A stretch of 64,000 bases of DNA from Agarivorans sp. TSD2052 (GTDB lineage: Bacteria > Pseudomonadota > Gammaproteobacteria > Enterobacterales > Celerinatantimonadaceae): the NCBI RefSeq assembly GCF_023238625.1, contig NZ_CP096670.1, positions 2,035,501 through 2,099,500 of the forward strand, in the 5' to 3' direction. Made by a program: the position numbers and the translations under genes. Below are positions 1 to 64,000 of this stretch, one piece after another (within the stretch, counting starts at the first letter, position 1; each line of letters starts with the position of its first letter). Under the pieces are notes generated by a model. That model made no database searches and was not told where the DNA came from. It saw only the letters and a program-made list of their open reading frames with translations.

Positions 1-466
1 CATTTTGGTCTTCGCTGCCACATTTGGGACATGTTCCTTTGACAAAACGGTCGGGCAAAAACATGTTTTTCTCAGGGTCAAATAACTGAGAAATGGTTCT
101 GGTTTTAATATGCCCAGCTTCATTCAACTTATTGTAAATGCCTTCAGATAAGGTTTGGTTTTCTGGGCTATGGGTCGAGTGATAGTTATCAAACTCAATA
201 TTAAATTCTTTGAAGTCAGCACTGTGTTCAAGGTGAACTTGATTGATCATTTCTTCGGGTGAAATTCCCATTTGCTGAGCTTTAAGCATGATCGGAGTGC
301 CATGGGCATCATCGGCACATACGTAGGTGCAGGTATTACCACGAAGTTTTTGGAAACGAACCCAAATATCAGTTTGAATATATTCCAGTAAGTGTCCTAA
401 GTGAATAGGACCATTTGCATAAGGTAAGGCACTGGTGACCAGTATTTTTCGTTGTTCGTTTGTCAT
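1..466 (-). CDS. metG: Methionyl-tRNA synthetase, N-terminal part (cut by window edge)
   Basis: Charges tRNA-Met with methionine in the cytoplasm. Only the first 155 codons are inside the window; the gene runs off the left edge. The reading starts at the ATG at 466 with [19 protein letters not shown]. The class I signature HLGH is at residues 22-25, and a CPKC knuckle (Cys146 and Cys149) marks the start of the zinc-binding insert, at almost the same positions as in E. coli MetRS. No strong Shine-Dalgarno sequence is visible before the start. It is divergent from udk with about 200 bases between, so the two promoters share that space. Identification is from family motifs and I consider it secure. 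Confidence 0.96.
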
Positions 467-614
467 GTGATCTACTGTAAGCTCAGTCAATTAACAGGTG
501 ATTCTAGGGAGCCAATCTTACCCTAAGCGGCTGTTGATGCCTAGTGGGTGAGTAGCCAGCTGAATAACTTATGGCTAATCAGCATCAAATATTTATTTGT
601 AGTCTAATCCAGTA

Positions 615-643
615 ATGACTAATAGTGGCTTTGCACCTATAAT
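615..643 (+). promoter_or_regulatory. Candidate sigma-70 promoter of udk
   Basis: A perfect TATAAT at 638-643 follows ATGACT at 615-620 (four of six matches to the -35 consensus) with a 17-base spacer. It ends 27 bases before the udk start codon, so the leader would be about 20 bases. Seen in sequence only. Confidence 0.5.
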
Positions 644-669
644 TGCCGCAAAAGTACTAGGTTAATTCT

Positions 670-1314
670 ATGAAAAATCAAGATCATAATACTGTCGTTA
701 TCGGCATCTCTGGAGCTTCAGCCTCAGGTAAAAGCCTTTTTTCTAAAACCATTGTAAACGACATTCGTAGTGAGCTTGGTGATAGCTGTATTGCCGTTAT
801 AAATGAAGATAGTTATTACAACGACCAAAGTCATATTACCCCTGAGCAACGAAAAAAAACCAATTATGACCACCCAAAGTCGATGGACCACGCGCTATTA
901 GTCAGTCACCTTAAACAGCTAAAACAGGGGCTTACGATTGAGCAGCCTCAATATAGCTACACTGTAAATAACCGAATGGAACAAACTAAAACCGTTCAAC
1001 CCACAAAAATAATAGTTCTGGAGGGGATCCTTCTATTTACCGACCCGGCGATACGTGACCAATTAGATATTAGCATTTTCGTTGATACCCCCCTCGATAT
1101 TTGTTTGGCGCGTCGCATTCAACGTGACCTTAAAGAGCGCGGTAGAACATTAGATTCAGTATTGTCTCAATACCACCATACGGTTCGCCCTATGTTTTTA
1201 CAGTTTGTTGAACCCTCAAAACAGTATGCTGATGTAATCGTCCCACGAGGCGGAAAAAATCGAATTGCAATTGACATCATTAACGCAAAAATAAGACATC
1301 TGCTGGCGTCGTAG
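670..1314 (+). CDS. udk: Uridine kinase
   Basis: Phosphorylates uridine and cytidine to UMP and CMP in pyrimidine salvage. The 214-residue protein matches the usual length (E. coli Udk is 213). The Walker A loop GASASGKS is at residues 15-22, followed by the NEDSYY substrate region, the YDHP motif and the LEGILLF strand typical of the uridine kinase/phosphoribulokinase family. It stands alone on the plus strand, 130 bases before the AsmA-family gene. In E. coli the order is udk-dcd-asmA; here no dcd lies between. The family assignment is secure. Confidence 0.95.
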
Positions 1315-1444
1315 AGTTGTTTAGTAGACGCTACAGGGTAAGAAAGTTTATCTAATCAAGCGAAAAACAACGCAAACCCAGCTGAATGTGATTATTATAA
1401 ATTAATTACATATTATTCAACGATTTTGATAAATAGGGAAGATC

Positions 1445-3310
1445 ATGAAAAAGCTGCTATATGGACTAGCCATTGTATTTGTTGTAATTATTTTAGCGGT
1501 GGTTATAGCCGTCTCCTTAGTGAATACCGATGACATCAAGCAGTTGCTTGTAGAAAAAACTAAACAAGCAACGGGGCGCGAGCTGATCATTGAAGGTGAT
1601 TTAGGCTGGCGGTTCTTCCCAAGCATTGGTTTTGAGCTTGGAGAAGTACGTTTACTTGATCACCCTGAGTTTGGCGATGGTGATACTTTTAGTATTAACA
1701 GTGCCGAAATGTCAGTGGCTTTGATGCCTTTGTTTAGTAAAAACGTAGAAGTTGGCGATATTTCAGTTGAAGGTTTACGCTTACGCCATCAAACCAACGC
1801 TGATGGCTCTAGTAATCTTGATGATTTAACTAAGGGTGACGCACAACCCGCGCCAACAACTGGGGAAACAGCTGACACTTCAGCTTCTTCGGCTACGAGC
1901 GAATGGAGCATTAGCCTGTCAGGTATTACCCTCAGTGACGCCAATATCGAGCTCATCGATCTTAAACAAAACAAAACGCAGAAGCTTGGCCCAGTAAACT
2001 TTGCCCTTGAAGGCTTGGAGCTCGACCAAGATAACAAATTTACTTTTTCGTTAAACTTCAGTGATGGCCAGTTGGCGGTAGAACAACAGGCTGAGGGTTT
2101 ACTGTTTGTCGCAAGTGACTTTAGCAAAGTAGCTTTAAAAGCAGTCAGTAACAGTATCTCACTAAAAGGGGAAACGATTCCTAATGGTGCGATGAAAGTT
2201 CAAACCGATTTTAGTCTTGCTTATCTTGTTGAAGCAAAAACTGTCGAATTGAGCGATCTTGCGGTAGATATCGATGGTAACACTCAACTAAACGGCAGTA
2301 GCCGGGTCGTGTTAAATGAAATTCCCGACATTTCATTCGACCTAACTATTCCATTACTAGATACCGCTAACTTTATTGCTGAGACTGATAACACAACATC
2401 TAATAATGACAGTAATGATTCCGCCAAACCAAAAAATGAACCAGAACAAGAACCTGACCTTAGTGCGCTTAACACCATCAATTTGGATGGCGTTCTGAGA
2501 ATAACTCAATTTCAACATCAAAAATTGCATATAGAAAATATCAAGCAACAGTTGAGCATTGATAAAGGGATCTTACGTGTTCAAGAGCTAAGCGCCGATT
2601 TGTATGATGGTAAATTGGCAAGCAGTGCAGTTATTAATGCCCAAAAACCTGTAGCCAGTTATTCTATGAAGGCTACTTTGTCAGGTGTCCAAGCTAGGCC
2701 TTTGCTCACAGATGCTGCTGATTTCGAATTTATTGCTGGAGGCTTAAACGTCGACCTCAATCTGAAAGGTGTGGGTTTAACGCCTACGGCGGTAAAACAA
2801 AAAATTTCTGGTCCGATAAACGCCACCTTTACTGACGGTGCAGTGTATGGAGTGAATATTCCACAAATGATCCGTAGTGCCAAAGCATCAATGAAAGGTG
2901 GGGATAAACAGCAAGCTCAGCAAGAACAAAAAACCGATTTTAGTGAGCTGCTAGTCAAGGCGACGTTGGGAAATTCCTTGGCTAGTGTAAAGCAAATGCA
3001 AATGTCTTCGCCGCTGTTACGTATTGATGGCAAAGGCAACTCGCATCTTATTAAAGAAAGTTTAGACTTTAGTTTCGTCACCAAAGTCGTTGCCAGTTTA
3101 GAAGGGCAGGGCGCCGACAATGATTTGGCAGGATTAGATATTCCTATCAATGTAAAAGGTACTTGGTCGGAACCCAAAATAAACCTAGATATGAAGAAGC
3201 TATTTGAAAGCCAAGCAAAAGACGCGGTTAATAAAGAATTAAATAAAGCGTTAGGCGATAATGAAGATAGTAAAAAGCTACTGGATAGCTTAGGTGGTTT
3301 TTTCAATTAA
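1445..3310 (+). CDS. asmA: AsmA-family inner-membrane-anchored protein
   Basis: The protein has 621 residues, with one N-terminal membrane anchor (about residues 4-26) and then a long periplasmic region of beta-rich AsmA repeats. It belongs to the AsmA/TamB bridge-like superfamily, whose members are thought to move or organise phospholipids between the membranes and affect outer-membrane assembly. An acidic low-complexity linker (about residues 315-340, rich in Asn, Asp, Glu and Pro) splits the periplasmic part. The ATG has a good ribosome site (GGGAAGATC before it). It follows udk, as asmA follows udk-dcd in E. coli, which supports the symbol. The related TamB is also in this window at 39.6-43.3 kb. 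The molecular role is inferred from the family. Confidence 0.85.
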   Translation: MKKLLYGLAIVFVVIILAVVIAVSLVNTDDIKQLLVEKTKQATGRELIIEGDLGWRFFPSIGFELGEVRLLDHPEFGDGDTFSINSAEMSVALMPLFSKNVEVGDISVEGLRLRHQTNADGSSNLDDLTKGDAQPAPTTGETADTSASSATSEWSISLSGITLSDANIELIDLKQNKTQKLGPVNFALEGLELDQDNKFTFSLNFSDGQLAVEQQAEGLLFVASDFSKVALKAVSNSISLKGETIPNGAMKVQTDFSLAYLVEAKTVELSDLAVDIDGNTQLNGSSRVVLNEIPDISFDLTIPLLDTANFIAETDNTTSNNDSNDSAKPKNEPEQEPDLSALNTINLDGVLRITQFQHQKLHIENIKQQLSIDKGILRVQELSADLYDGKLASSAVINAQKPVASYSMKATLSGVQARPLLTDAADFEFIAGGLNVDLNLKGVGLTPTAVKQKISGPINATFTDGAVYGVNIPQMIRSAKASMKGGDKQQAQQEQKTDFSELLVKATLGNSLASVKQMQMSSPLLRIDGKGNSHLIKESLDFSFVTKVVASLEGQGADNDLAGLDIPINVKGTWSEPKINLDMKKLFESQAKDAVNKELNKALGDNEDSKKLLDSLGGFFN

Positions 3311-3317
3311 ACATGAT

Positions 3318-3343
3318 GGGGCTTTAGTTGGCCCCTTTGTTTT
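3318..3343 (+). terminator. Intrinsic terminator after asmA
   Basis: GGGGC at 3318-3322 pairs with GCCCC at 3331-3335 and is followed by TTTGTTTT. It lies just past the asmA stop. Because a TTG at 3328 would sit inside this hairpin, it argues for the later GTG start of the phosphatase gene. Confidence 0.65.
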
Positions 3344-3360
3344 ACGGCGAAGGATGCATA

Positions 3361-3834
3361 GTGAATAAAATACCTGGAGTTAAATCTATTCTAGTGGTTT
3401 GCATGGGCAATATATGTAGGTCGACCACAGGCGAAGCTGTATTAAGAACCAAGCTTAAGCAGAAAAAACTGAAAATAAAAGTGGACTCTGCGGGTACCAC
3501 CGATTACCACCATGGGGATAAACCCGACCCCAGAGCGGTTCGAGTTGCCGAAGATAAAGGCTATAGTTTTAAAGGTATACGCTCTCGAAAGGTTTTGATT
3601 AAAGATTTTGCCAAATTTGACCTGATACTTGCTTCAGATAATAAGAACTTAGCTTACCTAGAGAAACACTGCCCTCATCAGTTTAGTAGCAAACTGGCAT
3701 TGTATCTGCCATCAGGTGGAAGTGATACCTTAGAAATTCCTGACCCTTACTACGGCAGCGTGCAGGGTTTTAAAACGGTGCTGGATTTAATTGAACAAGC
3801 AAGTGACGGTTTGATTGAACGCTTAACACCCTAA
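3361..3834 (+). CDS. Low-molecular-weight protein-tyrosine-phosphatase
   Basis: Cytoplasmic enzyme that removes phosphate from protein tyrosines; in bacteria it often acts on tyrosine kinases of polysaccharide export. The CX5R active-site loop is CMGNICRS (Cys14, Arg20 from the chosen start) and the general-acid DP motif is in IPDPYYGS near the C-terminus. I chose GTG at 3361 because GAAGGA lies about six bases upstream; the longer reading from TTG at 3328 would begin inside the asmA terminator. The length, 157 residues, is normal. No tyrosine kinase or capsule genes are nearby, so the substrate is unknown. Confidence 0.87.
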   Translation: MNKIPGVKSILVVCMGNICRSTTGEAVLRTKLKQKKLKIKVDSAGTTDYHHGDKPDPRAVRVAEDKGYSFKGIRSRKVLIKDFAKFDLILASDNKNLAYLEKHCPHQFSSKLALYLPSGGSDTLEIPDPYYGSVQGFKTVLDLIEQASDGLIERLTP

Positions 3835-3882
3835 AATCCCCCCCAATTCGCTAAACGCTATATTGCTTTCTATTTTGTCCTA

Positions 3883-3906
3883 AGCCTTTTTAAGGCTATT
3901 TTATTG
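3883..3906 (+). terminator. Intrinsic terminator after the phosphatase gene
   Basis: AGCCTT at 3883-3888 and AAGGCT at 3892-3897 form a short hairpin with a TTT loop, followed by ATTTTATT. Confidence 0.55.
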
Positions 3907-4060
3907 CACGGTACAAATTTACCTGATCAGCCAATGAGATAGCGCGTGTCAGAAAGCTATGCGGCTCTGTGTTACAGCAATCGATTATTAATGGTTTTGT
4001 TACTATGGCTTTGCTGCTATACTCTTTGGGTTTTGTGCCTAATAAGTAGTAGAGAAATAG

Positions 4061-5110
4061 ATGAGAGTTGAGACAGATATAAAGCTTGGTTTTAAAGACG
4101 TTTTAATCAAACCTAAGCGTTCAACACTGAAGAGTAGATCTCAGGTTGTACTTGATCGGAAGTTTACCTTTAAACATACCGGTAGTCAATGGGAAGGTGT
4201 GCCTGTTATTGCCGCAAATATGGATACTGTGGGAACCTTTGGCTTAGCGGCAGCCTTAGCTGAACATAAAATGATGACGGCAGTACATAAGCATTACTCG
4301 ATTGCTCAGTGGTCTGAGTTTCTAGCGAATATGGCGCCTGAGAAAATCAAATACTTGATGGTAAGTTGCGGTACTTCAGACGCAGAGTTTGAAAAAACTA
4401 AGCAAATTTTGGCTCTTAATAAGCATCTTCAGTTTATATGTGTTGATGTTGCTAATGGCTACTCAGAGCATTTTGTGAGTTTTGTTCGTAAGATGCGTGA
4501 CACCTTTGCTGATAAGGTTATTGTTGCGGGTAACGTGGTTACCGGTGAAATGGTAGAAGAGCTCATCTTAAGCGGTGCCGATATTGTTAAAGTGGGCATT
4601 GGCCCGGGCAGTGTGTGTACCACTCGGGTGAAAACCGGTGTAGGTTACCCGCAGCTGTCAGCCATTATTGAATGTGCCGATGCGGCTCATGGCCTTGGTG
4701 GACAAATAGTGGGTGATGGTGGTTGTACTCAAGCGGGCGATGTGGCCAAGGCGTTTGGCGGCGGAGCTGATTTTGTGATGTTAGGTGGAATGTTGGCTGC
4801 GCATAAAGAAAATGGCGGCGAAGTCGTCGAAGAGAACGGCCAGCAGTTCATGAAATTTTATGGCATGAGTTCACAAACAGCGATGGATAAGCACACCGGT
4901 GGGGTGGCAGAATATCGAGCCTCTGAAGGTAAAACAGTTTTGCTTCCTTATAAAGGCAGTGTTCAACTTACCGTACAAGACGTATTGGGCGGGGTTCGTT
5001 CTGCGTGTACTTATGTAGGGGCGTCTGAACTTAAAGAGTTAACTAAGCGCACCACATTTATTCGAGTTCAAGAACAAGAAAATCAAGTGTTTGGTATTAC
5101 CAAAGTATAA
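4061..5110 (+). CDS. guaC: GMP reductase
   Basis: Converts GMP to IMP with NADPH, releasing ammonia, in purine interconversion. It has 349 residues (E. coli GuaC has 347). The IMP dehydrogenase/GMP reductase signature [11 protein letters not shown] places the catalytic cysteine at Cys186, the same number as in E. coli, and there is no CBS-domain insertion, which separates it from IMP dehydrogenase. It is monocistronic, with a terminator on each side. A possible -10 element TATACT is at 4018-4023 with only a weak -35. I saw no clear PurR-type palindrome. Confidence 0.95.
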
Positions 5111-5137
5111 ATTTGTGGGTTCACAAAATGAACACAA

Positions 5138-5169
5138 GACCCTAAAGGAAACCTTTTAGGGTCTTTTTT
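5138..5169. terminator. Terminator between guaC and the convergent yeaD
   Basis: GACCCTAAAGG (from 5138) pairs with CCTTTTAGGGTC (to 5163), with a one-base bulge, and is followed by TTTTTT. It serves guaC; the convergent yeaD ends three bases further on. Confidence 0.8.
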
Positions 5170-5171
5170 AT

Positions 5172-6020
5172 TTAGCGAATAACTTGAATTAACTGGTGCG
5201 AATGCTTAGCCGGTATTTTGACGGGTGACTGAGTGATAGCGGTTTCAATGCAAATGAAGTGGTCAGCACTATGTAGGTCAGCCATGTTGTCAGCTAATTT
5301 TTTACCGGGGTTCCACACTACTACGCTGTCATGACCGCGGTGTTCAATCTCTACTGTTGAATTATCCCAGCTTAAATGACTAATATTTTTGGGCTTTAGG
5401 TAGATTCGGTCGGTTTCTTCACTTAGTTCAAACTGTGTTACATCGTATTTTGTCTGTTGGCTGACAGAATCAATATATTGATCGCCAAGTGATCCGATGT
5501 GTAATTTTTTTACATCAGTTATGAAATAACTATGCAATGCGCCAGTGATTTCAAATTCGGTCGGGCTGTTGTTGGTGGTCGTTAGTTCAATGCTAGCTTG
5601 TTCACCGAGGGTGAATTTACAGCTTAAGGCAATTTCTGGTGTTGAATCATGGCACAGGGTAAGTATCAGTTGGCAGTATTGCTCGGTTGTTTTAATGGTA
5701 TCTAGTGACCATTGGCTGGTTCTAGCAAAGCCATGTCTTGGGTAGGTGTCACCTCCCAAGGTACCAAAACAGGGCCAGCAAATAGGAATGCCTCCGCGAA
5801 TCGCTTTTCCCCTGGTGAATTCGCTACTGTCGCTAAGCCATAATTTTTCTTTGCCGGGATTAGGTCGGTAACTGACTAAGTGAGCCCCTTGCTGGGCAAT
5901 AAGTGCTTTTGCTTGTGGATGATCGACCCAATAAAACAGCATACCTTCTTCGTTACGCACTTCAAATACAGCGTTATCTAGCTGTTTAACGACTTTAAGT
6001 TGTAATCTTTCAAGGACCAT
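5172..6020 (-). CDS. yeaD: D-hexose-6-phosphate mutarotase (aldose 1-epimerase family)
   Basis: Interconverts the anomers of hexose 6-phosphates such as glucose 6-phosphate. The 282-residue beta-sandwich protein contains GGIPICWPCFG and the YPRHGFAR segment that holds a catalytic histidine of the family. The ATG at 6020 has AGGTG six bases upstream; a GTG at 6029 lies within that ribosome site and is unlikely to be used. It follows gapA on the same strand, as in E. coli, but a terminator lies between them, so expression may partly depend on read-through. The family call is firm; the substrate is by homology. Confidence 0.88.
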   Translation of the reverse strand: MVLERLQLKVVKQLDNAVFEVRNEEGMLFYWVDHPQAKALIAQQGAHLVSYRPNPGKEKLWLSDSSEFTRGKAIRGGIPICWPCFGTLGGDTYPRHGFARTSQWSLDTIKTTEQYCQLILTLCHDSTPEIALSCKFTLGEQASIELTTTNNSPTEFEITGALHSYFITDVKKLHIGSLGDQYIDSVSQQTKYDVTQFELSEETDRIYLKPKNISHLSWDNSTVEIEHRGHDSVVVWNPGKKLADNMADLHSADHFICIETAITQSPVKIPAKHSHQLIQVIR

Positions 6021-6032
6021 AAATTGCACCTA

Positions 6033-6058
6033 TAAAAAAAGCGACCCTAAGGTCGCTT
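6033..6058 (-). terminator. Terminator after gapA
   Basis: On the minus strand AGCGACC and GGTCGCT form a hairpin with a TTA-type loop, followed by seven Ts. It sits between gapA and yeaD and would reduce yeaD transcription. Confidence 0.8.
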
Positions 6059-6085
6059 TATTAGTCTAGCTTAAAGCTACATTTC

Positions 6086-7398
<1,313 letters not shown>

Positions 7399-9594
7399 AT
7401 GTCAGATCAAATCATTGAACAGTTGGTAAAGCTTCGCGGCATCGAAACCAGCTACGTAGATGCTTGGGGTAATGCGGCTGAAGTCGTGCCTGAAAGCAAG
7501 TTAAAATTATTGAAAGCACTCGGTTACCCTGTAGATAACGCAGAGCAATTAGCCCAACGTTATGAAGAGGACGTACTGAATTACTGGCAACAAGTAATGC
7601 CAGTAGTAAAAGTAGTGAGAGTCGCTCCGCAATATCCTCTGGAAATTCGTGTTCCTATTGAGCTAGCCAATAAGAGTTTTAATTGGAAGCTGCAAACTGA
7701 GCAGGGTGAAGAATTCAAGGGGCAAATCGTTCCTGTTGATGGTGAGCTTATCGAAGCTCATGCCATTAATGAAGCAGAATACCAAGCTTATCAAGTTCCA
7801 CTAGAGCTAGAATTACCTATTGGTTACCACTCTTTAAGTATCTCGTTAAAGGGCGGACGCAAAGTATTGGCTGAAACACGTTACATTGTTGCGCCACAAG
7901 CGGCATATATTCAACCTAGTATTGCCAACGGTAAAAAAGTTTGGGGCCCTAGCGTTCAACTTTACTGTCTACGCAGTGAAACAAACTGGGGTATTGGCGA
8001 TTTCAGTGACTTACAAGTATTAGTTAAAAATATTGCTGAAAAGGGTGGTGACTTTGTTGGTTTAAACCCAATTCACTCTTTGTACCCAGCAAACCCAGAA
8101 GCTGCTAGCCCTTATAGCCCGTCTTCGCGTCGCTGGTTAAACGTAGTTTACATCGATGTTAAAGCCATTGCCGAGTTTGAAGCTTCTGAAGCGGCTGAAT
8201 TAGTCGCTAGCAGTGCTTTTCAGAATCGCTTAGAGCAACTTCGCAGTAGCGAATGGGTAGATTACACTGGTGTCACTGAAGCCAAGTTAGAAGCGCTTAG
8301 ACTTGTCTTTAAACAGTTCCAAACTGTTCAAAAAGGCCGCACTAAACGCGCTAATGCTTTCCGTTCTTTTGTTAAAGAAGGCGGCGAAAGCTTAGCTGCT
8401 CAGGCAACTTACGACGCATTACAAGCTCACTTGTATGACGCGATTGGTAACGCTTGGGGTTGGCCAGCATGGCCAGACGAATATAAAGAATACCATTTAC
8501 CAGCAGTCGCAGAGTGGGTTAAAGCTAACCAGGAAGCGGTAGATTTTTATCTGTGGTTACAGTGGATGGCTGATGAGCAATTAGCTGCGGTTGATGCTGT
8601 TGCTAAAGATTCTGGTATGGCAATGGGCCTTTACCGCGACCTAGCCGTAGGTGTTAGTGAAGGTAGTGTAGAGATTTGGGCAAATGGTGACCTTTACTCG
8701 CTAGACGCAAGTGTAGGCGCTCCGCCAGATATTCTTGGTCCATTAGGTCAAAAGTGGGGCTTGCCTCCGATGGACCCAGCAGTGCTTGAGGAACAGCAAT
8801 ATCAACCCATGATTGATTTGTTCCGCTCAAACATGCGTTCATGTGGTTCATTACGTATTGACCACGCAATGGCGCTGTTACGACTTTGGTTAGTCCCTAA
8901 TGAAGATTCTGCTGATAAAGGTGCTTACCTTTATTACCCCATCCAAGATCTATTAGGCATTTTGGTTCTAGAGAGCCACAGAAATAAATGTCTCATCATT
9001 GGTGAAGATTTAGGCACGGTGCCTGACGGCATATTTGAAATACTTCAAGAGAACGGTGTTCACTCTTACCGTATATTCTTCTTTGAACAAGCTGAAGATG
9101 GTGGCTTCATTTCACCGGCTCATTATCCAGTTCAGGCGATGTCTGCAGTGACAACCCACGATATGCCAACCCTACGTGGTTTTTGGCATTGTGATGATTT
9201 AGCACTAGGTCGCGAGTTAGGCATTTACCCTGACGAAGACGTATTGCAAAGTCTTTATAAAGATCGCCATGAAAATAAACAGAAGCTACTAGATACCTTA
9301 CATGGTCATCAAAGCATTCCTGATTATATTTCACATGATGTAAATTGGGTTGGTATGGATCGTGGCTTGAACTTCGGTATTCAAGTGCATATGGCAAAGG
9401 GCAGTTGTAGCCTATTGTCTGTCCAATTAGAAGATTGGATGGAGATGGACAAGCCTGTTAACGTACCTGGCACTTCAGCTGAATATCCAAACTGGCGACG
9501 TAAGCTAACTTGGAATCTTAGTGACTTGTTTGCGAGTAACGATGTCCAACAATTAATGCAGTCACTGACCGATGCTCGTAACAAAGCTAGTTAG
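7399..9594 (+). CDS. malQ: 4-alpha-glucanotransferase (amylomaltase, GH77)
   Basis: Transfers alpha-1,4-glucan segments between maltodextrins, releasing glucose, in cytoplasmic maltodextrin use. The 731-residue length suits the longer MalQ type with an N-terminal extension (about residues 1-170) before the barrel. The nucleophile is Asp488 in LRIDHA and the acid/base is Glu536 in GEDLGTVPD; WGIGDF near residue 196 is a GH77 signature. It starts the malQ-glgB-glgX series, but its own terminator at 9616 separates it from glgB. No malP is next to it, unlike the malPQ pair of enterics. Confidence 0.94.
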   Translation: MSDQIIEQLVKLRGIETSYVDAWGNAAEVVPESKLKLLKALGYPVDNAEQLAQRYEEDVLNYWQQVMPVVKVVRVAPQYPLEIRVPIELANKSFNWKLQTEQGEEFKGQIVPVDGELIEAHAINEAEYQAYQVPLELELPIGYHSLSISLKGGRKVLAETRYIVAPQAAYIQPSIANGKKVWGPSVQLYCLRSETNWGIGDFSDLQVLVKNIAEKGGDFVGLNPIHSLYPANPEAASPYSPSSRRWLNVVYIDVKAIAEFEASEAAELVASSAFQNRLEQLRSSEWVDYTGVTEAKLEALRLVFKQFQTVQKGRTKRANAFRSFVKEGGESLAAQATYDALQAHLYDAIGNAWGWPAWPDEYKEYHLPAVAEWVKANQEAVDFYLWLQWMADEQLAAVDAVAKDSGMAMGLYRDLAVGVSEGSVEIWANGDLYSLDASVGAPPDILGPLGQKWGLPPMDPAVLEEQQYQPMIDLFRSNMRSCGSLRIDHAMALLRLWLVPNEDSADKGAYLYYPIQDLLGILVLESHRNKCLIIGEDLGTVPDGIFEILQENGVHSYRIFFFEQAEDGGFISPAHYPVQAMSAVTTHDMPTLRGFWHCDDLALGRELGIYPDEDVLQSLYKDRHENKQKLLDTLHGHQSIPDYISHDVNWVGMDRGLNFGIQVHMAKGSCSLLSVQLEDWMEMDKPVNVPGTSAEYPNWRRKLTWNLSDLFASNDVQQLMQSLTDARNKAS

Positions 9595-9615
9595 TTATTG
9601 TTCATAATATAAGCA

Positions 9616-9641
9616 AGCGCTCTTCGGAGCGCTTTTTTTTT
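9616..9641 (+). terminator. Strong terminator after malQ
   Basis: AGCGCTC at 9616-9622 and GAGCGCT at 9627-9633 close a TTCG tetraloop, followed by an unbroken run of Ts. It suggests that glgB has its own promoter. Confidence 0.9.
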
Positions 9642-9649
9642 GCCATGAA

Positions 9650-9694
9650 AATGTTTTCTATCTCACTTTAGTGGCCATAAAAGCAGAAAACATT
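9650..9694. promoter_or_regulatory. Spaced 10-bp inverted repeat before glgB
   Basis: AATGTTTTCT at 9650-9659 is matched exactly by AGAAAACATT at 9685-9694, 25 bases apart, in the 120-base interval between the malQ terminator and glgB. It could be a two-site operator or an RNA stem in the glgB leader. No known motif was recognised. Confidence 0.35.
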
Positions 9695-9763
9695 GCTCAG
9701 TTGCGCTAACCTAAGTTTAATGACCAAATCCCCTTATTCTCAGGATCTTAAGGTAAGTAAACA

Positions 9764-11974
9764 ATGAAACGATCTTTGTCTTCACATGTTTCTCAATTAG
9801 TTCAACAATTATCTAGTGTTCGCTTAGGTGAGCCTTTCAATGCTTTAGGCTTATTAGACGATAAAAATGGCAAGGGTATGCTGCTTCGAGTTTGGCAACC
9901 CGACGCCAAAGCCATCACTGTAATGAGCTTAGCTGGCGAAGTTATAGGCACCATGGAGCAATTGTCGACTCAGGGCTTATTCGAGCTCAAACTAGACAAT
10001 CGTCAACGATTTACTTATCAGCTTGAAGTTGATTATGGTGATACCAAAACCACCGTTATCGACCCTTATCAATTTACTGAACAGGCCTACGATGGCCTAG
10101 CAACAATGACCCACGCCCCGCAAAATCTCTATGAGGTTTTAGGCGCTCAAGTTAAATCTTATGAGTTTGAAGGACAAACCGTAAAGGGTGTTAGGTTTGC
10201 GGTTTACGCTCCGAGTGCTTCAAGCGTCAGTTTGATTGGTGATTTCAATCACTGGGACGGACGTTGTTTGCCAATGCAACGCTCTCTAGATGGCCACTGG
10301 GTACTTTTTGTACCTGGTTTATCGGCAGGCATTAAGTACAAGTATGAACTGAAGGATCGGCACGGTCATTCACTACCGCATAAAACAGATCCGGTGGGTT
10401 TTAGTTCTGAGCAATATCCTTCTTTTGCTTCGGTAGTATGGGATCACGATCAATACCAATGGGGTGACCAAGCCTGGATCGAGTCTCAAAAAACCGATAA
10501 ACGCTATCAGCCAATGAGTATTTACGAAGTCCATTTAGGTTCTTGGAAGCGTAAAATAGAAGATACCGGTAACAATTATCTCAGCTATCGAGAGCTTGCC
10601 GTAGAGTTAGTTAATTACATTAAAGAAATGGGCTATACCCACATTGAGGTTTTACCTATTTCAGAGTTTCCCTTCGACGGATCTTGGGGGTATCAACCAA
10701 TTGGCTTGTTTGCTCCAACCAGTCGATTTGGCAACCCAGATGATTTCAAATTCTTAGTTGATCAATGTCACCAAAATGGTATCGGCGTTATTGTTGATTG
10801 GGTTCCTGCACACTTCCCGAGTGATTCGCATGGTCTTGCCCAGTTTGATGGCACCCATCTGTATGAGTATGAAGATCCACGTCGTGGCTGGCATAACGAT
10901 TGGAACTCATACATATATGATTTTGGTCGCGATACGGTGCGTCAATTCCTAGTCGCTAGTGCATTGATTTGGCTAGATAAATTTCATGTTGACGGCTTAC
11001 GTGTTGACGCCGTTGCATCGATGCTGTACTGGGACTACTCTCGTGAAGAGGGAGAGTGGGTGCCTAATATTGACGGTGGCAACCACAACTACGAAGCAAT
11101 TAGCTTGCTGAAGTGGTTTAACGAAGAAGTGTACCGTCAGTACCCGCATGCGATGACGATAGCTGAAGAATCGACAGCATTTGCAGGGGTATCACGTCCT
11201 ACTTTTACTGGTGGTTTAGGCTTCGGCTTTAAATGGAATATGGGTTGGATGCATGATTCTCTCACTTATATGCAAAAAGATCCGGCTTTTAGAAAATACC
11301 ATCACAACGAAATTACCTTCGCAATGGTCTATAACTACGACGAGAACTTTGTATTACCGATATCTCATGATGAGGTGGTTCACGGTAAAGGTTCGTTATT
11401 AGGGAAAATGCCGGGTGACGAATGGCAACAGGCCGCTAATTTAAGAGCATATACCGCTTTCATGTTTGCTCACCCAGGTAAAAAACTGAATTTCATGGGT
11501 AATGAAATTGCCCAAGCCAGTGAGTGGAACCATGATACAAGCCTAGAGTGGAATGTTTTGGATTATCCAAAACATAAAGGGCAACAAGAGCTGGTTAAAC
11601 AACTTAACAAAGTTTATCGCAGTCATGCGGCAATGTATGAAGGTGATTATGATACCAATGGCTTTACGTGGGTAGATCATGATGACTGGGAAAATAGCAT
11701 CGTAGTGTTCCAGAGAAATGCCATTAGCAATAACGAAAAAGTGATTGTTATTAGTAACTTTACACCGGTTCCTCGAGATGCTTACCGCTTAGCTGTTCCC
11801 GAAGAAGGGCGTTATAAAATCATATTGAATACCGACTCTGAGATGTATTGGGGGGGCAATTATGACGCCGGTATCGAGTTCCAAAGTGAAGCGATTAGTG
11901 CGAAGGGATATGAAAATTCCATTATTTTAAACTTGCCACCACTGTCAACATTGTATTTAATCAAAGTAGATTAG
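9764..11974 (+). CDS. glgB: 1,4-alpha-glucan branching enzyme
   Basis: Makes the alpha-1,6 branches of glycogen. It has 736 residues, with an N-terminal N1 module, a CBM48 domain (about residues 135-225), the GH13 barrel and a C-terminal beta domain. The nucleophile is Asp415 in LRVDAVAS and the acid/base is Glu468 in IAEEST; their 53-residue spacing is the same as in E. coli GlgB. The ISHDEVVHGKGS signature of the family is present. It is followed 46 bases later by glgX, probably as an operon. glgC and glgA are not adjacent, which is unusual because they commonly follow glgBX. Confidence 0.96.
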   Translation: MKRSLSSHVSQLVQQLSSVRLGEPFNALGLLDDKNGKGMLLRVWQPDAKAITVMSLAGEVIGTMEQLSTQGLFELKLDNRQRFTYQLEVDYGDTKTTVIDPYQFTEQAYDGLATMTHAPQNLYEVLGAQVKSYEFEGQTVKGVRFAVYAPSASSVSLIGDFNHWDGRCLPMQRSLDGHWVLFVPGLSAGIKYKYELKDRHGHSLPHKTDPVGFSSEQYPSFASVVWDHDQYQWGDQAWIESQKTDKRYQPMSIYEVHLGSWKRKIEDTGNNYLSYRELAVELVNYIKEMGYTHIEVLPISEFPFDGSWGYQPIGLFAPTSRFGNPDDFKFLVDQCHQNGIGVIVDWVPAHFPSDSHGLAQFDGTHLYEYEDPRRGWHNDWNSYIYDFGRDTVRQFLVASALIWLDKFHVDGLRVDAVASMLYWDYSREEGEWVPNIDGGNHNYEAISLLKWFNEEVYRQYPHAMTIAEESTAFAGVSRPTFTGGLGFGFKWNMGWMHDSLTYMQKDPAFRKYHHNEITFAMVYNYDENFVLPISHDEVVHGKGSLLGKMPGDEWQQAANLRAYTAFMFAHPGKKLNFMGNEIAQASEWNHDTSLEWNVLDYPKHKGQQELVKQLNKVYRSHAAMYEGDYDTNGFTWVDHDDWENSIVVFQRNAISNNEKVIVISNFTPVPRDAYRLAVPEEGRYKIILNTDSEMYWGGNYDAGIEFQSEAISAKGYENSIILNLPPLSTLYLIKVD

Positions 11975-11987
11975 ATTTTTGATGTTT

Positions 11988-12009
11988 AGCCTCTGCCTTA
12001 GCAGAGGCT
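11988..12009 (+). other. Perfect 9-bp hairpin between glgB and glgX
   Basis: AGCCTCTGC (11988-11996) pairs with AGCCTCTGC's complement GCAGAGGCT (12001-12009) around a CTTA loop. No T-run follows, so it is unlikely to be a simple terminator. It ends two bases before the AAGGG ribosome site of glgX, where it could set mRNA processing or the relative expression of the two genes. Confidence 0.6.
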
Positions 12010-12020
12010 CAAGGGTGTAC

Positions 12021-14120
12021 ATGTCTACAAAAAGTCAATTAAATCCACTGCCGATTAGCCTGGTTCAGTATCAGGCATCAACCGGGAATGACTATCCGCT
12101 TGGCGCCTCATTAGATGATGATGGGTGTAACTTTGCGATACATGCTGGTGATGCCAAGCACATCGAGCTTTGCTTATTTGATCACAATGAAAATGAACTC
12201 GCTCGGGTTGTATTACCCGGAAAGCAGGGCGGCATCCGTTTTGGTCATATCGCCGGCATTAAAGCGGGTCAACTTTATGCGTACCGTGTTTTTGGCGCTT
12301 ACCAGCCAGAACATGGTCTGTGTTACGACCCAAGAAAACTGATCTTAGATCCCTATGCCAAAGCGGTCACTCGGCCGATTATTTGGGATGCTAAAGCCTA
12401 TCAGGATGACGACTCTCAAATGGTGCCTAAATGCATTGTTTGTGACGATGCTTTTGATTGGCAAGGTGTAAGCAAACCCAATATTGCTAGGCAAGATACC
12501 ATTCTTTACGAAACCCATGTTCGCGGTTTTAGTCAGCAAAAAGAAGATGTCGAGATTGCCAAACGTGGCACTTATTTGGGTTTGGTTGAGCCGTCTAGTA
12601 TTGAGCATATTAAAAGCTTAGGTGTTAGTTCTGTGCAGCTGCTACCAATAGCTACATTCATGTCAGAACCGCGGCTAAAATCTTTAGGTTTGAGTAATTA
12701 TTGGGGTTATAACCCAATATTGTTTATGGCTCCTGAACCTCGTTATGCTCAAAATGATGCGTTGACTGAATTTAAAACCATGGTTCGCGAATTCCATAGG
12801 CATGGCATTGAAGTTATCCTTGATGTGGTTTTTAACCATACCGCTGAATCGGGTTCAGACGGGCCCTCGTTGTGTTACAGAGGCCTAGATAACAAAAACT
12901 ACTACTTATTTGAACACATTGGCGACAGCCCTGATTATAGCCAGTATGTGAATAATACCGGGTGTGGAAACAGTGTTAGCTTAGATCATCCAATCGGTTT
13001 GAGGCTGGTATTAGATAGCCTGCGCTACTGGGTTGATGAAATGCAAGTTGACGGCTTTAGGTTTGACCTTGCGGTAAGTTTAGGCCGAGAACGAAATCAC
13101 TATAATAACCAAGCCGCATTTTTTAAAGCTATTGCCCAAGATCCCATCCTATCGCGTGCCAAAATGATTGCCGAGCCATGGGATATCGGCCCTAACGGTT
13201 ATCAATTGGGGCATTTTCCAGAGCGTTGGATGGAGTGTAATGATCGCTTCCGTGATACTAGCAGAGGCTTTTGGAAAGGAGAGCACGGCCTTTTAGGTGA
13301 AATGGCGACTCGAATCATGGGGTCTCGCGACGTATTCCTATCCAGTCGCAGAAGTATTCATACTAGCGTTAATTATATCTGTTATCACGATGGATTTACC
13401 CTCGAAGATATCGTCAGCTATGAACAGCGACACAACCATGCCAATGGGGAAGATAATCGGGATGGGCACGGACATAATATTTCGGTCAATTGCGGCGTTG
13501 AAGGAGCTACCAAAGACAAGAAAGTATTGGCTCGGCGCAGAAAACTAAAACGTAATTTATTGTCTACTCTTATGTTATCGCAAGGAATCCCTCATTTTCT
13601 AGGCGGCGATGAGTTAAGCCGAAGCCAGCAAGGCAATAACAATGCCTACTGCCAAAACAACAAACTGAGTTGGTTTAATTGGCAGTTAGATAGTGAACAG
13701 CAACAATTTTTGGCGTTTACTCAGCAGCTTATAGCGTTGCGTAAACGTTCTCGCTTATTTCATTATTTGCAGTTAGAAAACGACAGCTATGAGAAGTGTC
13801 ATCATAAGCATCATAGCGTGCGTTGGTTCAGGCCTGATGGAAAACATATGCATCAAGAGGATTGGCACCAGTCCCATGGTTGGGCGGTGGCTGTTGAAAT
13901 GCGTAGTTTACGAGATGCCAAGGAACGCTGGTTATGGATTATTAATGCTTGCGACCATTCCATAGAGTTTGCTATTCCCGCCGCAGAAAATAACCATCGT
14001 TGGGTGCAACAGTTAGATACTTCTAGTGAACAAGCTATTTACCCTAAACAGCGGCGAAAACCATCCATTAAATTGAGTAAAAGTTCCATGTTATTATTAG
14101 AACAAGTAAGCCATGACTAA
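12021..14120 (+). CDS. glgX: Glycogen debranching enzyme (GH13, GlgX type)
   Basis: Hydrolyses alpha-1,6 branches of phosphorylase-limited glycogen or dextrins. The 699-residue protein has an N-terminal CBM48-like module (about 20-130), then the GH13 barrel with nucleophile Asp349 in FRFDLAV and acid/base Glu385 in AEPWD. The ATG at 12021 is chosen because AAGGG precedes it at five bases; upstream in-frame codons from 11979 fall in the intergenic hairpin and lack a ribosome site. It overlaps msrB by 8 bases. An isoamylase-type specificity cannot be excluded, but the operon with glgB favours GlgX. Confidence 0.92.
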   Translation: MSTKSQLNPLPISLVQYQASTGNDYPLGASLDDDGCNFAIHAGDAKHIELCLFDHNENELARVVLPGKQGGIRFGHIAGIKAGQLYAYRVFGAYQPEHGLCYDPRKLILDPYAKAVTRPIIWDAKAYQDDDSQMVPKCIVCDDAFDWQGVSKPNIARQDTILYETHVRGFSQQKEDVEIAKRGTYLGLVEPSSIEHIKSLGVSSVQLLPIATFMSEPRLKSLGLSNYWGYNPILFMAPEPRYAQNDALTEFKTMVREFHRHGIEVILDVVFNHTAESGSDGPSLCYRGLDNKNYYLFEHIGDSPDYSQYVNNTGCGNSVSLDHPIGLRLVLDSLRYWVDEMQVDGFRFDLAVSLGRERNHYNNQAAFFKAIAQDPILSRAKMIAEPWDIGPNGYQLGHFPERWMECNDRFRDTSRGFWKGEHGLLGEMATRIMGSRDVFLSSRRSIHTSVNYICYHDGFTLEDIVSYEQRHNHANGEDNRDGHGHNISVNCGVEGATKDKKVLARRRKLKRNLLSTLMLSQGIPHFLGGDELSRSQQGNNNAYCQNNKLSWFNWQLDSEQQQFLAFTQQLIALRKRSRLFHYLQLENDSYEKCHHKHHSVRWFRPDGKHMHQEDWHQSHGWAVAVEMRSLRDAKERWLWIINACDHSIEFAIPAAENNHRWVQQLDTSSEQAIYPKQRRKPSIKLSKSSMLLLEQVSHD

Positions 14121-14508
14121 AGTAGTTAAAGATGAGCAAGAGTGGCGTGAATTGTTAGACGAACTCGCTTTTCAAGTCACTCGTAACGGTGCGACTGAGC
14201 ATCCTTTCACTGGGAAGTTATTACATAATAAACAGCAAGGTGTTTATAGCTGTGTATGCTGTAACCAAGCCTTGTTCCAGTCAGGCGCTAAGTTTGATGC
14301 CGGATGTGGCTGGCCAAGTTTTGATCGTATCTCCAGTGAGCACGTTATTCGGTTTGTGGCCGATAAAAGTCATGGCATGGATAGAATAGAAGTGAGATGT
14401 AGTCGCTGCGACGCCCATTTGGGCCACCTGTTTAATGATGGCCCTACTGAAACAGGGGACCGCTACTGTATCAATTCAGTGGCGCTTGATTTTTCTGCTG
14501 ATAATTAG
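14113..14508 (+). CDS. msrB: Peptide-methionine (R)-S-oxide reductase
   Basis: Repairs the R form of methionine sulfoxide in proteins. It has 131 residues. Zinc-binding pairs CVCC and CSRC are present, the family GCGWPSF segment is at about 77-83, and the catalytic cysteine is in RYCINSVALDF near the C-terminus. It overlaps the end of glgX by 8 bases and so is probably translated with it. In E. coli msrB is the gene next to gapA; here the glucan genes lie between them. Nothing abnormal is visible in the protein. Confidence 0.95.
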   Translation: MTKVVKDEQEWRELLDELAFQVTRNGATEHPFTGKLLHNKQQGVYSCVCCNQALFQSGAKFDAGCGWPSFDRISSEHVIRFVADKSHGMDRIEVRCSRCDAHLGHLFNDGPTETGDRYCINSVALDFSADN

Positions 14509-14515
14509 ACTTGAT

Positions 14516-15343
14516 TTACGGCTGGTATTGCCTTTTCTCTATTTGTTCAAAAATTTTGTCAGCGGTGTTGTCTAGCGCTTGTTTTTGTTGTTCATCCATT
14601 TTCAATAGATGATTTAGTCCCGCATAATCTTGGGTGCTATGATCGCTGAATTTTGCAGAAACCCGAGCCCATAAGTAGGCATTTGGGTAATCTTTTATAC
14701 TCATATACTGTGAAGTGATTGCTTCAGCATATTTCGCTGGGATCGACGCTTCTGTAGAGTAAAGTTTAAAGATATTTTGTAAAATGCTGATGGCTTTATT
14801 TGCATCCTTTCCACTGTAGTAAATAGCTAATGTCCACTGCAGTTCAGGATGGTTTAAGGCCTCTGTACCTTCTAGTGCTAAAAAGCGTTTACCCGCTTGT
14901 TCATTGCGTAATTGAGTCCAGTGGTATTTGGATAGGAAGGGGTAATCAGATTCTTTAGTTTCCTGCTCTAAGCGTTGCAGTTCTTCAAGAGAAGTCAACA
15001 TACCTATTACCCGTTGTGTTTTACGTGATTTGTCATATTTGGGCTCAATACTGGCGGCTAGCTCTATACAGAAATTGTAAGCGCTATAGTCTCTTATCAA
15101 GGCGTATTTGTTGGGTTCACTGGGTTCTTGTCGCTCGTCTAAGCGGCTAAATATGACTGCTGAGCGTTCATTTTTACACCAGCCATCTCGGTTTAGATCA
15201 TCACAAAGCTCGGGGTTGTTTTTGCAAATGCTTTTTATTGTAGGGCTGCCAAAGCCGAAGAAATTAAATCGAGTATCACATCCACTAAGAGTAAGCGGAA
15301 CAACTAAGCATAAGCTAAGGCTAAATGGTTTAAATAGAGACAA
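14516..15343 (-). CDS. Predicted lipoprotein, resembles DUF2989
   Basis: The function is unknown. The signal peptide ends in a lipobox LSGC, so it is predicted to be a lipidated envelope protein. I favour the TTG at 15343: CAGGGA lies about six bases before it and it gives a compact signal peptide (MSLFKPF then a hydrophobic run). An upstream TTG at 15373 has no ribosome site. The mature part is helical, with TPR- or Sel1-like Ala/Tyr spacing (for example LQWTLAIYYSGKDANKA), and Cys residues near its start. From memory it resembles DUF2989 proteins of Vibrionales that sit near msrB/gapA. It converges on msrB, ending seven bases from it. Confidence 0.7.
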   Translation of the reverse strand: MSLFKPFSLSLCLVVPLTLSGCDTRFNFFGFGSPTIKSICKNNPELCDDLNRDGWCKNERSAVIFSRLDERQEPSEPNKYALIRDYSAYNFCIELAASIEPKYDKSRKTQRVIGMLTSLEELQRLEQETKESDYPFLSKYHWTQLRNEQAGKRFLALEGTEALNHPELQWTLAIYYSGKDANKAISILQNIFKLYSTEASIPAKYAEAITSQYMSIKDYPNAYLWARVSAKFSDHSTQDYAGLNHLLKMDEQQKQALDNTADKIFEQIEKRQYQP

Positions 15344-15514
15344 ATCATTTCCCTGATAAAGGTTTAGTGGCAATTTTTTATAAGTGTAAGACTAGCATAG
15401 TTTTTTTCTATTTAGGTCAATCTAAACCCCGGCATTTTGCTCAACTGCTCAGTTTATAACTTGGCAGTGCTCAATTGGTTTGTTAGTGTTTCCATAACAT
15501 TATAGGAGTGATAA

Positions 15515-15796
15515 ATGGATGTAGAGAAGTTGTTGGCGGCGATGAGCCCCGAGATTTATCAAAACATGCTAACAGCAGTAGAAACTGGACGTTGGCCTGA
15601 TGGTAAAAAAGTCACTAAAGAACAGCGTGACCATACCCAGCAAATGGTGATTTTGTATCAGGCTAAACATAACCATCAGCCCCAACATTTCACCGTAGGA
15701 ACCGACGGCGAATTGGTCATGAAGTCAAAGCAAGAGCTAAAGCGTCAGTACCGCGAGGAGCAAACGATTATTAAAGTAGCTCAGCACGATAGTTAG
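15515..15796 (+). CDS. yeaC: YeaC-family protein (DUF1315)
   Basis: The 93-residue cytoplasmic protein has no known function. It matches the E. coli YeaC pattern by eye: an N-terminal SPEIYQNM helix, the conserved GRWPDGKKV loop at about residues 26-34, and a C-terminal VMKSKQELK segment. The ribosome site TAGGAGTG lies before the ATG. In E. coli yeaC sits directly beside msrB; here the lipoprotein gene separates them. It converges on ansA, overlapping by 4 bases. The family assignment is good. Confidence 0.85.
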   Translation: MDVEKLLAAMSPEIYQNMLTAVETGRWPDGKKVTKEQRDHTQQMVILYQAKHNHQPQHFTVGTDGELVMKSKQELKRQYREEQTIIKVAQHDS

Positions 15797-16803
15797 AGGG
15801 TGATTTCACCTCTAATATCTTGGCTTAACAATTCTCTAATCCGCTTGCTAGGTAAATCTTTGCTTAGCAAGTAGTGTAATTTAGCTAAGGCTGCTTCGGT
15901 GGTCATGTCACTGCCACTTACAACACCAGCTTTGGCTAATGCATTGCCCGTTGCATAACCGTCCATATTTACCTTTCCTGTTAAACATTGGCTCAAGTTG
16001 AGCACGATAATTCCGCGTTCACTGGCTTGTTCTAGCAGCTCCGTCATCCTTTCATGTTGCGGAGCATTACCCACGCCATAACTAAGCAAAATGACCGCCT
16101 TAACTGGCTGTAATAGCAGATTAGCGATTACTTCAACTGAAATCCCCGGATATAAACTCACCACGCCAATAGGTTGGGGCACTATAGGACTAATCTGCAG
16201 GGCGCTAATTCCGGTTGGCCTTATTTCACCAGCGATAACTTCGATATCTATGCCGGCTTTTAGTAAAGGGGGGAAGTTAGGTGACATAAATGCATCAAAG
16301 CCGTCTGCATGGGCTTTGGTACTGCGATTTCCGCGTAGTAACTGGTTGTTGAAAAATAGGCATACTTCGTGAACTGGATAATAAGCGGCAAGGTAAAGCG
16401 CATTCAGTAAGTTTGTTTGACCATCAGAGCGTAACTCGCTCAGTGGAATTTGCGAGCCTGTAACAATGACGGGTTTAGTTAGATTCTCAAGCATGAATGA
16501 TAGTGCTGAAGCGGTGTAAGCCATGGTATCGGTACCGTGCAAAACGACAAAACCATCATACTTTTCGTAGTTAGCTTGGATATCTTCAGCGATCAACTGC
16601 CAATGCTGAGGATCCATGTCAGCTGAATCTATAAGTGGAGAAAATTCATGAACGGTAAAGTCTGGCATTTCGTCGCGTTGAAACTCTGGCATTGCTTTAA
16701 GACAATCACGCATAAACCCAGCGACAGGTACATAGCCTCTTTCACTACGTTGCATACCGATAGTGCCGCCAGTGTAGGCTATATAAATAGATTTTTGATT
16801 CAT
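15793..16803 (-). CDS. ansA: Type I (cytoplasmic) L-asparaginase
   Basis: Hydrolyses asparagine to aspartate and ammonia. It has 336 residues (E. coli AnsA has 338). The first catalytic threonine is in AYTGGTIGMQ and the second in HGTDTMAYTAS. There is no signal peptide, which fits the type I enzyme. I chose the ATG at 16803 because it matches the E. coli N-terminus; a TTG at 16818 is also in frame. Neither start has a Shine-Dalgarno sequence, and the ATG is the last codon of a 15-bp inverted-repeat arm (16801-16844). It lies 84 bases downstream of sppA on the same strand, as in E. coli. Confidence 0.94.
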   Translation of the reverse strand: MNQKSIYIAYTGGTIGMQRSERGYVPVAGFMRDCLKAMPEFQRDEMPDFTVHEFSPLIDSADMDPQHWQLIAEDIQANYEKYDGFVVLHGTDTMAYTASALSFMLENLTKPVIVTGSQIPLSELRSDGQTNLLNALYLAAYYPVHEVCLFFNNQLLRGNRSTKAHADGFDAFMSPNFPPLLKAGIDIEVIAGEIRPTGISALQISPIVPQPIGVVSLYPGISVEVIANLLLQPVKAVILLSYGVGNAPQHERMTELLEQASERGIIVLNLSQCLTGKVNMDGYATGNALAKAGVVSGSDMTTEAALAKLHYLLSKDLPSKRIRELLSQDIRGEITL

Positions 16804-16844
16804 CAGACTATAATTCAATAATTTTTTGAAATTATAGTCTGATG
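16801..16844 (-). promoter_or_regulatory. 15-bp inverted repeat covering the ansA start codon
   Basis: On the minus strand CATCAGACTATAATT and AATTATAGTCTGATG are perfect 15-bp arms separated by 14 bases, and the final ATG of the right arm is the ansA start. The left arm also holds a TATAAT. The element could be an RNA hairpin that hides the start codon, or an operator for a dimeric regulator over the ansA promoter. No T-run follows, so it is not a standard terminator. Confidence 0.6.
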
Positions 16845-16887
16845 CAAAGCTAAAGTAATTAAGCGATTCTAAATAAATGCCATCGTT

Positions 16888-18714
16888 TTAGAATTGTTCG
16901 CATACAGCGCAAAAACTATATTGACCTAGCGGGTCATTGAATTGTTCAATATTCGGGGCCTGTTCTGCAAGAGAATGCAATAGCGTCCAATTGGGGATAG
17001 CCGTTTCTAAGGCTTGGGCTATATGAGAGTCAAATAGCTGGGCAATAAAACGTTCACGAGAATTTAGCTCAGGCCTTAGTTTTACTACTTGATAGTTTTC
17101 TAACTCAGTGAGAGCAGCAGCGTAATCTATCGCATCATGTAAATCACCGAGTTGATCGACCAGTCCATTATTTAATGCATCTTGACCAGTCCAAATTCTG
17201 CCTTCAGCTATCTTATCCATATCGCCTAAGTCGATACCTCTACCAGAAGAAACTAACGATAGGAAATCGTGGTAACCATGCTCCACATTCAACTGAATGA
17301 TCTGCCTAACTTCTTCAGGTAGGGTTTGGATAGGGCTTACTTCAGCTAAGGTGCTAGTTGCATAGCCGTCGCTAGTCACGCCAATTTTCGCTAAGGCGTT
17401 CTCTAAAGTCGCAAACATGCCAAAAATACCAATAGAACCAGTAATCGTGGTGGGGCTGGCAAAGATTTGATCGGCGGTGGAAGAAATCCAATATCCACCG
17501 CTTGCTGCCACGCTACCCATTGATACGATGACCGGGATGCCTTTATCTTGAAATTGTTGGAATTTCTCACGAATTAATTCTGAGGCGAAGGCGCTACCTC
17601 CAGGGCTGTCAACGCGAACTACCAAGGCTTTAACTTGCTCATTATTCAAGGCTCGATTCAGCTGCGACAATACAGTATCCGCAGCGATCACATTTTCTTG
17701 TCCGCGCCCGCCAACAATTGCCCCTTGAGCAACAATTAAAGCAATCTTGTTACTACTGGTCTGCTTGTCAGACACGGTTTGTAGGTAATCGAGGTAACTG
17801 TGTTTTTTATAGCTTTCACCATCTTCTGATTCACCAAAGGTATCGACTAGCACCTGTTTAGCTTGGCTGCGAGTAGTGAGCTGATCGATTAAACCAAACT
17901 TTTCGGCGTAACGTGCGCCATCACCGTCTACTGATTTTAGACGTGCAAGTAACTCTGAGGGTTCAGGCATAAGATGCTCGGCATCGAGCTTCCTATTTGC
18001 TGATACCGTTGTTAAATAAGCCTGCCAAAGCTGATCCATCCAATGAGCTAAATCTTGTTTTGCCTCGTCGGACATATCATTACGAATGTAAGGTTCTACA
18101 AACGATTTATGTGTTCCTACTCGGAAAATATGGGTAGTGACGTCAAGTTTATCGATAGCATCTTTGTAGAACAAGCGACGGGAGTTCATCCCTCGTATTA
18201 ATACCGCTCCCTTAGGGTTAAGCAATAGCTGGTCTGCGTAACTTGCGAGATAGTATTGGTGTTGGTCGTAATAATCGGAATAAGCCACAATAGGTTTTCC
18301 ACTGTCTTTAAACCGCAGCAATGCCTGTCCGATGGTGGCCAATTTTGTTTGGCTAGTGTTCGGTAAACTACCTAACTGAAGCACAATACCGGTGATATTA
18401 CTGTCTGTACGGGCTTGCTCAATGGCTGCGACTATGTCGTGTAAATCAAACTCTTTTTCTACGGTATTTCCCAGTAATTCATTGGACAATTCAGCCATCG
18501 GGTTTATTCGTTGGCGTTGTTCAACAATTTGCCCGTCAAGAACAAGCTGTAATGCGCCGGCAACCGGTGGGGCTGCTGGTTCGTCGCTGACATCGTTAAC
18601 GGCGATTATTACCATTACTACCAGCAATAGTAGAAATAAGTTAACGATTAACGCACGAATAAAGTTAAGGGTTTTCCAAAACAAGCGGAATATGTTTTTG
18701 ATGAATTTAAACAC
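16888..18714 (-). CDS. sppA: Signal peptide peptidase A, 67 kDa type (protease IV)
   Basis: Inner-membrane serine protease that degrades cleaved signal peptides on the periplasmic side. It has 608 residues with one N-terminal membrane segment (about 20-40) and two tandem S49 domains. The Lys/Ser dyad is visible: Lys203 in GTHKSF from the first domain and Ser405 in VAASGG from the second, matching Lys209 and Ser409 of E. coli. The length is that of the double-domain type rather than the short SppA of Gram-positives. It is upstream of ansA, the E. coli order, and divergent from the fadH-like gene. Confidence 0.95.
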   Translation of the reverse strand: MFKFIKNIFRLFWKTLNFIRALIVNLFLLLLVVMVIIAVNDVSDEPAAPPVAGALQLVLDGQIVEQRQRINPMAELSNELLGNTVEKEFDLHDIVAAIEQARTDSNITGIVLQLGSLPNTSQTKLATIGQALLRFKDSGKPIVAYSDYYDQHQYYLASYADQLLLNPKGAVLIRGMNSRRLFYKDAIDKLDVTTHIFRVGTHKSFVEPYIRNDMSDEAKQDLAHWMDQLWQAYLTTVSANRKLDAEHLMPEPSELLARLKSVDGDGARYAEKFGLIDQLTTRSQAKQVLVDTFGESEDGESYKKHSYLDYLQTVSDKQTSSNKIALIVAQGAIVGGRGQENVIAADTVLSQLNRALNNEQVKALVVRVDSPGGSAFASELIREKFQQFQDKGIPVIVSMGSVAASGGYWISSTADQIFASPTTITGSIGIFGMFATLENALAKIGVTSDGYATSTLAEVSPIQTLPEEVRQIIQLNVEHGYHDFLSLVSSGRGIDLGDMDKIAEGRIWTGQDALNNGLVDQLGDLHDAIDYAAALTELENYQVVKLRPELNSRERFIAQLFDSHIAQALETAIPNWTLLHSLAEQAPNIEQFNDPLGQYSFCAVCEQF

Positions 18715-18731
18715 TGCGATCTACTTATTAA

Positions 18732-20891
<2,160 letters not shown>

Positions 20892-21102
20892 GGTTAGCGT
20901 TGTGTATTGTTAATTTGACCGTTGCAGTCTAGTAGACTCATTTTAGCCAAGACTGCAACAGCCACACTTTACACTGGTTGATTAGCTAGCTTCTCTCGTT
21001 TCAATACACATATTGCTTAGCTGTAAAACAGCGATCTAGCTTACTTTACTTTTGGCATAATTCGCGCACAATGGCGCTATATTCAGGCTGTTAAGGATAA
21101 TA

Positions 21103-21642
21103 ATGAAAGCCTTAGATTTATTGCTAAATCGTTACTCATGCGCGCGCTTAGCGGCACCCGCTCCCGAAGGAGCAGAGCTAGAAGTGATCTGGAAAGCAGG
21201 CCTGCGGGCTCCTGACCACGGAGGCTTAACCCCTTGGCGTTTTATTCATGTTAGCGGTGAGGGGTTAAGTAGTCTATCGAGCATTTTTGCGAAGGCGGCT
21301 GAAGCTGAAGAGGGCGACCACGAGAAAGCTAAAGCTATGCCGTTTCGTGCTCCACTTATTACCATCGTTATCGCTTCACCTAAAGTACATTCTAAAGTTC
21401 CTGAAATTGAACAAGTATTGTCTGCAGGCTGTGCGGTTCATGCGATGCAGATGGCAGCATTTGCTCAAGGGTATAATGGTATTTGGCGTACAGGTCCCAT
21501 GGCTTATAGCCCGGTAGTTAACCAACAATTAGGTTTATCTGAGACTGAGTCTATTGTTGGTTATCTCTATTTAGGTAGTGCTCAAACCAAAGCCAATAAG
21601 CCACGTGAATTAGACTTTAAAGACTACGTAAGTTGGTTGTAG
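21103..21642 (+). CDS. ydjA: Nitroreductase-family protein YdjA
   Basis: FMN-dependent oxidoreductase of the minimal nitroreductase type; its natural substrate is not known. It has 179 residues (E. coli YdjA has 183). The N-terminal LLNRYSCARL holds the flavin-phosphate-binding segment; the APDHGGLTPWRF motif and the late GYLYLGSA strand are typical of the family. The neighbours match the sppA-ydjA synteny of E. coli. The next gene begins two bases after its stop, so the two are probably cotranscribed. Confidence 0.9.
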   Translation: MKALDLLLNRYSCARLAAPAPEGAELEVIWKAGLRAPDHGGLTPWRFIHVSGEGLSSLSSIFAKAAEAEEGDHEKAKAMPFRAPLITIVIASPKVHSKVPEIEQVLSAGCAVHAMQMAAFAQGYNGIWRTGPMAYSPVVNQQLGLSETESIVGYLYLGSAQTKANKPRELDFKDYVSWL

Positions 21643-21643
21643 A

Positions 21644-22264
21644 GTGAGTGATTTTAAAGGCTGCTTATATTACGTGCATGATCCAATGTGCTCATGGTGT
21701 TGGGGTTACCAACCAACCTTGAGCTCACTGGAAAAAAAATTGCCTAAGAATGTTCAACTAAAGTACTTATTAGGGGGCTTGGCCGCTGACTCTTCGGTGG
21801 TGATGCCTGAAGATATGCAACAATTTTTACAGCAAACGTGGCATAAAATTTCCGACCAGTTAGGCACTGAATTTAATTTTGATTTCTGGCGACTAAACAT
21901 ACCTCGGCGTTCCACCTATCCAGCAAACCGCGCAGTACTTGCTGCTGCTAAGCAGCACGCAGGAAAAGCGATGATTAGCGCAATTCAGCATGCCTATTAT
22001 TTGCAGGCAATCAATCCCTCAGATGATCATCAACTGATTACGCTGTCTCAAAATTTGGGCTTGGATAGTCAGCAGTTTTCTCGTGACTTGACGAGTGAAG
22101 AGTTGAATAGACAGCTACTAGAGCAGATTCATTTTGCTCGTAGTTTACCTATTCAGGGCTTTCCTTCCTTGGTGTTAGAAGTCTCAGGTGCTTATCATCC
22201 AGTGGGCTTAGATTATAAAAATGCTCAAGTTAGCCTTGAGCATATACAGCAGTTGCTTAATTAG
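21644..22264 (+). CDS. DsbA-family (FrnE-like) thioredoxin-fold protein
   Basis: The 206-residue protein has an N-terminal CSWC motif (in MCSWCWGY, about residues 16-19) and a long helical insertion, as in DsbA-family cytoplasmic oxidoreductases. The later cis-proline loop GFPSLVLEV is present. There is no signal peptide, so it is predicted to act in the cytoplasm, perhaps in thiol transfer or glutathione-linked isomerisation. The GTG start lies two bases past the ydjA stop, with no strong ribosome site of its own, which suggests translational coupling. The substrate is unknown. Confidence 0.8.
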   Translation: MSDFKGCLYYVHDPMCSWCWGYQPTLSSLEKKLPKNVQLKYLLGGLAADSSVVMPEDMQQFLQQTWHKISDQLGTEFNFDFWRLNIPRRSTYPANRAVLAAAKQHAGKAMISAIQHAYYLQAINPSDDHQLITLSQNLGLDSQQFSRDLTSEELNRQLLEQIHFARSLPIQGFPSLVLEVSGAYHPVGLDYKNAQVSLEHIQQLLN

Positions 22265-22941
22265 ATGCCCAATTCGTCAAGTAAATCTTGATCAATGGTT
22301 TGGCTTGATTCGGCAGGCTTTTTGGATGCTTTGTTCTGTGCTGCAGCTTGTTCAATAAGATCATCGGGATCAACATCTTCTTCGGTTTCAAATTCATGAA
22401 GTTTTATGAACTCTGTTTTATCCATCGCCAATTCTAGATAGAAGATATTATTTTTAGCGGTAGTAAAGGTCACTCGGCGCGCTTGAGGTCGATCTAGATT
22501 AGTATCAATCGAAATGAGAACTTGTTTATTTAGTGCAAGCATTTTCGGCTGGTTTTGGGTAAGAGAGGTTTGTAACTCTTTTCCAATCACACCGGTGAAG
22601 TAACCTACCATTTGATTCATTAGTTCACCCATCACGTTGCCGACCTCATCAGCAGTGTGTTGTTGGGCGAGTTCCGATTCAGGTATGCCCATGTGCAACA
22701 TGTAATTGCGGTAGATTTCCATTGCAGCATCGGCGGTGAAGTTAATCACGACCAAACCTGAAAAACCGCCATCGAAAAGTACAAAACAGCCTATATCTGG
22801 TTTAAGGCAAGTTTTGTTGATTTTCTGAACCATCGCCGAGTATCTAATTTCACTACTGGTTGCTTTGTTCAATACATTGGTGACTGAATTACACAGGGTG
22901 AGTAGTACGTCTTCGGTAGTAACCACTTTCAATTTTTTCAT
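22261..22941 (-). CDS. DUF3334-family protein, CheX/CheC-like
   Basis: The 226-residue cytoplasmic protein has no assigned function. Its middle resembles the CheC/CheX phosphatase fold: a central FTADAAMEIYRNYML helix and then DEVGNVMGELMNQMVG, the kind of E-x2-N pattern used for CheY-P dephosphorylation. The C-terminal tail is acidic. The ATG at 22941 is chosen because AAGGAT precedes it at four to five bases. It ends 4 bases inside the tail of the DsbA-like gene. From memory, close relatives in Vibrionales are annotated DUF3334. A role in signalling is inference. Confidence 0.75.
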   Translation of the reverse strand: MKKLKVVTTEDVLLTLCNSVTNVLNKATSSEIRYSAMVQKINKTCLKPDIGCFVLFDGGFSGLVVINFTADAAMEIYRNYMLHMGIPESELAQQHTADEVGNVMGELMNQMVGYFTGVIGKELQTSLTQNQPKMLALNKQVLISIDTNLDRPQARRVTFTTAKNNIFYLELAMDKTEFIKLHEFETEEDVDPDDLIEQAAAQNKASKKPAESSQTIDQDLLDELGI

Positions 22942-23075
22942 GCAGATCCTTGTTACGCTCATGATAATTTTGCACTTTCAATGAAAACAAGTATGGATGA
23001 TGATCCCAATGCTGTATAGCTTTGATTGATATGGCTTAAGCGGCAATTAGCTTGAGTGTGAGGGTGATCAGCAAA

Positions 23076-23105
23076 TAAAAAAGCCTCAACAAAATTGAGG
23101 CTTTA
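23076..23105 (-). terminator. Terminator after asnS
   Basis: AAGCCTCAA (23081-23089) and TTGAGGCTT (23095-23103) form the stem. Read on the minus strand it ends in a run of Ts. Confidence 0.8.
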
Positions 23106-23133
23106 ATCATTAAAGGTTTATAAACGCTGTTAA

Positions 23134-24534
23134 TTAATACTCTGCATTTTTAGGTGCCCGTGGGAACGGGATGACATCGCGGATGTTAGTCATACCGGTT
23201 ACGTATGACACTAAACGCTCAAAACCTAAACCAAAACCTGAATGCGGAACGGTACCATAGCGGCGTAAATCGCGGTACCAAGAGTAATCGTCTTTATCTA
23301 GGTTTAGCTCAAGTAAGCGCGCGTCTAGTACATCGAGTCGCTCTTCACGTTGGCTACCACCGATGATTTCACCGATACCAGGCGCCAGAACATCCATTGC
23401 TGCTACTGTTTTACCGTCTTCATTTTGGCGCATGTAAAAAGCTTTAATGTCTTTCGGGTAGTTTTTCACTACCACTGGCGCTTTAAAATGCTCTTCTGCC
23501 AAATAACGTTCGTGTTCTGAAGACATATCAATGCCCCATTCAACGTCGTATTCAAAGTCTCGTCCTGAATCTTTTAAAATTTGAATCGCGTCGGTGTAAT
23601 CTACTTGGGCAAAATCAGCACTAACAAAGTTTTCGAGGCGGCTTACCGCTTCTTTGTTGATTCGCTGTGCAAAGAAGTTCATATCGTCCATACGCTCATC
23701 TAACACGGCTTTAAATACGTATTTCAGCATATCTTCTGCAAGTTTTGCCACGTCTTCTAAATCTGCAAATGCAACTTCCGGTTCTACCATCCAGAATTCA
23801 GCTAGGTGACGGCTAGTATTAGAGTTTTCTGCACGGAAGGTTGGCCCAAAGGTGTAAACCTTCGATAGCGCACACGCGTAAGTCTCGGCGTTTAATTGGC
23901 CTGAAACCGTTAAAAAGGTTTCCTTACCAAAAAAGTCTTGTTGGTAATCTACTTCGCCTTTATCACTCAGTGGCAAGTTATTCATATCTAGAGTAGAAAC
24001 CCTAAACATCTCGCCAGCACCCTCAGTATCACTACCGGTGATGATTGGGGTACTTACCCAAAGGTAACCTTGTTCGTGGTAAAAACGATGGATGGCTTGA
24101 GATAAGCAATTACGCACACGCATAACCGCACCCATTACGTTAGTACGAGGGCGCAGGTGAGCATGCTCTCGGAGATACTCTATACTGTGGCGTTTAGCCG
24201 ACATGGGGTAGCTGTCGGGATTTTCTACCCAACCTACCACTTCAACTTCAGTCGCTTGAATTTCAAATGATTGGCCTTTGCCTGGGGATTCAACCACGTC
24301 GCCCGTTACTACAACAGAACAACCGGCAGTCAGCTTTAACACATCATTATCGTAATTGGACAGGGTATTAGGTGCTACGGCTTGTACGGCATCAAAACAT
24401 GAACCGTCATGAATAGCTAAGAAAGAAAGTCCGGCTTTTGAATCGCGACGAGTACGGATCCAACCCTTTAATGTAACTTGTTGACCAACGTTGAACTTAC
24501 CGCTCAAAACGTCTGCCACTGAAGAATGCGTCAT
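23134..24534 (-). CDS. asnS: Asparaginyl-tRNA synthetase
   Basis: Charges tRNA-Asn directly with asparagine. From the ATG at 24534 the protein has 466 residues, the E. coli length. It has an N-terminal OB-fold anticodon-binding domain ([16 protein letters not shown]), class II motif 2 in [16 protein letters not shown] and motif 3 in [12 protein letters not shown]. The longer reading from a TTG at 24552 adds six residues, but its TTG is part of a GGAG that may be the ribosome site of the ATG. It is monocistronic with its own terminator; a -10-like TATAAT lies on the minus strand at 24573-24568. Confidence 0.97.
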
Positions 24535-24687
24535 AGCAAACAACTGCTCCAATCTGATAGTGCTAATATTATAAGGGAACCAATGTTACTTCCTGAGGCT
24601 AAAGACTCAAGTAAAATATGCTAAAACAATGTAATTCGATAAGTTATCCTTATAAAAACAAATTTATACCAGCAAAAAAGGTTAGCG

Positions 24688-25056
24688 ATGCCCCATAACC
24701 GTAAAGAAAGAAGAAAAGGTCCAGATGGCCTCCAACGTTTGTTCTTTGTATTTTCTTTGATAGGGTGGAGTGCATTCTTAGCCTCGCTGATTGTTTATCA
24801 CTATGCACGTCCCGAAATTGCATATAGTGCTTTTCAACCATCAGACGGGCAAGGATACCGCGACCATTGGCAAGAAGATTTGCGTCAGCTTTACGTTTAT
24901 TTATTGTGGGGATGTTGTGGCATTACCTTAACCAGCATCGCGCTAAACTGGAGTCGTTCACGCCGTCAAACCGATTATTCTAAAATAAATACGGGCTTGT
25001 TAGCGCTGATTGTGATTGCCGCGTTGCTAGGCTATTACTTAAACTTGTTTGATTAG
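24688..25056 (+). CDS. Small three-helix membrane protein, unknown function
   Basis: The 122-residue protein starts with a very basic N-terminus (HNRKERRKG) and has three predicted membrane helices (about 18-38, 71-90 and 102-120). Between the first two is a loop rich in aromatic and charged residues. AGGTT precedes the ATG. I recognise no domain; similar short proteins occur in Vibrio and Shewanella, from memory. It converges on bioA, with 4 bases between the stops, and starts about 150 bases from the asnS start on the other strand. Confidence 0.7.
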   Translation: MPHNRKERRKGPDGLQRLFFVFSLIGWSAFLASLIVYHYARPEIAYSAFQPSDGQGYRDHWQEDLRQLYVYLLWGCCGITLTSIALNWSRSRRQTDYSKINTGLLALIVIAALLGYYLNLFD

Positions 25057-25060
25057 TGGC

Positions 25061-26329
25061 TTACTCCGCTAAAGCACCGTAAATAGCGCTACATAGCTGA
25101 GTTAACTGACTCGGTGTAATAACGTAAGGAGGCATGATATATACCAGTTTACCAAAGGGCCTAATCCATACTCCTTGCTCTACAAATGTTTGTTGTATTT
25201 GTGCAACATTGACCGGCGTTTTCGTTTCGACCACGCCGATGGCACCTAATATTCTGACATCATGCACCGCTTGCAGACCTGCACAAGGGGCCAATTGCTG
25301 CTTTAATTGCTTCTCTATGTTACGGACTCGTTGCTGCCAACCCGAACTGAGTAACAAATTAATACTGGCTACTGCTACTGAACAAGCCAAAGGATTTCCC
25401 ATAAATGTCGGCCCATGCATAAATACACCTGCCTCGCCGCTACAAATAGTATCAGCGATTCTTTTTGAGGTAAGCGTGGCTGCAAGGCTCATATAACCGC
25501 CGGTTAAACCTTTTCCTAAACAAAGAATATCAGGCGAAATGTCGGCATGCTCGCAGGCAAACAGTTTACCTGTTCGACCAAAGCCGGTGGCGATCTCGTC
25601 GGCAATTAGCAGTACTTGATAATGATCACACAGCTTTCTTAGTTCACGCAGATACTGTGGGTGATAAATTCGCATACCGCCCGCACCTTGTACAATGGGT
25701 TCAACGATAACCGCGGCTATCTGCTGATGATTGTGTTCGAGCAGGGTTTTCATCGGTTCAATATCTGCGGGATCCCACTGTTCATCAAAGCCAGTTTGTG
25801 GGGCGGCACAGAAGAAATGCTCAGGTAGGAAACCTTGATAAAGCTGATGCATTCCGCCGTTAGGGTCGCATACCGACATCGCACCAAAGGTATCGCCATG
25901 GTAGCCGTTGCGTATCGTGGCAAACTTAGTGCGTTTTTCACCTTTGGCGTGCCAATATTGAAGTGCCATCTTTAAGGCTACCTCTACCGCGACCGATCCC
26001 GAGTCACTAATAAAAACCTGCTCAAGATTGTTAGGGGTGATCTCTACCAGTTTTTTGGCGAGTTCAACAGCGGGTTGGTGGGTTAGGCCGCCGAACATCA
26101 CATGTGACATTTTCGATAGCTGATCAGCGGCAGCTTGGTCGAGCTCTTTGACCTTATAGCCATGAATACATGCCCACCAAGACGCCATACCATCGATTAA
26201 ATGACGGCCATCTTCGAGTATAATTTCACATCCTTGGGCGGCGGCTACTGGAAAACAAGGCAGAGGTGTAATCGAAGAAGTATAAGGATGCCAAATATGT
26301 TGTTGGTCGTAGTTTAAATCAATGCTCAT
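25061..26329 (-). CDS. bioA: Adenosylmethionine-8-amino-7-oxononanoate aminotransferase
   Basis: Pyridoxal-phosphate enzyme that makes 7,8-diaminopelargonic acid from KAPA with S-adenosylmethionine as amino donor. It has 422 residues. It begins with the BioA signature IWHPYTS, and the PLP lysine is in LGKGLTGGYM, preceded by the Asp of LLIADEIATGFGRTG. It is divergent from bioBFCD, the E. coli arrangement, with a candidate BirA operator in the 96-base gap. Nothing abnormal is visible. Confidence 0.96.
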   Translation of the reverse strand: MSIDLNYDQQHIWHPYTSSITPLPCFPVAAAQGCEIILEDGRHLIDGMASWWACIHGYKVKELDQAAADQLSKMSHVMFGGLTHQPAVELAKKLVEITPNNLEQVFISDSGSVAVEVALKMALQYWHAKGEKRTKFATIRNGYHGDTFGAMSVCDPNGGMHQLYQGFLPEHFFCAAPQTGFDEQWDPADIEPMKTLLEHNHQQIAAVIVEPIVQGAGGMRIYHPQYLRELRKLCDHYQVLLIADEIATGFGRTGKLFACEHADISPDILCLGKGLTGGYMSLAATLTSKRIADTICSGEAGVFMHGPTFMGNPLACSVAVASINLLLSSGWQQRVRNIEKQLKQQLAPCAGLQAVHDVRILGAIGVVETKTPVNVAQIQQTFVEQGVWIRPFGKLVYIMPPYVITPSQLTQLCSAIYGALAE

Positions 26330-26340
26330 TTTTTAACCGC

Positions 26341-26372
26341 TTGTAAAGTTGTTGGCTTATAAAAGTTGACAG
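26341..26372. promoter_or_regulatory. Candidate BirA operator between bioA and bioB
   Basis: TTGTAAAGT-N14-AGTTGACAG resembles the BirA operator consensus (TTGTAAACC-N14/15-GGTTTACAA, from memory), with seven of nine matches in the left arm and six of nine in the right. It lies in the divergent bioA/bioB space and covers the bioB -35 hexamer, as expected for a biotin repressor site. birA itself is not in the window. Confidence 0.6.
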
Positions 26373-26393
26373 CTGCTTTGCTGTAGATAGACT
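26366..26393 (+). promoter_or_regulatory. Candidate promoter of bioBFCD
   Basis: A perfect -35 TTGACA (26366-26371) and TAGACT (26388-26393, four of six matches) are separated by 16 bases. The -35 lies within the right arm of the candidate BirA operator. Confidence 0.5.
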
Positions 26394-26425
26394 AGCCGAA
26401 TATTATTGCTAAAGAAAGCGCACAA

Positions 26426-27478
26426 ATGACTCAAGCACTCCGCCACGATTGGACCGTACAGGAAGTAAACGATCTGTTTGCTTTGCCATTTAATGACTTA
26501 CTATTTCAGGCTCAGTGCGCTCATCGCGCTAACTTTGACCCTAATCAGGTACAAGTGTCTACTTTGCTCTCAATTAAAACTGGCGCTTGCCCTGAAGATT
26601 GTAAATATTGTCCACAAAGTGCTCATCACAAAACAGACTTAAAAACTGAGCGTTTATTAGAAGTCGAACATGTTCTCAAAGAGGCTGAAAAAGCCAAAGC
26701 AAACGGCTCAACCCGCTTTTGTATGGGGGCGGCATGGAAAAATCCGAAGCAGAGAGACATGCCTTATCTACTGAAAATGGTGGAAGGGGTGAAAGACATG
26801 GGCATGGAAACCTGTATGACCTTAGGTATGCTGGAGAAACAGCAAGCCGAACAACTGGCAGATGCGGGTTTAGATTACTATAACCATAACCTTGATACTT
26901 CTCGCGAGTTTTACCAAGAAATCATTACCACTCGAACTTATGATCAACGCCTGGATACCCTTGATAACGTGCGCTCTGCTGGGATGAAAGTGTGCTCTGG
27001 CGGAATAATGGGGATGGGAGAAACCGCCAGTGATAGAAGTGGTTTGTTAGTGCAGTTGGCAAATTTGCCTCGCCATCCTGAGAGCGTGCCTATTAATATG
27101 CTGGTCAAGGTTAAGGGAACCTTGCTTGAGGATGTTGATGATATGGACCAGTTTGAGTTTATTCGTTGTATTGCTGTTGCACGGATCATGATGCCACGTT
27201 CTCACGTACGTTTATCAGCCGGGCGTGAAGAGATGAACGAACAAGTGCAGGCTTTATGTTTTATGGCCGGTGCCAATTCAATCTTTTATGGTTGTAAGCT
27301 ATTAACCACCCCTAATCCAGATGAAAACCAAGATATGCAGTTGTTCAAAAAATTAGGTATCCGTCCTGAGACGGCGGCGCTTAAAAATGGCACCGAAGAG
27401 CAAGAAGAAGTGCTCTACCAAACTTTGGTTAAGCAGCAACAAAAAGACAGCGACTCGCAATTCTACGACGCTTCTTAA
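26426..27478 (+). CDS. bioB: Biotin synthase
   Basis: Radical SAM enzyme that inserts sulfur into dethiobiotin, the last step of biotin synthesis. It has 350 residues. The cluster cysteines are Cys55, Cys59 and Cys62 in [19 protein letters not shown] and RLSAGREEM are BioB signatures that include ligands of the second cluster. It is the first gene of the tight bioB-bioF-bioC-bioD operon; bioF starts one base after the stop. Confidence 0.97.
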
Positions 27479-27479
27479 A

Positions 27480-28646
27480 ATGGCCTTTGAGATTGTCACT
27501 CAAGCCATTGAGCAGCGTAAACAGCAGCAATTGTTTCGCCAACGACGCTGCCAATTTTCCGCTCAAGGGCGATGGATAGAATTTGATCGCCAACGCTACC
27601 TTAATTTTTCTAGTAATGACTACCTTGGTTTATCTCACCACCCAAGTGTGATTGAAGCGTGGATTAAGGGGGCTCGAGATTTTGGTGTGGGTAGTGGTGG
27701 CTCACCTTTGGTTAGCGGATTTCAAAGGCCACATTATCAATTAGAGCTGCAACTCTGCGAATGGCAGGGGCGTGAGGGGGCCTTGTTGTTTAATAGTGGC
27801 TTTTCAGCTAATCAAGGATTGATAAAAGCACTGTTAACAAAACACGATGTGTTATTACAAGATAAACTTAATCACGCCTCTTTAATGGAAGCAGGGGTGC
27901 AGAGTGAGGCAAGCTTCAAACGTTTTAAACATAATTCTGTTCAACATCTAGAGCAACATCTTGTCAATGCTAGCAATGCAAACCGCCTCGTGATCACCGA
28001 AGGTGTTTTCAGCATGGATGGTGATCAAGCTCCATTAAGCCCAATCAGTCAGTTATGTAAGCAGCATGATAGCTGGCTAATGGTAGATGACGCTCATGGT
28101 GTTGGCTGCCTTGGTGATCAAGGTCGGGGAAGTATCGAACATGCCCATTTGCCAGTCAATGATGTACAAATACACATGCTTACATTTGGTAAGGCGCTAG
28201 GTGTATCAGGGGCGACCATCCTTTGTAACCAAGAGCTGAAAGACTATTTAGTTAACTTTGATAAAAGTTATGTTTATTCAACCGCTATGCCGGCTGCCCA
28301 AGCCTGCGCGATCAGTGCTGCAATTGAGGTGGTCAAAAATGAACCACAATTTCAAGCCCAGCTACTAGCAAATATTACCTTTTTTAAAAAACAAGCATTA
28401 GAACTGGGGATTACATTAGGTGGATCAGACACCGCTATACAGCCAATTTTGTTGGGATCTAGCGAGCGGGCCTTAGCTATCAGCCAACAGTTACAACAGC
28501 GAGGCTATTGGGTCTCCGCTATCCGGCCCCCAACAGTACCCTCAAATACTGCGCGCTTGCGTATCACCTTAAGTAGCCACCACCAACAACAAGATATTAG
28601 CCAGTTGTTGTCGGTGCTGGCTGAGTTATTAAGTAACAAAATATGA
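27480..28646 (+). CDS. bioF: 8-amino-7-oxononanoate synthase
   Basis: Condenses pimeloyl-ACP (or -CoA) with alanine to KAPA. It has 388 residues from the ATG at 27480, which lies directly after the bioB stop; the open frame extends further upstream only through bioB. The PLP lysine is Lys238 in TFGKALGVSG (E. coli Lys236), preceded by DDAHGVG. It overlaps bioC by 4 bases (ATGA), suggesting translational coupling. Confidence 0.96.
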   Translation: MAFEIVTQAIEQRKQQQLFRQRRCQFSAQGRWIEFDRQRYLNFSSNDYLGLSHHPSVIEAWIKGARDFGVGSGGSPLVSGFQRPHYQLELQLCEWQGREGALLFNSGFSANQGLIKALLTKHDVLLQDKLNHASLMEAGVQSEASFKRFKHNSVQHLEQHLVNASNANRLVITEGVFSMDGDQAPLSPISQLCKQHDSWLMVDDAHGVGCLGDQGRGSIEHAHLPVNDVQIHMLTFGKALGVSGATILCNQELKDYLVNFDKSYVYSTAMPAAQACAISAAIEVVKNEPQFQAQLLANITFFKKQALELGITLGGSDTAIQPILLGSSERALAISQQLQQRGYWVSAIRPPTVPSNTARLRITLSSHHQQQDISQLLSVLAELLSNKI

Positions 28647-29419
28647 ATATTGACAAACGCTTAGTGGCGCAGTTTTTCTCAAAAGCTGTTACCACTTATA
28701 ATGATTTCGCTGGATTACAACGAGATATTGGACACCGTTTATTGACTTTTCTGCCAAGCCAGCGGTTTCCATTAGCTATTGATTTAGGTTGTGGTACCGG
28801 ATATTTCTCTGCTGAGTTGCAGGCCAGAGCTGATTATCTAATATCTGTTGACTTATCCCACGCTATGGCTCGTCAAACTATGCAAACCCATCATGGTTTA
28901 TCTAGTGTAGTGAGTGATGCAGAACACTTAGGTTTAGCCAATCATTCTGTTGATCTGGTTTTCTCAAATTTGGCCTTGCAGTGGTGTAATGACTTACCGC
29001 AGGCCTTAGCTGAGATAAAGCGAATATTAAAGCCTAACGGTGTGGCGATTTTTTCTACTTTAGTTGACGGAAGTTTATGTGAGTTAAAACAAGCCTGGGC
29101 TGAAATTGACCAACATAGCCACGTGAATAGCTTTCTTAATCAATCTGATATCGAAAAAGCCATTGAAAATTCGGGTTTTAATCAACGAGACATCACTATT
29201 GAAGATCAAACGCTGTGGTATGAGCATGCCTTTATGTTACTCGCGGAGTTAAAGGGGATAGGCGCCAATTACGTAGTAGAAGGTCAACACGGCTTGGCCA
29301 ATCCAACGCAGTTAAAGAAGATGGCGGGTGTTTATAAACAAAAGTTTGCCAAATCAGAGATGGATAACCGCATGAGTGCCAGCTATAAAGTCTGTTATGG
29401 AGTGTTAATAAATGACTAA
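28643..29419 (+). CDS. bioC: Malonyl-ACP O-methyltransferase
   Basis: Methylates malonyl-ACP so that the fatty-acid machinery can build the pimeloyl chain of biotin. The 258-residue class I methyltransferase has its SAM loop in AIDLGCGTGYFS (about residues 48-59) and the BioC-type start AQFSKAVTTY...LQ. It overlaps bioF by 4 bases and bioD by 8, within the same operon. No bioH or other esterase gene is in the window, so the partner that demethylates the product is elsewhere. Confidence 0.94.
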   Translation: MNIDKRLVAQFFSKAVTTYNDFAGLQRDIGHRLLTFLPSQRFPLAIDLGCGTGYFSAELQARADYLISVDLSHAMARQTMQTHHGLSSVVSDAEHLGLANHSVDLVFSNLALQWCNDLPQALAEIKRILKPNGVAIFSTLVDGSLCELKQAWAEIDQHSHVNSFLNQSDIEKAIENSGFNQRDITIEDQTLWYEHAFMLLAELKGIGANYVVEGQHGLANPTQLKKMAGVYKQKFAKSEMDNRMSASYKVCYGVLIND

Positions 29420-30107
29420 GTCTATTTTCATTACAGGTACCGATACCGAAGTTGGTAAAACGGTCATCAGTTGTGGCCTCATTAAAGCATTACAGCTACA
29501 GATGGCAGGCCGTCGCGTCAATGGCTATAAGCCTATTGCAGCAGGCGCTGAGCAAAGCGGTGACCATTTAGTTAATGAGGATGGTATCGCTATTCATGCC
29601 GTTAGTAGCGGTAAACTGGGTTATTCTGAAATTAACCCGGTGGTATTAGAGCAAGCCATTGCTCCTCATATTGCGGCACGGCTAGAAAAAACACCGGTAG
29701 ATATCAGCTTGATGACTAAGGGTTTACAGCAGCTAAAAGCGAAGTCAGACTTTGTTGTTGTTGAAGGCGCCGGGGGATGGCACGTACCATTGGGGGAACA
29801 TCACATCACGATGTCGCAATGGGTCGTAGAGCAACAGCTACCCGTATTGTTAGTGGTTGGAGTAAAGCTTGGTTGTTTGAATCATGCATTGTTAACGGCC
29901 GAGGCTATCAAGGCTAGTGGAGCCCGTTTAATCGGCTGGGTAGCCAATGTACTAAATAACGATCGTCAAATATCAGATTTGAATATTCAGTATCTACGCG
30001 ACACCTTTGAAGCACCGTGTATCGCCAAAATCCCTTATCAAGCTCAGCTAAACCCGCAATCCATCGCCAATCACTTCAGTTTGAATGAGCTAGTTTGTAA
30101 AATGTAA
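29412..30107 (+). CDS. bioD: Dethiobiotin synthetase
   Basis: ATP-dependent closure of the ureido ring of dethiobiotin. It has 231 residues. The P-loop GTDTEVGKT is at about 8-16, the NGYKPIAAG segment follows, and VVEGAGGWHVPL carries the substrate- and metal-binding part. It is the last gene of bioBFCD, overlapping bioC by 8 bases. No terminator is visible before htpX, about 90 bases on. Confidence 0.95.
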   Translation: MTKSIFITGTDTEVGKTVISCGLIKALQLQMAGRRVNGYKPIAAGAEQSGDHLVNEDGIAIHAVSSGKLGYSEINPVVLEQAIAPHIAARLEKTPVDISLMTKGLQQLKAKSDFVVVEGAGGWHVPLGEHHITMSQWVVEQQLPVLLVVGVKLGCLNHALLTAEAIKASGARLIGWVANVLNNDRQISDLNIQYLRDTFEAPCIAKIPYQAQLNPQSIANHFSLNELVCKM

Positions 30108-30199
30108 GTTAATAATTTAATCTCGAGGCATTGAAAAATGTGAGCTATGCCCAATATATTATAGGTGTTGGGTTATTTAGACCTATTTCGAGGAAGATG

Positions 30200-31072
30200 A
30201 TGAAACGCATATTTTTGTTTTTAGCCACTAACTTAGCGGTTGTATTAGTACTTGGCATCGTCATGAACATTGTGTTCTCTGCTTTGGGGATATCGACTCA
30301 AAGTATTGGCGGACTATTAGTATTTTGTGCAATCTTTGGTTTTGGTGGTTCCATAATATCGCTGCTGATATCTAAGTGGATGGCTAAGCGATCTACTGGG
30401 GCTCAAGTGATTACTACTCCGAAAAACCAAACTGAAGCTTGGTTGCTAGAAACGGTCGCGCGCCAAGCTAAAGCCGCCGGTATCGGGATGCCTGAAGTCG
30501 CAATCTATGCTGCGCCAGATATGAACGCTTTTGCTACTGGAGCAAAGCGTAATGACGCCTTGGTAGCGGTGAGTACAGGTTTATTGGAAAACATGACTCG
30601 TGATGAAGTCGAAGCGGTACTTGCTCATGAAATTAGCCATGTTGCTAATGGTGATATGGTCACTTTGACTCTAATTCAGGGAGTAGTTAATACTTTTGTG
30701 ATGTTCTTAGCACGTATTATTGCCAACCTGATTAGTTCTTCTATGAGCAACAACAATGAAAACGGCCAAGGTATGGGGACCCTCGCATACATAGCAACAG
30801 TTTTTGTATTGGAAATGGTATTTGGCATTTTAGCGAGCATCATCGTTAGTTGGTTCTCTCGCCAACGTGAATTCCGCGCAGACGCAGGGTCGGCTAAGTT
30901 GGTTGGCAAACAAAAAATGATCAACGCTTTACAACGCCTAAGTGGTAGCCGTGAACCGGAAATGGAAGGTTCATTGATGGCTTTTGGCATTAACGGAAAA
31001 CGCTCAATCAACGAATTACTGTTAAGTCATCCGCCTTTAGAAAAACGCATAGCAGCACTAAGAGCGAATTAA
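30200..31072 (+). CDS. htpX: Membrane zinc metalloprotease HtpX
   Basis: Inner-membrane stress protease that takes part in quality control of membrane proteins. It has 290 residues (E. coli has 293). Two N-terminal helices are followed by the zinc site HEISH (His143, Glu144, His147), two more helices and [12 protein letters not shown] carrying the third zinc ligand Glu region. I start at the ATG at 30200, with GAGGA six bases upstream; the adjacent ATG at 30197 is possible, and an in-frame extension to 30131 has no support from the family. It follows bioD, but a joint function is not implied. Confidence 0.95.
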
Positions 31073-31100
31073 CCAAGAATCACTTCTATTTCAATTTTTA

Positions 31101-31129
31101 AAAAGAGGGCCGTTTTTGCGGCTCTCTTT
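31101..31129 (+). terminator. Terminator after htpX
   Basis: AAAGAG-GCCG-like arm (31101-31112) pairs with CGGCTCTCTTT (31119-31129), with one bulged base, around a T-rich loop. Confidence 0.6.
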
Positions 31130-31279
31130 GATCTAGTGCTCAAATTTTGGGCGTAAACCTTTAAGTATGTAACATCGTCATAATTTTTTTACATCGACAC
31201 TTTCTTTTTGTGCTAATGGCAAGCAGAATGACCTAATAATTGTTAAAGGCTCAGGATGAGTTGAGAACAACGTAGGGAT

Positions 31280-32257
31280 ATGAATTTTATTGTGCCGTCT
31301 TTAAAGTGTTTCAAACAGATCACTGTCATGTTGTTGGCTGGCTTGATAGCTGCTTGCCAAAATCAAACTCAAAATCTTCGCGTTGCTGTCTCTCCATGGC
31401 TTGGTTTTGAGCCAATATTTCTCGCTAAACAACTCGCTTACGAAGGCTCTGCCAGTTACAAGGTTAGTGAGCTTACAACCCCTAGTCATGTCATGCATGC
31501 TATTAAGAGCAACCAAGTAGACGCTGCCTTTCTCAGCCTAACAGAAGTGATTACATTATTATCAGAGCGCGTAGAACTGACCGTCGTTGCGGTTATTGAC
31601 CGCAGCGTCGGTGGTGATGCTTTGGTATCGCAGCAGGCTATTGGCGATATTAGTTCGTTAAAAGGTAAACGGATAGGTTATGAAAGTTTATCCGTTGCGT
31701 CGCTAGTGATCGACGATTGGCTTCAAGACAGTGAGTTGCAAGCGGATGATTTTGTGTTGGTAGAAGCAAAATTAGATGAACAACTTGGCTTGTTTCGCAA
31801 AGGTGATATTAGTGCAGTTCTCACTTCGGGCCCAATCCAGAGCCGTTTAGTTGATAACTTGTCAGGGAATGTTTTATATCAAAGTGCTGTGCAAAGTGAA
31901 CCGTATTATCGTGTATTGGTGGTGCGCACTAAGGCTTTACATGACCAAAAACAAAATGTGCTTAAGCTATTGAATAATTTTTACTCTGCCAGTAGTTGGT
32001 TAGAGGAACATTCTAGAGAAGGCTTCAAGCTGATAGCCAAGCGAACTCAGTTATATAGTAAAGAGGTTAAACAAGCCTATACCAAAATACAGGTTCTAAA
32101 TGCACAGCAAAGTATTTCGCTATTTTCTAGCAATTTTATCTCAGGGCATGCCCAACAAAAAGCGCAGCGCATGGCAGATTTAGAATTGATCCGCCGTGCG
32201 CCGGATTTATCGAGAAACTTCAGTAGTGAGTGGTTAATGGAGTTAACAGGTGTTTAA
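31280..32257 (+). CDS. NrtA/SsuA-type substrate-binding lipoprotein, paired with a GGDEF-EAL gene
   Basis: The 325-residue protein has a signal peptide with lipobox LIAAC (Cys near residue 26), followed by a type 2 periplasmic binding fold of the NMT1/THI5, nitrate-sulfonate-taurine kind (LRVAVSPWLGFEPIFLAKQ and then VDAAFLSLTEV). The ligand cannot be read from the sequence. No ABC permease or ATPase gene is adjacent. Instead the gene overlaps the next gene, a membrane GGDEF-EAL protein, by 8 bases. I infer that it is a periplasmic ligand sensor that feeds that protein, by analogy with NspS and MbaA of Vibrio cholerae, although NspS belongs to the PotD-type family. Confidence 0.8.
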   Translation: MNFIVPSLKCFKQITVMLLAGLIAACQNQTQNLRVAVSPWLGFEPIFLAKQLAYEGSASYKVSELTTPSHVMHAIKSNQVDAAFLSLTEVITLLSERVELTVVAVIDRSVGGDALVSQQAIGDISSLKGKRIGYESLSVASLVIDDWLQDSELQADDFVLVEAKLDEQLGLFRKGDISAVLTSGPIQSRLVDNLSGNVLYQSAVQSEPYYRVLVVRTKALHDQKQNVLKLLNNFYSASSWLEEHSREGFKLIAKRTQLYSKEVKQAYTKIQVLNAQQSISLFSSNFISGHAQQKAQRMADLELIRRAPDLSRNFSSEWLMELTGV

Positions 32258-34736
32258 GATAAAACGGATTTCGCTAAGCATAGTTATTCCTGTATTGGCT
32301 CTGGTGTTGTTGCTAGTTACACAAGGGCTACTGCTGTTGGGTACATTGAACGAACAACAAGACAAAATAGCGGAAGATGCCGCTATTAATCTGTTGAATA
32401 CCGGGTACCAGCTTCAGCAAAGTTTGTCTGATAGCTTGTCGCGTCATCAATGGGATATCGCTGAACGACAAATTACCTTAGTGGCGTTAAATCAAGGCTT
32501 AGACTCGCTGCAAGTTATCGACCCTCAAGGCTTGGTTCAGTTATCTAATCATCGTGCTGAAAAGAGCTTGTTTGCCGCCGATAGTAGCAACTATTTTAAT
32601 GGTGACTTATTTACCAAAGTCAAAAACCAGCGGGCGCCATTGACACAAATACTCCCCCAAAAATGGCAAGTGAATTTGTATTTGCCTCTCGATATGGGGC
32701 CGCGTGAAGATAGTTTAAGACGTGCAGAACATGGAGCAATATTTGTCAGTTACAACCTTGAAAATGCTTGGTTGGTAAAGCGCCAAGAAATTTTTAGTGA
32801 AGCAATAAAAAGTTTTATTTACATGTCGATCGCTATGTTGATTTTAGTGTGGATGTTAAATCGCATTTTAGTAAAACCAGTCAACAAACTAGTGAGTCGC
32901 ACTAAGCAAATTCAAACGCATAATCATTTACAAATTCAAGCGAAAAGTCAGGGTGAAATAGGTGCTTTAGAACATGCTATATCAAAAATGGCATCTGGCA
33001 TTCATAGCAGTTTTGCCCAGTTGCAACGAAGCGAACAACGTTGGCAATTCGCATTAAGTGGATCGGGGGATGGGATCTGGGATTGGAACCTACTGACCAA
33101 CACGGTTTATTATTCACCTCAATGGAAATCAATGCTGGGATTTCAAGATTCAGAGGTAGGAGAAAAAATTGAAGAGTGGGAATCAAGAATTCACCCGGAC
33201 GACTTAGACAAAACTCTCAATGAGCTTCGTAAGCACCTTAAAAAGAAAAATAAGGTCTACGAGAGTATGCATCGCGTAAGGCATAAAGATGGTCATTATC
33301 TATGGGTCTTATCAAGAGGGATGGTTGTAGAACGTAGCGAGCGTGGTTTGCCTTCGCGTGTTATTAGTACGCAAACCAATATTTCAGAAGTCCGCTCGGC
33401 TCAAGAATTGGTGCGTTTCCAGTCGTCTCACGATGATATTACGCGTTTGTCGAATCGTCGTAAGCTATTAGAAAACTTAGACCTCGAGATCGACAGGAGC
33501 AAACGTAGCAAAAAAGTCGGCGCGCTGATTTATTTGGACATTGACCATTTTAAAAACGTTAACGATATGCTGGGACATGCAGCCGGAGACCTGTTGTTAC
33601 GCTTAATTGCTCACCGTCTTCGAGAGGGCCGCAGTAGCGCCGAAACTGTAGCACGGTTAGGTGGCGATGAGTTTGCGTTGTTGGTTCCTAACTTATCCAA
33701 TGATCGCGAAGAAGCGAAAAATTTAGCGACTGAGATGGCGGTTGAATTAAGCCGAATTATTCATAAAGAATTTATTATCAAAGGCAACCAGATCACCCTT
33801 AATTTAACCACCGGTGTTGCCTTGTTCCCGAACCTTGAAAGTAATGCTACTGAGATTTTGCGCCAAGCCGATATCGCGCTTTATCATGGCAAAGATTTAG
33901 CGCGTTCTAGTGTTCATGTTTTCTCGGATAAAATGGCCGACGAAATTCAAGAACGCCACTTGCTAACAAAAATGATGCGAGAAGCCCTAGAAAACGAAGA
34001 CATGGTTGCCTATTTTCAGCCTCGTTATAACGCAAATTTTGAAATGGTGGGAGCCGAGACCTTATTACGTTGGTTTGACAGTAAAATGGGTTGGATATCT
34101 CCTGGTCGTTTTATTCCTCTCGCAGAAGAAAATGGACTCATCCTGTTGCTAGGACAATGGGTTATGCGAAGTGCCTGTGAAACCTTAAAAGTATGGCAAG
34201 ACCGAGGGCTTCCCGATAACTTTAAAACCTTGTCAATTAACGTTAGTCCTAACCAGTTTCACCGAGACACTTTTGTCCAAGAAACTATTAATATTATTCA
34301 AGCGACAGGTTGTGACCCAAAACTTATAGAGCTTGAAATTACCGAAGGCGTATTAGTCGATAACGTTCAGGATACGGTTGAAAAAATTCAAGCCCTCCGT
34401 GACATTGGCGTTCGCTTCTCCGTTGATGACTTTGGTACTGGCTACTCTTCATTAGCGTATTTAAACAAACTCCCCATTAATTGCTTAAAAATTGATAAAT
34501 CGTTTGTTAGCGAATTGCAAAGCGGTGGCAGTGAGTGTGCCATTATCACGACTATTATTTCTATGGCGGAAAACCTAGACCTAGAAGTTATTGCCGAAGG
34601 GGTAGAGACAGAGTATCAGCTAGAGTTTTTAAAATATCGTCGTTGTACGGTTTATCAAGGTTTCTACTTTAGCGAAGCTTTAGAGCCAGAAATATTTGAA
34701 GATCGCTTATTTATCGGTCAGGCAGAGATAGCCTAA
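32250..34736 (+). CDS. Membrane GGDEF-EAL protein with HAMP and PAS domains
   Basis: The 828-residue protein is predicted to make and/or degrade cyclic di-GMP. Order: membrane helix (7-30), periplasmic sensor region (31-185), helix (186-206), HAMP (207-258), PAS (262-375), GGDEF (385-550) and EAL (570-815). GGDEF is intact at 471-475, but the RxxD inhibitory site is absent. The EAL motif reads ETL (603-605); the other phosphodiesterase residues are visible (NVSPNQF, ELEITEG, DDFGTGYSS, AEGVET, YQGFYFS). Start is GTG at 32250, overlapping the binding-protein gene. Dual activity is plausible; which one dominates is not visible. Confidence 0.92.
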   Translation: MFKIKRISLSIVIPVLALVLLLVTQGLLLLGTLNEQQDKIAEDAAINLLNTGYQLQQSLSDSLSRHQWDIAERQITLVALNQGLDSLQVIDPQGLVQLSNHRAEKSLFAADSSNYFNGDLFTKVKNQRAPLTQILPQKWQVNLYLPLDMGPREDSLRRAEHGAIFVSYNLENAWLVKRQEIFSEAIKSFIYMSIAMLILVWMLNRILVKPVNKLVSRTKQIQTHNHLQIQAKSQGEIGALEHAISKMASGIHSSFAQLQRSEQRWQFALSGSGDGIWDWNLLTNTVYYSPQWKSMLGFQDSEVGEKIEEWESRIHPDDLDKTLNELRKHLKKKNKVYESMHRVRHKDGHYLWVLSRGMVVERSERGLPSRVISTQTNISEVRSAQELVRFQSSHDDITRLSNRRKLLENLDLEIDRSKRSKKVGALIYLDIDHFKNVNDMLGHAAGDLLLRLIAHRLREGRSSAETVARLGGDEFALLVPNLSNDREEAKNLATEMAVELSRIIHKEFIIKGNQITLNLTTGVALFPNLESNATEILRQADIALYHGKDLARSSVHVFSDKMADEIQERHLLTKMMREALENEDMVAYFQPRYNANFEMVGAETLLRWFDSKMGWISPGRFIPLAEENGLILLLGQWVMRSACETLKVWQDRGLPDNFKTLSINVSPNQFHRDTFVQETINIIQATGCDPKLIELEITEGVLVDNVQDTVEKIQALRDIGVRFSVDDFGTGYSSLAYLNKLPINCLKIDKSFVSELQSGGSECAIITTIISMAENLDLEVIAEGVETEYQLEFLKYRRCTVYQGFYFSEALEPEIFEDRLFIGQAEIA

Positions 34737-34945
34737 AGAACAAGTAAGTTTGTATTCAAGGTTGAAAGTTATTGGGCATATCAAAACCGTCATTAACACA
34801 CTTTTTGAGGCCTTTGTTGCCTAGCCATCAAAGGCGTAAAGTTTATTAGCATTTTCGTGGGTAGAAGGTTTGCTTGCTATTCAGTGGTAAAATAGATATT
34901 TGCCTCAACTCATTAAGTAACTTTAATGTTTAGCACTTAAATAAC

Positions 34946-34979
34946 AAATAGGGCCTAGTTACTAGGCCCTATTTATTTT
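34946..34979. terminator. Bidirectional terminator, 13-bp perfect stem
   Basis: AAATAGGGCCTAG (34946-34958) and CTAGGCCCTATTT (34962-34974) pair around TTA. They lie between the ends of the convergent GGDEF-EAL and oxidoreductase genes and carry A/T runs on both sides. The rest of the 292-base gap shows nothing else I can support. Confidence 0.85.
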
Positions 34980-35028
34980 AGATTAAAGGTCGCAAGGTAT
35001 TGCCAAAGCAGTCAGCTAGGCCGCTTGC

Positions 35029-37167
35029 TTAACCCTTTCTTGTCCAAGTATGAAACTTTTCTAAGTATGACAGGACCTTCTGTGGAGCATGATTACGTTT
35101 CCACTCTCCGGCTACATATTTGTTTGCTTCCATCATGGTTGGGTAAGCATGAATTGTTCCCAATATCTTATTCAAACCTAGTCCGTGTTTCATCGCTAGG
35201 GTAAACTCAGCAAGCAATTCGCCCGCATGTTCACCTACTATAGTCGCACCTAAAATTTTATCTTTACCTGGCACAGTAAGTACCTTAATGAAGCCATTGG
35301 TGGCGCCTTCTGCGATTGCTCGGTCGAGTTCTTCTAATTGAAACTCGGTCACTTCGTAGGCAATCTCTTGCTGTTTCGCATCTTGTTCGTTCAGTCCTAC
35401 TCGTGCGACCTCTGGGTAAGTATAAGTTGCCGCTGGAATGACCGAATAATCAGCTTTAAATTTCTTAAATCGGCCAAACAGTGCGTTCACTGCTGCGTAC
35501 CAAGCTTGGTGGGCTGCAAAGTGGGTAAACTGGTAAGGGCCTGCTACATCACCCACAGCATAAATATTGGGAAAGTTAGTTTGAAGGTGTGCATTAACAG
35601 CCACAGTGCCTCGTTCGGAATTCTCAATCCCTAATTCTTCTAAACCAAAACCTTTAGTATTTGCCACTCTTCCAAGCGCAAGTATAACTTTGTCAAATTC
35701 TACTTGTTGCTGCTGTTCGCCTTGGGTGAGAATGACACTTTGTTTACCTTCATGGTTGTGAAAGCTTATTGCTTTCCACCCCAACTTAAGATCTATGCCT
35801 TCTTTGGTAAATTGTTCTTCTAATAACTGACTAACCTCTATATCTTCGCGAATAAGCAAGTGATCGGCCATTTCAACTTGAGTGACCTGAGAACCTAAAC
35901 GAGCGAAACTTTGGGTGAGTTCACAGCCGATAGGACCGCCGCCTAATACTAATAGCTTTTGAGGTAACTCTGTTAGCTGCCATAAGCTATCTGAGGTTAG
36001 AAAATCAACATCTTGCAAGCCTGGAATAGCCGGAACCAGTGGCCGAGCGCCAGTAGCAATCACGATGTTTTGAGTAGTAACCAGTTTGCCGTCAATTTCA
36101 ACTTCCCAAGGGCTACGAATATGCGCAGTGCCTTGAACGCAATTCACGCCTAAGCGGGTGTAACGTTCCACTGAATCATGGGGCTCAACTTGCTTTATAA
36201 CTTGATGAACGCGTTCCATCACCTTCGCAAAATTGGCTTTAGCCGCCACTTTTTCGTAACCAAAATTTTCAGCATTGTTGGCTTCATAAGCAAACTTAGC
36301 GCTACGAATTAGCGCCTTAGATGGCACGCAACCAGTGTTTAAGCAGTCGCCACCCATTAAGTGTTTTTCAACTAGTGTTACTTTAGCTTTTACCGCTGCA
36401 GCTATATACGAGCTCACTAAACCGCCTGCGCCCGCGCCAATCACCAATAAATTATTGTCAAAAGATGTGGGTTTTTTGTAAGGCGCGTACACCCGACCTT
36501 GCTTAATTTTGTTTAAAATTGCTTTGCTAATGTAAGGAAGCACACCTAAAAGCGTAAAAGCGATGAGTAACGAAGGGGACAGTATTCCTGATAAGCTGTC
36601 GAGCTTTGCTAATTCTGTACCTGCATTAACGTAGACGATAGTCGCTGGAATCATCCCCAACTGACTTACCCAATAGAAGGTTTTGAGCGGCAGTTTAGTC
36701 AACGCCATCACAAGGTTAATAAGAAAGAAAGGGAAAATAGGGATTAGACGTAAGCTAAACAGATAAAATGCACCTTCTTTTTCAATGCCTTGATTGATGC
36801 TTTGTAGTTTGTCTGCATAACGCTTCTCTAGGCTATCTCTTAATAAGTATCTCGCCACAAAAAATGCACAGGTTGCTCCAATACTACTGGCAAAAGACAC
36901 CATTATGACCCCATTCACCACGCCAAATAGAGCTCCCGCTAGCAGGGTCAGCAATGCGGCTCCCGGTATTGAAAAAGCGGTGACAAATATATATAGGAAA
37001 AAGTAACCAACAATAGATACAAAGTAATGTTGCTCTACGCTAGATTGCAAGTCCGATTGGCTCTGTTTGATGGTGTCAAAATTTAACCATTGGCCCAAAT
37101 CGAACCACCATGTAAGACCGATAATAACGACAAGTACCGCTACAACAATCTGTTTATTCGCTTTCAT
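35029..37167 (-). CDS. VTT-domain membrane protein fused to a mercuric-reductase-like flavin disulfide oxidoreductase
   Basis: The 712-residue protein has two parts. Residues 1-225 are a TVP38/TMEM64 (VTT, DedA-like) membrane domain with about five helices, including FSIPGAALLTLLAGALFG and LRLIPIFPFFLIN. Residues 238-712 are a class I pyridine nucleotide-disulfide oxidoreductase: FAD loop GAGAGG (244-249), redox-active Cys275/Cys280 in CLNTGC, a second NAD(P) Rossmann loop GGGPIG and a C-terminal interface with HAYPTMMEA carrying the His/Glu pair. Such fusions are known in other bacteria, but their substrate is not established. No mer genes are nearby, and the N-terminal metal-binding domain of MerA is absent. 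Confidence 0.88.
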   Translation of the reverse strand: MKANKQIVVAVLVVIIGLTWWFDLGQWLNFDTIKQSQSDLQSSVEQHYFVSIVGYFFLYIFVTAFSIPGAALLTLLAGALFGVVNGVIMVSFASSIGATCAFFVARYLLRDSLEKRYADKLQSINQGIEKEGAFYLFSLRLIPIFPFFLINLVMALTKLPLKTFYWVSQLGMIPATIVYVNAGTELAKLDSLSGILSPSLLIAFTLLGVLPYISKAILNKIKQGRVYAPYKKPTSFDNNLLVIGAGAGGLVSSYIAAAVKAKVTLVEKHLMGGDCLNTGCVPSKALIRSAKFAYEANNAENFGYEKVAAKANFAKVMERVHQVIKQVEPHDSVERYTRLGVNCVQGTAHIRSPWEVEIDGKLVTTQNIVIATGARPLVPAIPGLQDVDFLTSDSLWQLTELPQKLLVLGGGPIGCELTQSFARLGSQVTQVEMADHLLIREDIEVSQLLEEQFTKEGIDLKLGWKAISFHNHEGKQSVILTQGEQQQQVEFDKVILALGRVANTKGFGLEELGIENSERGTVAVNAHLQTNFPNIYAVGDVAGPYQFTHFAAHQAWYAAVNALFGRFKKFKADYSVIPAATYTYPEVARVGLNEQDAKQQEIAYEVTEFQLEELDRAIAEGATNGFIKVLTVPGKDKILGATIVGEHAGELLAEFTLAMKHGLGLNKILGTIHAYPTMMEANKYVAGEWKRNHAPQKVLSYLEKFHTWTRKG

Positions 37168-37224
37168 ATTTTATTCTCTAAACAGTAGTGACAATGTATA
37201 GACCTTTAAGTTTATGATTCTATT

Positions 37225-37743
37225 TCACAAATTTTCGTTGTTAGTATAGTTCACTATGAATTCGCTGATTAAGTTAGGCTTGTTTAGATCCAAAATCGTA
37301 AGCGATGACTCCAGTTTATTAGGGCTAGCCACGGCGATAATTGATTCGTCATTGGCGCTGAGTAACGGTTTGCCTAATTGTTCACGATAAACTTCAATCT
37401 TTGGTATATCACTGTGACGATACCCTTCAACCAATACCAGGTCACAGGCAGCCCAGTTCACCCAATTCAGTTGTTCTTCGACGCTATCGTGATTGTGTTG
37501 CTGACTAAAGTGGTAACGTTTGTTGGGACAAGACAATATCACTTCAGATGCTCCGGCTGCTGTAAGCTTATGGCTATCTTTTGTGGGATCATCCAAATTA
37601 ATGGTGTGATGACTATGCTTAATGACCGTCACCCTTAGTTTTTTTTCTATCAACAAGGGGAGTATTTCACTCAGTAAACGTGTTTTCCCACTCCCACTAA
37701 AACCGGCAATACCTAGCACCGGTTTTGGCCATTTTTTATCCAT
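37225..37743 (-). CDS. mobB: Molybdopterin-guanine dinucleotide biosynthesis adaptor MobB
   Basis: GTP-binding protein that assists MobA in attaching GMP to molybdopterin. The 172-residue protein has Walker A GFSGSGKT at residues 14-21, then VIKHSHH, LVEGYRH and DDPTKDSHKL-type motifs seen in MobB. It stands without mobA, downstream of nothing related; the VTT-oxidoreductase follows on the same strand after about 60 bases. The assignment is good; the degree to which it is required is unclear, as in E. coli. Confidence 0.88.
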   Translation of the reverse strand: MDKKWPKPVLGIAGFSGSGKTRLLSEILPLLIEKKLRVTVIKHSHHTINLDDPTKDSHKLTAAGASEVILSCPNKRYHFSQQHNHDSVEEQLNWVNWAACDLVLVEGYRHSDIPKIEVYREQLGKPLLSANDESIIAVASPNKLESSLTILDLNKPNLISEFIVNYTNNENL

Positions 37744-37864
37744 TTGATTACTCTGTTAGTTTTTTTCGACTAATTTAGTCCAGCTTACCTAGATAAGTAG
37801 TTTTAAACTGCAAAAAAAGCTTTAAACTTAGCTATTAACGGAATTTTGATTGGGAAAGTAACCA

Positions 37865-39559
37865 TTGTTTTTACGCTTTTGGCCGATGTTGCTTGTTTTA
37901 TTTACCACTTCGGTAATTGCCATAGACTTTGATTACCAGGGCTTATCGGGTGAAACCAAAGACAATGTAAAGGTTTATTTAGAAGCGCAAACTTTTCCTG
38001 AAAATAGCAGTGCTAGACGAATTATTAGTGCCAGTAGCGAGCAAACAAAAAAGGCTTTACGTGCGCTTGGTTACTATCAAAGCAAGATCACCATTACTGA
38101 ACAAGACAAAAAGGGCTACTTGGTGAATGTTGAGCTTGGTGAACGACTCAATGTTGGCAAGATAGAGTTTCAGTTTTCTGGTGAAGCCACCAGAGATACT
38201 CGTTTCAACAGCGCGGTCACAAAAAGTGGCTTAGCAGAAGGGAAACCCTTTTCTCACGCTGCTTATGATGGTTTAAAATCTGAATTTAATCGCTTAGCCG
38301 CTCGCTATGGTTACTTTGATGCGAGTTACCAACAAGCCGAAGTGAAAATCAGTATCAAGACCAATACAGCAGATGTTTATCTACATTATGATTCTGGTAA
38401 ACGTTATCGTTTTGGCGATATTGTTTTCACTAACCCTAATCTTCCACGAGATATATTTGCCAATTTGGCCGAATTCAATACAAACGATCGGTACGATTCT
38501 CAAGACGTCGGCGAATTTAACCAACGCCTAGGTGAAACCGATTATTTTAAAGCTATTTCGGTGCGACCCGACTTAGAAAATCGCCACGATGGTCAAATCG
38601 ATTTGCTGGTCGGGCTGCAATTAAAACCAAGGGATACCTTTGAAGTGGGTGGAGGGGTAACCACTGATATAGGCCCCCGTGTCCGGTTAAAGTGGAATAG
38701 ACCCTGGGTAAATGATAGCGGCCATAGTGTAAGCTTTGAAATAGAAGCCGCAGAACCCAAACAAAGTGCGCTATTTGTTTATCGAATTCCTATGGATAAC
38801 CCGGTAGATGATTATGTCGATGTACAAGCGGGTTATATTCGAGAAGATAATAACGATACCGAAAGTGAAAAAACCGTACTCTCTACCACGCGGCAATGGT
38901 TACTACCTAATGATTGGAAGCCTTCACTCTTTTTAAAGTGGCAGCATGAGAAATACCGCCAAGCAGATCAGTATTCTATTACCGATTTAGTTTTACCGGG
39001 GGCAAACTTTGCGCGTCTTCGAAGCCGGGGGGGCTTAGACCCCTATTGGGGAGATAACCTTCAGGCAAGCGTAGAAGTTGGCCATCCCTATTGGGGCTCT
39101 GATGTAGAAATGTTGCGTCTAGCCACGTTGGGTAAATGGTTACGCTCTTACCAGAACCACAGGGTGCTGCTTCGCGCTGATGTCGGAGCGATAATAGTTG
39201 ATGAAATTACCGATGTACCTGCGTCAATGCGTTTCTTTGCCGGTGGTGACCAAAGCATACGAGGCTACGATTATAAAACTATCAGTCCCACAAACGACGA
39301 TGGGCAGCTAATTGGTGGTAAATACATGACGGTGGGCAGTATTGAATACAATTACCAGTTTGCCGAAAAGTGGCGTTGGGCAACATTTGTTGATGCGGGT
39401 ACGGCTACTAATGATTTCTCTGAACCGGTATCGATCGGGGCTGGCATGGGGATCCGTTGGCTTACTTTAATTGGTCCGTTAAGAATAGATGTAGCAAAAG
39501 GATTCCAAAATGAATCCGATCCCTGGCGAGTGCATTTTTCATTGGGGCCAGATTTATGA
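37865..39559 (+). CDS. tamA: Translocation and assembly module outer-membrane protein TamA
   Basis: Outer-membrane Omp85 protein that with TamB helps to insert certain outer-membrane proteins and affects lipid transport. The 564-residue protein has a signal peptide (1-19), three POTRA domains (about 20-260) and a C-terminal 16-strand barrel. The Omp85 motif is FFAGGDQSIRGYDY. The start is TTG, the only option because an in-frame stop lies two codons upstream; GGGA precedes it at about ten bases. tamB overlaps its end by 4 bases. Confidence 0.93.
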   Translation: MFLRFWPMLLVLFTTSVIAIDFDYQGLSGETKDNVKVYLEAQTFPENSSARRIISASSEQTKKALRALGYYQSKITITEQDKKGYLVNVELGERLNVGKIEFQFSGEATRDTRFNSAVTKSGLAEGKPFSHAAYDGLKSEFNRLAARYGYFDASYQQAEVKISIKTNTADVYLHYDSGKRYRFGDIVFTNPNLPRDIFANLAEFNTNDRYDSQDVGEFNQRLGETDYFKAISVRPDLENRHDGQIDLLVGLQLKPRDTFEVGGGVTTDIGPRVRLKWNRPWVNDSGHSVSFEIEAAEPKQSALFVYRIPMDNPVDDYVDVQAGYIREDNNDTESEKTVLSTTRQWLLPNDWKPSLFLKWQHEKYRQADQYSITDLVLPGANFARLRSRGGLDPYWGDNLQASVEVGHPYWGSDVEMLRLATLGKWLRSYQNHRVLLRADVGAIIVDEITDVPASMRFFAGGDQSIRGYDYKTISPTNDDGQLIGGKYMTVGSIEYNYQFAEKWRWATFVDAGTATNDFSEPVSIGAGMGIRWLTLIGPLRIDVAKGFQNESDPWRVHFSLGPDL

Positions 39560-42500
39560 TGTTTAAAACCATCAAGTACTTATTACTGTTGGTAAGTGCT
39601 TTGTTATTTTGTTTAGTGCTGGCCTTATCATCTAGCGGCGCGACCCAATGGATTTTAGCTAAAGCTAGCACTTTGGTTGATGGCTTAACCATTAGCGAAG
39701 CTGACGGTAATCTGTACCAAGGGATCAGTGCTCAACAAGTAATTTGGCAGCAAGCAGGGCTATATGTAGAGCTAAACAAGCTAGAATTCGCGCTAGACTG
39801 GTTATGTATCAGCCAAACGAAGCTCTGTGTCGATAAATTGCTAAGTAGTGCACTGATCGTGAAGGTGGATACAGCGGCAATGAGCGCAGCATCAACTGAG
39901 CCTGAACAAGCAGAGAGCACTGAATCAAACGACAGCCCTTGGACACCACCGTTCCCATTTGTTGTAAACCGATTAGCGGTGAGCTCGGCCAAAATTAATG
40001 TTGATGGTATGCTAATTTCTTGGCAGGCCATACAAGCTCAAGCTAACTGGCAAAAATCGACTATTTCAGTTGATTACCTACATCTCGATGATTGGCTTTT
40101 CACCATGCCACCCATAGAGGACTCGACTTCACAGCCGCAAAAACAAGCCAGCTCAGCTCAAAGCATATTGCCTTTTGTTGTTGAACTACCCGACGTAAGC
40201 ATGCCTTATCAAGTCATCGTCGATGATTTGCAACTACAAAAAGGCGCTGTTGATCTGACTACGCAAGTGTTAAATTTTCCTTCAATAAACCTACGCGGAA
40301 AATTGGATTTCTCTTATCTAGAGTTGCGCAAGCTTGAGGCAAGCACACCCTGGGGATATTTACAGTTAGCAGGCACTCAAGGTTTTCAAAAGCTATATCC
40401 GTCTCAGTTAAAGGGGCGATGGGAAATGCAAGTAGAGCAGCAGCCGTTGGCCTTAAGTTTTCAACTTTCTGGCGATGGCGAAGGCTTGTCTGCAGAGCTG
40501 AGTAGTGAAGGTTTGCTAGCTAGTCAGGTAGCACTAAATGCCGCTTGGATGGAAACCAACCTTCCTTTTGATTTTAGTGCAGAACTCACGCAAAGTTTTG
40601 AGTTATTACCCGAACAATTATCAATCGACTCGCTGACCATGGATGCTAACGGCGATTTGTCGGGTTACCAATTACAGCTATATAGTGATTTAGCTGGCTT
40701 ACAAGACCTGTGGTTAAACGCCCAGTTGAGTGGTGATCTATCTCAGCTTAGCCAGCTAGCTATCCAAGGAGAACTATTAAAAAATAAGCTTATAAGCCCA
40801 CAATCAGAAACCCTAGAGGAAAGCGAGCCGCCATCTAACCAATACGCAGATACTCAAGAAGCTGTAGGCGGCTTCAATATTAAGGGGAGCGCTCAATGGC
40901 AACCAAGCTTAAAAGCAGAGTTATCGATTGATTTAGATAACCTACAGCTTAGCCATTGGGTTGATTTAGGTAAGGAAAACGCATTACCTAATCTAGATGG
41001 TGTCATTCAGGCTGCTCTCGATGAAAAGCTATGGCATTTGCATAAAGCAGATTTAACCGGCGAATGGTTAGGACTTCCCTTAACAGCTGATATTACTGGT
41101 CAAGGTAATATTGACCAACAAACCAATAATGCAAAAGTTAAGCTTAAACTCGCTAACACCATGCTGATGGCAGAAGCCGCTGTGAATGAAGACCAGTTAG
41201 CGCTTAGTGCGCGCTTACAAGCCGACAATCTAGCAGAATTGCCTTGGCTGACAGAGGGCACGGTTGCTGCTGATATTGAAATATCCGGCCCACTCGCTAT
41301 GCCAGTGTTTTCTTGGGAAATTAATAGCGAAAATGTTGTCAATCAACAGTTATCGCTTGCTAAGCTCATGACAAAAGGGCAGTTAACGCTAGACGAAGGC
41401 TTTAGCGGAGACATAGATCTAGCTCTTGAACGTTTGGCTGTGGCTGGTGAAACGATAAATGCCGCGAGCCTTGCTTATACAAGTAACAATAACCAACAAG
41501 GTTTACGTCTTAAAGCAGAACAAGATCAACGCGAGGCAGAGCTTTCATTGAAAGGCGAGGGGAACCTTTCTCAATGGCAAGGGCAACTCGCAAATGCGGA
41601 GCTCACTGCTGAATTGGGTACCTATTATTTATCTAACCCTATCGATTTACAGTATGCCAACTCTGTGGCCACTATTGGCAGCCATTGTTGGTCAAGAGAT
41701 AACAGTAAAATTTGTTTACTGTCGCCGTTCTCTAGTGATGGGGAGAGTAAAGTGGCGCTTAAGGTTGAGCGGTTCGATTTTGCCATTTTTAATACCTTTA
41801 TGCCCACTGAATATACTGTTGAAGGACAAGCTTCAGCGGTAATTAATGCGAAATTGAAGAATTGGTTACCACAAACGGGCAATCTGCAACTTAGCCTCAC
41901 ACCTGGCTCAATATCCCAAAAGACGGAAACTAACGCTCTCACTCTCAACTATCAAACCGTAGAGTTAAACGCTCAAATTAAGCAAGAGAATATCCACTGG
42001 CAAGCATTATTTGAATCGGAACAACTTGGCGCCTTACGTTCTGCTGGTAAAGCATCCTTAGATAAAAGTGGGGGCATTAGTGGTCAGTTACAACTGGATA
42101 AGCTTCAGCTATCGCCGTTATTACCCTTTATCAATGCCTTAGATGACTTAAGCGGTGAAATAGACGGAACGGTTATAGTTAACGGTAAACTACAAGCGCC
42201 GCAATTACGTGGAGAGATAAAGCTTACTGATGGGCGAGTATCGGGCCCCGATGTGCCTCTTAGCATCGATCAGCTGCACACCGAGCTTAATTTTGATAAC
42301 CAAGTAGCGAGTTTAAACGGTGGGTTTAATAGTGAAGGTAAATCAGCATATTGGAAGGGTGAATTCAGCTGGCCAGATAACCAACTACTTGGCGAGTTAA
42401 ATATCAATGCCAAACTGTTACCGATTAGCGTCGATCCCTATGCAAGTTTGGCGGTATCACCCGATGTAACCGTAGTCTTTTCTGATAGGCTTATCGATGT

Positions 42501-43335
42501 CAGCGGCATTATCGCCGTTGAAGAGGGCGCTATAAAAGTTAAATCCTTACCAGAATCTGCCATCTCAGAGTCTGCAGATGCGATTGTGATTGAAGAACAA
42601 ACGGAAACCGTATCGCTACAGCGCACCAAAATAGATTTAACCGTCACCCTTGCTGAAGTTATCACTCTAGAAGCATTAGGTTTAGATACCAAGTTAAAAG
42701 GAGAATTAAACCTAAAACAACAACCGTTAGAACCATTGCGGGCGAACGGTCGAATTGAGCTCATAGACGGTGAATTTAATGCTTACGGCCAAAATTTGGT
42801 GATTGAAAAAGGCTGGATAATGTTTACCGGTCCTCTAGAACAGCCCTATTTAGACTTTGAAGCGATTCGTAATCCGAACACCATTTCTGACAGCGTTACT
42901 GTTGGGGTAAAAGTGATTGGTTTAGCCGATGCTCCACAAGTAACCTTATTTTCCGATCCCTCTATGTCGCAAAACGAAATGTTATCCTATTTACTAAGAG
43001 GCCGAGCGTTGAGCGACACCGAGCAAGACAATAACGCGCTTTCATCAATGCTACTCAGCGCTGGAATAAATCGCGCAGGCGGCATTGTCGGCAACGTGGG
43101 AAGTAGCTTGGGGCTAAGTGACTTGGCATTGAGTACGGCTGGCTCAGGTAGCTCTACCCAAGTAGAGGTGAGCGCTTATGTATTGCCTGGGGTTGAAGTT
43201 CGTTACGGAATGGGGGTGTTTGACCCAGTCAATGAGCTAACCGTGAAATATGAGATATTACCAAAGCTATTTATCGAAGCGTTCTCTGGTATAAATAGCG
43301 CATTAGATGTTTACTACGAGTTTTATCTAGACTGA
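39556..43335 (+). CDS. tamB: Translocation and assembly module inner-membrane protein TamB
   Basis: The 1259-residue envelope-spanning protein is anchored by an N-terminal helix (about 5-25), with a long beta-taco body and a C-terminal DUF490 domain (about 900-1259) that contacts TamA. Late motifs include LEQPYLDFEAIRNP and LSYLLRGR, typical of the family. It overlaps tamA by 4 bases (ATGA), so translation is probably coupled. It belongs to the same bridge-like lipid-transfer superfamily as the AsmA protein at 1.4-3.3 kb. Its stop is followed five bases later by the octamer repeat, and the reading frame is not affected. Confidence 0.94.
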   Translation: MMFKTIKYLLLLVSALLFCLVLALSSSGATQWILAKASTLVDGLTISEADGNLYQGISAQQVIWQQAGLYVELNKLEFALDWLCISQTKLCVDKLLSSALIVKVDTAAMSAASTEPEQAESTESNDSPWTPPFPFVVNRLAVSSAKINVDGMLISWQAIQAQANWQKSTISVDYLHLDDWLFTMPPIEDSTSQPQKQASSAQSILPFVVELPDVSMPYQVIVDDLQLQKGAVDLTTQVLNFPSINLRGKLDFSYLELRKLEASTPWGYLQLAGTQGFQKLYPSQLKGRWEMQVEQQPLALSFQLSGDGEGLSAELSSEGLLASQVALNAAWMETNLPFDFSAELTQSFELLPEQLSIDSLTMDANGDLSGYQLQLYSDLAGLQDLWLNAQLSGDLSQLSQLAIQGELLKNKLISPQSETLEESEPPSNQYADTQEAVGGFNIKGSAQWQPSLKAELSIDLDNLQLSHWVDLGKENALPNLDGVIQAALDEKLWHLHKADLTGEWLGLPLTADITGQGNIDQQTNNAKVKLKLANTMLMAEAAVNEDQLALSARLQADNLAELPWLTEGTVAADIEISGPLAMPVFSWEINSENVVNQQLSLAKLMTKGQLTLDEGFSGDIDLALERLAVAGETINAASLAYTSNNNQQGLRLKAEQDQREAELSLKGEGNLSQWQGQLANAELTAELGTYYLSNPIDLQYANSVATIGSHCWSRDNSKICLLSPFSSDGESKVALKVERFDFAIFNTFMPTEYTVEGQASAVINAKLKNWLPQTGNLQLSLTPGSISQKTETNALTLNYQTVELNAQIKQENIHWQALFESEQLGALRSAGKASLDKSGGISGQLQLDKLQLSPLLPFINALDDLSGEIDGTVIVNGKLQAPQLRGEIKLTDGRVSGPDVPLSIDQLHTELNFDNQVASLNGGFNSEGKSAYWKGEFSWPDNQLLGELNINAKLLPISVDPYASLAVSPDVTVVFSDRLIDVSGIIAVEEGAIKVKSLPESAISESADAIVIEEQTETVSLQRTKIDLTVTLAEVITLEALGLDTKLKGELNLKQQPLEPLRANGRIELIDGEFNAYGQNLVIEKGWIMFTGPLEQPYLDFEAIRNPNTISDSVTVGVKVIGLADAPQVTLFSDPSMSQNEMLSYLLRGRALSDTEQDNNALSSMLLSAGINRAGGIVGNVGSSLGLSDLALSTAGSGSSTQVEVSAYVLPGVEVRYGMGVFDPVNELTVKYEILPKLFIEAFSGINSALDVYYEFYLD

Positions 43336-43800
43336 AGTGGCTTCGTCGCTTCGTCGCTTCGTCGCTTCGTCGCTTCGTCGCTTCGTCGCTTCGTCGCTTC
43401 GTCGCTTCGTGGTTTCGTGGCTTTAAAGCTGCGAGTCAACGGTGTTACATGCAGCGTGTTCTAAATTTTGTTGTCACCATCACCGGCCTCATTCAAACAA
43501 CCGCCATAGAATAGTGCACCAGCCAATGATGACGCTTGTCAGCCTTACGCACGTTGTTCACTGACCCTATAAGTACAGATTGCTGCTCTTCTCAAACCCA
43601 AAAAGGCCGATGCGCCTTAGCCTTTACAAATGATTTTCGATTAAACATTGCGCAACTTGCTAAAAGAATAAATGCAATGCATAGATCGACCTATCACTTA
43701 TAAAATAACGCAAAGACTCATTTTTATAACATAATGGTTTGCTGGTGAAGCGTAATTAACAATGCGAATAGATAAAATACTAATTGCAGCGGAGAGTTTC
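43336..43800. other. Intergenic region between tamB and the symporter gene
   Basis: The first 85 bases hold the octamer tandem repeat. The remaining 380 bases show no open frame with family resemblance, no tRNA and no strong terminator; AAGGC/GCCTT at about 43600-43620 could make a weak hairpin. The last 100 bases are AT-rich (CTTATAAAATAACG and TTATAACATAATGG), where a promoter for the symporter gene may lie. Confidence 0.5.
43341..43420 (+). repeat. Octanucleotide tandem repeat (CTTCGTCG), 8 perfect + 2 variant units
   Basis: Eight uninterrupted copies of CTTCGTCG fill 43341-43404, followed by CTTCGTGG and TTTCGTGG to 43420. The array begins five bases after the tamB stop codon. An 8-bp pure repeat of this length is prone to slipped-strand change, but being outside the gene it would not shift the tamB frame. 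Confidence 0.97.
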
Positions 43801-45171
43801 ATGGGCAATGTTCATTTAACGGTTAAAGAAAAAGTAGCATACGGATTAGGAGATACAGGGTGTAATTTTGTATGGCAAACGGTCATGCTTTTTTTAGCGT
43901 ATTACTACACTGATGTATATGGTTTATCACCGGTTCACATGGGAACCATGTTTCTCTTGGTAAGGTTTATTGATGCGATTACCGATCCGTTAATGGGGTC
44001 GTTAGTTGATAGAACGAGAACCAAACACGGACAATTTCGCCCTTATATACTGTGGATGGCAGTCCCCTTTGGCGTCGCGTGTATGATTACTTTCTATACC
44101 CCTGACTTGGGAACGACGGGGAAAATTATATATGCTTACTGCTCATACATTTTGCTCACTTTAATGTATACCGCAATAAACGTTCCTTATTGCGCCATGG
44201 CGAATGCTATGACCGATGACCCAAAACAACGTGTTTCTCTGCAATCTTATCGTTTTGCCTTAAGCACTGCGGGCGGATTGGTAGTGGCACTCGTCGCTCT
44301 ACCTTTAGTGAAATATATTGGCCAAGGTGATGAACAAAAAGGCTACTTGGGCGCAATGGTAATAATGGGCATCGGAGCAATGGTGTTATTCTTCTATTGT
44401 TTTGCTAATACCAAAGAGCACATCACAACCGAAGTTAATCAAAGCCAAAAAAATTCTGCATTTGGTGACATAAAACTATTATGGGAAAATACCCAATGGC
44501 GAGTGCTGTTTATACTTAATATCGTGTTGTTGACCGGGGTTGTGTTAAAAGCTGCGTCCACCATGTACTACGTAAATAGTGTAATGGGCCGTCCCGATTT
44601 AGCGACCTGGATGATGGTAGCTGGTATGCTAGCCAACATTGTGGGTGCTATGGCCTCAGCGCCGGTGATAGGTCGTTTTGATAAAGCTAAGACTTACAAA
44701 GTCTTGATTGGCGTGTCAGGGCTTCTTTCTGGCTTGATGTTTTTCATAGAGCCTAGCAATATTTTACTGATATTTACTGTGATGATCGTGTTGAGTGTGG
44801 TGCAAATGAGCACAACACCGATATTGTGGAGCATGATGAGTGATGTGGTTGATTATGAAAAATCGCGCAGTGGTCGCTCTTTAAGTGGCATGGTTTTTTC
44901 AACTAACTTGTTTGCAATAAAAGCGGGTATTGCTATTGGTGGCGCTTTGGTCGGTTGGAGTCTTGCTGGTGCAGGATATGTTGGTGGAGCAGAGTCACAG
45001 TCTAGCCAAGCAATAACGTGGATAAACATGTTGTATACATTACTGCCTGGGCTATTTTTTGTTTCGTTGGTGTTTATTATGCACTATTACCGTTTAGATG
45101 CAGATAAACTAAAACTGATAAAAACAACATCAAATAAAACCGATAGCGAGCTCGTTGCTGAAGCGGTTTAA
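43801..45171 (+). CDS. GPH-family sugar:cation symporter (MelB-like)
   Basis: The 456-residue inner-membrane transporter has about twelve helices. The family motif appears as DAITDPLMGSLVDRTRTKHGQFRPY split over the loop after helix 2, and YYTDVYGLS matches the helix-1/2 region of MelB. It belongs to glycoside-pentoside-hexuronide:cation symporters; the sugar cannot be inferred. The ATG at 43801 has GGAG six bases upstream, so I prefer it to the in-frame ATG at 43762. No glycoside hydrolase is directly beside it, which leaves the substrate open. Confidence 0.87.
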   Translation: MGNVHLTVKEKVAYGLGDTGCNFVWQTVMLFLAYYYTDVYGLSPVHMGTMFLLVRFIDAITDPLMGSLVDRTRTKHGQFRPYILWMAVPFGVACMITFYTPDLGTTGKIIYAYCSYILLTLMYTAINVPYCAMANAMTDDPKQRVSLQSYRFALSTAGGLVVALVALPLVKYIGQGDEQKGYLGAMVIMGIGAMVLFFYCFANTKEHITTEVNQSQKNSAFGDIKLLWENTQWRVLFILNIVLLTGVVLKAASTMYYVNSVMGRPDLATWMMVAGMLANIVGAMASAPVIGRFDKAKTYKVLIGVSGLLSGLMFFIEPSNILLIFTVMIVLSVVQMSTTPILWSMMSDVVDYEKSRSGRSLSGMVFSTNLFAIKAGIAIGGALVGWSLAGAGYVGGAESQSSQAITWINMLYTLLPGLFFVSLVFIMHYYRLDADKLKLIKTTSNKTDSELVAEAV

Positions 45172-45182
45172 GTCATGCAAAA

Positions 45183-45210
45183 CAAGCCAGTATCGTCTGA
45201 TATTGGCTTG
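45183..45210. terminator. Hairpin between the convergent symporter and cnoX genes
   Basis: CAAGCCAGTATC (45183-45194) pairs with GATATTGGCTTG (45199-45210) with one G-T pair. Read on the minus strand it is followed by TTTTG, so it best serves cnoX. Confidence 0.65.
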
Positions 45211-45228
45211 CTCTCACCCCTTACAGGC

Positions 45229-46086
45229 CTAATAAAGCAAACTAAAGTACTTTCGTCTAAATTGTGATGAAAGCGGGTCACCATTCAAGGTAGCAAGTAT
45301 ATCGAGGAAGTTTTTCTTAATTTTCCCGTCTACTGATTCAAGGTCTTTTTGTAGGATAGCGAACAACAACTCTAAAGCCTCTTGGTTTCTACCTGCTTGA
45401 GAATATTGAATGGCTAAATTTAAGCGTAGCTCAGCAGAGTCTTCACTGGTGGCTAACCTGGCTTCTAAGGCTTGTATCTCTGGGCTTTCTGCGGCAGCCT
45501 TTAAGAGTTCTAACTGGCTTTTTAGTTCGTGAAAATCAGCTTGTTGGTCTTCTAAAGGTAAGGCATTTAGCAGTGTTTCTGCTTCTTCGGCATGTTGATT
45601 ATTTAATAAAGCTTGAATAAGCACCAAAATGATATCGTTGCGTTGCGGAGCCAATTGGTGCGCTTCTCTTATGACGCTAAGCGCTTCTGCTGACTGGTCG
45701 GCCTCAAGTAAAGCTTTAGCTTTGGCTAGCAATTGTTCTTCTGGAGCGGGTAAATGACGAACGATGGTTTCTGCAATCACTTCTGGAGAGGGGATGTCGG
45801 TAAACCCATCTACAGGTCTGCCTTCCTTTAGAATGACTACCGCAGGAGCCTGTGCTACTCCTAGTTGCTGTGCAAGTTGGGCCAACTCATCCATATTAAG
45901 CTTAGCCAAGACAAAGCTTTCACCGGTTTGCTGGTGGATTTGCTGTAACAGTCCAAATAAAGGCTCACACTGGGGGCTAGCGGGTGACCAAAACTGTACG
46001 ACTACAGGTTGATTAAATGAGCCTTCAATTAATACCTGTTGGGCATTTTCAAAGCTAATATCGATAACAGATGTAGTGGGCTGCAT
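45229..46086 (-). CDS. cnoX: Chaperedoxin CnoX (YbbN), thioredoxin-TPR protein
   Basis: Holdase chaperone that protects substrates under oxidising stress and hands them to GroEL. The protein has 285 residues (E. coli YbbN has 284). The N-terminal thioredoxin domain has SPQC (Ser37 to Cys40) in place of CxxC, as in E. coli CnoX, which has SQHC. A TPR-like C-terminal half ends in FRRKYFSLLY, as in the E. coli protein. I favour ATG 46086; ATG 46098 is also possible, with no clear ribosome site for it. It is convergent with the symporter gene. Confidence 0.9.
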   Translation of the reverse strand: MQPTTSVIDISFENAQQVLIEGSFNQPVVVQFWSPASPQCEPLFGLLQQIHQQTGESFVLAKLNMDELAQLAQQLGVAQAPAVVILKEGRPVDGFTDIPSPEVIAETIVRHLPAPEEQLLAKAKALLEADQSAEALSVIREAHQLAPQRNDIILVLIQALLNNQHAEEAETLLNALPLEDQQADFHELKSQLELLKAAAESPEIQALEARLATSEDSAELRLNLAIQYSQAGRNQEALELLFAILQKDLESVDGKIKKNFLDILATLNGDPLSSQFRRKYFSLLY

Positions 46087-46234
46087 AGTGTTTTCCATTA
46101 TATTGTTTAGTCTTAATTTGGTGACTAAATGCATGTTTTTCAAGTCAATGTCGAAGATTAACAAAATAGCGGTAAAAAAGGTGAGTTTAAAGGGGTAATA
46201 TAAGGCGAATTATTGCTAGCTTTAATTGGATTTT

Positions 46235-47038
46235 ATGGACTCTTTATCCTTAGCTGATTTAACCATTTTGTTGGTCGAACCCTCAAATATGCAGCGCAAC
46301 ATCATTCGAACGCGTTTACACGAAGCGGGTGTTGATAACTTTTTGTTGGCAGAAAATTGCCAACAAGCGCTAGAAATAGCGTTAAAAACTGCCCCTGACT
46401 TAGTGGTTAGTTCAATGTATTTTTCGGACGGTACAGCCACCGATCTGGTTCAACAACTACGTGCCAATAATCTTAGCCGCGATGTTGCCTTTATGTTGAT
46501 CTCTAGCGAAGCATGCCACCATACTTTAGATGCAATTAAGCAAGCGGGGGTGATTGCGATGTTACCCAAGCCCTTTGAATTCACCCATTTGTTAGCCGCA
46601 TTACAGGCAACGATTAGTTATATCGAACCTGATAGTGAAGTGATCAATAATATTGATATCTCCGACAAAACCATACTCGTGGTAGACGATAGCCAAACTG
46701 CTCGTCGCCATATTTCGAAGGTCTTGGAAAATATCGGACTGATTAACTTATTAGTGGCCGAACATGGGCAAGAAGCCTTAACGATATTAGAAAGCAATCA
46801 GGTTGACTTGGTGATCACTGATTACAATATGCCGGTGATGGATGGGGCCGCTTTAATCGAAGCACTGAGGCAACATCCTAAGTTTTGTGACATTCCAGCC
46901 TTAATGGTAACTTCAGAAAATAACTGCGCCAAATTAGATGGGGTTCGGCAAAGCGGTGTTTCCGCTTTGGTAGACAAGCCTTTTGATATTGACGCAGTAA
47001 AACAGGTGCTTACGCGGTTATTTGAAGTCGAAAAATAG
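46235..47038 (+). CDS. Tandem receiver-domain protein, first receiver degenerate
   Basis: The 267-residue protein has two CheY-like receiver domains and no output domain. In the second (about 144-267) the acidic pair Asp151/Asp152, phosphoacceptor Asp196, Thr in MVTSE and Lys in DKPFD are all present. In the first (1-130) the acidic pair is replaced by Glu-Pro (15-16) and the expected phosphoacceptor position is Ser60, so it probably cannot be phosphorylated, although the PKPF lysine remains. No kinase gene is adjacent. The ATG at 46235 is chosen; the frame extends to a TTG at 46226. The role is presumably in a phosphorelay or chemotaxis-type signalling. Confidence 0.85.
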   Translation: MDSLSLADLTILLVEPSNMQRNIIRTRLHEAGVDNFLLAENCQQALEIALKTAPDLVVSSMYFSDGTATDLVQQLRANNLSRDVAFMLISSEACHHTLDAIKQAGVIAMLPKPFEFTHLLAALQATISYIEPDSEVINNIDISDKTILVVDDSQTARRHISKVLENIGLINLLVAEHGQEALTILESNQVDLVITDYNMPVMDGAALIEALRQHPKFCDIPALMVTSENNCAKLDGVRQSGVSALVDKPFDIDAVKQVLTRLFEVEK

Positions 47039-47045
47039 CCTGGGT

Positions 47046-47330
47046 TTACTCAAATATTTGATCACCCATCTGATCGATAAAGGTTTTACACTTATGCAAC
47101 GCTAGCTCGGCGGCATCGTCTGAGCTAGCGCAGGTGTCTGAACGAATAAACGTATGTTCTCTCAACTCGCCATCGATAGTTTTACTGATTACTGCCGCTA
47201 CTCGGTACTGGCCATTTGCTGATTGAGGGCTAGGCGCAATAGTAAAGTCGCTATATTGTTCTTCAGGGTAGCTTTTGGCTTTAGCTGGCTCTGATTCAAA
47301 TAATTTCTTAAAAGCTGAAAAGATACTCAT
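47046..47330 (-). CDS. HlyU-family protein
   Basis: The 94-residue small protein carries the HlyU family pattern: an N-terminal FSAFKKLF helix, YSDFTIAPSPQSANGQYRVAA-type strands, and a C-terminal DAAELALHKCKTFIDQ helix. The family is annotated as HlyU transcriptional activator in databases, but these short proteins are different from the ArsR-type HlyU of Vibrio and have no visible DNA-binding helix-turn-helix. The function is unknown. It converges on the double-receiver gene, 7 bases from it. Confidence 0.7.
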   Translation of the reverse strand: MSIFSAFKKLFESEPAKAKSYPEEQYSDFTIAPSPQSANGQYRVAAVISKTIDGELREHTFIRSDTCASSDDAAELALHKCKTFIDQMGDQIFE

Positions 47331-47446
47331 GTTGATGATTTTCCTAAAATTAAGCTAAAACATGCTAAACAGCTACGCGCTTAGTCGGCTGTTTACGGTA
47401 TGATGCATCATAACGAGCAAATCACCACAACCGCAATGGTATTACT

Positions 47447-48856
47447 GTGAACTTAGAGATTATTTCTTCTCAATTTAGTCAAATTAGCCTTTTGGTTACC
47501 TTATTTTTATTGTTTCTTGTTTTATTATTGTTAGTGGTAAATCGTATAAACACTGGCACTACCAGTAAACAAACTGACTTGTTAAAGCAAAATATTGAAC
47601 AACAACTCCTTGAGCAAGAACAGTTGAAATTAAACGCTGATGCGCTGCAGCAACGTTTACAAGATCAGCTCATTAGTAATGCTGAATTACGCAACGAACT
47701 CGAGAATTTAACCACAGTGAAGGAACAGTTCGATACTAGCCAACAGCTGTTACAACGTGAGCAACAGCGCTGCGCCTTATTGCAGCAAAAGGACCTCACT
47801 TTGCAAGAGCGCATTACTTATCTGGAAAAAAGTGAAGAGCGGGTAAATGCTCAATTTGAACTGTTAGCTAATCGTATTTTCTCGGAGAAGGGGGTAGAGC
47901 TTCAGCAACAAAGTAAGCTGAGTATCGAATCAGTGTTACAGCCTTTAAAGCAACAGTTGGATGGCTTTAAGCAACAGATTCAGAACAGTTACGAGAATGA
48001 GGCTAAGCAACGCCATTCACTGAAAGATCAGATAGTCACATTACAACAACTCAATCAACAAATGAGCGATGATGCTGTAAAGTTAACTAAAGCGTTAAAA
48101 GGCGATAACAAGCAGCAGGGAGACTGGGGAGAGTTAATTCTTGAGCAAATCCTTCAATCTTCAGGCTTGAGAGAGGGGCACGAATATCAAACTCAAGTAG
48201 TTGGTGTCAATCAGCATGGTAAAACCATTAAGCCTGATGTGGTGGTGAAATTACCCGACGACAGAGCTGTCATTGTTGATTCTAAAGTCAATCTGGTTGC
48301 CTATGAACGCTATTACAATAGTGATCAGCAAGAGGTCCAACAAAGTGCTTTAAAAGAACATGCAAAAAGCTTAAGAAGTCAGATCATTGGTTTGAGTAAA
48401 AAAGATTACCATACGCTTTATCAGCTACAATCTTTGGATTATGTATTGTTGTTTGTGCCTATAGAAGGTGCATATCTAAGTGCCTTGGAACAAGATCCTA
48501 GCTTAGTGAAATTTGCGGTTGAATTGAATATTTTGCTGGTAAGCCCTAGCAGCCTAATGGTGGCGTTACGTACTATTCAAAACCTCTGGCGCAGCGAACA
48601 TCAACAACAAAATGCTCAGGTGATCGCCCAACGCGCTGGTAAGTTATTTGATAAGTTTGTAGCTTTCACTGAAGATCTCCAAAACCACGGCCAGCAATTA
48701 CAGCGTTCTAACGACAGTTATCAACATGCCATGAGCAAACTAAGTACCGGTAAAGGTAATTTAGTTAGGCAAGCACAGTTGTTAAAGGATTTACAAGTCA
48801 GTTCAAGCAAATCATTGGAAGCCAAGCTGCTAGCCGATAGCCAGCAGCAAGACTAG
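47447..48856 (+). CDS. rmuC: DNA recombination protein RmuC
   Basis: RmuC-family proteins limit recombination at inverted repeats; the core resembles a restriction-endonuclease fold. The 469-residue protein has an N-terminal membrane helix (about 12-32), a long Gln- and Glu-rich coiled coil (45-215), then the conserved core with QGDWGELILEQILQSSGL, KPDVVVKLP and VDSKVNL. The start is GTG at 47447, without a strong ribosome site. It converges on malZ, with 3 bases between the stops. The biochemical activity in vivo is not settled for the family. Confidence 0.92.
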   Translation: MNLEIISSQFSQISLLVTLFLLFLVLLLLVVNRINTGTTSKQTDLLKQNIEQQLLEQEQLKLNADALQQRLQDQLISNAELRNELENLTTVKEQFDTSQQLLQREQQRCALLQQKDLTLQERITYLEKSEERVNAQFELLANRIFSEKGVELQQQSKLSIESVLQPLKQQLDGFKQQIQNSYENEAKQRHSLKDQIVTLQQLNQQMSDDAVKLTKALKGDNKQQGDWGELILEQILQSSGLREGHEYQTQVVGVNQHGKTIKPDVVVKLPDDRAVIVDSKVNLVAYERYYNSDQQEVQQSALKEHAKSLRSQIIGLSKKDYHTLYQLQSLDYVLLFVPIEGAYLSALEQDPSLVKFAVELNILLVSPSSLMVALRTIQNLWRSEHQQQNAQVIAQRAGKLFDKFVAFTEDLQNHGQQLQRSNDSYQHAMSKLSTGKGNLVRQAQLLKDLQVSSSKSLEAKLLADSQQQD

Positions 48857-48859
48857 TGC

Positions 48860-50692
48860 TTAATGACTGCTTAGTACCATTGATGAATGGGCGGGCAACG
48901 AGAGTATAAGCTGTTGCTGCTCTACTGTTATTTGCTTGCCAGTGTGGAGCTGAGTATAACGATGTGAATACTGCGCGGCACTCAGGTCTATAGAGATGCT
49001 TTGCGCCTCGCCTCGGTTAATCACTACCAGGCTGTTTTGCTCGGGCAACCAGCGTTGAAACACCCAAACATCTTCAAGCTCAAGTAAACTAATAAGATCG
49101 CCTTCTTGTAGTTCTTTACGTTGTTTGCGCAGTTTGATTAACGCTTGATAGTGTTGCAATACCTGCTGGTCCCATTGCTGCTCATCCCATGGGAAACAAC
49201 GGCGACAATCCGGGTCGTTAGCGCCTGTTAAGCCCACTTCGTCACCATAGTAAATAGACGGCACGCCAATATAAGTTAACAACAGAGTCGCGGCCACCAT
49301 CGCCAGCTGTTGATTCTCTTGGACCAAGTGGGTGAATCTAGGCGTATCGTGGCTATCAAGTAAGTTGTATTGGGCAAGTTGATTCGCAAAGGGGATTGAG
49401 CCACGTGCTTCGGCCAACCAGTTAGCAAAGTCACTGGCGTTCAGTTTTACTGGAACGTAACGGGGAACGTCTACCTTAGCCAAAAAAGCCACCACCGGCT
49501 GATTAAAGCCATAGTAGTTCATGGCCGCGTCTTCTTGATCGCCTTGCAACCATTGGCTAGCTTCGGCAAAGTGTTCGCCAATCATATAGGCTTCTGTATT
49601 CACTTCTTTAATCGATTTTCTAAATTCTGCAACGTAATGGGCATTATGTTGAGCGCTGTTATGCTCACCAAGCATGTGAATAACATCAAAACGCCATGCA
49701 TCAATAGAGAAGGGCGGCTTAAGCCAATATTTCAATACCGATTGTGGGCCAGAGTATATAGCTTGTTGTACTTCGGTATTGGCAAAATTGAGTTTAGGTA
49801 AGGTTTCTACACCTTTCCAAGACCAGTAGTTTCCGTGATTGTCAAAATGATACCAATCTCGAAACAAAGAATCTTGATTATGGTAGGCACCACCTTTGCC
49901 TTGCTGGTAGAAATCCATCCAATGGTGTTGGTTGGACGTGTGGTTAACCACGGCGTCTAACATTAGCTTCATACCACGTTGTTTCATCTTACTGGATAAG
50001 CTAATTAAGGCTTGGTCTCCTCCAAAGTGGGGCTCTACTTTGAAGTAGTTGCTGCAGTCATATTTGTGATTGCTAGGCGAACAGAAAATCGGATTTAGAT
50101 ACAAGGCGGTAATGCCGAGCTGCTCTAAGTAATCAAGCTTTTGTTCGATGCCGATTAAGTCACCACCATAAAACTCGGTGGCACCGGTTCCTGAGTGCGA
50201 TTGAGCAACTGGCTCCCCCCATTGTTTTTGCAGTACTTTCCTGCCATCCCGGTGATAGCTATAGCTTTGGTCATTGGGAGTTAAGCTTGGGTCACCGTTT
50301 GCAAAGCGCTCAGGGAATATTTGATAAAAAACTTGTTGTTTCACCCAGGCTGGCGGTTTATCAAGAGTATTGATGCGAAAGTGATAGTGCTTTTGCGGAA
50401 GACGAGATGATTCTCCCGCTGCATGTAAATAGATTTGTCTGTCGTTCAGTAGAAACTTGAAGCAGTAAAGGGTTAATGGACTGTGAGGGCTGATTGGGAT
50501 CGTTGCTTGCCACTTTAACCAATTCCCTTCAACTATGGGTTTTTTAAGCTCGATAAGCCACTCTTCGTGATCGGGTTCCACCCGAACAAATATTTTTTGA
50601 TAAGGATGGTTTATCGCGGTGTAAAGGGTGACTTGATAGCTGTCTTGCTGCTGAATAAGCTGACTTTGAGGGTGGAAGCGAAAATCAGTCAT
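48860..50692 (-). CDS. malZ: Maltodextrin glucosidase (GH13, MalZ-like)
   Basis: Removes glucose from the reducing end of short maltodextrins in the cytoplasm. The 610-residue protein (E. coli MalZ has 604) has an N-terminal CBM34-like domain (1-120) and the GH13 barrel with WRFDVIH (nucleophile), GEHFAEASQWL (acid/base Glu) and LLDSHDTPRF. The segments GEHF...QWLQ and EDAAMNY match MalZ well and argue against a secreted neopullulanase; no signal peptide is present. It lies about 34 kb from malQ/glgBX and alone on its strand. Confidence 0.88.
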   Translation of the reverse strand: MTDFRFHPQSQLIQQQDSYQVTLYTAINHPYQKIFVRVEPDHEEWLIELKKPIVEGNWLKWQATIPISPHSPLTLYCFKFLLNDRQIYLHAAGESSRLPQKHYHFRINTLDKPPAWVKQQVFYQIFPERFANGDPSLTPNDQSYSYHRDGRKVLQKQWGEPVAQSHSGTGATEFYGGDLIGIEQKLDYLEQLGITALYLNPIFCSPSNHKYDCSNYFKVEPHFGGDQALISLSSKMKQRGMKLMLDAVVNHTSNQHHWMDFYQQGKGGAYHNQDSLFRDWYHFDNHGNYWSWKGVETLPKLNFANTEVQQAIYSGPQSVLKYWLKPPFSIDAWRFDVIHMLGEHNSAQHNAHYVAEFRKSIKEVNTEAYMIGEHFAEASQWLQGDQEDAAMNYYGFNQPVVAFLAKVDVPRYVPVKLNASDFANWLAEARGSIPFANQLAQYNLLDSHDTPRFTHLVQENQQLAMVAATLLLTYIGVPSIYYGDEVGLTGANDPDCRRCFPWDEQQWDQQVLQHYQALIKLRKQRKELQEGDLISLLELEDVWVFQRWLPEQNSLVVINRGEAQSISIDLSAAQYSHRYTQLHTGKQITVEQQQLILSLPAHSSMVLSSH

Positions 50693-50867
50693 TTATTTAC
50701 CTTATAGTTTTTTCTCTAGTATCCTTTTCTGCTGTTATGCTTTCAAGTATGAAAAGAGAAATTGCCATTATAGATTTGCTCGTGGGGCTTTATCACTTAA
50801 GTAGAGAAAAACACGCGTAAATGTTTAATAATAACCAGTAATAAAAATAATCTATAAAAGAGATCAT

Positions 50868-52730
50868 TTGAAATCACGATTTTTTAAAAAAACTATATCT
50901 TGGAAACAAAGAGCATCGATATGGACGCTATTGGTGGTTTTGCTGTTTTCTGCCGTAGTTTATCATCGATTCCAAACCGTAAAGCAGCAAATAGTAGAAG
51001 AAATTGAGCTATCTTTTACCGGCTTTAGTACCGCCAACAAACACCTTGTTAGCCTCTTATCTCAGCGGCTTTCTTTGTTGACTCGAACCTTAGGTTTACT
51101 CAATTACGTCAACAATGAGTCTGAGTTAACCTTAGTGACATTGGCAACCGAATGGCAGCGCATAGCTAAAGATATTAACTTGGAAGGGAACTTCTATTAT
51201 ATCCATCGGGATGGACGGGTAGATTTAGCCCTGAATCAATATAACTCGGGACATAAAGTGAAGTGGGGAGCGAAAGTAAACCCTGCGGTGATTAGTTACT
51301 TTAAAGGTGTCGGTTGGCGTAACGAAGGCCAAATTTCTAGTAAAGTCATCAATGACTATTTCAGTGAAAATCAACTTTATTTAATCTACACCCCTGTTTT
51401 TGATAAATGGTCGAAACTGACCGGCTGGATGGTCAATGAATATGATCAAGCCTCTATTAATGAAACTGTTCACTTTGTGGGCAGGCCTCGCTTAGTGGAA
51501 CGAGCAATTATTCTTACCGACGAAGGCGTCATTGTTGAAGGTGATTATAGTCAAGACACTAGGCAAAAACTCATGGCCTTAGTGGGGCGTTTTAACTATT
51601 TTTCTATTCAACGATTTTTTGCCAGTGATATGTTTGACGGTGAGCAAGCTCCTTTTGATGTGGGAACGGGGCTGATGTTTGTTAAGCGTATTCAATCAGC
51701 AGATAAGCAACCCAATCTTACATACTTGTACATATCCTATGAAGATTTGGCAGAAAGCAATCGCTATTGGTTGGTATTTATCGCGATTGTATTTTGTGTA
51801 GCAATACTCAGTTGTTTTATTGGGGCGTATTTAACGGATGTTATTCGCCGAGAGAAGGCGATAATTGAAGAATTGAATGCCCTAAGAGAAGCAGCCTTTG
51901 AGGGGGAGTTTTCCCAAGTCATTACAAACACTGAAGGTATCGTGTTACAAACTAATCGTTATTTTTCGCAATTAGTTGGCGTACCAAAAACGCAAATGCT
52001 AGGGAAATATTTAACCGATTTTGGCCATAGCGAACCCGATTTTAAGCAAATTATGTTGCTGGCTAGCGAGCAAGGTAGTTGGTCTGGCGAAATTAAAGTA
52101 GAAGGATTAAAAGGTAAAACATCTATTCAGCAATTGACGGTAACAGCAGTTTATTGGCAAAACCAATTACACAATTTTGTTTGTTCTAGCGTTGATATCA
52201 GCGCACAAAAATCCCTAGAGAATGAACTAAAAAAATTAGCCAACACCGACCCCTTAACGAAGGCTGCAAATCGCCGGCATTTCGAAGATTCAACTCACTT
52301 GGAGCAAAGCAGGAGCGAACGAAATGGCTCACTGTTTTCAATATTGATGTTAGATGTTGATCATTTTAAGCAGCTTAATGACCAATACGGTCACGATGTG
52401 GGCGACGAGTGTTTAATTCGTTTAGTCGAAACAGTTAATCACTTAAAGCGAGATACAGATTTGCTGGCGCGTTGGGGCGGCGAAGAGTTTATTATGTTAT
52501 TGCCAGAAACCGATGCTCAGCAAGCGCTTAATTTGGCCGAACGTTTACGCTTAGCATTTGTGGCAACTAGCAAAGAGCCGAGTTTTACCTGCAGTTTTGG
52601 GGTGACTGAAAGCCATAAAGAGCAAAGTTTTGCCAATCTATACAAGCAGGCCGATGACGCGCTTTATGCTGCTAAAGCGCGTGGGCGAAACCAGGTTGTA
52701 CTGTATAGCTCTGAACTTAAAAATAGCTGA
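50868..52730 (+). CDS. Membrane diguanylate cyclase with PAS domain
   Basis: The 620-residue protein makes cyclic di-GMP. It has an N-terminal helix (about 16-33), a periplasmic sensor region of about 265 residues that is probably a Cache-type domain (with YYIHRDGRVDLAL), a second helix (299-322), a PAS domain (335-450) and a GGDEF domain (455-615). The active-site motif is GGEEF at 537-541, with the inhibitory RxxD site RDTD at 528-531, so it is predicted active and feedback-inhibited. The start is TTG at 50868, preceded by AGAG. Its end overlaps the end of rsuA by 14 bases. Confidence 0.9.
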   Translation: MKSRFFKKTISWKQRASIWTLLVVLLFSAVVYHRFQTVKQQIVEEIELSFTGFSTANKHLVSLLSQRLSLLTRTLGLLNYVNNESELTLVTLATEWQRIAKDINLEGNFYYIHRDGRVDLALNQYNSGHKVKWGAKVNPAVISYFKGVGWRNEGQISSKVINDYFSENQLYLIYTPVFDKWSKLTGWMVNEYDQASINETVHFVGRPRLVERAIILTDEGVIVEGDYSQDTRQKLMALVGRFNYFSIQRFFASDMFDGEQAPFDVGTGLMFVKRIQSADKQPNLTYLYISYEDLAESNRYWLVFIAIVFCVAILSCFIGAYLTDVIRREKAIIEELNALREAAFEGEFSQVITNTEGIVLQTNRYFSQLVGVPKTQMLGKYLTDFGHSEPDFKQIMLLASEQGSWSGEIKVEGLKGKTSIQQLTVTAVYWQNQLHNFVCSSVDISAQKSLENELKKLANTDPLTKAANRRHFEDSTHLEQSRSERNGSLFSILMLDVDHFKQLNDQYGHDVGDECLIRLVETVNHLKRDTDLLARWGGEEFIMLLPETDAQQALNLAERLRLAFVATSKEPSFTCSFGVTESHKEQSFANLYKQADDALYAAKARGRNQVVLYSSELKNS

Positions 52731-53415
52731 CCTCTAGCGCTGAAAGCCGTCGGTATTCTCCTGGTTGTAACGATTCATCTAAAGTTATTTCACCAATCAT
52801 TTGGCGATGTAAGCTGACTACTCTATTGCCCACGGCTGCTAGCATGCGTTTGACTTGATGATAACGACCTTCACTGATTTCAATATCGATGAGGGTTTCA
52901 TTTACGCGCCTAACTATTGCCGGTTTAGTGGGTTTATCTTCGCCTCGTAGTAGAATACCTTCACGTAGTTTTGCTAAATCGCTGTCATCAATAGCATCGG
53001 CGAGCTCAACTCGATATTGTTTAAATTTATTGGCGTTGGGGCTGCTTACTCTGTGAGACCATTGCCCGTCGCTTGTTAATAGCAATAATCCGGTAGTATC
53101 GATATCCAGACGACCAGCTGAATGAAGCTTTGGTGTTTCATCTAAAATCAATGATAAGGCACTGGGGTGACCCGCTTCTTCTTCAGTGCTTAAGTATCCA
53201 GCGGGTTTATGCAGCATATAATAAGCATGTTCATGAAGGTCCAGCAATTGTTCGTCCAAATACACTTTATCTATTTCTTGTATCGCGAACTGAGTGCTCG
53301 TTACGGATTTTTGGTTTACCATGACCCTTTTGTTTTTGATGGTCTTTTTGGCATCGCTACGAGAAATTAATTTTGCTTTGGAAAGGTATTTGTCTAATCG
53401 ACATGGGTATTTCAT
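52717..53415 (-). CDS. rsuA: 16S rRNA pseudouridine(516) synthase
   Basis: Makes pseudouridine 516 in 16S rRNA. From the ATG at 53415 the protein has 232 residues (E. coli RsuA has 231): an S4 RNA-binding domain (about 1-60), then the catalytic domain with GRLDIDTTGLLLLT holding the catalytic Asp, and EGRYHQVKRM. The in-frame upstream extension to 53448 is not supported by the family. It overlaps the 3-prime end of the diguanylate cyclase gene by 14 bases on the other strand. RluE-type neighbours are close relatives, but the S4 domain supports RsuA. Confidence 0.88.
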   Translation of the reverse strand: MKYPCRLDKYLSKAKLISRSDAKKTIKNKRVMVNQKSVTSTQFAIQEIDKVYLDEQLLDLHEHAYYMLHKPAGYLSTEEEAGHPSALSLILDETPKLHSAGRLDIDTTGLLLLTSDGQWSHRVSSPNANKFKQYRVELADAIDDSDLAKLREGILLRGEDKPTKPAIVRRVNETLIDIEISEGRYHQVKRMLAAVGNRVVSLHRQMIGEITLDESLQPGEYRRLSALEVSYF

Positions 53416-53503
53416 AATAGCCCAGAGTTTGAAGTAAAAGCTGATCATAACGCTAACAGCTAACTACAACAAATCCTTTATAAGCCTATATGGAGAGTGT
53501 TTT

Positions 53504-54118
53504 TTGCAAGCAATTTGTCGTTCAAATATTGAGTTACTTGGTAATCTAGTGACCAAAGACATTACCCTACGCTATTTTAGTGATGGTACAGCGATTACTC
53601 AATTTGAAATGTTGGTTAAAAAGAAAACTAAATCAACCGGTAAAGAGCAAGTGGAAGTCTTTCAGATTACAGCTCGTGGTGAGCAAGCTGAACGCTTAAA
53701 ATCTTATGCAAAAGCAGGTGATGGTGTTGTGCTTAAGGGGCGTTTGAAAAATCAAAAAGACTCAAACGGGAAAATAGTCAGCGCTATAGAAGCAGAGCAA
53801 CTCAGCTTTGTTGGGGCACCTTCAGTCTTGTATTGGAATAAGGTGACCTTAGTGGGTGAAATAGCGAACAAATCTTCGCTTAGAAAAAGCGTTAATAATC
53901 AGAGCTACCTAAAGTTGCAGTTAATCACCGATAGTAACGATGCTCAGCATTTGGTTAACTGTAATTTGTGGGCTTATCCCGCTGAGTTGGTCGCTAAGCA
54001 GGCGGAGTTAGGCGATAAACTGGTCGTTGAGGGGGCATTAAAAAAAGCATTTTCTGACGACCGACTTATTTCACCGATTCTTATTGATGGTCATACTTGC
54101 TTACATTTAAACGTTTAG
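53504..54118 (+). CDS. Tandem OB-fold SSB-like protein
   Basis: The 204-residue protein looks like two single-stranded-DNA-binding OB folds in a row: residues 1-103 (with LLGNLVTKDITLRYFSDGTAITQF and the VFQITARGEQAERL strand) and 104-204 (KVTLVGEIANKSSLRK, VNCNLWAYPAELVAKQ). It lacks the acidic DDDIPF tail that recruits partners in normal SSB. The TTG start has GGAGAG six bases upstream. The protein could be an accessory ssDNA-binding protein; normal ssb must be elsewhere. It shares 4 bases with the end of the opposite membrane gene. The family resemblance is by eye. Confidence 0.7.
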   Translation: MQAICRSNIELLGNLVTKDITLRYFSDGTAITQFEMLVKKKTKSTGKEQVEVFQITARGEQAERLKSYAKAGDGVVLKGRLKNQKDSNGKIVSAIEAEQLSFVGAPSVLYWNKVTLVGEIANKSSLRKSVNNQSYLKLQLITDSNDAQHLVNCNLWAYPAELVAKQAELGDKLVVEGALKKAFSDDRLISPILIDGHTCLHLNV

Positions 54119-54618
54119 TATTTCATTAAGTCGTTTGATTGGTATTGAGCGGGTTCAATACTGACATTGAACTTGTCAATGAGGACATCTAGTTTTTGCT
54201 CTGCGAGGCTTAATTCACTTAACATCAATGTGTTGTCGTCTAGCTCCCATATTTGGCGGCTACCGATATAACTAAACTTGATAGCTGTTAGTGCTTCAAC
54301 CTCACCCTTGCTTGCAGCCTTTTGCAGTTTAACCATTTTTCTGTTTATTTTGTTGAGCTCTTGCTTTAAGTGCCAAACATACATCACTTCAGCAAACCAC
54401 GTCTTAGATTTACAGTAAGTAATGATTGGAATTAAACATATCACCGCAGTGACTACACCCAATAAGTTGTAACGAAAGTTATCATCTGAAGTCGAAAACA
54501 GTGCAATAAATATAGTTGACCACAATAAGCTTGAAATAATCAATATTGCGGATATCCCTAGATAACTTTTTCTAGAACGTGTCTGGTAAATCTGTTTATC
54601 AATCGTTTTAATCTGCAT
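54115..54618 (-). CDS. Two-helix membrane protein, unknown function
   Basis: The 167-residue protein has two close hydrophobic helices (about 16-40 and 50-70) and a cytoplasmic-looking C-terminal part rich in Lys and Glu, with a coiled-coil-like run (LKQELNKINRKMVKLQKAA). The ATG at 54618 follows AGG at nine bases; an in-frame upstream start at 54639 is weaker. I do not recognise the family. It faces the RND adaptor gene divergently across about 200 bases and ends inside the stop of the OB-fold gene. Confidence 0.6.
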   Translation of the reverse strand: MQIKTIDKQIYQTRSRKSYLGISAILIISSLLWSTIFIALFSTSDDNFRYNLLGVVTAVICLIPIITYCKSKTWFAEVMYVWHLKQELNKINRKMVKLQKAASKGEVEALTAIKFSYIGSRQIWELDDNTLMLSELSLAEQKLDVLIDKFNVSIEPAQYQSNDLMKY

Positions 54619-54824
54619 AGTATTTAACCTGAAAAACAAGCCTTAATTGTACCAAATTTGGTGACTGTTCTGTATGCTATATTTGTTAAGAGTAAGCTAT
54701 TGTTTAGTCTTCATAAAAATACAAAAAATTAAAGTCAAAAATGAAACCTTCTGTTTTCATGTAGGGCGTTACCGTCTATGCTTATCAACAGTTGCTGTAT
54801 TCAAAATTTACACAAGGATCGTAT

Positions 54825-55985
54825 ATGAGACGCACATTAGCAGTTAGTCGCGTAACAAAAGTATTAGGGATAACACTGCTTCCACTATTGTTGTTAAGCG
54901 GTTGTGATAATGCACCACCTCCCGCTCCCGAAGTTAAAGCTAAAGTTAAAGTACTTGAAGTGGCGATGGAAGAAGTTACTCCAAGTAACGAATTTGTCGG
55001 CCGTAGCCAAGCCACCCAAGATATTGCTTTAAAATCTCGAATTAGAGGCAATCTGTCTACAATGAATGCAGAAGAGGGTAGCATTGTAGAAAAAGGCGAT
55101 CTTCTCTTTGAAGTGGACCCTGAGCAATACAAGGCAGCAGTGCGTTCTTCTCAGGCTTTTGTTGCACAAGCTAAAGCAGCCTACGACACTGCAGTTCTTA
55201 ACTTTAAACGAGGTGAAGGCCTCATTAAAGACAACTTTATTAGTCAATCAGACTACGACAATTTACTGTCAAAACAGTTGCAAACTAAAGCTGCTTTGCA
55301 GAGCGCTAATGCTGAATTAGACAATGCAAAATTAGAGTTAGGTTATACAAAAATTTACGCTCCTTTCACCGGACGTATTAGCCGAGCTTCAGTGTTTACT
55401 GGCGACCTGATTACGCCAGAACAAACAGTATTAGCTAACTTGGTCCAAATGGAACCAGTGTGGATTAACTTCCAACTACCAGAAAAAGTGATCATTGAAG
55501 CTCAGCGAGCGCATAAATCAGTGACTACACCATTTAAATTAGCCGATTTTCCGGTCAAAATTCGCTTCCCTGATGGCAGTATATTTGATGAAACGGGGAG
55601 AATGGACTTTGTAGATAACCGAGTTGATGCCACCACTGGTACCTTAGCTATTCGAGCAGAGTTTCCAAATAAAGAACATATTATTGTACCGGGCTTATAT
55701 GTCACAGTGATTATTGAATCGCCAGACAAACAAGAAGTAATGCTCATTCCTCAGCGAGCCGTTCAAGAAGACCAACAAGGTCGCTATGTGTTAACTGTGG
55801 AAGACGACATGGTTAAACGTAAAAATGTTGAACTAGGCCAACGCTATGGCATTGACTGGGAAGTGAAGAAAGGGCTTGAAAAAGGCGACTTGATCATTAC
55901 TGAAGGTCTACAAAAAGCCCGTTTAGGGGCTGAAGTAGAACACGAAATGGATACGATACAACCATTCTCTGATACGCAATCTTAA
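54825..55985 (+). CDS. RND efflux periplasmic adaptor lipoprotein (AcrA/MexA type)
   Basis: Membrane fusion protein that links an RND pump to an outer-membrane channel. The 386-residue protein has a signal peptide ending in lipobox LSGC (Cys27), then lipoyl-hairpin-lipoyl and beta-barrel segments ([27 protein letters not shown] and [16 protein letters not shown]). AAGGA lies six bases before the ATG at 54825. The RND pump gene begins 10 bases after its stop. No outer-membrane TolC-type gene follows and no local TetR- or LysR-type regulator is visible. Confidence 0.93.
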
Positions 55986-55995
55986 GGAGTCGGTG

Positions 55996-58900
55996 ATGAT
56001 TAGTAAGTTTTTTATTCATCGACCTAAGTTTGCCTTTGTTATTGCAATAGTAATAACACTGGCTGGTTTTTTGTCGATCCCGGTGCTGCCGGTCGCGGAG
56101 TTTCCCAATATATCTCCACCAATGGTTTCAGTAACGACAAGCTACCCCGGCGCTAGCGCTGAAGTGGTTGCCGATACTGTTGCAAAGGTGATTGAAGCCG
56201 AAGTAAACGGCGTTGAAAACATGATCTACATGGAGTCAAAGGGCGCGAACGATGGTAGTTATACCCTCAACGTGACTTTTGAAGTGGGAAGTAATGTAGA
56301 TATGGCTCAGGTAAACGTGCAAAACCGTGTGCAACAGGCTATGCCGCGTTTACCTACAGAAGTACAACGTAATGGGGTCAAGGTCGAAAAACAAGATCCT
56401 AATATCTTGATGATGCTTAACCTCGTATCACCTAATGAAAGCTTAGATAACTTATTCCTCAATAACTACATGGGGATTAACATTAAGGATAACTTAGCGC
56501 GCGTTAATGGCGTCTCTAAAGTGAGTATTATTGGTGGCATGGATTACTCTATGCGGATCTGGCTAAATCCCGATCGAATGACCAGTTTAGGGGTGACTGT
56601 TGATGATGCTATTGGGGCTATTCAGGAACAAAACATTCAAGTAGCTGCTGGTCGTATTGGTGCCGCGCCGGTACCGAGAGATCAACAATTTCAATATACC
56701 TTATCAACTAAAGGTCGATTGAGTCATCCCGAAGAGTTTGAAGAGATAATTATTCGCTCTAACCCAGATGGTAGCGCGGTTTACCTTAAGGATATATCAA
56801 GAGTAGAGTTAGGCGCTGCAAGTTACGATGCAGAAGCGATGTTAGACAACAAAGCGTCTGCTTTATTGTTCATATATCAAGCTAGTGGAGCAAATGCACT
56901 CGAAGTAGCGAAAGGGGTTCGTGATGAAATAACCCGCTTAGGTGAGCAGTTTCCCGAAGATATGGACTACAAAATTCTCTACGATACTACGGAATTTGTA
57001 GAAACTTCAATCGACGAAATGCTTGAAACTTTATTGATAGCAGTAGCTCTGGTTATTTTTGTTGTTTATATCTTTTTACAAGATTTTAGACAAACTCTGG
57101 TGCCAGCAATTGCTATACCGGTTTCTCTAATTGGTACCTTTGCATTCTTACTTGCTACTGGCATGAGCATTAATACGGTGTCGTTATTCGCCTTGATCCT
57201 TGCGATCGGTATTGTGGTTGATGACGCCATTGTGGTGGTTGAAAACACCACACGATTAATGCAAGACGAAGGTTTGAATGCCGTAGACGCTACCACCAAA
57301 TCAATGCAAGAGGTTACTGGACCCGTAGTTGCTACTACGTTGGTATTGTTAGCTGTGTTTGCACCCACCGCGGTAATGCCCGGTATTACCGGCCAAATGT
57401 ACGCGCAGTTTTCAATTACCATTTGTATCTCGGTACTAATTTCGTCGGTAAACGCCTTAACTCTAAGCCCAGCCTTGTGTGCGTCATTACTTAAGACTCC
57501 AAAAGTGCATGAAAAAGGTTTTCATGCACTTTTCAATAAAAACTTCGATAAGGTAACGAATAAATACACTGGTTTCGTTTCCGGTATGGTGAGAAAACTG
57601 TCGATAGTTGGGGTTGTTTATGTCTTATTGATTGGCGCGACCGGTTACTTGGCAACCTCATTGCCATCTGGCTTTGTACCTACCGAAGACAAAAAAGCCT
57701 TTTTCATCGATGTTCAACTTCCCAATGGTGCTTCGATTAACCGTACCAAAGATGTTGTCGCACGAATGGTAGATGATCTGAATAAACTCGATGGGGTAAC
57801 TAATGTTATTTCGGCCAGTGGTTATTCGATTATTTCTGGAGCCGTTTCATCTAATGCTGGCTTAATGGTTGTTATTTTGTCTCATTGGGATGAACGTACC
57901 GATCCAGCGCTGGTAGAAGATCAGATATTACTTCGCGCTAATGGTTTGTTAGCAAGTTATGGTGATGCCCAAGCAGTAGGCTTCTCGTTACCGGCTTTAC
58001 CTGGTGTTGGTACAGTGTCTGGGGTTGAGTTCTTTATTCAAGATACTTTAGGCCGCTCACCAGCCGATTTGGCAGGTGTGATGAGAGCGACTGCCGTTGA
58101 AGCGGGTGGAGCTCCTGAATTAGCCGCTGCGTTTAGTACTTACCGCGCTGATGTACCACAGTTATTCGTTGATGTAGACCGCCAAAAAGCGAAAGTACAA
58201 GGGGTACAGCTTAGCAGTATATTTACGACCTTGCAGACCATGCTTGGGTCAATGTATGTCAATGACTTTAACCGTTTTGGTAAAGTGTTCCGTGTGAATA
58301 TGCAAGCTGAAACTGAATTTAGAAACTCAGAACAAGATATTGCTCGTTTCTATATTCGTAATAAGTTTGATGAGATGGTGCCATTAAATACCCTCGTAAC
58401 GGTAGAGCCTAAACTGGGCCCTGAATACATCAACCAATTCAACCTGTACGGTGCGGTTAAGATGAATGCGTTCCCAGCACCAGGTTTTAGTTCTGGGCAG
58501 GCGATTGACGCGGTAAAACGCATAGCGGAAACAACTTTTCCAGCAGGGTATACCTATGAATGGTCAGGTCAAACCTATCAAGAGTTGAAAGCCGGTAACT
58601 TAGCGCCATTAATCTTTAGCTTAGCGCTTATCTTCACTTACCTATTCCTAGTCGCCCAGTATGAAAGCTGGACAGTGCCTATTTCGGTTATGCTTGCCGT
58701 ACCCATTGCGATATTAGGCGCATTTATCTACATTTGGATAATGGGCTCAGATGTCAATTTGTATACTCAAATTGGACTGGTGTTACTGATAGGTTTAGCC
58801 TGTAAAAACGCGATTCTTATTGTTGAGTTCGCTAAACAATTACGTGAAGGCGGATTGAGTATTCGTGACGCTGCTGTTAAAGCGGCTCGTTTGCGTTTCC

Positions 58901-59121
58901 GAGCGGTATTAATGACGGCATTTTCGTTTATTTTAGGCGTAATTCCTTTAGTTATTGCTACAGGTGCTGGTGCCGCGAGCCGCATATCCTTGGGTTACGC
59001 AGTGATGGGCGGGATGATCGCTGCAACCATTGTGGGCACCTGTTTGGTTCCGGTATTTTATGTCATGCTTCAGGGCTTACGAGAAAAAGCTAAAGGCATT
59101 AAAGATGCTGAAGATAAGTAA
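55996..59121 (+). CDS. RND multidrug efflux pump (HAE1 family, AcrB type)
   Basis: Proton-driven trimeric inner-membrane pump. The 1041-residue protein has twelve helices and two large periplasmic loops. The proton relay is visible as Asp-Asp in [14 protein letters not shown] (helix 4) and Lys in [11 protein letters not shown] (helix 10). AAGGAG lies six bases before ATG 55996; the GTG three bases earlier is too close to it. It forms an operon with the adaptor and ends at a strong terminator. The substrate range cannot be predicted from this sequence. Confidence 0.95.
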
Positions 59122-59142
59122 TTTGCCATCGGTATAAAATGT

Positions 59143-59170
59143 AAAAAGCCCGATTTATCGGGCTTTTTTT
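59143..59170. terminator. Bidirectional terminator after the RND operon
   Basis: AAAAAGCCCGAT (59143-59154) pairs with ATCGGGCTTTTT (59157-59168). The T-run continues to 59170 on the plus strand and the matching As serve the convergent HD-GYP gene. Confidence 0.9.
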
Positions 59171-59191
59171 ATGGGCAAACAAACCTTTAGT

Positions 59192-60418
59192 TTATTGCTC
59201 GGGGTCAAAGAAGTAACAGCAACGAAGTTTAGCATCGAAGTTTTTGGTCAAGGAACTAGGAATATCCTCCCACCTGACAGTCTTAGTTATGCTTGTATCA
59301 ACCTTGCTCAGATCTAGCAAGTTAGAATTATCAAAACTTTTACCGTTTTCTAGCAGTAAAACTCTGGGTTTTAGTTTTTCTTTGGGGTTGCTGGACATCA
59401 CCATGCCGTACGTTTTGTTGGATAAGCTAACTAATGATCCTGGTGGGTATATACCAAGGGTTTTCATTAGTTGCTCCAAATACATTTTATTAAATTTGGT
59501 CGTGGCGCTTTTATACAAAAATGCGAACGCTTCTTGTGGCGTCATACTTTTTTGCGAGGGTAAGGGGGAGCAAAGGTGTTCAAAAGTGTCTACAACAGAA
59601 AGTAATTGCGTTGATTTGTCTAGTGCGTTGGCCTTCAAGCCTTTGGGGAAGCCACTACCATCTAAACGTTCATGGTGGTTCATTACCATTGGTATTATTT
59701 CATCTGGAAAAGAACCCGCTTTTTTTATCAAATCGATACTAAAGTTTGGATGTGTTTGATAAAAGTTTTCTTCTGCTTTGGTCCAAGCGCTTGGCTTTCT
59801 TCTAATCTGCTGAGGAACCTTAAGCTCACCGATATCATGCACCATTGCCGCTATACATAGATATTGGCATTCCTTTTCTGTAAAACCACTACTTTTCGCC
59901 ACTAACACCGCCAGTACAGCTACATTGATGCTGTGGAAAAAAATATCTTCGTTACTACTCGGTTCAAGACTGAGGAAGACACTGTGAGCAGAGGTAGATT
60001 TGAACATTAATTGGACCGTGTGATTTACCTGTTCAAAAATACTATAGTAAGCTTCTTCTGGTTTACTAGTGAATTTGGCTAGGGCTTCTCTAAATTTGTC
60101 GGCACTTTGTAAATAGCCTTTATTGGCGCGTTTTTGGCTATGTCTTAATTCATCTAACCAAGCTTGCTCGTTATCTACCGGCACTTCAATCTCGGGGGCT
60201 TTATCTACGCTCGTCGTGTCGACCTGTTCTACCTCAACACTGGATTTATTCGGCACAACGGTTATCGACTCTAAGCCCAAAGATCTAATAACGGTGAGTT
60301 GTTCAGTGTTTTTTATCTTGAAGCTATTGCGCATGAACGGATGAGCTGTCCAGCCAATAGGTAAACAAATGTAGTGGCCTACTTTTAGCGCATTGATGGG
60401 GATTTCGATTTTAGACAT
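59192..60418 (-). CDS. HD-GYP domain protein (cyclic di-GMP phosphodiesterase family)
   Basis: The 408-residue cytoplasmic protein has an N-terminal DUF3391-type domain (1-65), a variable acidic linker and an HD-GYP domain (about 135-320). The metal site HD is at 194-195 in MVHDIGELKVP, and HH at 248-249 with DGSGFP at 253-258, so the GYP-loop is present in the form GFP. The lysine usual after HDIG is Glu198 here. It probably hydrolyses cyclic di-GMP, but this change makes activity less certain. It is convergent with the RND operon and has its own promoter region before ubiX. Confidence 0.87.
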   Translation of the reverse strand: MSKIEIPINALKVGHYICLPIGWTAHPFMRNSFKIKNTEQLTVIRSLGLESITVVPNKSSVEVEQVDTTSVDKAPEIEVPVDNEQAWLDELRHSQKRANKGYLQSADKFREALAKFTSKPEEAYYSIFEQVNHTVQLMFKSTSAHSVFLSLEPSSNEDIFFHSINVAVLAVLVAKSSGFTEKECQYLCIAAMVHDIGELKVPQQIRRKPSAWTKAEENFYQTHPNFSIDLIKKAGSFPDEIIPMVMNHHERLDGSGFPKGLKANALDKSTQLLSVVDTFEHLCSPLPSQKSMTPQEAFAFLYKSATTKFNKMYLEQLMKTLGIYPPGSLVSLSNKTYGMVMSSNPKEKLKPRVLLLENGKSFDNSNLLDLSKVDTSITKTVRWEDIPSSLTKNFDAKLRCCYFFDPEQ

Positions 60419-60586
60419 AAGCCAAATTAGTAAATTCCTTTTGATAAGTGTAGTTAATTACTTGGTCTATATACAATATTCTTTTTCTAGAACAAGTCGC
60501 TTACCTCACTTATTAGCGTTACAATTTAGCTACATCACTAAATACGCGCCTCTCATTAGCGTGTTCAAAAATATAACGCACAAAAA

Positions 60587-61198
60587 ATGAAAAATAGAGA
60601 GATTACTTTAGCAATAACAGGAGCTTCAGGTGCGCCTTACGCGGTGTGTTTATTGGAGCAATTAGTTAAAGCCAATTATAAAATACATTTATTAATTTCT
60701 AGCGCGGCAAAAGTTGTCATTGCCACGGAGTTAGGAGAGCAGTGGCCAGGGGGGAGTCAGGCTGAACCATTTCTGAAGGAGCGTTTTAATGCTCAAGCTG
60801 GACAAATCTTGGTGCCAGGAAAGAACGATTGGTTTTCTCCGGTTGCTTCTGGCTCAGCGGCTCCCAAATTTATGGTGATATGCCCATGTAGCATGGGAAC
60901 TCTGGCATCTATAGCCATGGGCTTGTCTGATAATTTAATTGAACGGGCTGCAGATGTGGTTATAAAAGAGAAAGGGCACTTAGTGCTCGTTCCTCGAGAA
61001 ATGCCATTTTCAGCGATTCATTTAGAAAACATGTTGAAATTAGCCAAGCTAGGGGTAGATATTCTCCCTGCGTGCCCTGGCTTTTACCACAAGCCTACGA
61101 CTATAGATGAATTGGTCTCGCATGTGACCTCGAGGATTCTAGATCATATCGGAGTCGAAAATGATTTGGTCAATCGGTGGGGCTACGCGGCAAACTAA
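60587..61198 (+). CDS. ubiX: Flavin prenyltransferase UbiX
   Basis: Makes the prenylated FMN cofactor used by UbiD decarboxylase in ubiquinone synthesis. The 203-residue protein has the N-terminal FMN loop [11 protein letters not shown], the [12 protein letters not shown] loop and the [15 protein letters not shown] segment typical of the family. It is slightly longer than many UbiX. It is read from a promoter between it and the HD-GYP gene and converges on fur. No ubiD lies adjacent. Confidence 0.92.
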
Positions 61199-61201
61199 AA
61201 G

Positions 61202-61229
61202 ACAGGTGGATTTATACCCACCTGTTTTG
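61202..61229. terminator. Terminator between ubiX and fur (convergent)
   Basis: ACAGGTGG (61202-61209) pairs with CCACCTGT (61218-61225) and is followed by TTTTG. Confidence 0.7.
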
Positions 61230-61232
61230 TGG

Positions 61233-61664
61233 CTAATCTTCTTTGTTAGGGCACTGTTCTTTAACGCAGGTGCCATAGAGGTATAAGCTATGGTTGGTGA
61301 GTTTTATGTTGTTTCGAGCAGCAATATCTTTTTGTTTCTGCTCGATGGTCTCATCATTAAATTCGATCACCTTACCGCAATCCAGACACACCAAATGATC
61401 ATGATGGTGCTGACTATTTAATTCAAATACCGACTTCCCACCTTCAAAGTGGTGTCGAGTAACAATGCCAGCATCGTCAAATTGGTTCAGAACTCGATAG
61501 ACTGTCGCTAAACCAATTTCTTCACCTTGTTCTATGAGAAGCTTATACAAATCTTCAGCACTGATGTGTTGATTATTTGGGGTCTGTAGTAGCTCTAGAA
61601 TTTTCATTCTAGGTAAGGTTACTTTCAAACCCGCTTTCTTTAGTGCTTGATTATTATCAGACAT
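61233..61664 (-). CDS. fur: Ferric uptake regulator Fur
   Basis: Iron-dependent repressor of iron-uptake genes. The 143-residue protein has an N-terminal winged helix (EEIGLATVYRVL recognition segment) and a C-terminal dimer and metal domain with HHHDH, the structural-zinc pair CLDC and a second CVKEQC pair. I saw no clear Fur box in its own upstream region. In E. coli it follows fldA; here a lytic transglycosylase gene and an opposite DUF4442 gene lie between them. Confidence 0.97.
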   Translation of the reverse strand: MSDNNQALKKAGLKVTLPRMKILELLQTPNNQHISAEDLYKLLIEQGEEIGLATVYRVLNQFDDAGIVTRHHFEGGKSVFELNSQHHHDHLVCLDCGKVIEFNDETIEQKQKDIAARNNIKLTNHSLYLYGTCVKEQCPNKED

Positions 61665-61813
61665 AGGTGACTATTTATCCCTTGCTGTTATTGATTCCAT
61701 AACTGCCCGATAGTATACGGACTTAGCTTGCAAACTCAAAGCCTCAACAGAAAACTTGTAGCTTAAGCGATTTTTTATTAACCTATATTTAACAAATCGG
61801 ACCAGTTGGTATT

Positions 61814-62302
61814 ATGGATTTCTATCTAAAGCACGCAAGAGTCACTAAAACGGTACTTAATCTCTGGCCTCCATTTTGGGGGGCGGGTATTAAGATGACC
61901 AAATTATCGCCTAACTTTGATTATTGTGAGGTAAGGCTGGCATTTAGATGGTGGAACAAAAACGCTAATCGCTCTCAATTTGGTGGGGCGATATTTTCGA
62001 TGACCGATCCTATTTACCCGCTGCAACTAATGGCGATTTTAGGTAAGCAGTATCATGTATGGGATAGCGAAGCGGCTATTAAGTTTATTAGCCCCGGTAG
62101 GGGTAAGGTGTATGGCAGGTTTACCCTAAGCAAGCAGTTCGTAGAAAATGTTAAAGCTCAAACCGCCCAAGGAAGTAAATATCAACCAAAAGTATCGGTA
62201 GAAGTAGTTGATGAACATGGAAAACTGATCGCTGTCGTTGAGCGAACATTATATATTCGCCTAAAAAGGCAGTACCGACCCGTTTTAGACAATGTCGCTT
62301 AA
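61814..62302 (+). CDS. DUF4442 hotdog-fold protein
   Basis: The 162-residue protein resembles the DUF4442 family, relatives of the hotdog acyl-CoA thioesterases, with RWWNKNANRSQFGGAIFSM around the central helix and a late VEVVDEHGKLIAVVER strand pair. Enzyme activity is not established for the family. It is the only plus-strand gene in the fur-fldA region and ends one base before the transglycosylase stop. No strong ribosome site is visible. Confidence 0.75.
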   Translation: MDFYLKHARVTKTVLNLWPPFWGAGIKMTKLSPNFDYCEVRLAFRWWNKNANRSQFGGAIFSMTDPIYPLQLMAILGKQYHVWDSEAAIKFISPGRGKVYGRFTLSKQFVENVKAQTAQGSKYQPKVSVEVVDEHGKLIAVVERTLYIRLKRQYRPVLDNVA

Positions 62303-62303
62303 C

Positions 62304-62894
62304 TTACTGGATAAGTGACAAGTTTTGCTTGTAGCGTTCGATGACTTTAATCACGTAGTTTTGTGTTTCGGGGTAGGGGGGGATTTGAAACCCGTATCGC
62401 TTAACGGTATTTTCGCCAGAGTTGTAGGCCGCTAAGGCTAGCTGTAAGGATTCAAATTCATCTAATAGCCATCTCAAATAGCGACTTCCTGCTTCGATGT
62501 TTTGTTCAGGAATAAATGGGTCGCTGACAGAAAAGCGCTCTGCTGTCGCTGGCATTAGTTGCATTAAACCCATAGCGCCAGCTTTGGATACAGCATTTTT
62601 TTTATAGTTTGATTCCGTGGCAATAACTGCATGGATAAGAGCGGGGTCGAGCTTGTGGCGTTTAGCGATGTCATTGATCATTTGGTGGTAGGGACGGTCG
62701 CTAGGCAAACGTTGTGATTTTTTTGACGCTTTAGGTTCGTTTAGAGATTTTGGTGTCCGCATCAAAAGGCTCCATTTAGCGCCTTTTTTTTCTTGAGCAA
62801 AATGCATTACGCCGTGTTGATCCTGATAGAACCATACGTCGGCGTAACTGTTGCCTGCAATGCTTAACAGAACTAGCAATATAAACTTATGCAA
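62304..62894 (-). CDS. Lytic transglycosylase (SLT domain) with DUF4124 N-terminus
   Basis: Periplasmic murein-cleaving enzyme. The 196-residue protein has a signal peptide (cleaved near residue 18), a short DUF4124-type segment (20-45) and an SLT catalytic domain (about 70-190) with catalytic Glu94 in IATESNY, GLMQLMPAT and ALAAYNSGE. It lies between fldA and fur on the same strand, with a terminator between it and fldA, so it probably has its own promoter. Which member of the transglycosylase group it matches is not clear. Confidence 0.88.
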   Translation of the reverse strand: MHKFILLVLLSIAGNSYADVWFYQDQHGVMHFAQEKKGAKWSLLMRTPKSLNEPKASKKSQRLPSDRPYHQMINDIAKRHKLDPALIHAVIATESNYKKNAVSKAGAMGLMQLMPATAERFSVSDPFIPEQNIEAGSRYLRWLLDEFESLQLALAAYNSGENTVKRYGFQIPPYPETQNYVIKVIERYKQNLSLIQ

Positions 62895-62954
62895 TATTTG
62901 TAACCTCTAAGCTAAGTTAAGCATATACGCGGCCAACTTCGCTAGCAGTAGACA

Positions 62955-62982
62955 AAAAAATTGGGCTCACGCCCAATTTTTT
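62955..62982 (-). terminator. Terminator after fldA
   Basis: AAAAAATTGGGC (62955-62966) and GCCCAATTTTTT (62971-62982) pair around TCAC. Read on the minus strand it ends in a T-run; the stem overlaps the fldA stop codon. Confidence 0.85.
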
Positions 62983-63508
62983 AGTCAGCCAGTTCAGCTA
63001 AACACATTTCTTCATAAACTTGCTTACACCAATCTTTTACTCGCTCTTGGGTTAACTCTGGCTGTCGGTCTTCATCTATACCTAGACCAACGAAGTGCGC
63101 ATCGTCAGCTAAGGCCTTTGACTCTTCGAAGTCGTAACCTTCGATTGGCCAGTGACCGACCACTGTCGCGCCTTTATTAACGACTATGTCATTTATCGTA
63201 CCCATCGCATCTAAGAAGTATTCAGCGTAATCTTCTTGATCGCCACAGCCAAAGATGGCTACCAATTTTTCTGAGAAATCGATTTGCTCAAGATCTGGGA
63301 AAAAGTCGTCCCAATCACATTGAGCTTCACCGTAATACCAAGTAGGAATACCCAACAATATCAATGAAAATTCATCAATATCTTCTTTTGATGACTTGGC
63401 AATATCTTTCACTTCTACCAGTTTTTTTCCCAGTTCTTTCTGGATCATTTGGGCTACGGCTTCTGTGTTGCCAGTATCGCTACCAAAAAATATTCCTACG
63501 CTCGCCAT
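62981..63508 (-). CDS. fldA: Flavodoxin 1
   Basis: FMN electron carrier for radical SAM and other reductive enzymes, for example the BioB of this window. The 175-residue protein is of the long-chain type. The FMN phosphate loop is GSDTGNTEA, and the isoalloxazine loops contain PTWYYGEAQCDWDD and GCGDQEDYAEYF. The ATG at 63508 has AGGTG six bases upstream; an in-frame GTG at 63517 is part of that ribosome site. ybfE lies 21 bases upstream, as in E. coli. Confidence 0.96.
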   Translation of the reverse strand: MASVGIFFGSDTGNTEAVAQMIQKELGKKLVEVKDIAKSSKEDIDEFSLILLGIPTWYYGEAQCDWDDFFPDLEQIDFSEKLVAIFGCGDQEDYAEYFLDAMGTINDIVVNKGATVVGHWPIEGYDFEESKALADDAHFVGLGIDEDRQPELTQERVKDWCKQVYEEMCLAELAD

Positions 63509-63529
63509 AAAATTCACCTGTATTACAAA

Positions 63530-63817
63530 CTATTGATTTGTTGAAAATTGAGTAACTTGTTCATGTAACATCTTTTCAATCAGCTCACTTCGGCTGATGC
63601 CCGATGCTGTTGCTAACTGATTGAGTGTTTCGAAAAGCTGCTGTTCAACTTTTAACTCGATTCTTTTAAGCCCATTCGCACGATCTCGTTTAAGTTGATT
63701 TCGTTTATTGGCTTTTAGTTGATCTTTACGCTCCAAAGGATTGGTTCTAGGTCTACCAACTCTTTTTTCACTTGCGAATAGATCAATAGTAGTTCGATCT
63801 GTATTTTGTTTTGCCAT
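63530..63817 (-). CDS. ybfE: YbfE-family small DNA-binding-like protein
   Basis: The 95-residue, very basic protein has a C-terminal ribbon-helix-helix-like segment (RIELKVEQQLFETLNQLATASGISRSELIEKML). E. coli ybfE is annotated as LexA-regulated and its role is unknown. I saw no LexA-type palindrome in the 18 bases separating it from the DUF2788 gene, so it is likely read from an upstream promoter outside the window. It is followed by fldA at 21 bases, the conserved ybfE-fldA order. Confidence 0.85.
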   Translation of the reverse strand: MAKQNTDRTTIDLFASEKRVGRPRTNPLERKDQLKANKRNQLKRDRANGLKRIELKVEQQLFETLNQLATASGISRSELIEKMLHEQVTQFSTNQ

Positions 63818-63835
63818 TAATTCTGAAACAACCGT

Positions 63836-64000
63836 TTAGCCTAAACCATTGCCTTCCCAAGACAATTGAATTAGACCTTTTGCAATAAAGCCTGCACATC
63901 CCAAAAATAGTACTAGCCAAACGATAGCTCGGCCAAAAGCGGGGACATTGCCTTTTTTTAGTACGTCTTGAATAGCCATGCCGATAAAGAAAAACAGAAC
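63836..64000 (-). CDS. DUF2788-family small membrane protein, C-terminal part (cut by window edge)
   Basis: The last 55 codons of a minus-strand gene that runs off the right edge. The piece holds the end of one membrane helix (LFFFIGMAI), the QDVLKKGNVPAFGRAIVW loop and a second helix, ending in WEGNGLG. From memory this matches DUF2788 proteins, which in Vibrionales lie beside ybfE and fldA. The function is unknown. It ends 18 bases before ybfE, which suggests an operon. Confidence 0.75.
   Translation of the reverse strand, partial: VLFFFIGMAIQDVLKKGNVPAFGRAIVWLVLFLGCAGFIAKGLIQLSWEGNGLG

Follow-up and report, generated by a model that had tools for sequence, protein, structure and literature searches.

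A binding lipoprotein gene overlapping a GGDEF-EAL receptor gene in Agarivorans: a probable ligand-to-c-di-GMP sensor pair

What is the task of a substrate-binding lipoprotein whose gene overlaps that of a GGDEF-EAL membrane protein? We addressed this question for a gene pair in a window of 64,000 nucleotides from the marine bacterium Agarivorans sp. TSD2052, the window being the whole stretch of DNA that was analysed. The initial annotation described an NrtA/SsuA-type lipoprotein gene overlapping the membrane protein gene by 8 bases, without an adjacent ABC permease or ATPase gene. ORF calls agree with this overlap, and the neighbouring ORFs, named from their translations, include neither a permease nor an ATPase. 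The layout is as follows:

31280..32257, + strand: NMT1/SsuA-family solute-binding lipoprotein, 325 aa (gene 1; ORF, Pfam, NCBIfam, AlphaFold model)
32250..34736, + strand: 828-aa GGDEF-EAL membrane receptor with a GTG start (gene 2; ORF, Pfam)
32250..32257, + strand: 8-base overlap of gene 1 and gene 2 (ORF coordinates)
34946..34974, + strand: terminator-like hairpin 3' of the pair (hairpin scan; regional count not above shuffles)

Terminator-like sites number 5 in the region against a shuffle mean of 4.1, and the promoter scan gave 0 sites 5' of the pair and 2 in the region (8.4 in shuffles). The pair is preceded by an M48 (HtpX-like) protease gene, named from its translation, and followed by a gene on the opposite strand. 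A possible hairpin 3' of the HtpX gene (about 31104-31129) was seen by eye and is absent from the scan output. The bioA-bioBFCD genes are also neighbours of the pair, and the bio-htpX order is found upstream of it in most of the loci L022-L032. Biotin sensing was considered on account of these neighbours and rejected: locus L033 keeps the pair and HtpX while the upstream bio genes are absent, and the same order presumably exists in Vibrio without the lipoprotein/receptor pair, which makes synteny the more economical explanation.

Gene 1 scores above the Pfam cut-offs of NMT1_2 (33.2 against 24.7 bits) and NMT1 (32.7 against 20.5). These are its only Pfam matches at E<=0.1, and the PotD family is not among them. 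Its top NCBIfam match, SsuA_fam, lies under the cut-off (99.2 against 163.5). The two Pfam families and a lipobox-like LIAAC agree with the type of lipoprotein proposed at first. The AlphaFold model (pLDDT 92.8) has the two-lobe fold of binding proteins and is closest to TauA (6ssy_B; Z 30.8, rmsd 2.2, 284 aligned), with SsuA (2x26_A; Z 30.6) level as a fold match; both are also the nearest solved structures by sequence. Three residues are listed below, the TauA-equivalent positions having been taken from a HMMER alignment read by hand:

31355..31357, + strand: predicted lipid anchor Cys26 in the lipobox-like LIAAC (sequence; 73 of 77 signalling relatives have Cys here)
31616..31618, + strand: Asp113, aligned with TauA Glu106 (77 of 77 relatives)
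31910..31912, + strand: Arg211, aligned with TauA Asp205 (67 of 77 relatives have Asp)

A passage of PMC6906117 describes TauA Glu106 as a contact of the ligand amine. Among the signalling relatives S109, G111 and D113 are conserved in all 77 and R255 in 76, and these positions lie outside the pattern used for collecting the relatives. W40, G42 and E44 were dropped as invariants: the collection pattern, W[LPI]G[FY]E[PT][ILV][YF]L, contains them, and their invariance is therefore not evidence.

Gene 2 has the architecture of a two-TM receptor:

32280..32336, + strand: transmembrane segment 1, residues 11-29 (hydropathy)
32337..32816, + strand: periplasmic single-Cache-like input module, residues 30-189 (AlphaFold, fold match; common to both receptor kinds)
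32817..32873, + strand: transmembrane segment 2, residues 190-208 (hydropathy)
32856..33002, + strand: HAMP, residues 203-251 (Pfam, under cut-off, 21.4 against 25)
33105..33371, + strand: PAS_3, residues 286-374 (Pfam, well above cut-off)
33426..33899, + strand: GGDEF domain, residues 393-550 (Pfam, well above cut-off)
33660-33674, + strand: GGDEF motif (sequence)
33972..34676, + strand: EAL domain, residues 575-809 (Pfam, well above cut-off)
34056-34064, + strand: EAL motif, reading ETL (sequence)

Of the four domains named initially, PAS, GGDEF and EAL are thus firm and HAMP stays below its Pfam cut-off; the periplasmic region, put at 155 residues, is present with a length of about 160. Judged by its sequence, gene 2 carries the GG(D/E)EF motif of cyclases, and by eye no RxxD is found five residues ahead of it. 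In an alignment with solved EAL proteins the residues that are catalytic in EAL enzymes are all present, in agreement with the earlier statement on the key EAL residues. Motilimonas, the nearest outside genus, has kept the EAL motifs but no longer carries the GGDEF motif (3 of 3). The output in the Agarivorans lineage is probably c-di-GMP hydrolysis.

All seven genomes of the genus that were examined, counting the window's own, keep the pair, as do 12 of 12 loci L022-L033, with a split receptor frame in L028. Two genomes of the same family lack it: G008 gives no match at E<=1e-10, and in G010 the single find is a distant binding protein whose neighbours are ABC genes. Since dS against the window itself is saturated, dN/dS was determined among three closer congeners, which gave 0.035-0.042 (gene 1) and 0.013-0.015 (gene 2). 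For the wider comparison the best 80 of 294 binding-protein relatives were used, of which 79 are testable for a neighbour. A membrane receptor gene lies directly downstream in 78 of these 79, so the co-conservation search suggested by the initial annotation finds the pairing conserved in the genus and far outside it. The exact 4-base gene overlap occurs in 31 of 69 labelled pairs; at locus L072 the binding protein has no adjoining receptor. Long ORFs in L054, L068 and L099, candidates for a natural SBP-receptor fusion, turned out to be overlapping frames. Of the 78 partners, 40 carry c-di-GMP domains, 33 are histidine kinases and 5 are unassigned or cut. Both the frequent histidine-kinase output and the one periplasmic module common to the two receptor kinds were outside the view of the initial annotation.

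The module itself (gene 2 residues 30-189) is predicted by AlphaFold (pLDDT 94.2) to adopt a Cache/PDC fold between the two TM segments. The single Cache domains of WalK (4ywz_B; Z 16.3, rmsd 2.7, 134 aligned) and CitA (Z 13.5) are its nearest folds, yet the identity is about 10%. At E<=0.01, Pfam Cache models of 0 families match the window's module; sCache_3_2, dCache_1 and CHASE4 are each found in 1 of 68 module members, and no single Pfam family matches more than that. Two TM segments with a loop of 130-167 residues (median 156) are present in the partners at 72 of 78 loci. A profile built from 30 kinase-partner modules recovers 35 of 36 c-di-GMP partners; the reverse profile, from 34 c-di-GMP-partner modules, recovers 33 of 33 kinase partners. 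Beyond the listed partners each profile matches 2 of 788 ORFs, one being the real partner in L099. One Cache-like module of about 156 residues is common to kinase and c-di-GMP receptors, and the same putative two-gene sensor, its outputs being interchangeable, occurs in several bacterial phyla.

Trees of both partners show how often the outputs change. The 77 signalling binding proteins are split from 12 ABC-linked ones by one branch (SH-aLRT 94); L147, where a GGDEF gene follows the binding protein, falls outside the signalling clade on a very long branch. The output type switches at least 13 times on the binding-protein tree and on the Cache tree. Distances between binding proteins correlate with those between Cache modules (r 0.51, the top value in 2000 shuffles being 0.22), also across output classes (r 0.36; highest shuffle 0.24), although common ancestry or joint transfer could produce this co-variation with no contact.

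Does the lipoprotein then act on the receptor? Cache domains usually bind small ligands themselves, and the WalK/CitA-like fold would suit a receptor that senses its ligand directly, the lipoprotein only delivering, buffering or sequestering the ligand without allosteric docking. Moreover, module-bearing receptors without a binding protein exist. In a module-only search the binding protein adjoins the module in 24 of the 29 best loci (the window's own excluded) and is missing in the other 5 (one cut by a contig end), and in 8 of 15 weaker loci. A Pfam scan of seven upstream proteins from these 13 loci (five strong, two weaker) found no binding-protein family. The module may therefore sense alone in some proteins. 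For the pair as a whole we nonetheless consider direct sensing unlikely, as the co-variation across output classes and the near-constant pairing favour a specific partner, though not decisively.

It could also be argued that the lipoprotein belongs to an ordinary ABC importer whose permease and ATPase are encoded elsewhere, its co-transcription with the GGDEF-EAL gene being incidental. Its fold is nearest to importer proteins, and passages of PMC9602780 mention binding proteins encoded apart from their transporter genes. TauA and SsuA serve importers, and TauA Asp205 corresponds to Arg211 in gene 1. The ABC-linked relatives, however, lie apart from the signalling group. In the best 80 of 294 loci, permease-like genes number 0 up to three genes away from the binding protein, by a check with two reference permeases that detected permeases in 17 of 34 control loci and with many flanks short; an ATPase-like gene is present in 3 of the 80. 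In the window's genome, a Tau/Ssu-type permease query finds five permease loci. Each has its own binding-protein gene, so no orphan permease of this type is seen, and no cognate permease and ATPase for gene 1 were found adjoining it or its relatives or to spare among these five loci. An unconserved pairing or a transporter encoded elsewhere had been named at the outset as evidence against a sensor; with 78 of 79 loci paired and no orphan among the five, an importer role is improbable. That the protein is an enzyme making or destroying the molecule sensed by the receptor, as THI5 and DszB among its solved sequence and fold relatives might suggest, is most improbable, since these match gene 1 less well than TauA and SsuA do, no catalytic residue was identified, and the lipoprotein signal and Asp113 at the TauA ligand contact suit binding better.

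We regard the pair as probably a dedicated, transporter-free ligand-to-c-di-GMP sensor with the lipoprotein as co-receptor. The cleft of the lipoprotein would bind a small extracytoplasmic ligand, which may or may not be the nitrogen, sulfur or pyrimidine compound suggested initially, and its open or closed form would be presented to the single-Cache-like domain of the receptor instead of to an ABC importer. The signal would run from Cache through TM2-HAMP-PAS to the catalytic domains and alter the c-di-GMP level, most likely via the EAL phosphodiesterase. Four parts of this model are inferred: contact between lipoprotein and receptor, a dependence on ligand, the direction of the effect, and the phosphodiesterase being the main output.

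A limited number of studied systems already show receptors under the control of SBPs. In NspS-MbaA of Vibrio cholerae and Sinorhizobium meliloti, as passages of PMC8967002 and PMC9993111 describe, a periplasmic binding protein controls an adjoining two-TM GGDEF-EAL protein. The Agarivorans genes have the same arrangement, but NspS is a PotD-family polyamine binder whereas the lipoprotein belongs to NMT1/SsuA (Pfam), and the Agarivorans-type family also has kinases as partners. In ScrABC of Vibrio parahaemolyticus, according to passages of PMC11315295, ligand-bound ScrB switches on the phosphodiesterase of ScrC, which is likewise a GGDEF-EAL protein; there, however, the aminotransferase ScrA makes the signal, and no ScrA-like synthase gene adjoins the Agarivorans pair. 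SBP-activated sensor kinases such as BctC-BctE rely on a binding protein presenting the ligand to the receptor's periplasmic domain (passages of PMC9602780 and PMC11113362). BctC differs in being of the TctC family and in also serving its transporter, while for the Agarivorans lipoprotein no transporter was found. As the pairing is conserved and no orphan permease was seen, the best reading is the NspS-MbaA design built on a different family of binding proteins, as suggested initially; ScrB-ScrC would work in a similar way. This reading draws on gene order, co-variation and fold.

For 13 signalling SBP families a passage of PMC9602780 cites a 2021 review. Our literature search found nothing, in titles or passages, describing a family of NMT1/SsuA-type SBPs with Cache receptors. 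In Dechloromonas, according to a table of PMC2907700, a periplasmic ABC component of 260 aa is the neighbour of a 523-aa GGDEF protein, so such SBP/GGDEF neighbours have already been printed there without comment. We give even chances to a broader proposal, an undescribed transporter-free co-receptor family. Here one SBP clade and one Cache-like docking module would form a portable extracytoplasmic input cassette. Its carriers are named to ten phyla, and in evolution it would have been coupled at least 13 times to either c-di-GMP enzymes or phosphorelay kinases; the invariant acidic residue aligned with TauA Glu106 would set the ligand class, and an Asp-to-Arg change at the TauA Asp205 position would have retuned it in the Agarivorans lineage.

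If real, an SBP lineage devoted to signalling would be a natural series for studying the SBP-Cache interface. Having one module for second-messenger and phosphorelay outputs, the family would show which receptors need a co-receptor, and it would help to reveal the ligand that so many organisms monitor. Annotators would have a reason to drop the name 'nitrate/sulfonate transporter' for such genes, and the Agarivorans pair would gain a testable role in c-di-GMP control.

The two genes of the pair overlap at their junction:

31280-32257, + strand: gene 1, binding protein of NMT1/SsuA type; Cys26 is lipobox-like
32250-34736, + strand: gene 2, receptor (TM-periplasmic domain-TM-HAMP-PAS-GGDEF-EAL, the HAMP being sub-threshold)

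The 8-base overlap claimed in the initial annotation follows from these coordinates, and the claimed absence of adjacent ABC genes holds as well: the upstream neighbour encodes an HtpX-like protease and the next gene downstream lies on the opposite strand. The EAL motif of gene 2 reads ETL, and solved EAL proteins align with this domain along its length. Window positions 35029-37167 encode a 712-aa protein that, judged by eye, looks like a TVP38/DedA-like membrane part fused to a flavoprotein resembling mercuric reductase.

The pair is present in all seven same-genus genomes (the window's included) and in 12/12 loci L022-L033, which extend the sample to Motilimonas-type genomes and G021, two more genera of the family; all 12 have the HtpX-like gene upstream of the pair. 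A binding-protein match at E<=1e-10 was obtained in 17 of 60 relatives; the related genome G008 has none at this threshold, and G010 holds only a distant binding protein, adjoining ABC genes.

Scanning genome contigs with alignment A1 confirmed 294 relatives, of which the best 80 (L042-L121, partly from the same genomes as the genus and family comparison) were kept. Among these best 80, a receptor gene comes next in 78 of the 79 testable loci (the sequence at L089 stops short of the following gene), showing that the pairing is conserved beyond the genus; L072 has no receptor gene next to the binding protein. Partners carry c-di-GMP domains in 40 loci (36 labelled directly; L044, whose frame is split; and L065, L097 and L099 after correction of the ORF filter's wrong-frame choice) and are histidine kinases in 33. 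Three are HAMP-PAS proteins with no output class assigned (L057, L080, L087) and two are receptors truncated at a contig edge (L054, L068). In Pseudoalteromonas, an opposite-strand response-regulator gene stands beside the kinase-type pair (L093, L104, L109), joined in L093 and L104 by an EAL-domain gene; given these neighbours, the kinase version may reach c-di-GMP there too.

The search detected no permease-like gene within three genes of the binding protein at any of the 80 loci (E<=1e-4; control loci were positive in 17 of 34, at E<=1e-3 instead), and ATPase-like genes occur in three (L089, L092, L102). In the window's genome, one Tau/Ssu-type permease query found five permease loci. Each has its own binding-protein gene (NMT1-type, NMT1_2-type, OpuAC, PhnD and that of a urea-carboxylase-type locus), so that, within reach of this query, no spare permease is left over for gene 1.

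The receptors share a periplasmic input module: two hydrophobic segments lie 130-167 residues apart in 72 of 78 loci (median 156). Its AlphaFold model (68 aligned modules, pLDDT 94.2) best matches single-Cache domains (WalK: Z 16.3, rmsd 2.7, 134 aligned; CitA lower, Z 13.5), and any one Pfam family matches at most a single module among the 68. A profile of 30 kinase modules and one of 34 c-di-GMP modules (window included) each recover 35/36 c-di-GMP and 33/33 kinase partners; across 788 ORFs each gives two matches beyond the listed partners, one of these being the partner of L099. The sole c-di-GMP partner missed by both, L100, has a PhnD-like domain in place of the module. At L035:8307-12010, L036:8366-12573 and L100:5941-11291, one starred group of the binding-protein tree, a lipoprotein gene precedes a receptor with a PhnD-like (Phosphonate-bd) sensor that continues as PAS-GGDEF(-EAL); a binding protein is thus paired with a receptor built from another one.

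With only the module as query, 62 of 274 genomes of the class gave a match at E<=1e-6; 30 loci were listed, one being the window's own. The binding protein adjoins the module in 24 of the 29 others, and longer flanks of the other five revealed none (L198 ends at a contig edge); it is present at 7 of 15 weaker hits. Pairing is therefore the rule for close module members, and divergent modules also occur alone. Module-bearing receptors with no upstream binding protein of gene 1's family (L196, L197, L200, L201, L202, L204, L208, L210, L211, L212) may sense directly or may use a distant co-receptor. NMT1 matches also lie inside very long open frames (L133, L134, L136 and, by the family search, L135 and L143); the first three match GGDEF as well and apparently encode binding-protein domains fused to GGDEF proteins.

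The binding-protein tree (n=90) takes in the window, 67 loci from the set of 80 and 22 others; 13 near-copies or broken loci were omitted. A branch with SH-aLRT 94 separates all 77 signalling rows from the 12 ABC-linked rows and from L147, a binding protein followed by a GGDEF gene (branch length 4.65). Ten phyla are represented among the organisms named in record titles, though many are MAGs and single placements may be wrong. In a set of 61 pairs, 32 of them with c-di-GMP and 29 with kinase partners, each of the two trees (binding protein and Cache) requires a minimum of 13 output switches. Binding-protein distances correlate with Cache distances, shared-descent component included, at r 0.51 (maximum of 0.22 in 2000 shuffles) and, between pairs of different output, at r 0.36 (shuffle maximum 0.24).

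The closest folds to the binding-protein model (pLDDT 92.8) are TauA and SsuA, which tie at Z 30.8 and 30.6. Among the 77 signalling proteins Ser109, Gly111 and Asp113 are invariant, and Arg255 (76/77) and Cys26 (73/77) nearly so. In an alignment read by hand, Asp113 and residue 211 align with TauA Glu106 and Asp205, which contact taurine's amine according to a passage of PMC6906117. Residue 211 is Asp in 67/77 signalling and 12/12 ABC-linked proteins, and Arg in the window's protein and four relatives. These positions hint at a ligand bearing an amine or cation in much of the family, and perhaps a changed ligand in the Agarivorans lineage.

Passages of PMC8967002 and PMC9993111 describe NspS with norspermidine as favouring MbaA cyclase activity, free MbaA being a phosphodiesterase; part of PMC11315295 describes ScrB with its signal as turning ScrC to phosphodiesterase. 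By analogy, the c-di-GMP effect of the window's pair could take either direction. The GG(D/E)(D/E)F motif is kept in 29 and the DDFGxG motif of EAL in 32 of the 36 labelled c-di-GMP partners; both are intact in gene 2. Since the GGDEF motif is lost but the EAL motif retained in 3 of 3 Motilimonas receptors, phosphodiesterase activity is favoured as the probable regulated output in the window's clade.

Receptor switching by binding proteins is an established principle, and a section of PMC9602780 reports 13 or more SBP families for it; our literature searches found no paper on the signalling family of gene 1. The proposed NspS-MbaA-like design would follow the same principle with an NMT1/SsuA-type protein. 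What would set it apart from the known binding-protein-switched receptors is this other binding-protein family, together with a shared module whose outputs are exchanged.
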